Virus record (IMG/VR): IMGVR_UViG_3300032177_000052
Location: 1 to 30,471 of that record
Length of the DNA: 30,471 nt
Direction: 5' to 3' (one strand)
Source of the DNA: a virus
The notes under the pieces: model-generated
What the model was told of the DNA's origin: nothing
What the model saw: only the letters and a program-made list of their open reading frames with translations
The model's database searches: none
Shown here: piece after piece, positions 1 through 30,471 of the stretch
Numbering within the stretch: position 1 is the first letter of the stretch
Layout: each line of letters starts with the position of its first letter
Translations under genes and position numbers: made by a program

Positions 1-1601
1 TGCCAGGCTTCGCCCTGGAGATGGACAAAGAGGCCAATGAGCGGGTGGCGATGCGTCTCCTGCGCTCCTTCGAGAACGCCTACACCGGCCGCAAGAACAT
101 GCGCCGCACCCTGGTCCTCCCGAAGGGCGTCTCGCTCAAGGAAGTCTCGCACTCGCTCGCCGACCAAGACCTCGCCATCTACATCGACAAGAACCGCGAA
201 GACATCATCAACCTCCTGAAGGTGCCCAAGCACGAGCTATCCCTCCAGGCGTCCGGCTCCATGGGTAGCGACGAGGCCAACAGCGCCCTGAAGAACTTCT
301 GGCACGCGACCCTCATCCCCATGATGCGGATCATCGAGGGAGAGCTGACCAAGTTCTTCCGCCGCCGTGGGCAGCTCGAAGGCGTGGACCAGTTCCTGGA
401 GTTCGACCTCACGTCGGTCGAGCCGCTGCAGGAAGACCGGGTCCTCCAGGCCGACCTGGCGAAGAAGATGCTGGAGTCGGGCTGGAGCATCAACGAGGTG
501 CGGTCCAAGATCTGGCATCTCAAGCCGGCCACCACCCCAGGCACGGACGACCCCTTCCTGGTCTTCCCGAAGAGCCCGACGACTCCGTTCGCCCTGGGCA
601 TACACCAACCTCAACAGGTCGCCCCGGCTGCCGCCACCCTGGCGCTCCCCGCCGCCGACGACAAGGCCGACACCGGGTCGCGCACGAAGGCCGCAAAGGA
701 CAAGCTGTCGTCGTTCCTGAAGGGCGGCGACGGGTGGTGGTCCCGCCGCGAGGCTCACGCCCGCGAGGCCGTCGCCAAGGGCACGCACGAGATGGAGAAG
801 GCCGTCCTCAAGATGTTCGCCGACATGGCCGTCACCATCACGAAGGCCGTCAAGGCGCACCTCAAGGAAAAGAGCTGGGACACACTGCGCACGAAGGCAG
901 ACGAGCGGTCGAAGCTGGTCGGCAAGGCCGAGCTGCGGAGGAAGCTCCGCAAGGGCCTCGACAAGTTCGAGACCCAGTGGATCGACAACACCCGCGAGGT
1001 CCTGTCGGCTCGCGTGGACGTGGGCTACGGGGTCGCCCTGGAGCTGCCCTTCAACATGGGCTCCGAGTCCGAGCTGGCTGGCCTGCGCGAGCGTGGCGCC
1101 TCCATGCGGGCACAGGCGCTCGAAGCTCGAGCGGAACGCGCCTTCTCCTACATGAACGAGACGACGGTCGAGGGCGTCTACGCCACCATCGAGAAGGGCA
1201 TCGACGCCGGCAAGACGATCCAGGAGATCGCGGGCGACCTGCGCTCGAAGTTCTCGGACATCGAGGAGATCGGCAGCCGAGCCATGACCATCGCACGGAC
1301 CGAGGTGCTGACCGCCGTGTCCCTGGGCCAGGCATCCGCCATGGCCGACGCAGCCAAGCTCATCCCTGACCTCATGAAGATGTGGCTGACGGCCGACGAC
1401 GACCGGGTGCGCCACAGCCACGAGCAACTGCACGGCGACTTCGTCGAGCACGACGAGGAGTTCTCGAACGGGCTCCAGTTCCCACGCGACCCCGAAGGTG
1501 ACGCCTCCGAGGTCATCAACTGTCGATGCACCTGGATCATGGTACCCAAAGACCAGATGGCCAACATAGACGACAGCCTCGCGGCTGCTGAGGAGACCTA
1601 A
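1..1601 (+). CDS. Portal protein C-terminus fused to a MuF-like minor head protein (5' partial)
   Basis: The reading frame is open to the left edge (codons from base 3, no stop before the ATG at 21), so the gene starts upstream. The first ~175 residues seen match the C-terminal part of HK97-type portals: an FENAYTG/KNMRRT segment, a long helical clip region, and GWSINEVRS with a following Pro-rich stretch. These portals form the 12-subunit ring through which DNA enters the head. After a charged helical linker (about 180-370 counted from the ATG at 21), residues ~370-515 match the Mu gpF minor head family: an IARTE motif, a DDDRVRHSHEQLHG segment and a closing NCRCTW motif. MuF proteins are minor capsid components near the portal. 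Both parts share one frame with no internal stop, so this is a fusion. The next gene begins 1 base after the stop. Both domain calls rest on motifs, not a search. Confidence 0.85.
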   Translation, partial: PGFALEMDKEANERVAMRLLRSFENAYTGRKNMRRTLVLPKGVSLKEVSHSLADQDLAIYIDKNREDIINLLKVPKHELSLQASGSMGSDEANSALKNFWHATLIPMMRIIEGELTKFFRRRGQLEGVDQFLEFDLTSVEPLQEDRVLQADLAKKMLESGWSINEVRSKIWHLKPATTPGTDDPFLVFPKSPTTPFALGIHQPQQVAPAAATLALPAADDKADTGSRTKAAKDKLSSFLKGGDGWWSRREAHAREAVAKGTHEMEKAVLKMFADMAVTITKAVKAHLKEKSWDTLRTKADERSKLVGKAELRRKLRKGLDKFETQWIDNTREVLSARVDVGYGVALELPFNMGSESELAGLRERGASMRAQALEARAERAFSYMNETTVEGVYATIEKGIDAGKTIQEIAGDLRSKFSDIEEIGSRAMTIARTEVLTAVSLGQASAMADAAKLIPDLMKMWLTADDDRVRHSHEQLHGDFVEHDEEFSNGLQFPRDPEGDASEVINCRCTWIMVPKDQMANIDDSLAAAEET

Positions 1602-1602
1602 G

Positions 1603-3339
1603 ATGCGCAGGACGTTGAGCTGTCAGTTCAAGATCAAGAAGGCCGGCAAGGGCTCCATCACCATCGAAGGTCTGGCCAACGCCAACACCGTCGACCGCAT
1701 GAAGGAGATCATCCTTCCCAGCGCCTGGAACCTCGACAACTACAAGAAGAACCCGGTGGTCCTGTTCGACCACGGTCACGACCCGACGTTCGGCTTCATG
1801 CCCATCGGTCGCGCCGTCGAGGTGGAGGCCCGCGACGAAGGGCTCTACACCAAGATCGAGATGTCGTCCTCCAAGAGCGAGAAGATCTCCGCCGTGCGCG
1901 ACCTGGTGGAGGAAGGCATCCTGCGGTCCTTCTCCGTCGGCTTCGACCCGAAGAGCACCGCGAAATCCGACACCAACCCCGACGTGATGGAGATCACCAA
2001 GGCCGAGCTGATCGAGACCAGCATCGTCCCGATCCCCATGAACCAGGACTCGACCTTCACGATGCTGTCCCATCGCAAGAGCTACTGGCAGACGCCGCTG
2101 GCTAAGCGGTGGTACGACGGCTTCATGGACCGCGTCGAGTGCATCAAGAAGGGCGCCTGGGTCGCGGCCGCCGTGCACCAACGCCTCCACGACCTGATCG
2201 AGGTGGGAGAGATCCGCAACAAGGAGGCGGCCCTCAAGTTCGTCGCCGAGGAAGCGGGCGCCACGGTCGCCCAGGTCAAGACGGCGCTCCAGGGCAAGAC
2301 CTCGCCGATCCCGTCTCCGATGGTCAAGGCATTCGCGGGTGTCCTGAGGGTTGACCTCAAGACGCTCGAAGCTCTCAACAAAGGGGACCTCGCGCTGCTC
2401 GACCGCGTGATGACCCGCGACGAAGAAGGAGGTGACCCCGTGGCCAAGAAAGTACCCAAGGCGAAGGTCAAGGCGGCGCCGCCTGCGAAGGACCCGAAGG
2501 ACGATCCGAAGGCCGAGGAAGACCCGAAGAAAGAAGACCCCAAGGACGACCCGAAGAAGGACGGCGAGAAGGCCATGGGCACGATCGCCTGCGTGATCGT
2601 CTCCAAGGACAAGGCCGCCTCCGTCGATGAGGCCGCCAAGGAGGTCGAGGCCGCAGGGTACGCCGTCGACCAGCCGGAGGAGACCGACCAAGGGTTCGTC
2701 TTCTGGCAGGTGCCCAAGGACAGCGTGGCCGACCCGGAGTCCGGGCTCACCATCGACATTGGTGACGGCATCCAGGCCATGATCGTCCCAGCCGACGCCT
2801 CCGCAGGCAAGTCGGGCAAGGACGGCAAGGTCGCCACGGGTGACGCGGCGGACAACGCCGAGGACACCGCCGAGGGCGAGAACCCGGACGAAGACGCCGA
2901 AGAGGCCGACGAGTCCAAGCAGACCGAGGAGCTAAAGAAGATCCTCGACATGCTCCAGAACGGCGGCGACCCGGCCGAGGCCGCGGACGCCCTGTCGGCG
3001 GTCATCACCGCCCTGGAAGAGGGCGAGGCCGACGACCCGGCCAAGAGCCACCGCAAGAACATCGAGGGCACGGACGACAACCCGTACCTCAAGGCAGCCG
3101 AAGGTCAGACGGCAATGCTCGGCGCGATCCTCAACGAGTTGAAGGGCCTGAACGAAGGCATGAAAGGGGTCGCCGACCTCACCGTCGCCCTGTCGAAGGC
3201 GGCCGGAGACGCTAAAGGTGACGCGTCCGAGGACGATAAGAAAGACGAAGGTAAAGACGAAGAGATGGCCAAGTCCCTTGACTCGCTGCGAGATTATCAG
3301 CGAGACTTGGACAAGAAGCTTAAGCGACTCAACGTCTGA
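1603..3339 (+). CDS. Prohead protease (HK97 gp4 / S78 type) with long acidic scaffold-like C-terminal extension
   Basis: Residues ~1-165 match the HK97-type prohead protease: NPVVLFDHGHD with the likely catalytic His57, RSFSVGF with likely nucleophile Ser111, and ETSIVPIPMNQDS, a typical end-of-domain motif. The enzyme trims scaffold and capsid delta domains during head maturation. At 578 residues it is far longer than the ~200-225 usual for the family. Residues ~205-262 resemble a lambda-repressor-like helix-turn-helix. From residue ~280 the protein is Lys/Asp/Glu/Ala/Pro-rich, with a small folded-looking segment near 326-370 and helical, charged, coiled-coil-like sequence to the end, as expected for a scaffold. 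It sits between portal and capsid genes, the normal place. A strong internal ribosome binding site with an in-frame GTG at 2440 suggests the scaffold part is also made separately. The protease call is strong; the scaffold role is inference. Confidence 0.88.
   Translation: MRRTLSCQFKIKKAGKGSITIEGLANANTVDRMKEIILPSAWNLDNYKKNPVVLFDHGHDPTFGFMPIGRAVEVEARDEGLYTKIEMSSSKSEKISAVRDLVEEGILRSFSVGFDPKSTAKSDTNPDVMEITKAELIETSIVPIPMNQDSTFTMLSHRKSYWQTPLAKRWYDGFMDRVECIKKGAWVAAAVHQRLHDLIEVGEIRNKEAALKFVAEEAGATVAQVKTALQGKTSPIPSPMVKAFAGVLRVDLKTLEALNKGDLALLDRVMTRDEEGGDPVAKKVPKAKVKAAPPAKDPKDDPKAEEDPKKEDPKDDPKKDGEKAMGTIACVIVSKDKAASVDEAAKEVEAAGYAVDQPEETDQGFVFWQVPKDSVADPESGLTIDIGDGIQAMIVPADASAGKSGKDGKVATGDAADNAEDTAEGENPDEDAEEADESKQTEELKKILDMLQNGGDPAEAADALSAVITALEEGEADDPAKSHRKNIEGTDDNPYLKAAEGQTAMLGAILNELKGLNEGMKGVADLTVALSKAAGDAKGDASEDDKKDEGKDEEMAKSLDSLRDYQRDLDKKLKRLNV
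2426..2442 (+). promoter_or_regulatory. Internal ribosome binding site and GTG start inside the protease gene
   Basis: Bases 2426-2435 read AAGGAGGTGA, a ten-base perfect match to the Shine-Dalgarno consensus. It is followed after four C bases by GTG at 2440-2442, in the same frame as the protease gene (codon 280). The GGAGG core lies 7 bases from the GTG, an ideal distance. Most gene starts in this window have weaker sites than this one. Confidence 0.65.
2440..3339 (+). CDS. Putative nested head scaffold protein (in-frame internal start)
   Basis: Starting at the internal GTG (2440) the same frame gives a 299-residue protein equal to the C-terminal half of the protease polypeptide. It begins with a Lys/Pro/Asp-rich stretch of repeated DPK-type units. 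A compact segment (CVIVSKDKAASVDEAAKEV onward) follows, then a very acidic stretch, and finally predicted helices ending in RDYQRDLDKKLKRLNV. A positively charged C-terminal helix is typical of phage scaffolds, where it contacts the capsid protein. The arrangement is like lambda, whose scaffold Nu3 is made from an internal start in the protease gene C. The sequence shows the site and the frame; actual separate production is inferred. Confidence 0.55.
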   Translation: MAKKVPKAKVKAAPPAKDPKDDPKAEEDPKKEDPKDDPKKDGEKAMGTIACVIVSKDKAASVDEAAKEVEAAGYAVDQPEETDQGFVFWQVPKDSVADPESGLTIDIGDGIQAMIVPADASAGKSGKDGKVATGDAADNAEDTAEGENPDEDAEEADESKQTEELKKILDMLQNGGDPAEAADALSAVITALEEGEADDPAKSHRKNIEGTDDNPYLKAAEGQTAMLGAILNELKGLNEGMKGVADLTVALSKAAGDAKGDASEDDKKDEGKDEEMAKSLDSLRDYQRDLDKKLKRLNV

Positions 3340-3394
3340 CCGCGGGATGACTCGACGGGTCCGACGTTTTGAACTTACGAAGGGAGCGTAACCT

Positions 3395-4810
3395 GTGCTG
3401 ACAAAAGCCGAGCTGGACAAGCTCATCACGAACCAGAAGTCCCTTCAGTCGCGCGTCGAGGCCGCCGAGGCCAAGGCGAAGCTCGCTGAAGAAGAGAAGG
3501 CCGCGCTGCTCGCCACCCGTGGCGGCTCAGGCGGCGGCGGACACGGGATGGGCGGCAGCGACGAGATGCGGGCCTTGCGCTACTTCGGCAAGTCGCACCC
3601 TGCCGAGCTGCTCAACGTCAACGTAGCCGCGAAGCAGTTCAAGGGCGTGCCCGACGAGCTGAAGCACCTGGTGCTGAACTTCAAGCAGGCGATCGACATT
3701 GCCCGCTTCACCGCGCAGCTGTTCCACGGCGACCCGCTGGACTTCGTCTCCAAGGACGAGAAGTCCGACCGCCTCGGCAAGTGCGGGCGCATCCTGGAGA
3801 CGGACTACGGGAAGCACATCCTCGCCCCGGCCATCAAGGCGTTCGGCTCCACCGTCGTCGGCGCCGGCTCGGAGTGGGTGCCCACGGGCGTCTCCACGAC
3901 CTTCCTCGAGGAGTACGAACTCAAGCGCGTCCTCGAAGGTCGGTTCGACCTGGTGAACATGCCGACCAACCCGTTCGACCAGCCCAAGCTGAAGAACGTC
4001 ACCAAGGCTCGCAAGGCGACCGAGGGCCAGACGAACTTCACGGGCGCGAACTTCTCCACGGACAAGATCCGGTTCAGCGCGACGAAGCTCGAAGAGTTCT
4101 ACCCGCTGCCTGAAGAACTCACCGAGGACTCCGCCCCCGACTTCCTCGGCGCCGCTCGCGGCGAAGTGGTCAAGGCCCAGGAGCGAGCCGCCGAGTCGGC
4201 CATCATCAACGGTGACAGCGACGGCTCGCACCAGGACAGCGACACCCAGGCCGCAGGCGCCGACGTCTGCGAAAAGGTGTGGGACGGCCTCCGCAAGCTG
4301 GCCCTCGCCAACTCGGCGAACGGCTCTACCTATGACCTCGGCAACGCGGTCATCGACAAGCTCAAGCTGAGCACCCTGCTCAGCCGCATGGGCAAGTTCG
4401 GGTCGAACCCCGACGAGCTGATGATCGTGGCCGGACCGGTCATGTACAACCAGCTGCGGAACATCACCGAGGTGTTCACGGTCGAGAAGTTCGGCCCCAT
4501 GGCCGTGGTGCTCAAGGGCGCCCTCATGGCCTGGGCGGGCATCCCGATCGTCAACTCGGAGTTCTTCCGCGAGGACCTGAACGCCTCGGGCGTCTACGAC
4601 GGCACGACCGTCGACCGCACGGGCATCGTCATCGCCAACACCAAGCGGTTCTACGTCGGCCAGCGCCGCCCGATCCGGGTCAAGCTGATGCCCGACCTGC
4701 CGGGCAGCGACCGCTGGCTGCTCGCCTCTTACCGTCGCGTCGACTTCAAAGGCCACGTCCAGGGCGCGGTCGAGAAGTCGGTGGTCTACGGGTACAACGG
4801 GGCGAAGTAA
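3395..4810 (+). CDS. Major capsid protein, HK97 fold
   Basis: A 471-residue protein of typical length, with GTG start at 3395 and an AAGGGAG ribosome site just upstream. Residues ~1-42 form a charged coiled-coil (delta-domain-like), followed by a Gly-rich linker (RGGSGGGGHGMGG). The rest fits the HK97 capsid family: a segment with GSEWVPTGVSTTFLEEYEL, the FYPLPEELTEDSAPDF region resembling the spine helix approach, an ESAIINGDSDGSH loop seen in many of these capsids, and the C-terminal KRFYVGQRRPIRVKLM strand region. It would form the icosahedral shell. The delta domain is presumably cut off by the upstream protease. The gene stands alone between a 55-base gap and a terminator, which would allow separate high expression. 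Confidence 0.9.
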   Translation: MLTKAELDKLITNQKSLQSRVEAAEAKAKLAEEEKAALLATRGGSGGGGHGMGGSDEMRALRYFGKSHPAELLNVNVAAKQFKGVPDELKHLVLNFKQAIDIARFTAQLFHGDPLDFVSKDEKSDRLGKCGRILETDYGKHILAPAIKAFGSTVVGAGSEWVPTGVSTTFLEEYELKRVLEGRFDLVNMPTNPFDQPKLKNVTKARKATEGQTNFTGANFSTDKIRFSATKLEEFYPLPEELTEDSAPDFLGAARGEVVKAQERAAESAIINGDSDGSHQDSDTQAAGADVCEKVWDGLRKLALANSANGSTYDLGNAVIDKLKLSTLLSRMGKFGSNPDELMIVAGPVMYNQLRNITEVFTVEKFGPMAVVLKGALMAWAGIPIVNSEFFREDLNASGVYDGTTVDRTGIVIANTKRFYVGQRRPIRVKLMPDLPGSDRWLLASYRRVDFKGHVQGAVEKSVVYGYNGAK

Positions 4811-4831
4811 GACCAATCTTCTTCACATAAG

Positions 4832-4866
4832 CGGGAGGGGGGTGTAATACCCTCCCTCCCGTTTCT
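4832..4866 (+). terminator. Hairpin terminator after the capsid gene
   Basis: Bases 4832-4842 (CGGGAGGGGGG) pair with 4851-4861 (CCTCCCTCCCG) in an 11-bp stem with one G:U pair. The loop is 8 bases and a short T-rich run (TTTCT) follows. It lies 21 bases after the capsid stop codon and before the next ribosome site. The T tract is short, so termination may be partial. Confidence 0.7.
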
Positions 4867-4881
4867 CATAAGGGGCCAGGC

Positions 4882-5694
4882 GTGACCGACCAGCAGTTCA
4901 GGATCGGGCTGTACGACACGGCCAACGTCGTGCCGCCGATCAGCACACTGCCGGTGGGTGTGCACAGGTTCAGGATCACGACCGTTGGCAACTCGGTCCT
5001 GTCCACGGTCTACGTCAGGTCAGGCGCCGGCACGGCCTCCGTCCGGTGGTTCGACCTCGGCGCCGGACTGGAGCTGGCCGACACCCAGACGACACTCCTC
5101 ACCCACCCGACCATGACTGCCGGGCAGACCGACCGCCGCGTGGTGACGAAGATCCACGCCTCCTGCTTCGTCGAGGTCACGGTCGCCGGCGCTCCCGTAG
5201 ACATGGGGGTTCTGGCGACCGTCGTCGCGGACTTCCCGCTCTCGGGCAACATCCTCGACGCCCAGCTCGCCCACTTGGCGGCGGACGGAGGCCTGCCCGT
5301 CTCCGTCTACAACCCAGGCGACGGCAAGTTCTACCTGCTGCGCGGCGGCCCTGACGGCCTAGCCGTGTCGGAGAGGGTCGGGAGAGTGCTGGAGGCAGGC
5401 ACCACCTTGGCCTCCACCGGCCCCTCCACGACCATCCTGTCGATGGCCCCCGCGACCGGCGTCACCTGGCGCGTCAGGTACGGCGAGGTCGTGTGCCGTG
5501 GCGTAGGCCGCTGGAACCTCGTCGTAGACGGTGTGCGCGTGGGCGGCGGCGCAACGGGGCCAGAGAGGGCCCATGACCGCACAGACATGCCTGGGTACGT
5601 CCTGGCCCTGGCCTCCGTTCAGGTCGGGTATACTTACTCCCATGGTCCAGCGGGCATAGACATCGACGCCTTCGTCGGGGTCACGGAACTCTAA
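4882..5694 (+). CDS. Putative phage structural protein of unknown function
   Basis: A 270-residue protein with GTG start preceded by AAGGGG. I do not recognise a family with confidence. The N-terminal half (to ~110) reads as a small beta-rich domain (VHRFRITTVGNSVLSTVYVR, then FVEVTVAGAPVDMG). A middle segment, DGGLPVSVYNPGDGKFYLL followed by DGLAVSE, loosely resembles a motif common in phage decoration and tail proteins and in the next two genes. The C-terminal third is again beta-rich (WRVRYGEVVCRGVGRWNLVV). Position right after the capsid gene suggests a head decoration or other virion protein. No signal peptide or membrane segment is visible. Confidence 0.65.
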   Translation: MTDQQFRIGLYDTANVVPPISTLPVGVHRFRITTVGNSVLSTVYVRSGAGTASVRWFDLGAGLELADTQTTLLTHPTMTAGQTDRRVVTKIHASCFVEVTVAGAPVDMGVLATVVADFPLSGNILDAQLAHLAADGGLPVSVYNPGDGKFYLLRGGPDGLAVSERVGRVLEAGTTLASTGPSTTILSMAPATGVTWRVRYGEVVCRGVGRWNLVVDGVRVGGGATGPERAHDRTDMPGYVLALASVQVGYTYSHGPAGIDIDAFVGVTEL

Positions 5695-5762
5695 AGGTCA
5701 GGCAGTGCGCAGCCGACACCTTGGTCTCATGCTCAAGGCCACACCACTAAGGGAGTAAAGAC

Positions 5763-6314
5763 ATGACCGACCTTCGCACAAGCACCATGATACTCGAAGA
5801 CGCCACGACAGCCGCGGGCCTCCCGCTGCACAAGGTGCTCGAAGGTGACGCCTACGCGGCGAAGAACGCCCTGCCGGCGCTCGTCGCCAAGGACTCGACC
5901 GGCCTGCTCCTGAAGTACCTGAAGGTGGACGCCAACGGCGCCCTCCTCGTCAACACCGAGGTCGTCTCGACCTGCAAGAAGGCCAAGGGCGAACTGGCTG
6001 CCGGCTCGGGCACGCTCGCCCTCGTCACCGGCGCCTCGATCATCCTCACGGCGGACAAGTCCTACGAAGGCGTCGGCTTCGTCGTGTCCTGCCGTCGTGA
6101 CGCCCTGTTCCAGATCATCTGGTCGGACGACGTGACCGATAATGTCCTCGCCGAGATCGTCGTCGGCAGCGGCTCCTACACCGCCGTCGGCGAGCTGCAC
6201 TGCCTCAACTTCACCGCGGGCGCCACCGGCGTCCAGGCGCTCAAGCTCAAGGCCATGAACTTCGAGGCGCTGTCCAGCCTTCGCGGTTCGATCGTGGTGT
6301 CCGAAGTCGCGTAA
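5763..6314 (+). CDS. Putative capsid-associated protein, paralogue of the next gene
   Basis: A 183-residue protein, ATG start, with GGGAG 5 bases upstream of a GTAAAGAC word that abuts the start. Residues ~11-60 align without gaps to residues ~33-85 of the following protein, sharing ED-TT-AG, EGDA, VAK-ST and YL--D--G-L positions. The remainder is Ala/Gly/Val-rich and probably beta (GSGTLALVTGASIILTADKS, later GVQALKLKAMNFEALSSL). The composition and place fit a small virion surface or decoration protein, but no function is established from sequence. It is separated from the previous gene by 68 bases in which I see no other feature. Confidence 0.65.
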   Translation: MTDLRTSTMILEDATTAAGLPLHKVLEGDAYAAKNALPALVAKDSTGLLLKYLKVDANGALLVNTEVVSTCKKAKGELAAGSGTLALVTGASIILTADKSYEGVGFVVSCRRDALFQIIWSDDVTDNVLAEIVVGSGSYTAVGELHCLNFTAGATGVQALKLKAMNFEALSSLRGSIVVSEVA

Positions 6315-6322
6315 GGGGAGCT

Positions 6323-7309
6323 ATGCTGTCCAGCTCAAGGTGTCTTCTTCTTCTTCGCTTGCTGGGGTGGTCCGCTTGGGCCGCCCTGGCTCTATCCTTG
6401 CCCGCCGCCGCCGTGGACCTGAAGCCGTCGTTCCCGACGACCGAGGACTACACCACCGGCGCCGGGGTGGCGATGACCCGCACCGTCGAAGGTGACGCGG
6501 CTGCCGGCAGGAACTCAATCGCGACCTTCGTCGCCAAGAAGTCCACGGACAGCACACTGGTCTACCTCCAGGCCGACTCGCAAGGCCGTCTGATTACCGT
6601 CGGCATAACCGGCTTCGGCGCGGACTTCAGCTTCGGCGACGTGACGACCTCGGGCACCACGGTCGTAGCGGTCAACCGCACCGCCTACACTGAGCCAGCG
6701 TCCGTCGCCGCCTTCTCCATCAAGTCAGCCAGCGCAGCCGACGCGGCCGCAGGCACCGGGGCGAGGACCGTACTCGTCACCTACTACGACAACACCGCGG
6801 CGGCCCTGGACTCCGAGACGGTGACGTTGAACGGGACGACCTGCGTCAACTCCGTCACGACCCTGGCCCGCTTCTTTGAAAAGGCCTCGGTCGTCACCGC
6901 AGGCAGCGGCCTAGCCAACGCCGGCCTGCTGACCCTGTACACCGGCACCGGCTGCTCGACCGTCGCCGGCACCATAGCCGTAGGCGACAACCAGACCTTC
7001 TGGGCTCACCACTACGTCGCCGCCGCCAAGACAGCCAACATCACCGGCATTTCGGTCAACCACAACGGCACGACGGTCGGCTCAGGCGCCGTCTTCGTCA
7101 TCAAGAGCAAGCCGATAGGCGTCACCAACGCCGTCGAAACCCAGTCCGGCGACTTCCACCGCCTCTACGGTCAGTCGAGCACCAGCGCCAGGGTCTACGC
7201 GTCGCCCATCAAGGTCGTCGGCCCGGCGCGGGTCCAGGTCTACGCCGCGCCCGAGAACTCCGGCACAACGACCGTCTACCGCGCCTCCATCGACTTCTTC
7301 GAGCCCTAG
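6323..7309 (+). CDS. Exported-looking paralogue of the preceding protein, function unknown
   Basis: A 328-residue protein starting at ATG 6323 with GGGGAG only 2 bases upstream, a tight spacing. The first ~32 residues look like a Sec signal peptide: Arg near the start (SSSR), a Leu/Ala-rich core (CLLLLRLLGWSAWAALALSL) and a PAAA/V cleavage-type site. The next ~50 residues are paralogous to the protein before it. The remaining ~240 residues are Thr/Ala/Ser/Gly-rich and beta-like, with Cys at NGTTCVNSV and TGTGCSTV. A later in-frame GTG (6413) would remove the signal peptide but has no ribosome site. A signal peptide on a protein in a head gene cluster is odd, as virion assembly is cytoplasmic. 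Confidence 0.62.
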   Translation: MLSSSRCLLLLRLLGWSAWAALALSLPAAAVDLKPSFPTTEDYTTGAGVAMTRTVEGDAAAGRNSIATFVAKKSTDSTLVYLQADSQGRLITVGITGFGADFSFGDVTTSGTTVVAVNRTAYTEPASVAAFSIKSASAADAAAGTGARTVLVTYYDNTAAALDSETVTLNGTTCVNSVTTLARFFEKASVVTAGSGLANAGLLTLYTGTGCSTVAGTIAVGDNQTFWAHHYVAAAKTANITGISVNHNGTTVGSGAVFVIKSKPIGVTNAVETQSGDFHRLYGQSSTSARVYASPIKVVGPARVQVYAAPENSGTTTVYRASIDFFEP

Positions 7310-7319
7310 GGAGACACCC

Positions 7320-7763
7320 GTGACCATCAACGTCGATCCAGCCAGCGGCAGGGAGATCCTGCTCTTCGACGCCTTCTCCTACAACGGCCAGTACAACGTC
7401 AAGGCAACCGGCTACTCCGGGTCTGCTGCTGCCGGCGTCACCTCCAACGTCGACTTCGCCATCGGCGCGGAGGACCGGTACATCAATGGCGTCCACCTCT
7501 TCCTGAAGGGTCACGCCTGGGGCGACACCATGTCCTTCCAGGTGGTGGACAAGAACGGAGTCTACGCCCCGGCCGGCACCGTGCTCAACCAGTTCGGCTT
7601 CACCTGGAACGTCAACGACCAGGTGCAGGACCAGGGACAGAACGCCTTCGCCTACGTCGCCAAGATCCCGACCGGCGTCTACATCCGCATCGTCTACGTC
7701 TCGGTCGGCGGCACCGCAGTCGACGTGAAGCTCAACTGTCTGATGCACAAGAATGTCGCATGA
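7320..7763 (+). CDS. Small putative structural protein, unknown
   Basis: A 147-residue protein with GTG start and GGGAG 8 bases upstream. It looks like a single beta-sandwich domain: FDAFSYNGQYNVKATGY, then HLFLKGHAWGDTMSFQVVD, then IRIVYVSVGGTAVDVKLN. No Cys pairs, signal peptide or membrane segment. Its stop overlaps the next start (ATGA), so it is translationally coupled to the cysteine hydrolase that follows. The place between capsid and connector genes suggests a head-surface protein. I do not recognise the family. Confidence 0.6.
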   Translation: MTINVDPASGREILLFDAFSYNGQYNVKATGYSGSAAAGVTSNVDFAIGAEDRYINGVHLFLKGHAWGDTMSFQVVDKNGVYAPAGTVLNQFGFTWNVNDQVQDQGQNAFAYVAKIPTGVYIRIVYVSVGGTAVDVKLNCLMHKNVA

Positions 7764-8236
7764 GGGTCCTCTTCACCCGCTCCGGGAACATCGCCAGCCG
7801 CATGATCCGGTGGGTCACGAAGGAGCCCGTCTCCCACTGCGCCCTCCAGGTCGGCGGGTACGTCGTGCACTCGAACTTCCTCGGCGTCCACGCCCAGACC
7901 GTCGACTCGTTCGAAGGGGCCTGCACGGTGTACGCCTCCATCACCTACCCCGACAACTACCCGCGCATCTTCGACCAGCTATGCGCCCACGGCGGCGCCT
8001 GGTACGACTTCGGAGCCATGCTCTACATCGCAGCTCGAGCGATCTGCCCGTGGCTGCCCAAGAAGAACCTGTGGCGGTGCTCCGGGATGTTCCTGTGCAC
8101 GGAGTGGGTCACCGACTTCCTGGGCGAGACAGACTCAATGATTACGCCATGGCAGCTCTTCCTGAAGCTCGGAGGGGTGCCACCTGGCGCCGTCCAAGCT
8201 GGCGCGACGACCTGGAGTTCTGGTACAAAGGTATAG
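7760..8236 (+). CDS. Permuted NlpC/P60 (papain-like) cysteine hydrolase, putative
   Basis: A 158-residue protein. Residues ~1-45 read RVLFTRSGNIASRMIRWVTK then PVSHCALQVGGYVVHS. Residues ~75-125 contain GAWYDFGAMLYIAARA and GMFLCTEWVTDFLG. The order His (in SHCAL) first and Cys (in FLCTEW) later is the one seen in circularly permuted NlpC/P60 proteins of the YiiX/YaeF type, where an SHv-i motif precedes an f-Cse-v motif. Such enzymes cleave amide, ester or peptide bonds. No signal peptide is present. It overlaps the preceding gene by 4 bases. In phages such genes occur among structural genes, but the substrate here is unknown. The fold call is motif-based and needs a profile comparison. Confidence 0.6.
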   Translation: MRVLFTRSGNIASRMIRWVTKEPVSHCALQVGGYVVHSNFLGVHAQTVDSFEGACTVYASITYPDNYPRIFDQLCAHGGAWYDFGAMLYIAARAICPWLPKKNLWRCSGMFLCTEWVTDFLGETDSMITPWQLFLKLGGVPPGAVQAGATTWSSGTKV

Positions 8237-8266
8237 ACACCACGTCTACACCATCATGGAGCCAGA

Positions 8267-8554
8267 ATGAAGATCACCTTGAAGCGCAAGGCCGACGTCT
8301 CCGACCAGGACCCGCTGATCGTCCAGTACCTGGAAGGCGGCGAGGACAACCAGGTCAAGAAGTCCATCACGGTCAAGGTCGGCGAGACGTTGGACGTTGA
8401 CGATGACCTGGCCATCGAGATCATGCAACGCTACAAAGGGCTGTTCTCCATGGGCGACACGGACGCCGCGCGGGTCAGCCCCAAGACGGCGGCCTTTGCC
8501 CATCGTGGCAAGCCACAGTACGCGGACAAGGCGGCACAGACCGGCGAAGGATAA
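8267..8554 (+). CDS. Small head-tail region protein, unknown
   Basis: A 95-residue protein; ATG with GGAG 6 bases upstream. It has a short beta-rich core: KKSITVKVGETLDVDDDLAI followed by EIMQRYKGLFSMG. This pattern (a 'V-VGE---VDD--A--I---Y-G-F' line) is common in short proteins encoded beside the head-tail connector in siphoviruses, usually of unknown role. The C-terminus is Lys/Ala/Gly-rich and probably disordered. It lies 3 bases before the connector gene, in one operon with it. Confidence 0.6.
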   Translation: MKITLKRKADVSDQDPLIVQYLEGGEDNQVKKSITVKVGETLDVDDDLAIEIMQRYKGLFSMGDTDAARVSPKTAAFAHRGKPQYADKAAQTGEG

Positions 8555-8557
8555 CCG

Positions 8558-9169
8558 ATGACCCTCAACGCGAACGCCCTCACGACCTTGGCCCAGGCCA
8601 AGCTGTACCTGAAGATCCCAGCCCTGGAGACCTCTCAGGACGCCATGGTCGAGCTGTTCATCAACTCCAGCTCGGCTCTGCTGGAGCGTGAGTGCGACCG
8701 CTTCCTGGTCAAGAGGACCGGGATAGTTGAGTACCAGGACGGGCGCCGGCAGAACATCCTCGTCCTCAAGCAGTACCCGGTCGTCGCCATCACCGAGGTT
8801 CGGCAGGACGCGCGGTCGGACTTCACCGACGCGAGCACCATCATCGACCCGGCCAGCTACAAGATCACGGACGACGACAACGCCGTCCTCTTCCAGCTCA
8901 ACACCTTCGTCACGGGTCATCGCTCGGTCAAGATCACCTACGATGCGGGGTACAATCCCGTACCGTCAGATCTTGAGCACGCGTGCCTGTGGCTGGTCTT
9001 CTGGTACGCCAAGATCAGGGACGCCGGAGACATCGGGCGCACGACGAAGAACAAGGACGGCGAGGCCATCAGCTACATGCAGGGCATGCCTCAGGACGTG
9101 AAGGACACGATCCTCCGGTACAAGCGCACGGAATGCCTCGTCGGGAACGACTCGATCTACAACGGGTGA
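8558..9169 (+). CDS. Head-tail connector (HK97 gp6-like)
   Basis: A 203-residue protein. The N-terminus (LTTLAQAKLYLKIPALETSQDAM... in part) has the 'L-T-A-K-YL-I-----D' opening and the following helical segment (VELFINSSSALLERECDRFL) found in gp6/gp15-like connectors that bind the portal ring. A middle beta part carries LVLKQYPVVAITEV and YKITDDDNAVLF. VKITYDAGYNPVPSDLEHA followed by a final helix is also typical of the family. The connector closes the packaged head and forms the docking site for the tail. The gene order before tail completion and terminator genes supports the call. Confidence 0.82.
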   Translation: MTLNANALTTLAQAKLYLKIPALETSQDAMVELFINSSSALLERECDRFLVKRTGIVEYQDGRRQNILVLKQYPVVAITEVRQDARSDFTDASTIIDPASYKITDDDNAVLFQLNTFVTGHRSVKITYDAGYNPVPSDLEHACLWLVFWYAKIRDAGDIGRTTKNKDGEAISYMQGMPQDVKDTILRYKRTECLVGNDSIYNG

Positions 9170-9173
9170 GTCG

Positions 9174-9659
9174 ATGACCGTCACGCACAACACCGGCCAG
9201 ATGATCCGTCGCATCCAGGCTCAGACGAAGGCGCTCGCGCCCGACTCGCCGCAGCTCAAGGAGGCGCTCCTCAGGATCGCCCTCTACGTCACGTCGGTCG
9301 CCAAGCTGAACGTCCGCGGTCAGAACCTCATCGACACCGGCCGCCTCATCAACTCCATCCGGTACGAGTTCTTCCGCGACGGGGTCACGGTCGGCGTGAA
9401 GATCGGCTCCTTCAACGTGCCCTACGCGGCCGTCCACGAGTTCGGCTTCAGGGGGACCGTCCAGGTGCCGGCGCACTCGCGGCGGATGACCCAGGCGTTC
9501 GGCCGCCCGGTGGACCCGCGCCAGGTCGCCGTCCAAGCCCACTCCATGCGGATGAACATCCGAGCCAGGCCGTACCTGCGGCCCGCGATAAAGACGACGC
9601 GCACCTTCGTCCTCGACACCCTCAGGGCGGCCCTACAGTTCGCCAAGGCAGGCAGGTAA
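9174..9659 (+). CDS. Tail completion / virion morphogenesis protein (Mu gpG or HK97 gp10 type)
   Basis: A 161-residue protein. It carries TGRLINSIRYEFFRDGVTVG followed by KIGSFNVPYAAVHEFGFRG and, later, RARPYLRPAI. The 'GRL--SI', 'G---PYA--HEFG' and 'RP-L-PA' motifs are hallmarks of phage virion morphogenesis/HK97 gp10-like proteins, which take part in joining tail and head. The length is usual. The ribosome site is GGTGAG just upstream, and the gene follows the connector stop by 4 bases. Confidence 0.8.
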   Translation: MTVTHNTGQMIRRIQAQTKALAPDSPQLKEALLRIALYVTSVAKLNVRGQNLIDTGRLINSIRYEFFRDGVTVGVKIGSFNVPYAAVHEFGFRGTVQVPAHSRRMTQAFGRPVDPRQVAVQAHSMRMNIRARPYLRPAIKTTRTFVLDTLRAALQFAKAGR

Positions 9660-9663
9660 AGAC

Positions 9664-10110
9664 ATGACCGCACCGCAAAGCATCAGGTCCAAGATCGCCG
9701 ACGCCCTCATGGCCAGGCTCGCACTCGTCACCGACCTGAAGTACCGGGCCTTCGACACGGTGCGCCTCCAGGCAAGTGACTTTGCGGACTACGAAATACC
9801 GGCCGTTCAGATCATCGACCTAGCGGAGCTGACCACCCACGAGCAACGGCGCGGAAAGAAGGAGTGGAACCTGGTCATCGAGGTCATCATCGGCCCCACC
9901 GAGGCTGAAGCCGTGACGCAGCAGAAGCTGTGGGACCTGATGCAACTCATCGAGGAGACGATCTGGGAAGTGCCCAACCTTGGACTGACCGACGTCATCC
10001 ACGCTAAACTCTTGACTACATCGACCGATCTACATTTGATGGCCCCGTTCTATCTTGGTAGGATTGAGCTGTCCGTACTTTATTATCAGCCGCTCGTAGG
10101 GACCTGTTAG
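9664..10110 (+). CDS. Tail terminator protein, putative
   Basis: A 148-residue alpha/beta protein: IRSKIADALMARLALVTDL, then PAVQIIDLAELTTHEQRRGK, then KEWNLVIEVII, and a final HLMAPFYLGRIELSVLYYQ. The pattern of an N-terminal helix, an early beta strand ending in a 'GRIELSV-Y' strand, and the position between tail completion and tail tube genes match siphoviral tail terminators (lambda gpU / HK97 gp37-like in role). These form the ring that stops tube growth. The 3' end of the gene (about 10005-10090) is visibly more AT-rich than its surroundings and holds a possible promoter. Confidence 0.68.
   Translation: MTAPQSIRSKIADALMARLALVTDLKYRAFDTVRLQASDFADYEIPAVQIIDLAELTTHEQRRGKKEWNLVIEVIIGPTEAEAVTQQKLWDLMQLIEETIWEVPNLGLTDVIHAKLLTTSTDLHLMAPFYLGRIELSVLYYQPLVGTC
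10012..10040 (+). promoter_or_regulatory. Possible sigma70-type promoter for the tail tube gene
   Basis: TTGACT at 10012-10017 (5 of 6 to the -35 consensus) and TTTGAT at 10035-10040 (4 of 6 to the -10 consensus) are 17 bases apart, in a local AT-rich patch at the end of the terminator gene. It would serve the tail tube gene at 10150, which ends in its own strong terminator. This is a motif match only. Confidence 0.35.
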
Positions 10111-10149
10111 GGCCGAGCGAGGAATTCTTCTTAGGAGGCTTCGCCACCC

Positions 10150-11385
10150 ATGACCAAGAACTACGCTGACATCTACAACTCGGCCAACGTCTCCATCGCC
10201 CTTGAGCAGCGCTTCTACGTGAAGCAAGAGCTGGTCAGGGGCGAGCTGATTCTGCCGACAGACGCCGACTTCTTCTTCACCCTGTCGGGCGGCGCCGTCG
10301 CCATGACCCAGCCGTTCGAGTCGTCGCCGCACCGCTCCGGCCGGCACCACACCAGCCCGATCAGGAAGAAGAAGGAGACCACCTGGACTCTCCCGACCTA
10401 CTTCAACATCGACACGACCCTCGGCGCGGCGGGCGTGGCCGAGATCGACCCGGCCCTTCGTGCCCTGTGGCTGTCCCTCACCGGCAAGGAGGACACGACC
10501 TCCGGCTTGAAGTATTCGCCCACGGTGCCGTCGACTTCGTTCTCGATCTACGAGTGCGGCGACAGGGTCGCCAAGCAGTCGGCGCTCGGCTTCGTGCAGC
10601 AGGCCACGATCAACCTGCCGGGCGACGGCGAGGCCAACTGCGAATGGTCTGGCAACGCCAAGGACGTGATCTACGTGGGCATCGGCAAGTCCACCACGTC
10701 GAACAACGGCGGCAACACCGTCACCCTCGTCTCGGGCGACGGCAGCCAGTTCCTGAAGTCCGCAGGCGGCAAGGTCATGGTCATCAAGTCGAACGGGACC
10801 TCCCGCTCGACCGACACGGCAGCCGGCACCGCCAGGACGATCGTCTCCGTGGTCGGCGACGTGGTCACCCTCGACGGCGCGTCCCTGGCCGACGCCGACG
10901 GCTCCGGCCTCGGCACACCGATCTACCTGGTCTACTACGAGCCGGCCGCGCCGACCGCGATCAACAACCCTCAGACGGGCCTCGTCGGCAGCATGAACGT
11001 CGCCTCCATCGGTTCGGTCTGCTCGCGCAGCATGACCCTCACGCTCGGCAACGAGCACGAGCTGGTCAACTACTGCTACGGCACGGACCACCTGGAGGAC
11101 TTCGTGCCCGGGTCGCGCTTCACCGCGGCGATCTCGCTGGAGACGAACCTCGACAAGAAGGTCTTCAAGCTGTTCAACCAGCTGCAGGACTTCGAAGCGC
11201 AGGCCATCACGGCGGTCCTCGGTGCGCCGTCCGGTCGCCGCCTCGAGGTTTACATCCCGAGGGGCATCTTCGAGACGCCGGCGATCCCGGTGCCCGAGAC
11301 CGGCTCCATCCCAATCACCTTCGCGGGCACGGCCTACCAGACGGCCTTCGACGCCGAGGACGAGATCTACGCCTGGTTCAAGTAA
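10150..11385 (+). CDS. Major tail tube protein
   Basis: A 411-residue protein; AGGAGG lies 11 bases before the ATG. The start (SANVSIALEQRFYVKQELVR, then TDADFFFTLSGGAVAMTQPFE) and the sequence SPIRKKKETTWTLPTYFNID are typical of siphoviral tube subunits. The C-terminal part (EDFVPGSRFTAAISLETN, and IPITFAGTAYQTA) also fits. Residues ~180-275 look like an inserted beta domain (GNTVTLVSGDGSQF...VVTLDGASL), as found in long tube proteins. The protein stacks in hexamers to make the tail tube. Its position between the terminator and chaperone genes is classic. It has its own possible promoter and a strong terminator, as expected of a high-copy product. Confidence 0.85.
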   Translation: MTKNYADIYNSANVSIALEQRFYVKQELVRGELILPTDADFFFTLSGGAVAMTQPFESSPHRSGRHHTSPIRKKKETTWTLPTYFNIDTTLGAAGVAEIDPALRALWLSLTGKEDTTSGLKYSPTVPSTSFSIYECGDRVAKQSALGFVQQATINLPGDGEANCEWSGNAKDVIYVGIGKSTTSNNGGNTVTLVSGDGSQFLKSAGGKVMVIKSNGTSRSTDTAAGTARTIVSVVGDVVTLDGASLADADGSGLGTPIYLVYYEPAAPTAINNPQTGLVGSMNVASIGSVCSRSMTLTLGNEHELVNYCYGTDHLEDFVPGSRFTAAISLETNLDKKVFKLFNQLQDFEAQAITAVLGAPSGRRLEVYIPRGIFETPAIPVPETGSIPITFAGTAYQTAFDAEDEIYAWFK

Positions 11386-11427
11386 TCGACCTGGCGCCGC
11401 CCTCGGGCCGGTGCCAGTCGGCGAGAG

Positions 11428-11458
11428 AAGGCCGGTCCTGCGAAGGGCTGGCCTTTTT
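11428..11458 (+). terminator. Strong Rho-independent terminator after the tail tube gene
   Basis: Bases 11428-11439 pair with 11444-11455 in a continuous 12-bp stem (two G:U pairs) closed by a GCGA tetraloop (11440-11443). A run of five T bases (11454-11458) follows. It lies 42 bases past the tube stop codon. This is the best-formed terminator in the window. The rest of the 11386-11517 gap shows only a GTAAAGAC word (11494-11501) and the ribosome site GGGAGGGA of the next gene. Confidence 0.85.
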
Positions 11459-11517
11459 GCTTACCTCGGTGCTACCTTGGGTAGTGACGAGCGGTAAAGA
11501 CGATTGGGAGGGACGGA

Positions 11518-12009
11518 ATGGCTTTCACGACCGACAACCTGTTGAGCGACGGAGACATCGAGGTCGTCCTCCGAGTCGACAGCGCACTGGAAATCTCCGA
11601 CAAGGGCGACGACGACGACGAGTACGACGAGTACCTAAAGAACGGACTCGACGAGGGCAAGCTCAAGTTCAAGGCCGGCGAGGAACCCACGCGGTTCATC
11701 ATGCGTCGGAACATCACCCTGAAGCACGCCACCCGCATCGAGAACGCCAAGATGAAGTACGGCGCCGACGGCGAGGTGTCGGTGCAACTCGGCTTCATCA
11801 TTGAGGAGGTCCGCGCTTCTCTGAAGGGCGTCAAGAACCCTGCGAGCGTGCCCAAGGACAAGGAGCTCGTCTTGAAGTTCACGGGCGACGGCCTGGTCGA
11901 CGACCGCCAGATGGCGGCCCTGATCTCGGCGGGCGTGGTCCAGAACCTCTTTGCAGCACGGCAGGCGGCGCTAAAGGCGACCACGGGTGGAGACCTAAAA
12001 AAAAGCTGA
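11518..12009 (+). CDS. Tail assembly chaperone, short form (lambda gpG analogue)
   Basis: A 163-residue acidic protein with a strong GGGAGGG ribosome site. It begins MAFTTDNLLSDGDIEVVLRV and has an acidic run DDDDEYDEYL. The second half is an all-helical-looking domain. The stop (12007-12009) comes directly after a run of eight A bases where a -1 slip is possible. Location between tube and tape measure genes, size and frameshift site fit the siphoviral tail chaperone, which binds the tape measure protein and recruits tube subunits. No family motif is obvious beyond that. Confidence 0.75.
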   Translation: MAFTTDNLLSDGDIEVVLRVDSALEISDKGDDDDEYDEYLKNGLDEGKLKFKAGEEPTRFIMRRNITLKHATRIENAKMKYGADGEVSVQLGFIIEEVRASLKGVKNPASVPKDKELVLKFTGDGLVDDRQMAALISAGVVQNLFAARQAALKATTGGDLKKS

Positions 12010-12491
12010 CGGCCCTCTTCGAGCTGGCTTATGCAGACACCGACCGTCTCTCCAAGGAGGGGCGGTCTTTCTCTTGCCCGACGTGCCCCAAGGCGACGCG
12101 GGACGCGCGGCGGTGCCTGGAGGACCGGTGGGACTTTACCGAGAAGGACGGAGTGGCCTTCCCCGTCTACATCACGCGAGGCGGGGAGCTCTATGGCTTC
12201 TGCCCATCAAAGGTGGCGCGAGACGACCAGTCGACGGTGCAGGTCTTCCGGCTCCTAATGATCGCAGCGGAGACAGGTGTTATGCTGAAAGCTGGCGGCC
12301 TCGAAGATCAACCAGACTGGTTTGTCGAACTGTTAGGCTGGCTTATCCCGAGGCTGGACATCGGCAAGTTCGTGTCGAAGGCCCAGATGATCTTGGGGAC
12401 GGGCGGCTCCGCAGCCGACAAGACGAAGGCCCTATTCGAGCAAGCCCAAGGGAGCGCCCGTGGCGGTAACGTCAGACCAGCTACTCGTTAA
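11518..12491 (+). CDS. Tail assembly chaperone, frameshifted long form (lambda gpGT analogue)
   Basis: If the ribosome slips back one base at 11997-12003, it leaves frame 1 after the Lys codon at 12001-12003. It then reads on from 12003 in the -1 frame without a stop to 12491. The joined product is 324 residues. The added 162 residues begin KLTALFELAYADTDRLSKEG and hold four Cys in SCPTCP, RRCLED and GFCPSK, then a helical end (WFVELLGWLIPRLDIGKFV). This segment has no good start of its own: the only in-frame starts are weak and come after the conserved-looking Cys motif. It overlaps the tape measure start by 32 bases, as the T part does in lambda-like phages. Confidence 0.8.
11997..12004 (+). 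other. Slippery site for programmed -1 frameshift
   Basis: A run of eight A bases contains the heptamer A-AAA-AAA at 11997-12003 in exact register with the upstream frame (X-XXY-YYZ form). The zero-frame stop TGA follows 3 bases later (12007). Both tandem Lys tRNAs could re-pair in the -1 frame. No convincing downstream stem or pseudoknot was found by eye. Confidence 0.8.
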
Positions 12492-15400
12492 CGTCGCCGT
12501 CAACACCGAGACGGCGGCGGTCAACCTTGAGAAGCTGGTCAAAGGCTTCGACGAGCTGAACGCCACACTGGCCAAGTCGAACAAGGCGGTCGAGAAGACC
12601 GCGCACGCCGTCACAGACTCCGGCGCCGAGATCCTGAAGATGGCTGGCATCGTCGAGCTGGCCAAGGAAGCCTGGCATGTGCTCCAGGAGGCGATCGAGC
12701 TCGTCAAGGAGCCCATTCAGGAATCGCTCAAGGCGTTCGAGGAATACCAAAACGAGATCGAAAAGCTGTCTCGTGCGGTGAAGCTGTCGGGCGGCGACGT
12801 GGAAAAGAGCGTCGAGCAGTTCAAGCAGCTCGCCGACGAGATGGAGGCCAACGCCAACGTCGCCGACGAAGCCACCTTGAAGATGGCGGCCTTCGGCAAG
12901 TCGATCAACCTGTCCGACGCCATGGTCACGAAGATGATCAAGACGGCTGCCGACCTGGCGGCAGTCACGGGCGACGACGTGAACAGCTCGTTCCAGCAGC
13001 TCACCGCCTCGTTGAAAGGTTCGGCGAAGTCGCTGGCCATCCTCGACCCTGCCCTGTCGAACCTGACCGCCGAGCAGTTCAAGGCCGGGAAGGGCATCGA
13101 CCAGTTGAGCGTGAAGTACGCGGGGTTCGCCGCCGAGGCCGCGAAGTCGTATGGCGGGACGCTGACGAAGGTCCACCTGCTCACGGGTCAGATCTTCAAG
13201 GAGATCGGCGAGGTCTTCTTCACGGCCTTCGACCTCAAGGGTCGGTCCATCATCGACAAGGAGATGGCCGAGCAGGTCCTGGCCTTCGTGATGAAGGTCA
13301 AGCCGATGCTGATGGACATGGCACAGTCCGTTCAGGACGCCATCCACACGGTGCGAAAAGCCTTCAAGGATGTCGATTGGGGGAGCATCGCGACCAGCGT
13401 AGGAATCCTGACCGCCTCCCTCATCGCCTTCAAGGTCGCCGCCCTTGGGCTGCAACTGTCGTCGGCCATCTCGGCGATCGGCGGCCTCACGTCGGCCATC
13501 CAGGCGATGGGCGGACTGAGCGGGATCATGGGTCAGATCTCCATGTTCTTCAAAGGGTCGGCCTTGCTCCAAGGGGCGAAGGCGCTGGCCCTGGCCTCGG
13601 CGCAGTACCTGGCGATCGCCTTGGCCATCGCCGCAGTCGGTGTCTCCATAGACATCGTGGTCCGCAACTTCAAGCACCTCGAAGACCTAGCCGTGGTCAT
13701 CGGCTTGTCCTTCAGGATTCTGTTCCAGTCCGTCCTGCGCGGGTTCTCGGGCATCGTCCTTGTGATTATGACCGGGCTGGAATCCGTCCTGGAGAGCGTG
13801 GCCGGAACGTTCCTCGACGTGGGTGGCGTGGCCGAGAAGGCGCTGGGCGGCATCAGGAAGGAGATGGTCAAGACCTCCGATGGCATGGACAAGATCAACA
13901 AGGATCTCCTCGCCGACGCCGACGCCGTGAAGGAGACGGGCAAGGGCATCGACCTTGGCCTCCTGGGCGAGGGCATGAAGTTCATCAAGAACATGACCGG
14001 TGGTGTCGCCGACAAGATGAAGGAGACGAAGGAGGGTGCGGACAAGACCGGGAAGTCGGTGAAGGAGATAGCCGAGGCGACGAAGGAGTGGAAGAAGGCC
14101 GTCGAGGAACTGTCCAAGTTCATGGAGGACATGCGGAAGAACGCGGCCATGGCTGGCGCCACGGAGCTGCAACAGATCCACGCCAAGGCCGACGCCGATC
14201 GTGTCGCCCTCGGGCTGCTCGTCCAGAAGATCGCCCTCAACGGCAAACTGACCGACGCCGTGAAGGAGCAGATCGCCGCGTCTGCCGAGCTGATAACCTT
14301 GGCCGAGCGGAACGCCACCGAGCAGAAGCGCCTGGACATACTCAAGGACATCACGTCGCAAGTTCAGTCGCTGGGCATGCAGTACGCCACCCTGTTCGTC
14401 TCCGAGCGGAAGCGCCTGGAGATGGAAACTCAGATGGCCCAGGACGCGATCGACCTGAAGATCAAGGAGCTGTCTCGGGACGCCGACACCAACAAGGAAG
14501 CCATCCTCGCCCTCGGCGCTCAGAAAGACATCATCCAGGCCATCGCCGACGAGAAGCGTAAGGCCGCGGACATAGACATGAACGACGTAAAGGAGTCGTT
14601 CCAGAAGATCAAGTCACCGTTCGACGTAGACGCCATGGCGGCGGCACTCGGCGACACCTTCGACTACGCGGCGAAAGAGTTCGACGCCGTGACCGAATCC
14701 TTCGAGAAGGGACTCAGCGGCGAGTTCGCGTCGATGAAGGACACCTTCACGTCGGTCGAAGGTTTCGCCCAGAGCTTCGGCGCACTGATGGCCACAGCCA
14801 TCGACGCCCTACAGGGCGGTCCAGTTGGTGCCATCGCCGACGTTGGCGACATGATCGCCAGCCTTCCCGACGAGCTGATGAAGGTGTTCTCGCACCTGGA
14901 CACGGTCGTGGACAAGTTCATGAGTGCGTTCCCGCAGGCGGTGCAGACCGTCCTCGCGGCGATCCCCAAGATCGTGACGAAGTTCGTGGACGCGCTGCCC
15001 AAGATCATCCAGTCGATCGTGGACGCGCTGCCCAAGCTCGCGGACGCCATGGCGGCGGCGATCCCCAAGATGATCAGGGCCTTGGTCAACGCCATGCCCA
15101 AGCTGATCGGCGCCATTATCGACGCCATCTCCAAACTCATCGACGCGCTGCCCGAGGTGTTCGACGCCATCTTCGACGGACTGCCCAAGATCATCGAGAC
15201 CATCTTTGCGAAGGTGCCACAGATTTTCATCTCCATCTTCAAGGCTATCCCCAAGATATTTGCCTCGCTCATGGACAACCTGCCAGACATCGTGCTCGCC
15301 TTCGTCCAAGGAATCATCCAGGCGATGGGCGACATAGTCGGCGGCTTCGTCGATGAGTTCATCATGGGCGGCGGCCTGGAGAAGATGGTCGGCGCCCTGC

Positions 15401-17187
15401 TCCGAGCCATCCCTAAGATCGTCATCGCCCTGGTGCAAGGCATCGCTCGCGGACTGGCGACCATCTTCAAAAAGATGTTCGGAGGTGGCGGCGGGATCAA
15501 GCTGCCCAAGATCGAGATCGACACCAAGCAGATCGCCTCCGGCATCAAGGCGCTCGGTCGCCGGCTCAGCGGCGAGGCGTCGAAGCTGTTCGCCGTCACG
15601 GACCTGGGCTCGCAGGGCAAGGCGGCAGCCGACAAGGCCGGTGCCCTGGCCGAGGCCATCAAGAACGGGATGGAGGCCGCTGGCGAAAAGGCCAAGAACG
15701 TCTGGGCCAAGATCCTCCAGGCGCTCAAGGACGCGTGGATGTGGGTCTACAAGACGTTCATCCAACCGCTGGTCGACAACCTCATGATGGTCTGGAAGTT
15801 CGTCTACGACACGGTCGTGAAGCCGCTGGTCGAAGGGTTGAGGGCCGTCTGGACCTTCATCAATGAGTCGGTCATCAAGCCGATGCTCTCGCTCCTTCAG
15901 ACGACGTGGACGGCGATGGTGTCCTACCTCAGCTCCGTCTGGAACGGACTGATGGGTGTCCTGAAAGCATCCTTCGGCGCCGTCGTCGGCGTCCTCAGCG
16001 CCGCGTGGAACGGGATCGTCGCCGTCTTCAAGTCGGTGTGGGACGGAGTGCAGACCATCTGGTCGACCATGATGGACCTGTTCCACGGCAAGATCAGCTT
16101 CCTAGACGCGATCGGTAAAATCTGGGGCACCATGTTCGACACGGCGAAGGTCGCGCTCAACGCGGTCGCCGACACCTTCAAGAAATACTTCGACGGGTTG
16201 AAGGACATCTTCGACGCGGCGGTCAAGGGGTTCAAGGACACCTTCGACTCGCTGAAGGACGGAGCCGCCAAGATCGGCACCTCCATCTGGGACGCGCTCA
16301 AGAAGGGCTTCGACGGTGCGACCAAGATGTTCACCTCCATCGGCACGTCCATCTGGGACTCGCTGAAGGATGGCCTCAGCGGCATCGGCACGATCTTCAA
16401 GGACGCCCTCGACAAGATCAACCCGGCCAACATCTTGGCCAAGGCGTTCAAGATAGACATGGGCGGCAAGGGCACGGTCGAGAACGCCCTCGGCATCGAC
16501 ATACCGTTCACCTCGTTCGCTGGCGGCGGCATGGTCCCAGGCCAGGCGATGGTGCCCGGCAACTCCCTTCTCAACGACCGCGTGGTGGCGCTCCTGTCGC
16601 CGGGCGAGGCCGTGATCCCACGCGAGCTGATGGGCAACCCGGCGATCAAGAACCTGATCGACCTCATCTTGTCCGGCTCGCTGAAGCCGCCACGGTATGC
16701 CTACGGTGTGAACGACCTGAAGAAGGACGCGAAGAAGAAGGGCGGCCAGCTCTCGGACGCGGCCAAGGCGTCCGGTCTGGAAGACGCCCTCGCCGGACTC
16801 GACCCTCAGGCCATGTGGAAGAAGGCCAAGGAAGAAGCGATGAAGGTCGTGATGCGTTCCTTCGCAGCCAACAAGTTCCACGGCGGCGGACTCGTGCCTC
16901 GGTACGGCTTCGGTGGCGAGGTCCCGGCCATGCTCCAGCCTGGCGAGTTCGTGATGAACCGCGGTGCGGTCAGCTCCCTCGGGGCGCAGGCCATGCACTC
17001 GATGAACTCCGGTCGGACGGCGGCACCTGGCGCCACCAACATCGACCTGCGGATAGACATCAAGACCACTGAGCCGATCGACGACTCGTTCTTCAGGAAC
17101 CGCCTGATGCCCAAGATCAAAGACGAGCTGAAGCGTGCCTCCCTCGACGGCGCCTTCATCGTGTCGGCTGCCGGGGTGAGAACGTAA
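12460..17187 (+). CDS. Tail tape measure protein
   Basis: The largest gene (1575 residues). It starts at GTG 12460 with AAGGGAG upstream, overlapping the chaperone frame. The N-terminal third is coiled-coil-like (SNKAVEKTAHAV, LADEMEANANVADEATL). Hydrophobic segments lie at ~315-440 and a charged coiled coil at ~500-700. Residues ~824-951 are about twelve 11-residue units of (L/I)PK(I/L)-type. Residues ~1095-1290 have Trp-spaced repeats (VWNGLMGVLKASFG, SVWDGVQTIWSTM). The C-terminus has two GGG(M/L)VP...PGE modules (LLSPGEAVIPREL and MLQPGEFVMNRG), a common tape measure ending. By the usual ~1.5 angstrom per residue, the tail would be near 235 nm. No lytic transglycosylase or peptidase motif was recognised. 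Confidence 0.92.
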   Translation: MAVTSDQLLVNVAVNTETAAVNLEKLVKGFDELNATLAKSNKAVEKTAHAVTDSGAEILKMAGIVELAKEAWHVLQEAIELVKEPIQESLKAFEEYQNEIEKLSRAVKLSGGDVEKSVEQFKQLADEMEANANVADEATLKMAAFGKSINLSDAMVTKMIKTAADLAAVTGDDVNSSFQQLTASLKGSAKSLAILDPALSNLTAEQFKAGKGIDQLSVKYAGFAAEAAKSYGGTLTKVHLLTGQIFKEIGEVFFTAFDLKGRSIIDKEMAEQVLAFVMKVKPMLMDMAQSVQDAIHTVRKAFKDVDWGSIATSVGILTASLIAFKVAALGLQLSSAISAIGGLTSAIQAMGGLSGIMGQISMFFKGSALLQGAKALALASAQYLAIALAIAAVGVSIDIVVRNFKHLEDLAVVIGLSFRILFQSVLRGFSGIVLVIMTGLESVLESVAGTFLDVGGVAEKALGGIRKEMVKTSDGMDKINKDLLADADAVKETGKGIDLGLLGEGMKFIKNMTGGVADKMKETKEGADKTGKSVKEIAEATKEWKKAVEELSKFMEDMRKNAAMAGATELQQIHAKADADRVALGLLVQKIALNGKLTDAVKEQIAASAELITLAERNATEQKRLDILKDITSQVQSLGMQYATLFVSERKRLEMETQMAQDAIDLKIKELSRDADTNKEAILALGAQKDIIQAIADEKRKAADIDMNDVKESFQKIKSPFDVDAMAAALGDTFDYAAKEFDAVTESFEKGLSGEFASMKDTFTSVEGFAQSFGALMATAIDALQGGPVGAIADVGDMIASLPDELMKVFSHLDTVVDKFMSAFPQAVQTVLAAIPKIVTKFVDALPKIIQSIVDALPKLADAMAAAIPKMIRALVNAMPKLIGAIIDAISKLIDALPEVFDAIFDGLPKIIETIFAKVPQIFISIFKAIPKIFASLMDNLPDIVLAFVQGIIQAMGDIVGGFVDEFIMGGGLEKMVGALLRAIPKIVIALVQGIARGLATIFKKMFGGGGGIKLPKIEIDTKQIASGIKALGRRLSGEASKLFAVTDLGSQGKAAADKAGALAEAIKNGMEAAGEKAKNVWAKILQALKDAWMWVYKTFIQPLVDNLMMVWKFVYDTVVKPLVEGLRAVWTFINESVIKPMLSLLQTTWTAMVSYLSSVWNGLMGVLKASFGAVVGVLSAAWNGIVAVFKSVWDGVQTIWSTMMDLFHGKISFLDAIGKIWGTMFDTAKVALNAVADTFKKYFDGLKDIFDAAVKGFKDTFDSLKDGAAKIGTSIWDALKKGFDGATKMFTSIGTSIWDSLKDGLSGIGTIFKDALDKINPANILAKAFKIDMGGKGTVENALGIDIPFTSFAGGGMVPGQAMVPGNSLLNDRVVALLSPGEAVIPRELMGNPAIKNLIDLILSGSLKPPRYAYGVNDLKKDAKKKGGQLSDAAKASGLEDALAGLDPQAMWKKAKEEAMKVVMRSFAANKFHGGGLVPRYGFGGEVPAMLQPGEFVMNRGAVSSLGAQAMHSMNSGRTAAPGATNIDLRIDIKTTEPIDDSFFRNRLMPKIKDELKRASLDGAFIVSAAGVRT
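14929..15312 (+). repeat. 33-base-period coding repeats (11-residue units) in the tape measure gene
   Basis: About twelve tandem units encode the pattern (L/I/V/F)P(K/Q/E/D)(I/L/V/M)xxx(I/F/L)(V/I/F)xx. Examples are IPKIVTKFVDA, LPKIIQSIVDA, IPKMIRALVNA, LPKIIETIFAK and IPKIFASLMDN. One unit is shortened to 7 residues (ISKLIDA). The Pro at the second position and hydrophobic spacing suggest a regular amphipathic helical array. Confidence 0.8.
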
Positions 17188-18734
17188 TGACCAACCCATC
17201 CTTCCTCGGCTACCTGACCGACCCCTACCTGACCGACGCCTACAACGGTGACACGGGCTTGTACTCGTGGGGTATGGACGTCAACCGGATCATCACGGGC
17301 GCCAAGGCCGTCGGCTCGGATGTGAACCGCCAGATCGTCGCTTACCCCACGCCCCGAGGCGCTGAGGTCCGTCGCCAGATCGTCGACCACCTGAAGGTCG
17401 TCGGCGCCGAGGTCAACCGGGTCACGACCAGGACCGACCCTGTGGGTGGCGAGGTTCAACGCCAGATCGTCGACCACCTGAAGCCGGTCGGAAGTGAGGT
17501 CCAGCTCAAGCTCGCAGGAGCGAAGGTCCGAGGGGCCGAGGTCGCCAGGTTCGTCCACGACCTGCCCGGCTCCCGTGGCGCCGAAGTTAACAGGGCGATC
17601 CTCAGTGCGCCCAGCTCCCACGGGATGGAGCTACGCCTGGACCACTCCCTCGCCTCCTGGCTGTGCGACGAGATGGGCTACCTCGAAGGTGACTACCTGT
17701 CGGGGCCATACCTCGGCGAAGGCATTTGCGCCCAGCAAGCGCACCAGGCGAAGCGCATCCTGTTCAAGAACTCCCCCCGAGGGATGGAGGTCGACCGGAC
17801 CATACAGGGCTCCAAAGCTCGAGCGATGGAGATCTTGCTCAGGATCGCCAACAGGCCCCACCAGGTCGGCAGCGAAGTCGACCGCCTGCACGCGACCAAC
17901 ATCGGGATGCAGACGAGGCTCGTCCTCTACAACACGAAGCTCCTTCGGATCATGATGGACTTCCCGTCGCGGGGCACGACAGGCTCGAACTGGACGGCCA
18001 GCTCGACGGCAGCCGGGGACTTCTCGGTCAACAACCTCAACACGGACATCGTAGAGCAGCGGTGGGAGTCGGCAGCCGCCGACACGTCGGTCGTCCTGTC
18101 GTGCGACACCCAGGTCGCGCAGGGCGTGCCCATCGACACGGTGGCGATCCTCAACCACAACCTCACCTCGTCGGCGACCATCACGGCAGAGGGCTCGACC
18201 AGCTCGATCTTCTCGACCATCCAAGAGACCTTCAACATCGAGGTCACGCCGACCAACGCCTACTACATCGCGCCCACGTTCCCCACACTCCAGTCGCGCT
18301 ACTGGCGGTTCTTCGTCAACGACCCGACCAACCCAGACGCGCAGCTCAAGATCGGAACGATCATCTTCGGCACCACGATCGTCTTCCAGACGCGTGACCA
18401 TACGGACAACGTGACGCGCAAGAACAAGCACTTCTCCGACAAGGTTCCGACCGAAGGCTTCACCAACGTCTCCAACGACCGAGCCCTCAAGCGGGCCGTG
18501 TCGCTGGAGTTCCGGTCGATGCCCTACGACCGCGGCAACTTCAGGAACATCGTCTCGGTGTTCACGACGGCGCGGACAAGCCTCAAGTGCCTGTGGATTC
18601 CTGATCCTCAGGACCCGACACGGTTCGCCGTCTTCGGCAAGCTAGTCCAGATCCCCGACGAGTCGCACAGGAACATGGGACCGGGAGCGGCCGACGTGGT
18701 GGACCTATCGCTTGAGGTGGACGAAAGCCTGTGA
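17187..18734 (+). CDS. Distal tail / minor tail protein with N-terminal GxEVxR repeats
   Basis: A 515-residue protein, coupled to the tape measure gene (TAATG). Residues ~30-240 contain roughly eleven tandem 14-15-residue units with a G(A/S/M)(E/D)V(N/R/Q)R head, for example GSDVNRQIVAYPTPR and GAEVNRAILSAPSSH. They are split by an interruption holding GYLEGDYLSGPYL, which echoes GYLTDPYLTDAY at the very start. The C-terminal ~270 residues fit a distal-tail type protein: IDTVAILNHNL, then SRYWRFFVNDPTNPDAQLKI and a closing FGKLVQI...VDLSLEVDE. The 'YWR-----P-NPD---IG----G' line is common in minor tail proteins with a jelly-roll. The place after the tape measure gene supports a role at the tail tip. 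Confidence 0.72.
   Translation: MTNPSFLGYLTDPYLTDAYNGDTGLYSWGMDVNRIITGAKAVGSDVNRQIVAYPTPRGAEVRRQIVDHLKVVGAEVNRVTTRTDPVGGEVQRQIVDHLKPVGSEVQLKLAGAKVRGAEVARFVHDLPGSRGAEVNRAILSAPSSHGMELRLDHSLASWLCDEMGYLEGDYLSGPYLGEGICAQQAHQAKRILFKNSPRGMEVDRTIQGSKARAMEILLRIANRPHQVGSEVDRLHATNIGMQTRLVLYNTKLLRIMMDFPSRGTTGSNWTASSTAAGDFSVNNLNTDIVEQRWESAAADTSVVLSCDTQVAQGVPIDTVAILNHNLTSSATITAEGSTSSIFSTIQETFNIEVTPTNAYYIAPTFPTLQSRYWRFFVNDPTNPDAQLKIGTIIFGTTIVFQTRDHTDNVTRKNKHFSDKVPTEGFTNVSNDRALKRAVSLEFRSMPYDRGNFRNIVSVFTTARTSLKCLWIPDPQDPTRFAVFGKLVQIPDESHRNMGPGAADVVDLSLEVDESL
17373..17483 (+). repeat. Exact 24-base direct repeats within the GxEVxR repeat region
   Basis: Bases 17373-17396 and 17460-17483 are identical over 24 bases and lie 87 bases apart, exactly two protein repeat units (14 + 15 residues). 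They encode RQIVDHLK in both copies. This level of DNA identity suggests recent unit duplication or gene conversion inside the repeat array. Confidence 0.85.
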
Positions 18735-20680
18735 GCAGTAAAGACCGAAGAGCGTACCTAACGGCCACGGTCCTCGACCAGGCGCTTCTGGACTTTTGCC
18801 AGGACAACCTGGAGTGCCGCCTGGAGATGATATGCGAGATTCAGACGCCGGGCGGCGGGTGGATCTACGCGAGCGATCGGAACAAGTACGTCGGCGGTGT
18901 CTTCTACGAGGCGCTGCTGGTGTTCCCGGTCATCGGTAGGACCGTGGGGGAATGGCTTGCGCCGACCTTGCAGTTCTCCACCTTGAACCTTGAGCTGTCG
19001 AACGTCGATGGTCGGTTCAACCACTTCATGCCTGGAGGTGCCGACTTCGGCAACTGGATAGGCAAGGACGTTGTGGTCAAGCTCGGCATCGCCGAACAGT
19101 CATCGACCTACACGACCGTCTTCAAAGGCAAGGTCACAGACATCGGCGGGTTCAAGCGCAGCGTAAAGTCTGCCACCATCATCGCCCGCGACAACTACGA
19201 CCTGGCCAACCGGTCGTTCCCGATCGCCGCGCTACTGGAATCGGACTACCCGAAGATCGAACCGAAGATGATCGGCAAGCTGTTCCCGGTCGTCTACGGG
19301 GACTTCACCGTGGGGACTGAGCCAGCTCCGGCCTCCGTCCCTGCCTTGATCGTCAACGGAAACGACCCGAGGGTGACCTTCAAGGAGAAGAACGTCCTGG
19401 CCTTCTCCGGCCCCGCCACGCCCGCCGTCGTCACCTGCACCGACCACGACTTCGACCTGGACGACCCGATCCAGTTCAGCACCTCCGGCTCTCTACCGGC
19501 GCCGTTCGCCCCCGCCGTGACCTACTACGCGAAGCCGACGACACAGGATGCGTTCCAGGTCGCCGCGACTCCTGGCGGTGCAGCCATCAACAGCAGCGGC
19601 GCCGGTAGCGGCGAGCACAAAGTCATCATCGACCCCGCAGCGAGCAAGAGACCAGTCAAGGCCGTTGTCGCTGGCCACGACTTGACCTTCTTCGGCGACA
19701 CCTACCTGAAGCGTGGAGACGAGTACTTCCTCGTCTCGGCCGGTCTAACTATCGGCACGGGCAACCGGTCCTTCACCTTGGCGCAAGGCGGGACGTGGGT
19801 CAGTGGCGGCCCGTACCTGTTCGACTCCGCCGACGAGTTCTTCGTGAAGGTCAAAGGCAAAGACCTCGGGGCCTACGACGACAACCTCGTGGCTCAGGCG
19901 CGAGACATCCTGACCACCTACGGCGACGTTTCCAGCGGGGACTTCCACGCCAACTGGGACACCTACCGCGACAAGTCGAGCCCGGCCGAGAGCGCGATCT
20001 CCACCTTCAAGAGTCGCGTCTGGATCGGCGAGCAGCAGCAGGCCCTGACCTACGCCCTGTCGATGCTTGAGCAGGTACGGCTTGAGGCGTTCATCGACCG
20101 CTCGCTGAAGGTCAAGATCAACTCGTTGCACTTCGAGGACTGGAACCCGGCGCCGTCGCACGTCGTCCGCAACTGGGACGTGGTCCGAGACTCCTTCGGC
20201 ACGGCCATCGACGACCAGAACAACTTCAACGCGGCGCAGGGAAACTTCAATTACCTGCCAGACGTGAACGTCAACGCCTACGCCACGGCGATCTACAAGA
20301 ACACTGCGGCTGTCACGCAGGTCGGAAAGAGGATCGCCAAGCTGCTCGTCTTCCCCAACCTCTACGTCGAAGCCACCGCCGCTCTCCAGGTGCAAGAAAT
20401 CCTGAAGCTCGCATCCGCATCCATCGAGACGATCGTGACGGCACTCACCTGGCGCGCCCTGCTGGTCGATATCGGCGACTTCGTCAGCCTGCGCGTCTCG
20501 ATCGGCTCTACAATATTCGACAGTGTTCCTGCCATGGTAAGGGACGTCGGCTACGACCCGAGCGGGTTGAAGGTCGTAGTCAAGCTGTGGAGCATGGCCA
20601 TGGCTCCCTTTCCCGGCTATGTCCCCGGTTACTCTGGTACAGTGGGGGGATATTCGGCTACCATAGTTGAAGAGACTTGA
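18731..20680 (+). CDS. Tail hub / baseplate-type minor tail protein
   Basis: A 649-residue protein with GTG start overlapping the previous stop (GTGA). Residues ~15-165 read as the first hub domain: MICEIQTPGGGWIYASDR, LNLELSNVDGRFNHFMPGG, VVVKLGIAEQ, VFKGKVTDIGG. The 'L-LSN-DGRF' and 'F-G-V-DI' lines are typical of siphoviral hub proteins built on beta-barrel domains. Residues ~215-300 look like an inserted beta domain (DLDDPIQFSTSG...VTYYAKPTTQDAFQVA), a module often found in phage tail proteins. The C-terminus (VGDFVSLRV-like segment IGDFVSLRVSIGS and MVRDVGYDPSGLKVVVKLWS) is also usual for hubs. It would close the tail tube and carry the fibres. Confidence 0.78.
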   Translation: MSSKDRRAYLTATVLDQALLDFCQDNLECRLEMICEIQTPGGGWIYASDRNKYVGGVFYEALLVFPVIGRTVGEWLAPTLQFSTLNLELSNVDGRFNHFMPGGADFGNWIGKDVVVKLGIAEQSSTYTTVFKGKVTDIGGFKRSVKSATIIARDNYDLANRSFPIAALLESDYPKIEPKMIGKLFPVVYGDFTVGTEPAPASVPALIVNGNDPRVTFKEKNVLAFSGPATPAVVTCTDHDFDLDDPIQFSTSGSLPAPFAPAVTYYAKPTTQDAFQVAATPGGAAINSSGAGSGEHKVIIDPAASKRPVKAVVAGHDLTFFGDTYLKRGDEYFLVSAGLTIGTGNRSFTLAQGGTWVSGGPYLFDSADEFFVKVKGKDLGAYDDNLVAQARDILTTYGDVSSGDFHANWDTYRDKSSPAESAISTFKSRVWIGEQQQALTYALSMLEQVRLEAFIDRSLKVKINSLHFEDWNPAPSHVVRNWDVVRDSFGTAIDDQNNFNAAQGNFNYLPDVNVNAYATAIYKNTAAVTQVGKRIAKLLVFPNLYVEATAALQVQEILKLASASIETIVTALTWRALLVDIGDFVSLRVSIGSTIFDSVPAMVRDVGYDPSGLKVVVKLWSMAMAPFPGYVPGYSGTVGGYSATIVEET

Positions 20681-20711
20681 CAAGACTAAGAGACGAGAAC
20701 TCATCTGAGTT
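20677..20711 (+). promoter_or_regulatory. Possible promoter element and palindrome before the tail-tip gene
   Basis: A perfect TTGACA lies at 20677-20682. A near -10 element is poor (ACTCAT at 16 bases, 3 of 6). Bases 20698-20711 form the palindrome AACTCA-TC-TGAGTT, which would overlap the -10 position and could be an operator. The 54-base gap between hub and next gene is one of few in this region. Confidence 0.22.
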
Positions 20712-20734
20712 AGCCCTTTCATACGAGGTGAGAA

Positions 20735-21448
20735 ATGACAGTTCTTTTGACCGTCGCCGCGACGTGGAACGGGGCGAACTTCGCTGACGCTCTCAACGGC
20801 GGCGGCACCGGTATCGACTTGGGCTCAGTAATCAACGGGCAGTACGCCCCGGTGGTCTCGCAACCAGGCAACACCGGAGCCAAGGACGTCTTCATCTTCC
20901 ACGATGCGACGGTGGACCCCATCACCGACGTCAAGACGTACCTTCAGCAGTACGGCGTGGGCACCGGCTTCACCTACGGTGGCGCGAACTCGGCGGCAGC
21001 CGACTTCACGAAGATCCTCAACATGGGGAACACCGACACCATGGGGGGCGCTGTCGCCAACAACTCGGACGGGCTCGGCAACGGCTTGCACGTCGAGATG
21101 GATTGGGACGTGTCGACCGCGAACCAGTTCCTGGGCTCACGGGTCGGGACCTTCTGCCGGATCTACGGAGACAACGGCGGCGCCACCTCGGGCGAAGGCC
21201 GCAACCTGGCGACGGCCATCGACCTGAAGCTGGACGCGATGTCCAACTCTCAGAACACGGGCACGGAGATCGCGCCCACGGCGGCGGTCACCGGTTCGAT
21301 CGGTCGCAAGTACAGCATCAACGCGGCGTCCGCGGCGCTGCTCGGCGACCTGGGACACACCAAGATGCGCTTCTACCTGAGGACCGACGAGGTGGACGGC
21401 GGCATCCTCCAATGGGAATGGGTCATCGCCTACTCCTTCACGGCCTGA
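20735..21448 (+). CDS. Tail-tip associated protein, unknown
   Basis: A 237-residue protein with GAGGTG upstream of its ATG. I do not recognise a family. It is Gly/Asn/Ala-rich with DVFIFHDATVDPITDVKTYL, FTYGGANSAAADFTKILNMG, and a C-terminal KMRFYLRTDEVDGGILQWEW strand region. The 'D-T-DPITDVK-Y-' and 'YGGA-SA--DF--IL-MG' segments suggest a folded domain of a virion protein rather than an enzyme. It lies between hub and fibre genes, so a tail-tip role is likely. Confidence 0.6.
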   Translation: MTVLLTVAATWNGANFADALNGGGTGIDLGSVINGQYAPVVSQPGNTGAKDVFIFHDATVDPITDVKTYLQQYGVGTGFTYGGANSAAADFTKILNMGNTDTMGGAVANNSDGLGNGLHVEMDWDVSTANQFLGSRVGTFCRIYGDNGGATSGEGRNLATAIDLKLDAMSNSQNTGTEIAPTAAVTGSIGRKYSINAASAALLGDLGHTKMRFYLRTDEVDGGILQWEWVIAYSFTA

Positions 21449-21454
21449 GGTCGC

Positions 21455-21871
21455 ATGTTCCCGCCAAATCCACAGACGAAGAAGTACGACCTCCGGTGGC
21501 GGTTTGATTACGCCAACCGGCTGCCGGCTTACGGGAAGTGGTCCAGTCCTGGCAACAGCCCCGAACTCCAAGCGTGGCGCCAGAACAGGGAGGGCTTGGT
21601 CCGTGCGTCCGTCGAGGGCCAGGACGTTGCGACTCAAGTTATCAAGACGTTAGCCGAGTGTGACGGGTGGGACTTCGTCAACTTCCAGTGGATGGCTGTG
21701 GCGATGTCTCCGGCCAGCTTGGTCGGAGTGGCCCAGCCGGTTCATGCCCTGGTCGGTCTGAAAGTCGTCACCCGCGAGGTCGAGCTCTCCGTCCACGCCA
21801 ACGGCGAAGTCGAGAGACGCGTGAGGCCCGAAGCCGAAAAGAAAATGAACTTTGCGACCTTTGGGAGATAG
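21455..21871 (+). CDS. Small protein in the fibre cluster, unknown
   Basis: A 138-residue protein. N-terminal YDLRWRFDYANRLPAYGKWS is followed by helical ELQAWRQNREGLVRASVEG. The C-terminal end contains VKVVTREVELSVHANGEVER-like sequence (KVVTREVELSVHANGEVER). It starts 6 bases after the previous stop and ends 3 bases before the next start, so it belongs to one operon. No signal peptide or metal site is visible. I can give no function beyond a probable tail role. Confidence 0.58.
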   Translation: MFPPNPQTKKYDLRWRFDYANRLPAYGKWSSPGNSPELQAWRQNREGLVRASVEGQDVATQVIKTLAECDGWDFVNFQWMAVAMSPASLVGVAQPVHALVGLKVVTREVELSVHANGEVERRVRPEAEKKMNFATFGR

Positions 21872-21874
21872 AGC

Positions 21875-22870
21875 ATGACCACCACAGACGTCTCGCGCCT
21901 GATCCTCGCGCACCCCGACCTAGGCACACTGGGCGGCGCCGGACTGCACGCACAGATCCTGGCCATCTACAAGAAGATCGGCGACAACCTGTCGTCTCGA
22001 ATCCTGGTCAACCTCAACGTCCTCAACGCGGCAACGGCCACCTTCGAGCACGACTTCAGGGCGCCGTTCGGCGAGCTGAGGTGGGACCTGTACCTCGCAG
22101 CCAGTACCGACCCCTACGACCTGACGCGGATCTCGTCCTCGTCATCACCCGCGCTGTCTGCCTTCACCGTGTCGGCGACTGCCGGCTTCACGACGACGAA
22201 GATCGACGTACTGAACAGTTCGGGCGCGACTCGCAACCTGGTGCTCGTCGTCCACATGGACCCGTTGAAGCTGGCCGAGGGAGACGTTCAGGACGTGGAC
22301 GTGACGACGGTCGCTCCGACCGACGGCCAGACGATGACCTACGACACGGCTTCGGGCAAGTGGAAGCCGGTGTCCGTCGCCAGGTTCAACAAGATCGTGG
22401 ACCCGTCCGCGACTGCCGGTGGCTACGTCTACACGACGTTGGAGGCAGCCATCGCGGCGGCCTCGGCGGGCGACCTCATCCTGGTCAAAGGGACCGAGAC
22501 TGTCACGACGGCGATCACCCAGAACATCGCCGACCTGACCATCGAGTGGAAGCAAGGAGCCAAGACGGTCGCAGGCGGGTCGATCACCTCGATCCTCAAC
22601 GTGACGGGCGCCAGGTGCCGGCTGATCGCCCCGTACTTCCGAGTCGACAACACGACCGTCACCTACCCGCTCAAGGTGGCGGCGGCAGACTGCCGGGTCA
22701 CGGACGGGATCGTGGAGACGAACGCTGCGGTCACAGTCACGGCTGCGATCCAGATCAACGCAGGGGGTACTCGGGCCTTTGCAAACCTGGGAATCCTGAA
22801 CACGACCGGGACCGTCACGAATGACTTCGAGGACAACGTCGGCACGCTGCGCGGCAGTTTCGGCCGCTAA
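21875..22870 (+). CDS. Putative tail fibre protein with beta-helix-like C-terminus
   Basis: A 331-residue protein. Residues ~1-50 are helical (SRLILAHPDLGTLGGAGLHA). A middle beta domain (residues ~60-165) is followed by DGQTMTYDTASGKWKPVSVA, a linker phrase seen in many phage fibres. From ~185 the sequence YTTLEAAIAAASAGDLILV, then LTIEWKQGAKTV and repeated short strands (SILNVTGARCRLIAP, ADCRVTDGIVE) reads like a pectin-lyase-type beta-helix. Such fibres bind or digest surface glycans. No catalytic residues can be assigned by eye. Confidence 0.65.
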   Translation: MTTTDVSRLILAHPDLGTLGGAGLHAQILAIYKKIGDNLSSRILVNLNVLNAATATFEHDFRAPFGELRWDLYLAASTDPYDLTRISSSSSPALSAFTVSATAGFTTTKIDVLNSSGATRNLVLVVHMDPLKLAEGDVQDVDVTTVAPTDGQTMTYDTASGKWKPVSVARFNKIVDPSATAGGYVYTTLEAAIAAASAGDLILVKGTETVTTAITQNIADLTIEWKQGAKTVAGGSITSILNVTGARCRLIAPYFRVDNTTVTYPLKVAAADCRVTDGIVETNAAVTVTAAIQINAGGTRAFANLGILNTTGTVTNDFEDNVGTLRGSFGR

Positions 22871-22886
22871 CTTTAGGAGACCGGAC

Positions 22887-25031
22887 ATGAAACGCTTCAT
22901 CGCCCTACTCGCCCTCATCTCCGGTATCGCCTACGCGGCGCCTCCGTCCATCCCGCCGTTCAAGACGAGCCAGGCCAACGTGGACACGCTGGTCAACCAA
23001 GCGGGCACACTTGGACCGGTCTTCACCCAGGGACTCGACCTCTCCGAGATCGCAACCCCGGCTACGCCCGGTGCGGGGAAGGTGCGCGTCTACGGCAAGA
23101 CCGACGACACGCTCTACTTCCTAAACTCAAGCGGAACTGAGAGCCAGGTCGGCTCAGGATCAGGCGAGAAGAACTACATCACGTCGCCGAACACGGCGGC
23201 GGGGTGGGGCCAGACTAGCGGCATCACTCTTGCGACGGTCACGACCAGCATACCTCGCCTCAACACGACGAAGACCGGAATCCTCTTTACGCGCTCGTCC
23301 GGCTCATCGGCCTTCGGCTACTACGCCTTCACGCTCGACGAGTCTGACTACAACAAGAAGCTCAAAGTCCAGTTCGACATGAAGCCGAACGGCTCCTACG
23401 TCGCCAGCGACCAGGAGGTCGATGTCTACTCCTGCACGGTGGCCTGGTCGTCGGGGACGTGCAGCGGGACCTCGACGCGGCTCCCGCTCTCGACCGATAG
23501 CTCATCGCTCAGTCTTCTCCCGAACCTCACAGGAACCTACCGGACGACGTTCGACTCGCCTGGCTCGGCGGCGAAGTTCATCCAACTCCAGCTCGGCCTC
23601 CACGCGGCGACCGCGTCCTCGGCCGTCGCCTACTCTGACATCATCGTCGGCCCCGGCACCGTGACGCAGGGGGCGGCGGTTAGCGAATGGACCTCCTACA
23701 CGCCAACGGTGGGGAGCTTCACGGGAACCGTGACAGGCAAGTGGCGCCGAGTCGGCGACAGTATGCAGGTCCGCATCTACGCTGCGTCCACGACTACAGT
23801 AGCTGGCACCCTCACCATACCAGTCCCTACTGGATACACGATTGATTCAAGCAAGGTCGCATTTTCTGGTGGAACCTACGGGGTTCTCGGTGTTGCTCAA
23901 GCGGTTGATCTAGGCAACGCCTTTTATTATGGCTCAGTCGCCTACAGTACCACGACCGCTGTCGTCATTTTAAATATTGCCACAGGCGGCGGCGCCCAGG
24001 TCGATGTTTGGAAGGCGGCTGTACCGTTCACTTGGGGGAACACGGACACTCTGAGTGCGGACTTCACCGTCCCCATCGCCGAGTGGGCCGGCTCCGGCAC
24101 CGTTAACGTCGTGCAGAACGATTTAACCTACTATTCTGCGGCTACGAATAGCGCCGGTAACTGGGTTGCAAACGCAACGCTTACCGCCATCCAAGGCCCT
24201 GGGGGCTCTCTCTGTGGGACTAACACCGTTGCCGGGGTTAGTTCTCAGTACACCATTACTCCAGCCTATCCGATCCCTGTCGGGACGAAGCCGGTCATGG
24301 AGCTAAGCGGCGATGGCATCCACTGGTCCCCAGCCCCTATGAACAACGCAGCCATTATAATTGAGGGACTGCGTTTTGACGGCACCAACTATTTTGGCGC
24401 TGGCGTTGGCTTGAATGCCACAGGTCAAATCATCGTCACCTTCGGTAAGTACGTTGGGGGCGCGACGACAGCATGGAGTACCGCCAACCCGTCTTACTGG
24501 CGTGTCAGCGTGGGCGCTCCAGGCCAAGCCGTCGGCTTCTCCAACGTCACCCAAACCGCCTCCGGCCTCGTCACCTCCGCCGGCCAGCTCCTCGGCACGA
24601 ACACGAACGACACGGCGAATGCGGGGAATGTCGGGGAGTTGTTGCAGTCTAAGGTACTTGTAGCCAGTGCCACGGCGCTAACGACTAACACAGCTAAAGA
24701 CGTAACAACTATCACGCTCACGGCGGGCGATTGGGACGTTTGGGGTTGGGTTGGTATCACCGGAACAACTGCCGTGATTGACATTTTAACCGCCAGTCTG
24801 AGCACAACCCTCAATACGCTCAGTGGAGCGGATACGGGCGGGAATACCCAGATTGTTCAATCATCAGCCATCATCGACCCAAACATTGTCGATGTTATTG
24901 TGGCGACACCGATGCTACCTGTAACGGTCGCTAACGGTGCGACAACAACATACCACCTGGTTACACGTGCTAGATTCGGTTCGGGAACCGCATCCGCTTA
25001 TGGTTGGTTACAAGCACGTCGTCGCCGCTAA
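22887..25031 (+). CDS. Large tail fibre / receptor-binding protein with N-terminal signal peptide
   Basis: I start this at ATG 22887, with AGGAG 7 bases upstream, rather than at an earlier in-frame ATG at 22821 that lies inside the previous gene. The product is 714 residues. The first 18 look like a signal peptide (MKRFIALLALISGIAYA, then APPSIPP). Residues ~115-265 resemble a carbohydrate-binding jelly roll (YYAFTLDESDYNKKLKVQF, ending AYSDIIVGPG). Next comes WTSYTPTVGSFTGTVTGKW RRVGDSM, a module frequent in phage fibres. The C-terminal ~110 residues carry DVTTITLTAGDWDVWGWVG and end YGWLQARRRR, also a recurrent fibre tip domain. Codon choice and GC content shift within the gene (see findings). 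It probably binds the host surface. Confidence 0.72.
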   Translation: MKRFIALLALISGIAYAAPPSIPPFKTSQANVDTLVNQAGTLGPVFTQGLDLSEIATPATPGAGKVRVYGKTDDTLYFLNSSGTESQVGSGSGEKNYITSPNTAAGWGQTSGITLATVTTSIPRLNTTKTGILFTRSSGSSAFGYYAFTLDESDYNKKLKVQFDMKPNGSYVASDQEVDVYSCTVAWSSGTCSGTSTRLPLSTDSSSLSLLPNLTGTYRTTFDSPGSAAKFIQLQLGLHAATASSAVAYSDIIVGPGTVTQGAAVSEWTSYTPTVGSFTGTVTGKWRRVGDSMQVRIYAASTTTVAGTLTIPVPTGYTIDSSKVAFSGGTYGVLGVAQAVDLGNAFYYGSVAYSTTTAVVILNIATGGGAQVDVWKAAVPFTWGNTDTLSADFTVPIAEWAGSGTVNVVQNDLTYYSAATNSAGNWVANATLTAIQGPGGSLCGTNTVAGVSSQYTITPAYPIPVGTKPVMELSGDGIHWSPAPMNNAAIIIEGLRFDGTNYFGAGVGLNATGQIIVTFGKYVGGATTAWSTANPSYWRVSVGAPGQAVGFSNVTQTASGLVTSAGQLLGTNTNDTANAGNVGELLQSKVLVASATALTTNTAKDVTTITLTAGDWDVWGWVGITGTTAVIDILTASLSTTLNTLSGADTGGNTQIVQSSAIIDPNIVDVIVATPMLPVTVANGATTTYHLVTRARFGSGTASAYGWLQARRRR

Positions 25032-25042
25032 AGGAGTCACGC

Positions 25043-25171
25043 ATGAAAGCTCTCTACATCGTCGTCGTCGTCGCCACCCTCACCGGCTGCCCCAAGAATG
25101 AGCCGGAGTGCGAGAAGTACGACAACGGCCTTTGCAAGGCAGCCATGCTGCCAGACGCGGACGACAAATGA
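25043..25171 (+). CDS. Small lipoprotein (42 residues), possible outer-membrane spanin
   Basis: ATG at 25043 with AAGGAG upstream. The protein MKALYIVVVVATLTGCPKNE... has a short charged start, a hydrophobic core and the lipobox LTGC, so it should be lipidated at Cys16 and sorted to a membrane. The mature part is only 27 residues with two further Cys. Tiny lipoproteins near endolysins are often o-spanins (Rz1-like), which fuse outer and inner membranes at lysis. Here the mature part is not Pro-rich as in classic Rz1, so this role is only possible. The next gene's start overlaps its stop (ATGA). Confidence 0.65.
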   Translation: MKALYIVVVVATLTGCPKNEPECEKYDNGLCKAAMLPDADDK

Positions 25172-26169
25172 CCAAGGCAGCCATCCTCGCACTGGCCTTG
25201 CTCTCCGGCTGCTCGTCCCTCAAGAAGGACAACGAGCCGAAGTCGCCTCCAAGGCTGTCGCACACGGTCACAGACCAGCTTGCGGCCTACAGGCCGCTCG
25301 TCGCGTCTGGCCTCGACGCGCACGGGCTCGCCGTGATGGGCGGCAGCATCGGAGACTCGGCCCTGTTCTCCTGCCTGGCTCGGGTCGGTGGCGCGGCGAC
25401 GTTCGACCCGGCGATCCTGATCGTCAACGGCCAGCCGATCCGCCACCCAGACATCACGCCCGCCGCCAGCTCGACGCCAGTCTCGAAGGACATGGTGAAC
25501 GGCATCCTGTGGTGCCTATGGGACGTGGCCCATAAAGGCGACAAGGCGCACGCCCTGGAACTGGTCCAGTCCATGGTCGCCTTCGGCCGAGCTCACCGTG
25601 ACCCGATCGCCGGCTGGTTCTTCTGCACGGACGAGGACCGCGCCAAGTATTCGATCTCCGACGAGGACTGGATCGGCAAGTGCCTCATGCCGCCGTCGAC
25701 CATCAAGGACATCTACCGGGTGCTCAAGTACGCGGGGGGCGCCTGCGATGACGACTGCCGGTTCTGGTCCGACGTCGGCCCGAACGTCCCGACGGACGGC
25801 ACTGGGTTCCAGCGCCACCTGGCGGTCCTGACCACGACCAGGAACGGCCTGCTGGACGGAGCCATCAACGACAACTCGCTGAAGCAGCTCGAGCTAGCCG
25901 CCCTGGCCCAGCCCAGGAACGCCTTGTACGTCGCTGCCTACCATCTGTACGGTGACGGCGCCCAGGAGGCGGCCTTCGACGGGCTCCTTGATTCCGCCCT
26001 TTTCCCGGCGTCGGTGTTGCCGACTGCGGCCAACTACTGCGCCGAGTATCTGTTCCAGAGGGACCAAGACCAGAGCGACTGGCAGCCGTGTCCGCCCGCG
26101 GCCGGGGCCGAAGGCAGGGGGATCGAGTGGGTGTTCGCTGCGACCCTGGCACTTGGAGTGGTCAAGTGA
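25168..26169 (+). CDS. Large phage lipoprotein, unknown function
   Basis: I choose ATG 25168, overlapping the previous stop, because it gives a clean lipoprotein signal: MTKAAILALALLSGCSSLKK with lipobox LSGC (Cys15). An upstream in-frame ATG at 25108 would bury it. The product is 333 residues. The mature domain is Cys-containing (SCLARV, WCLWDVAHKG, FFCTDED, GKCLMPP, ACDDDCRFW) and helical, with a C-terminal YCAEYLFQRDQDQSDWQPC segment and a short hydrophobic end. The many Cys may form disulphides in the periplasm. I do not recognise the family. Possible roles are lysis, superinfection exclusion or an envelope-associated lysis partner. Confidence 0.68.
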   Translation: MTKAAILALALLSGCSSLKKDNEPKSPPRLSHTVTDQLAAYRPLVASGLDAHGLAVMGGSIGDSALFSCLARVGGAATFDPAILIVNGQPIRHPDITPAASSTPVSKDMVNGILWCLWDVAHKGDKAHALELVQSMVAFGRAHRDPIAGWFFCTDEDRAKYSISDEDWIGKCLMPPSTIKDIYRVLKYAGGACDDDCRFWSDVGPNVPTDGTGFQRHLAVLTTTRNGLLDGAINDNSLKQLELAALAQPRNALYVAAYHLYGDGAQEAAFDGLLDSALFPASVLPTAANYCAEYLFQRDQDQSDWQPCPPAAGAEGRGIEWVFAATLALGVVK

Positions 26170-26600
26170 CGGTGGACCCGCAGCTAATGGAACTCATCGA
26201 AACCTTCGGCCCGATCTTCCTAGCGGCGGTCGGGTCGGTGCTGTCTGTGGTGTTCGGCGCCTTCATGTGGATCGGAGCCTACGTCTGGCGGCAGCACAAG
26301 CGTCGGATGGAGCTGATGGCTCGGTCGCTCGGCGACTTGGCGAAAGGCATAAAGGCAGCCGACGATGCCAACCGAGACGAGCACGGTAAGGTGTGGAGCG
26401 CGATCCAAGGGCTCAGGGCCGAGCTACAGCTCGCCAACCGAAATACCGAAGGTGTGAAGGCTGGGCTGCTGAAGGCCGAAGGCGCCCTGGACAACCACCG
26501 TGCGACCCTCTACGAGCACATCCAGCAGCTGGTTCGCATGGACAGCAAGTTTGAGGCCGTATTCAGATTCCTAGACGCACCGCGACGAGCAACAGACTAA
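26166..26600 (+). CDS. Single-span membrane protein with coiled-coil tail (spanin- or holin-like)
   Basis: GTG at 26166 overlaps the previous stop (GTGA), giving 144 residues. A longer start at 26088 would lie in the lipoprotein gene. Residues ~12-38 form one membrane segment (PIFLAAVGSVLSVVFGAFMW), followed by basic WRQHKRRM. The remaining ~100 residues are a charged helix, likely coiled coil (AKGIKAADDANRDEHGKVWS, KAGLLKAEGALDNHRATL). One N-terminal span plus a coiled coil is the layout of i-spanins, but also of other small phage membrane proteins. It belongs to the lysis region by position. Confidence 0.62.
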   Translation: MTVDPQLMELIETFGPIFLAAVGSVLSVVFGAFMWIGAYVWRQHKRRMELMARSLGDLAKGIKAADDANRDEHGKVWSAIQGLRAELQLANRNTEGVKAGLLKAEGALDNHRATLYEHIQQLVRMDSKFEAVFRFLDAPRRATD

Positions 26601-26614
26601 GGAGGGTAATGACC

Positions 26615-26983
26615 ATGGTTTTTCTCATCGTCTTCGTCCTCATGGGCTTGACCGAGATTGCCCTCGGCCAGACGTCTGTCGGCGGAATCGAGAAGACCTT
26701 CCTTGCGACCTTGCTCGACGGCGCCTTCGTCGCCAAGCTCATCCCGGTCGTGGTCGGCATCCAGATCATCCTCTACGGACTGGCCGAGGGTTTGACCCGT
26801 CTGTCGGTCATCACCAGTAACACCTGGGACAACAAGCTTGCCGGGTGGTTGTCGGACGCCTCCTGGGTCATGGGTGTCGTGATCGGTAAGTTCGGGTACT
26901 CTGTTCCTAAGCTGGTCATCGAAGAGAAGGCGCTGATCTCCGCCGAACCTGCGAAGCCGACGGAGCCACCGAAGAGTGCCTGA
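26615..26983 (+). CDS. Holin-like membrane protein
   Basis: Two in-frame ATGs, 26609 and 26615, follow a GGAGGG site that starts at 26601. The second has better spacing (9 versus 3 bases), so I start there: 122 residues. There are two or three membrane segments: VFLIVFVLMGLTEIALG, then FVAKLIPVVVGIQIILYGLA, and a weaker SWVMGVVIGKFGYS. The C-terminus is short, charged and Pro-rich (AEPAKPTEPPKSA). Small multi-span proteins just upstream of an endolysin are usually holins, which permeabilise the inner membrane. No named holin family was recognised. Confidence 0.58.
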   Translation: MVFLIVFVLMGLTEIALGQTSVGGIEKTFLATLLDGAFVAKLIPVVVGIQIILYGLAEGLTRLSVITSNTWDNKLAGWLSDASWVMGVVIGKFGYSVPKLVIEEKALISAEPAKPTEPPKSA

Positions 26984-26984
26984 C

Positions 26985-27260
26985 ATGAAACCCATCTCGA
27001 CCCTGGAGCTTGCCTCGACGGCCGTCTCACTCGTGAAGACGGCCACTGTCGTTCTGGTCCTCATGCTGCTGGAGTGGTCCAAGCTCAAGGAGCGCAGGGC
27101 TAAGGTCGAGGCCGCCAGCGCCGAGAACGACCTGGCCGTGGCCAAGGTCACAGCCGAGGTAAAGAACGATGGACGTACGGACGCGCAGGTGCTGGACGAG
27201 TTTCTGCACCATCACGGCCCTCCTGTGGACCCCACTGGCGTCAGCATCACTGGCCACTGA
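26985..27260 (+). CDS. Small membrane protein with coiled coil, possible i-spanin
   Basis: ATG 26985 lies 1 base after the previous stop; a GTG at 26976 would add 3 residues. The product is 91 residues. Residues ~8-30 form a membrane span (TAVSLVKTATVVLVLMLLEW). KLKERRAKVEAASAENDLAV follows as a charged helix. The C-terminal tail has FLHHHGPPVDPTG. One N-terminal span plus a helix resembles Rz-type i-spanins, though it is short. Its 3' end overlaps the next gene by 92 bases in a different frame, an arrangement known for spanin pairs. Confidence 0.58.
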   Translation: MKPISTLELASTAVSLVKTATVVLVLMLLEWSKLKERRAKVEAASAENDLAVAKVTAEVKNDGRTDAQVLDEFLHHHGPPVDPTGVSITGH

Positions 27261-27489
27261 CACCTGCTTCTCGCCCTACGAGATGAAGCAGCTCTCCACC
27301 GCGGTCACGGACCTTCAGGTGTGTCAGCGGTCGCTGAAGCTACGCGAGGACTTCATCACCGATCAGAAGATGGCCGGCCCCCCTCCCGAGTCGGCCTGGT
27401 GGCAGGAGCCCACCTTTGTCGTCGGCGGGGTGGTCGTCTCGCTCAGTTTCGGCCTGGCGGTTGGCCTACTCGTCGGAGCGAGGCACTGA
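27169..27489 (+). CDS. Small exported membrane protein (signal peptide plus C-terminal span)
   Basis: A 106-residue protein that starts inside the preceding gene in another frame (ATG 27169). Basic residues (DVRTRR) precede a hydrophobic stretch (FCTITALLWTPLASASLA) ending in AxA-type cleavage sites. A periplasmic part (residues ~30-80) has two Cys (DTCFSP, QVCQRS) and a helical SLKLREDFITDQKM. A clear C-terminal membrane segment (FVVGGVVVSLSFGLAVGLLV) ends in GARH. No lipobox precedes a Cys, so it is not a Rz1-type lipoprotein. It may be an unusual spanin-like or lysis-regulating protein. The function is inferred from place only. Confidence 0.6.
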   Translation: MDVRTRRCWTSFCTITALLWTPLASASLATDTCFSPYEMKQLSTAVTDLQVCQRSLKLREDFITDQKMAGPPPESAWWQEPTFVVGGVVVSLSFGLAVGLLVGARH

Positions 27490-27668
27490 TACCCTCAGAG
27501 GTAGACTCGCCGAGGGGCTCCCCCGGGATCGTCTCATGAGCCGGCAAAGGTCCTAGACCGCCCGCCGACGGCTCATCGACGGTTCACCCGGTCCAACATC
27601 GACTTCCACAGCCGGAGCTTCAGGGGCAAGTCCTCGGACCTCCGGCGACCCGTTAAGGAGCGCACCAG
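27490..27668 (+). promoter_or_regulatory. Gap before the endolysin gene with two inverted repeats
   Basis: No coding gene is seen here. Two perfect inverted repeats can form hairpins: ATGAGCCG at 27536-27543 with CGGCTCAT at 27569-27576 (25-base loop), and GCCGGAG at 27611-27617 with CTCCGGC at 27640-27646 (22-base loop). The endolysin ribosome site (TTAAGGAG) follows at once. Neither hairpin has a T tract, so they are not standard terminators. They could shape the leader of the endolysin message. Confidence 0.4.
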
Positions 27669-28277
27669 ATGACCACCCCATTTCCCGAGCTCTACCCAAA
27701 GGCTGACCAAAAGCACCTCGGCGCCTTGAAGGCCGTAGCCGACCTGAAACCTACGGGCGTCACGGTTCATTATACAGCAGACCGCGACCTCGACCGGGCA
27801 GTCCGGGCCCTTGCTGCGCGGGAGCTAGGCTACCACCTCATCATCGACCGCGCGGGCGCCGTGTTCCAGTTCGTCCCCTTCTCCAAGGGCGTCTGGCACG
27901 CGGGGAAAGCCATGTGGGGCTCGCTCTCGCCGAACCGGGCTCACATCGCCGTCTCGCTCGTCTCGTGGGGCGAGGTCGAGTGCCTGGCGCCTGGGGCCTT
28001 CCAGTCGTGGAACGCTCAGACCGTGCCGACCGACGAGGTCGTTCAGCGGCAAGTCGAGTGGTGGGACGCGGCGACGGCGGCGCAGGAGGCGGCGCTCCTC
28101 GAGGTTTTGGCCTGGGTGTGCGGACATGGTATAGACGTTTCCGCCATCTGCGGGCACGATGAGTGCGCCCTGCCGAAAGGTCGCAAGATCGACCCCGGTG
28201 GCGTGATCTCGATGACCATGCAGGAGTTGAGGAATGCAGTCAGAAGCCGCCTCGCCGCGCAGGCTCCGACCGGGTAG
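27669..28277 (+). CDS. Endolysin: N-acetylmuramoyl-L-alanine amidase (Amidase_2 type)
   Basis: A 202-residue single-domain enzyme of usual size. It cleaves the bond between muramic acid and the stem peptide of peptidoglycan. Visible family motifs are GVTVHYTA (zinc ligand His34), ELGYHLIIDRAG (Tyr55 in the position of the catalytic Tyr of T7 lysozyme), VWHAGKAMW, and ICGHDECALPKGRKIDPGG. The last has zinc ligands His163 and Asp175, and Lys173 in the K-x-D arrangement (K-x-C in T7 lysozyme). There is no signal peptide and no cell-wall binding domain, so release probably depends on a holin, fitting Gram-negative lysis. AAGGAG precedes the ATG. Its end overlaps the next gene by 44 bases. Confidence 0.9.
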   Translation: MTTPFPELYPKADQKHLGALKAVADLKPTGVTVHYTADRDLDRAVRALAARELGYHLIIDRAGAVFQFVPFSKGVWHAGKAMWGSLSPNRAHIAVSLVSWGEVECLAPGAFQSWNAQTVPTDEVVQRQVEWWDAATAAQEAALLEVLAWVCGHGIDVSAICGHDECALPKGRKIDPGGVISMTMQELRNAVRSRLAAQAPTG

Positions 28278-28602
28278 CGGTAAGACCTGGCGCTCGCCCG
28301 ACTACCTGTCCTTCGTCCGCGGCCGCCCGTGCGTGGTCACCGGCGAAGAAGGGGAGCGGGTGGTCGCCCACCACGTCCGCTGCCTGGGGGGCGGAGGCAT
28401 GGGTCTGAAGCCACCGGACTGGATGTGCCTGCCGATGACCTCCGACCAGCACGCGCAGCTCCACGCCCAAGGCGAGGCGTCCTACTGGCGGGAGCACGGC
28501 GAGGACCCGTTGGCCCTGATCGCCATGACCATGCTGGTCTACCTGGCCGCGCACCCCTCCGTGGAGCTGGTCGAGGCGCTGGGCCGGATAGTCGAGGCGT
28601 AG
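28234..28602 (+). CDS. HNH-type nuclease-like protein (DUF968/Ref-like), putative
   Basis: A 122-residue protein. The segment DYLSFVRGRPCVVTGEEGER, VVAHHVRC, then KPPDWMCLPMTSDQHAQLHA matches the pattern 'YL-F-R--PC--CG-----AHH-----G-G-KP-D---LP----HH--LH--G' of small phage HNH proteins related to the Ref/DUF968 group, which cut or bind DNA. The usual zinc CxxC reads CVVT here, so the second Cys is missing. The next expected ligand pair is also reduced, so zinc binding and activity are uncertain. GGAG lies 8 bases before the ATG, inside the amidase gene. Confidence 0.62.
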   Translation: MQSEAASPRRLRPGSGKTWRSPDYLSFVRGRPCVVTGEEGERVVAHHVRCLGGGGMGLKPPDWMCLPMTSDQHAQLHAQGEASYWREHGEDPLALIAMTMLVYLAAHPSVELVEALGRIVEA

Positions 28603-28610
28603 TGCCCTTG

Positions 28611-28644
28611 CGTCTTTACCTTTGGTCGTAGTAACGTCTTTACC
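28611..28644 (+). repeat. Two 10-base direct repeats before the ribbon-helix-helix gene (possible operator)
   Basis: CGTCTTTACC occurs at 28611-28620 and 28635-28644, with starts 24 bases apart. The second copy ends 1 base before the ATG at 28646. The gene lacks a visible Shine-Dalgarno site here. The spacing (about two helical turns) and the DNA-binding protein that follows suggest an operator for self-control. The reverse complement (GGTAAAGACG) also occurs at 3250-3259 and 11493-11502. Confidence 0.45.
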
Positions 28645-28645
28645 A

Positions 28646-28867
28646 ATGACTGAGCACAAGCGGACGCGCCTCATCAATTTCAAGGTCAACTCGGACGAGT
28701 ACGACCGCATCGAGAACCTGGCCCGTGAGCACGCTGGCGGGAACATCTCCGTCTGGCTCCGTCGTCGGGGGATGACCAAGTCGTCCTTCCCATCGAACTT
28801 CGTCCTCGTGGACGACACGGAGACGCATGGTGACGACGAGCAGGATTCCGCCGACGGCCACTCGTGA
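28646..28867 (+). CDS. Ribbon-helix-helix-like DNA-binding protein, putative regulator
   Basis: A 73-residue protein starting at ATG 28646 (an earlier TTG at 28622 is possible). RTRLINFKVNSDEYDRIENL followed by AREHAGGNISVWLRRRGM fits the ribbon-helix-helix fold of Arc/CopG/MobC-type proteins: a short beta strand with alternating residues, a helix, then a 'G-NIS-WLRR-' turn and second helix. The C-terminal ~30 residues are acidic and probably disordered. These proteins bind DNA as dimers at repeated short sites, and paired repeats lie just upstream. No Shine-Dalgarno is visible, so the start could be leaderless. It is coupled to the next gene by a GTGA overlap. Confidence 0.58.
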   Translation: MTEHKRTRLINFKVNSDEYDRIENLAREHAGGNISVWLRRRGMTKSSFPSNFVLVDDTETHGDDEQDSADGHS

Positions 28868-29265
28868 CGACAACGCGAGACATTGAGCGCAAGCAGGGCA
28901 TCGACCCGTCCAAGAACCCGAACGCCTTCCTCCAGACGCTGGGCGAGAACTTCCCCTACGAGGACACGACCCACGAAAAGGTGTACGACCTGCCAGAGGT
29001 CAAGGGGTGCGTGACGCCCGACGGCTACGTGTCCATCCATTGGGACGGCGACGTTGTTCCGTGCTGTAAGTGCTTTGGCAAGCAGCACGTCTTCGGCAAC
29101 CTGTTCGACTCGACCATGGACCAGATCGTGGATGGGCGAGCGCGGCGGGAGTTCCTGGCGAAGATGCCCACGGGCAAGAACTACATCTGCCGCTTCTGCC
29201 AGGTGCCGAACCCGCACCAGATCCACGAGAAGCTGGTCGCGTGGAAGGAGGCGCAGGCAACGTGA
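28864..29265 (+). CDS. Stand-alone SPASM-like iron-sulfur domain protein
   Basis: A 133-residue protein (GTG start overlapping the previous stop). Residues ~47-115 read as the C-terminal SPASM domain of radical SAM proteins: GCVTPDGYVSIHWDGDVVPC, then CFGKQHVFGNLF, DSTMDQIVDGRARREFL and YICRFCQVPNP. Cys49, 67, 68, 70, 109 and 112 are present, enough for one 4Fe-4S cluster. The second-cluster Cys after 112 are absent. There is no radical SAM CxxxCxxC motif and no room for the barrel. SPASM domains normally bind auxiliary clusters and position peptide or sugar substrates. Here it stands between a DNA-binding protein and a glycosyltransferase, all coupled. The fold call is good; the role is unknown. 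Confidence 0.75.
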   Translation: MTTTRDIERKQGIDPSKNPNAFLQTLGENFPYEDTTHEKVYDLPEVKGCVTPDGYVSIHWDGDVVPCCKCFGKQHVFGNLFDSTMDQIVDGRARREFLAKMPTGKNYICRFCQVPNPHQIHEKLVAWKEAQAT

Positions 29266-30221
29266 CGCTCCTGTTCCTACCCATCGAGAGGTACGACTCG
29301 CGCTACTCGGCCCAGTGGTACCACTGGTTCATGAAGGAGCTGTCTGGGAAGGACGTGGTGGTCGTCGGCGACACGGAGCTGCGCGAGATCAAGACCGGCC
29401 AGTTCCTCGACGCCTTCGAGACGATGCGGTACAAGGCCGACCAGACGAAGGCCGTGGTCGAATGGCTGCGCGACAACCCGGAGACACCGTGCACCATCTT
29501 CTGCATGGACCTGTGGCACCCTGGGATCGTGTCGATGGCCTACGCGGCGAAGGTGGGCAACAGGGAGGCGACCATCACGGGCATCCTCCACGCGGGCACC
29601 TGGGACGAGTACGACCACCTGACGGCGGTCGGACTGCGCGACGAGCTGGCCGGCTTCGAGGACTCCATCTTCAACATCGCCCGGCGCATCTACGTGGGCA
29701 CGCACTTCCACGCCGAACTGTTGCGGGCGGACAACTGCCGCAGCAAGATCCAGGTCGTCGACTTCCCCGTGATCGAGCCCATCATGGGCGTGCCGTTCGC
29801 CAACCGCGAGCGCCTGGTCGTCTGGCCGCACCGCAAGGCGCCGGAGAAGCAGCCGGAGGTGTGGGACGAGATCGTCGCGCTCTACCGCCAGGCGTACCCC
29901 GAGGACCGGGCCCGCTTCGTCACGACCGTGGACGAATGCTCAACCAAGACGGACTATTACGACTTGCTCGCTCGAGCTAGGGTCGTCGTCTCGACGGCGC
30001 TCCAGGAGACGTTCGGCATTGCCATGCTCGAGGGCCTGAACAGTGGCGCCTGGCCGGTGGTGCCCGACAGCCTCTCCTACCGGGAGCTCTACTCGCGGGC
30101 ATCCCGCTACCTCGACGTGGCTCGCGTCCCGGCGATGATCCACGCGCGGCTCAACCGGGCGTACGGCCCGACCATCGACTCGCAGTACGTTCCCGACCTC
30201 TCATGGATAGGAGCGCTGTGA
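29262..30221 (+). CDS. GT-B glycosyltransferase, GT4-like
   Basis: I start at GTG 29262, which overlaps the previous stop, giving 319 residues. An earlier in-frame ATG at 29070 would read through the SPASM gene. MTLLFLPIERYDSRY is a Rossmann-type opening. The middle has ILHAGTWDEYDHLT and RIYVGTHFHAELL, typical acceptor-domain features of GT-B enzymes. The C-terminal half has RLVVWPHRKAPEKQPEVW and the hallmark STALQETFGIAMLEGLNSG, containing the E-x7-E motif of GT4-type retaining transferases that binds the sugar nucleotide. It would move a sugar from a nucleotide donor to an unknown acceptor (DNA base, protein or surface glycan). It is followed by an overlapping gene. Confidence 0.85.
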   Translation: MTLLFLPIERYDSRYSAQWYHWFMKELSGKDVVVVGDTELREIKTGQFLDAFETMRYKADQTKAVVEWLRDNPETPCTIFCMDLWHPGIVSMAYAAKVGNREATITGILHAGTWDEYDHLTAVGLRDELAGFEDSIFNIARRIYVGTHFHAELLRADNCRSKIQVVDFPVIEPIMGVPFANRERLVVWPHRKAPEKQPEVWDEIVALYRQAYPEDRARFVTTVDECSTKTDYYDLLARARVVVSTALQETFGIAMLEGLNSGAWPVVPDSLSYRELYSRASRYLDVARVPAMIHARLNRAYGPTIDSQYVPDLSWIGAL

Positions 30222-30471
30222 AGCTCTACTTCGCGGGCATGGACCAAGCCATGTCGTCCTACAAGTACATGCCGCTGAAGACCGACAACGTCTTCGGCAC
30301 GTTCTTCTACGCGTCGACCAGCAGCCGCATGCTTCAGATGCTGGACAAGGCTGGGCACACGGGCATCAGGACGATCGACTCCGGCGCTCACTCGTTCTTC
30401 GGCTGCGCCGGGATCTCCACCCAGTCGCACCACAACAGCAAGAAGGACAAGGGCGTGCTGATGCCCGAGCC
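30218..30471 (+). CDS. N-terminus of a DSGA-motif protein, possibly transglycosylase (TGT/DpdA)-like; 3' partial
   Basis: GTG at 30218 overlaps the previous stop (GTGA). The frame runs off the right edge after 84 codons. It begins VKLYFAGMDQAMSSYKYMPL and has IRTIDSGAHSFFGCAG. An opening 'MK-Y-AG' strand followed by an 'IDSGA-S' motif is a pattern I associate with phage TIM-barrel proteins related to tRNA-guanine transglycosylase and DpdA, where the Asp starts a barrel strand. Only 84 residues are visible and the later catalytic residues lie outside the window. The identification is tentative. Confidence 0.42.
   Translation, partial: MKLYFAGMDQAMSSYKYMPLKTDNVFGTFFYASTSSRMLQMLDKAGHTGIRTIDSGAHSFFGCAGISTQSHHNSKKDKGVLMPE

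Follow-up and report, generated by a model that had tools for sequence, protein, structure and literature searches.

Four genes that overlap one another close the right end of the IMG/VR virus record IMGVR_UViG_3300032177_000052, analyzed here over its whole length of 30,471 bases (the window), and they raise the question of whether they form one module and what such a module would modify. An earlier note on this DNA had read them as a DNA-binding protein, an iron-sulfur SPASM domain without its radical SAM partner, a glycosyltransferase (GT) and a possible TGT/DpdA-like protein, with a base analogue or a sugar on phage DNA, or a modified virion protein, as the suggested product.

The overlapping gene run at the end of the record

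The window carries a tailed-phage structural region (portal/head morphogenesis, head protease, major head protein and tape measure), with an amidase and then a DUF968/HNH-like gene lying between this region and the four-gene run. The features of the run are:

28611–28620, + strand: direct repeat CGTCTTTACC, copy 1; exact repeat, candidate operator half (function inferred)
28635–28644, + strand: direct repeat CGTCTTTACC, copy 2, immediately before the start codon of the ribbon-helix-helix gene; exact repeat (function inferred)
28646–28867, + strand: small ribbon-helix-helix (RHH, NikA/CopG-like) DNA-binding protein, 73 aa (PF21983, E = 2.9e−6)
28864–29265, + strand: lone SPASM iron-sulfur domain protein, 133 aa (PF13186, 5.1e−12)
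29262–30221, + strand: putative GT4-type (GT-B fold) glycosyltransferase, 319 aa (AlphaFold2 model, conserved residues, co-occurrence)
30218–30471, + strand: 5′ part of a predicted DpdA (DNA-guanine transglycosylase) gene, cut by the record end (51% identity to P0005)
30377–30391, + strand: DSGAH codons (codons 54–58 of gene 4) with the first of two conserved family aspartates (alignment A5)

The successive 4-base overlaps described in the earlier note were confirmed by the coordinates of the + strand open reading frames (28646–28867, 28864–29265, 29262–30221 and 30218 to the end), each neighboring pair sharing GTGA (28864–28867, 29262–29265 and 30218–30221). Elsewhere in the window, one further adjacent pair in a working list of 33 genes overlaps by 4 nt (18734/18731). 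For gene 4, an alternative start exists at ATG 30203, which would give a 19-nt overlap, as in contigs L004 and L006. Codon-position GC was of the coding type in all four genes (e.g., 0.57/0.39/0.90 for the SPASM gene and 0.62/0.42/0.93 for the GT gene, with the tape-measure gene at 0.58/0.38/0.89 as reference). The right end of the record falls inside gene 4, so the cluster is cut, and the suspicion that the run might continue past this edge is in keeping with relatives such as L004, where the gene order carries on; no contigs identical to the right end of the window were found that would allow reading past 30471. Genes for FolE, QueD, QueE and phrog_17812 were not found within the 30,471 bases.

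Both CGTCTTTACC copies lie in the 43-nt gap between 28603 and 28645 and make a plausible operator, a function that is inferred. The RHH gene was absent from the clusters of relatives and, not being conserved there, could not be retained as a member of the module that the note had placed it in; its product is probably a regulator of the run or a passenger.

Identity of the SPASM, glycosyltransferase and DpdA genes

From its first residue onward, the SPASM protein of the window aligns with residues 103–235 of a 238-aa radical SAM/SPASM protein (L004:2696-3412) at 53% identity, and the two have a cysteine pattern in common. Judged from this alignment, it represents the C-terminal half of such an enzyme, the radical SAM half having been lost from the window: neither a radical SAM domain nor its CxxxCxxC motif was detected over the full 30,471 bases, and the sequence 5′ of the SPASM gene holds no trace of the missing part. 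In L004, L106, L133, L135, L143, L155, L156, L175 and L188, a full-length radical SAM/SPASM gene with the CxxxCxxC motif immediately precedes the GT gene, a gene of this kind overlaps the GT in L150, and others are found nearby in L015, L027 and L038; the enzyme is a recurrent but optional member of the cluster. The lone SPASM domain reported earlier is thus real in the window, but it is not a stand-alone type, being normally one half of a full enzyme. The truncation point falls on the GTG start codon, which overlaps the stop of the RHH gene, and since the coding signal and the cysteines are intact, the gene looks maintained as a SPASM-only gene rather than freshly decayed, with a split radical SAM half past the edge not excluded. 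SPASM-type sugar dehydrogenases exist, and by analogy the full-length enzymes of the relatives may tailor a sugar.

The GT protein matched PF00534 (GT group 1) at 5.1e−4, short of the Pfam cut-off, and 31 of 33 family members matched the same model at E-values up to 1. Its AlphaFold2 model (pLDDT 91.5) has a GT-B fold, for which the best structural matches in the PDB were BshA (4e−10), SenB and MshA, along with other GT4 enzymes, at only 11–14% identity in the structural alignments; neither the alpha- nor the beta-glucosyltransferase of phage T4 was among the 50 best matches. The GT4 active-site residues (RxxxxK and EX7E) are kept in most of 131 distinct sequences (R191 99%, K196 99%, E249 92% and E257 98%). 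A search of IMG/VR with the family alignment gave at least 597 confirmed matches and a single contig was recovered among the GTDB representative genomes, i.e., the family is nearly virus-only. No consistent sugar-nucleotide gene adjoining the GT was found in the clusters of relatives. PIG-L (GlcNAc-deacetylase) genes lie inside the clusters of L038, L150 and Xanthomonas phage PhiXhv-12, the last of which has PIG-L next to a GT-like gene and also carries a DpdA3-like ORF and a gene resembling GlmS, and a reading of the translations points to extra glycosyltransferase-like ORFs in L038 and L150. PIG-L deacetylases are the enzyme class acting after BshA and MshA. Their presence in three clusters is circumstantial support for real sugar chemistry, with donor and acceptor unproven, and points, again circumstantially, to GlcNAc or GlcN as the sugar in at least some clusters.

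Gene 4 was identified by way of L004, itself reached through the GT gene, as the fragment alone, too short and divergent, matched nothing among viral contigs or phage records. Its 84 encoded residues are 51% identical to P0005, a 290-aa protein of L004 that matches phrog_887 (annotated as 'queuine tRNA-ribosyltransferase') at 9.5e−29. The profile of alignment A5, built from the P0005 family (26 relatives), matched DpdA of Escherichia phage CAjan (4.3e−13) as well as gp3 of Mycobacterium phage Bipper (2.8e−21), and phage nt-1, a DpdA2 phage, was not matched; the label 'DpdA2' was rejected for gene 4 on account of this pattern. In the same alignment, D, S, G and A of the DSGAH motif are invariant and H is conserved in at least 90% of sequences, and two aspartates are invariant, D55 of the DSG motif and D208 of the VDS motif. 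The codon of the first is present in the window (30377–30379) and the position of the second falls past the record end. Searches of Pfam and of PDB sequences did not recognize the family. The AlphaFold2 model of a DpdA relative was barrel-like (pLDDT 91.2), for which Foldseek returned nothing below E = 0.001, with other TIM barrels first at about 1.6e−3 and TGT absent from the best 50. By sequence family (P0005, phrog_887 and the CAjan profile match), the earlier guess of a TGT/DpdA-like last protein was right: gene 4 is assigned as a DpdA fragment of the CAjan type, its guanine-exchange activity on DNA being inferred. In phage CAjan, deletion of dpdA abolished both the DNA modification and the resistance to restriction enzymes (PMC6884629).

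Cluster membership in relatives and an apparent QueC-less branch

Loci were fetched with the GT alone as query and their neighbors were annotated by profiles built for this analysis. Among 98 non-redundant loci obtained in this way, 89 had a DpdA-type gene and 93 had phrog_17812, and in those of at least 18 kb, DpdA, phrog_17812 and FolE were each present in 32 of 32, QueE in 30 and QueD in 19. When loci were fetched with DpdA instead, GT and phrog_17812 occurred together in 38, the GT alone in 4, phrog_17812 alone in 1 and neither in 32 (Fisher p = 1e−15, which is nominal, the loci being related). The gene order in L004 is FolE, phrog_17812, a kinase, radical SAM/SPASM, GT and P0005, with QueD and QueE upstream, and the radical SAM/SPASM–GT–DpdA synteny recurs in L133, L135, L143, L155, L156 and L175. 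The GT and DpdA genes are often adjacent and overlapping (within 100 nt in 62 of 132 loci), and DNA polymerase, primase or clamp genes often adjoin the clusters. The cluster is also present in isolated phages, i.e., Acidovorax phage ACP17, Pseudomonas phage PAC2 (PA5oct group), Sinorhizobium phage Phosso and Xanthomonas phage X1. The DpdA of Phosso sits elsewhere in the Phosso genome.

Either of two DpdA types accompanies the GT, one CAjan-like, as in the window, and the other TGT/DpdA3-like, with a TGT-like DSGG motif (the ACP17 member matching TIGR00449 at 4.6e−7) and two subgroups that match each other at 100% probability. The evidence for gene identities and cluster membership is strong, co-occurrence being observed in relatives, and that the run of the window is part of a widespread, little-described phage cluster is well supported by hundreds of them. 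In the literature that was accessible, no paper was found to connect DpdA to a glycosyltransferase and radical SAM. The constant company of the GT family (nearly always with DpdA, FolE, QueE and a QueD-like protein) lends support to the suggested base-analogue and/or sugar module on phage DNA, and the alternative of virion-protein modification received none. According to the earlier note, its reading would have been refuted by, among other things, a poor fit of the last protein to TGT-like families and the lack of a related gene downstream, which is not what is seen where relatives pass the edge, as in L004.

The base chemistry of the cluster was approached through phrog_17812 and QueC. The former is QueD-like (hhalign to QueD, 96.9%), with invariant H15, H31 and H33 at the positions expected for the zinc site of QueD. 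All four deazaguanine clusters without GT or phrog_17812 (L152, L161, L162 and L180) had QueC, in contrast to none of 14 GT-bearing records; in a set of 40 GT records the QueC cut-off was exceeded in two, weakly and off-cluster. QueF was clear only in L180, which is a QueC cluster, and the candidates in GT clusters were rejected as weak matches, the one in L004 mapping onto the coordinates of FolE. Because GT clusters lack QueC and deazaguanine clusters without GT have it, the former appear to branch from 7-carboxy-7-deazaguanine (CDG) rather than from preQ0. Moreover, phrog_17812 was found without GT in 11 of 37 well-flanked loci and the GT almost never without phrog_17812, which suggests that phrog_17812 acts upstream and that the GT is an add-on. 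Cui and colleagues reportedly described in 2023 a CDG decarboxylase named DpdL together with a DpdA3 subfamily; we take phrog_17812 to be probably DpdL, and the transglycosylases of the ACP17/PA5oct type are presumably DpdA3.

Proposed pathway, alternatives and known systems

In the pathway that we propose, FolE, QueD and QueE would convert GTP to CDG, which phrog_17812 would turn into the base that is used, perhaps 7-deazaguanine by decarboxylation. DpdA would then exchange guanine in DNA for this base, and the GT4-type enzyme would add a sugar (probably GlcNAc in some clusters) to the 7-deazaguanine, most likely in DNA, possibly before insertion. The radical SAM/SPASM enzyme, the PIG-L deacetylase and further glycosyltransferases could act as tailoring enzymes in some phages, and the expected benefit would be the shielding of phage DNA from host nucleases. 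In the phage of the window, the radical SAM enzyme would be kept only as its SPASM half, read from the overlapping start codon, and the other genes of the pathway would be located beyond position 30471 or supplied by the host. We consider it somewhat probable that a QueC-less cluster with a GT4 enzyme replaces the guanine of phage DNA with a 7-deazaguanine base, which then receives a sugar, the sugar-bearing product being inferred. For the broader statement that hundreds of phages use a QueC-less CDG branch to put a sugar-bearing 7-deazaguanine (with an amino sugar in some) in the place of guanine in their DNA, the chances seem to us about even. The sequence of the reactions, the atom that accepts the sugar, the identity of this sugar and all activities are inferred, as no product was measured and no enzyme assayed. 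Several points count against the proposal: the absence of FolE, QueD, QueE and phrog_17812 from the window, which are assumed to be past the edge or in the host; the many acceptors used by generic members of the GT4 superfamily, which weakens a specific reading of the GT; the Foldseek result for the DpdA model, which puts generic TIM barrels ahead of TGT; and, if phrog_17812 is a decarboxylase, the lack of an obvious oxygen for the sugar on plain 7-deazaguanine. Candidate acceptors are the C7 carbon or, if phrog_17812 is not a decarboxylase, the CDG carboxylate.

The same genes could also be read without sugar transfer onto DNA. The GT-like protein might be non-catalytic or altered and serve DpdA as a partner in DNA binding or assembly, the DNA then carrying unglycosylated 7-deazaguanine. 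Such a partnership would fit the close spacing of the two genes, the need of some transglycosylases for a second subunit and the ability of GT-B proteins such as the T4 glucosyltransferases to bind DNA; it remains unlikely, however, given the retention of the GT4 active-site residues, the PIG-L deacetylases and extra glycosyltransferase-like genes in the same clusters, and the occurrence of the same DpdA type without GT in L152, L161, L162 and L180. The GT also tracks phrog_17812 while pairing with two DpdA types, so it seems to follow the base chemistry, and the idea of a spare subunit of one DpdA was judged less likely for this reason. A catalytic GT could instead glycosylate the free CDG-derived base before its insertion by DpdA, as its best structural neighbors (BshA, SenB and MshA) act on small molecules, but the pocket of DpdA would then have to accommodate a sugar-bearing base, and in the known examples of sugars on phage DNA (T4) the transfer takes place on the DNA itself; we hold this to be quite improbable.

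Placing the target outside DNA carries still less weight. DpdA is related to TGT, and animal tRNA has sugar-bearing queuosines (PMC12518689), which would suit a cluster acting on tRNA, with a queuosine-like and perhaps glycosylated product. This seems very improbable to us, since the family of gene 4 matches the DpdA of CAjan, which acts on phage DNA (PMC6884629), none of the 33 GT members matched the N-terminal Pfam family of queuosine mannosyltransferases, and replication genes are frequent neighbors of the clusters. Glycosyltransferase genes for surface glycans are also numerous in phages, as a survey of jumbo phages documents (PMC7824862), so the genes might serve cell-surface or virion glycosylation and stand together by chance; this already disfavoured explanation has hardly any chance of being correct, since independent searches that started from the GT, from DpdA and from phrog_17812 showed an almost constant association with DpdA, FolE, QueE and phrog_17812.

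If the preferred reading, a sugar on 7-deazaguanine in phage DNA, were true, it would represent a new class of hypermodified purine in phage DNA and would account for GT and phrog_17812, a large and mostly unannotated pair of genes that hundreds of phages carry. Modified pyrimidines are the main known case of sugar-coated phage DNA, and to our knowledge, as far as could be checked, no glycosylated DNA purine of the 7-deazaguanine type has been reported. Isolates with the cluster exist (ACP17, PA5oct relatives, Phosso and X1), which makes the question directly testable.

The closest known systems are compared as follows. The preQ0/dG+ phages (CAjan, Mycobacterium phage Rosebush and phage 9g; PMC6884629) have FolE, QueD and QueE in common with the clusters of the relatives, as well as a DpdA of the same family (by the CAjan profile match), and guanine replacement in DNA is the function expected of the GT clusters too. 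Unlike them, the GT clusters lack QueC and QueF and have phrog_17812, a GT4 enzyme and sometimes radical SAM/SPASM instead. QueC-less 7-deazaguanine phages with DpdA3 and DpdL and with dDG/dCDG in their DNA are also said to figure in the 2023 work of Cui and colleagues. The animal queuosine mannosyl- and galactosyltransferases likewise put a sugar on a 7-deazaguanine nucleoside in nucleic acid, but, unlike the GT of the cluster, they act on the hydroxyls of the cyclopentene ring of queuosine in tRNA. The bacillithiol pair BshA (GT4) and BshB (PIG-L) is paralleled by the GT4 fold of the GT and by its PIG-L neighbor in three clusters, whereas the acceptor of BshA is malate and that of the cluster GT is presumably a deazaguanine; identity in the structural alignments is low. 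Finally, the T4 alpha- and beta-glucosyltransferases resemble the proposed GT as GT-B enzymes that glycosylate a modified base of phage DNA, but they belong to a different GT family, and their acceptor is cytosine-derived (glucosylated 5-hydroxymethylcytosine), whereas the one proposed here would be derived from guanine.

Repeat ahead of the RHH gene

The stretch before the RHH gene (window 28603-28645) is occupied by CGTCTTTACC, a 10-nt direct repeat present in two exact copies with a spacing of 24 nt. When at most one mismatch was allowed, nine matches to CGTCTTTACC were found across the window against 1.04 expected, the majority of them on the minus strand, and two of the nine lie at or just upstream of gene starts (9664 and 11518).

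Glycosyltransferase content of related loci

Because the GT4-type glycosyltransferase family of the window (GT) occurs in two or three copies within single clusters of the relative loci L016, L017 and L091, more than one sugar is suggested there. The most elaborate version among those seen is a compact cluster in L038 (7092-12304), with phrog_17812 (a small QueD-like protein), a radical SAM/SPASM protein, an unknown protein of 156 aa, a PIG-L deacetylase, an additional glycosyltransferase-like ORF, GT4, DpdA3 and a DNA polymerase.

The GT is absent from L217, L218, L253, L263 and L273, where phrog_17812 and FolE/QueD/QueE are present, together with DpdA in most; these phages probably carry the base in an unglycosylated version. 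Approximately 28 loci (L147-L187) have a CAjan-type DpdA whose surroundings lack the GT, phrog_17812 and any gene for making deazaguanine; this enzyme would either rely on a base made by the host or have a different role.

Synechococcus and Xanthomonas phages

Like the window, Synechococcus phage S-SCSM2R (L194) encodes a short protein, here of ~191 aa and annotated as a SPASM domain protein (6088-6663), outside any deazaguanine cluster. Xanthomonas phage PhiXhv-12 (L195), in whose genome no radical SAM gene was found, has consecutive genes for a GlmS-like protein, a PIG-L/BshB-like deacetylase and a distant GT relative (4738-7972), as well as a DpdA3-like ORF; its genes possibly serve an amino-sugar DNA modification, with the deazaguanine made by the host.
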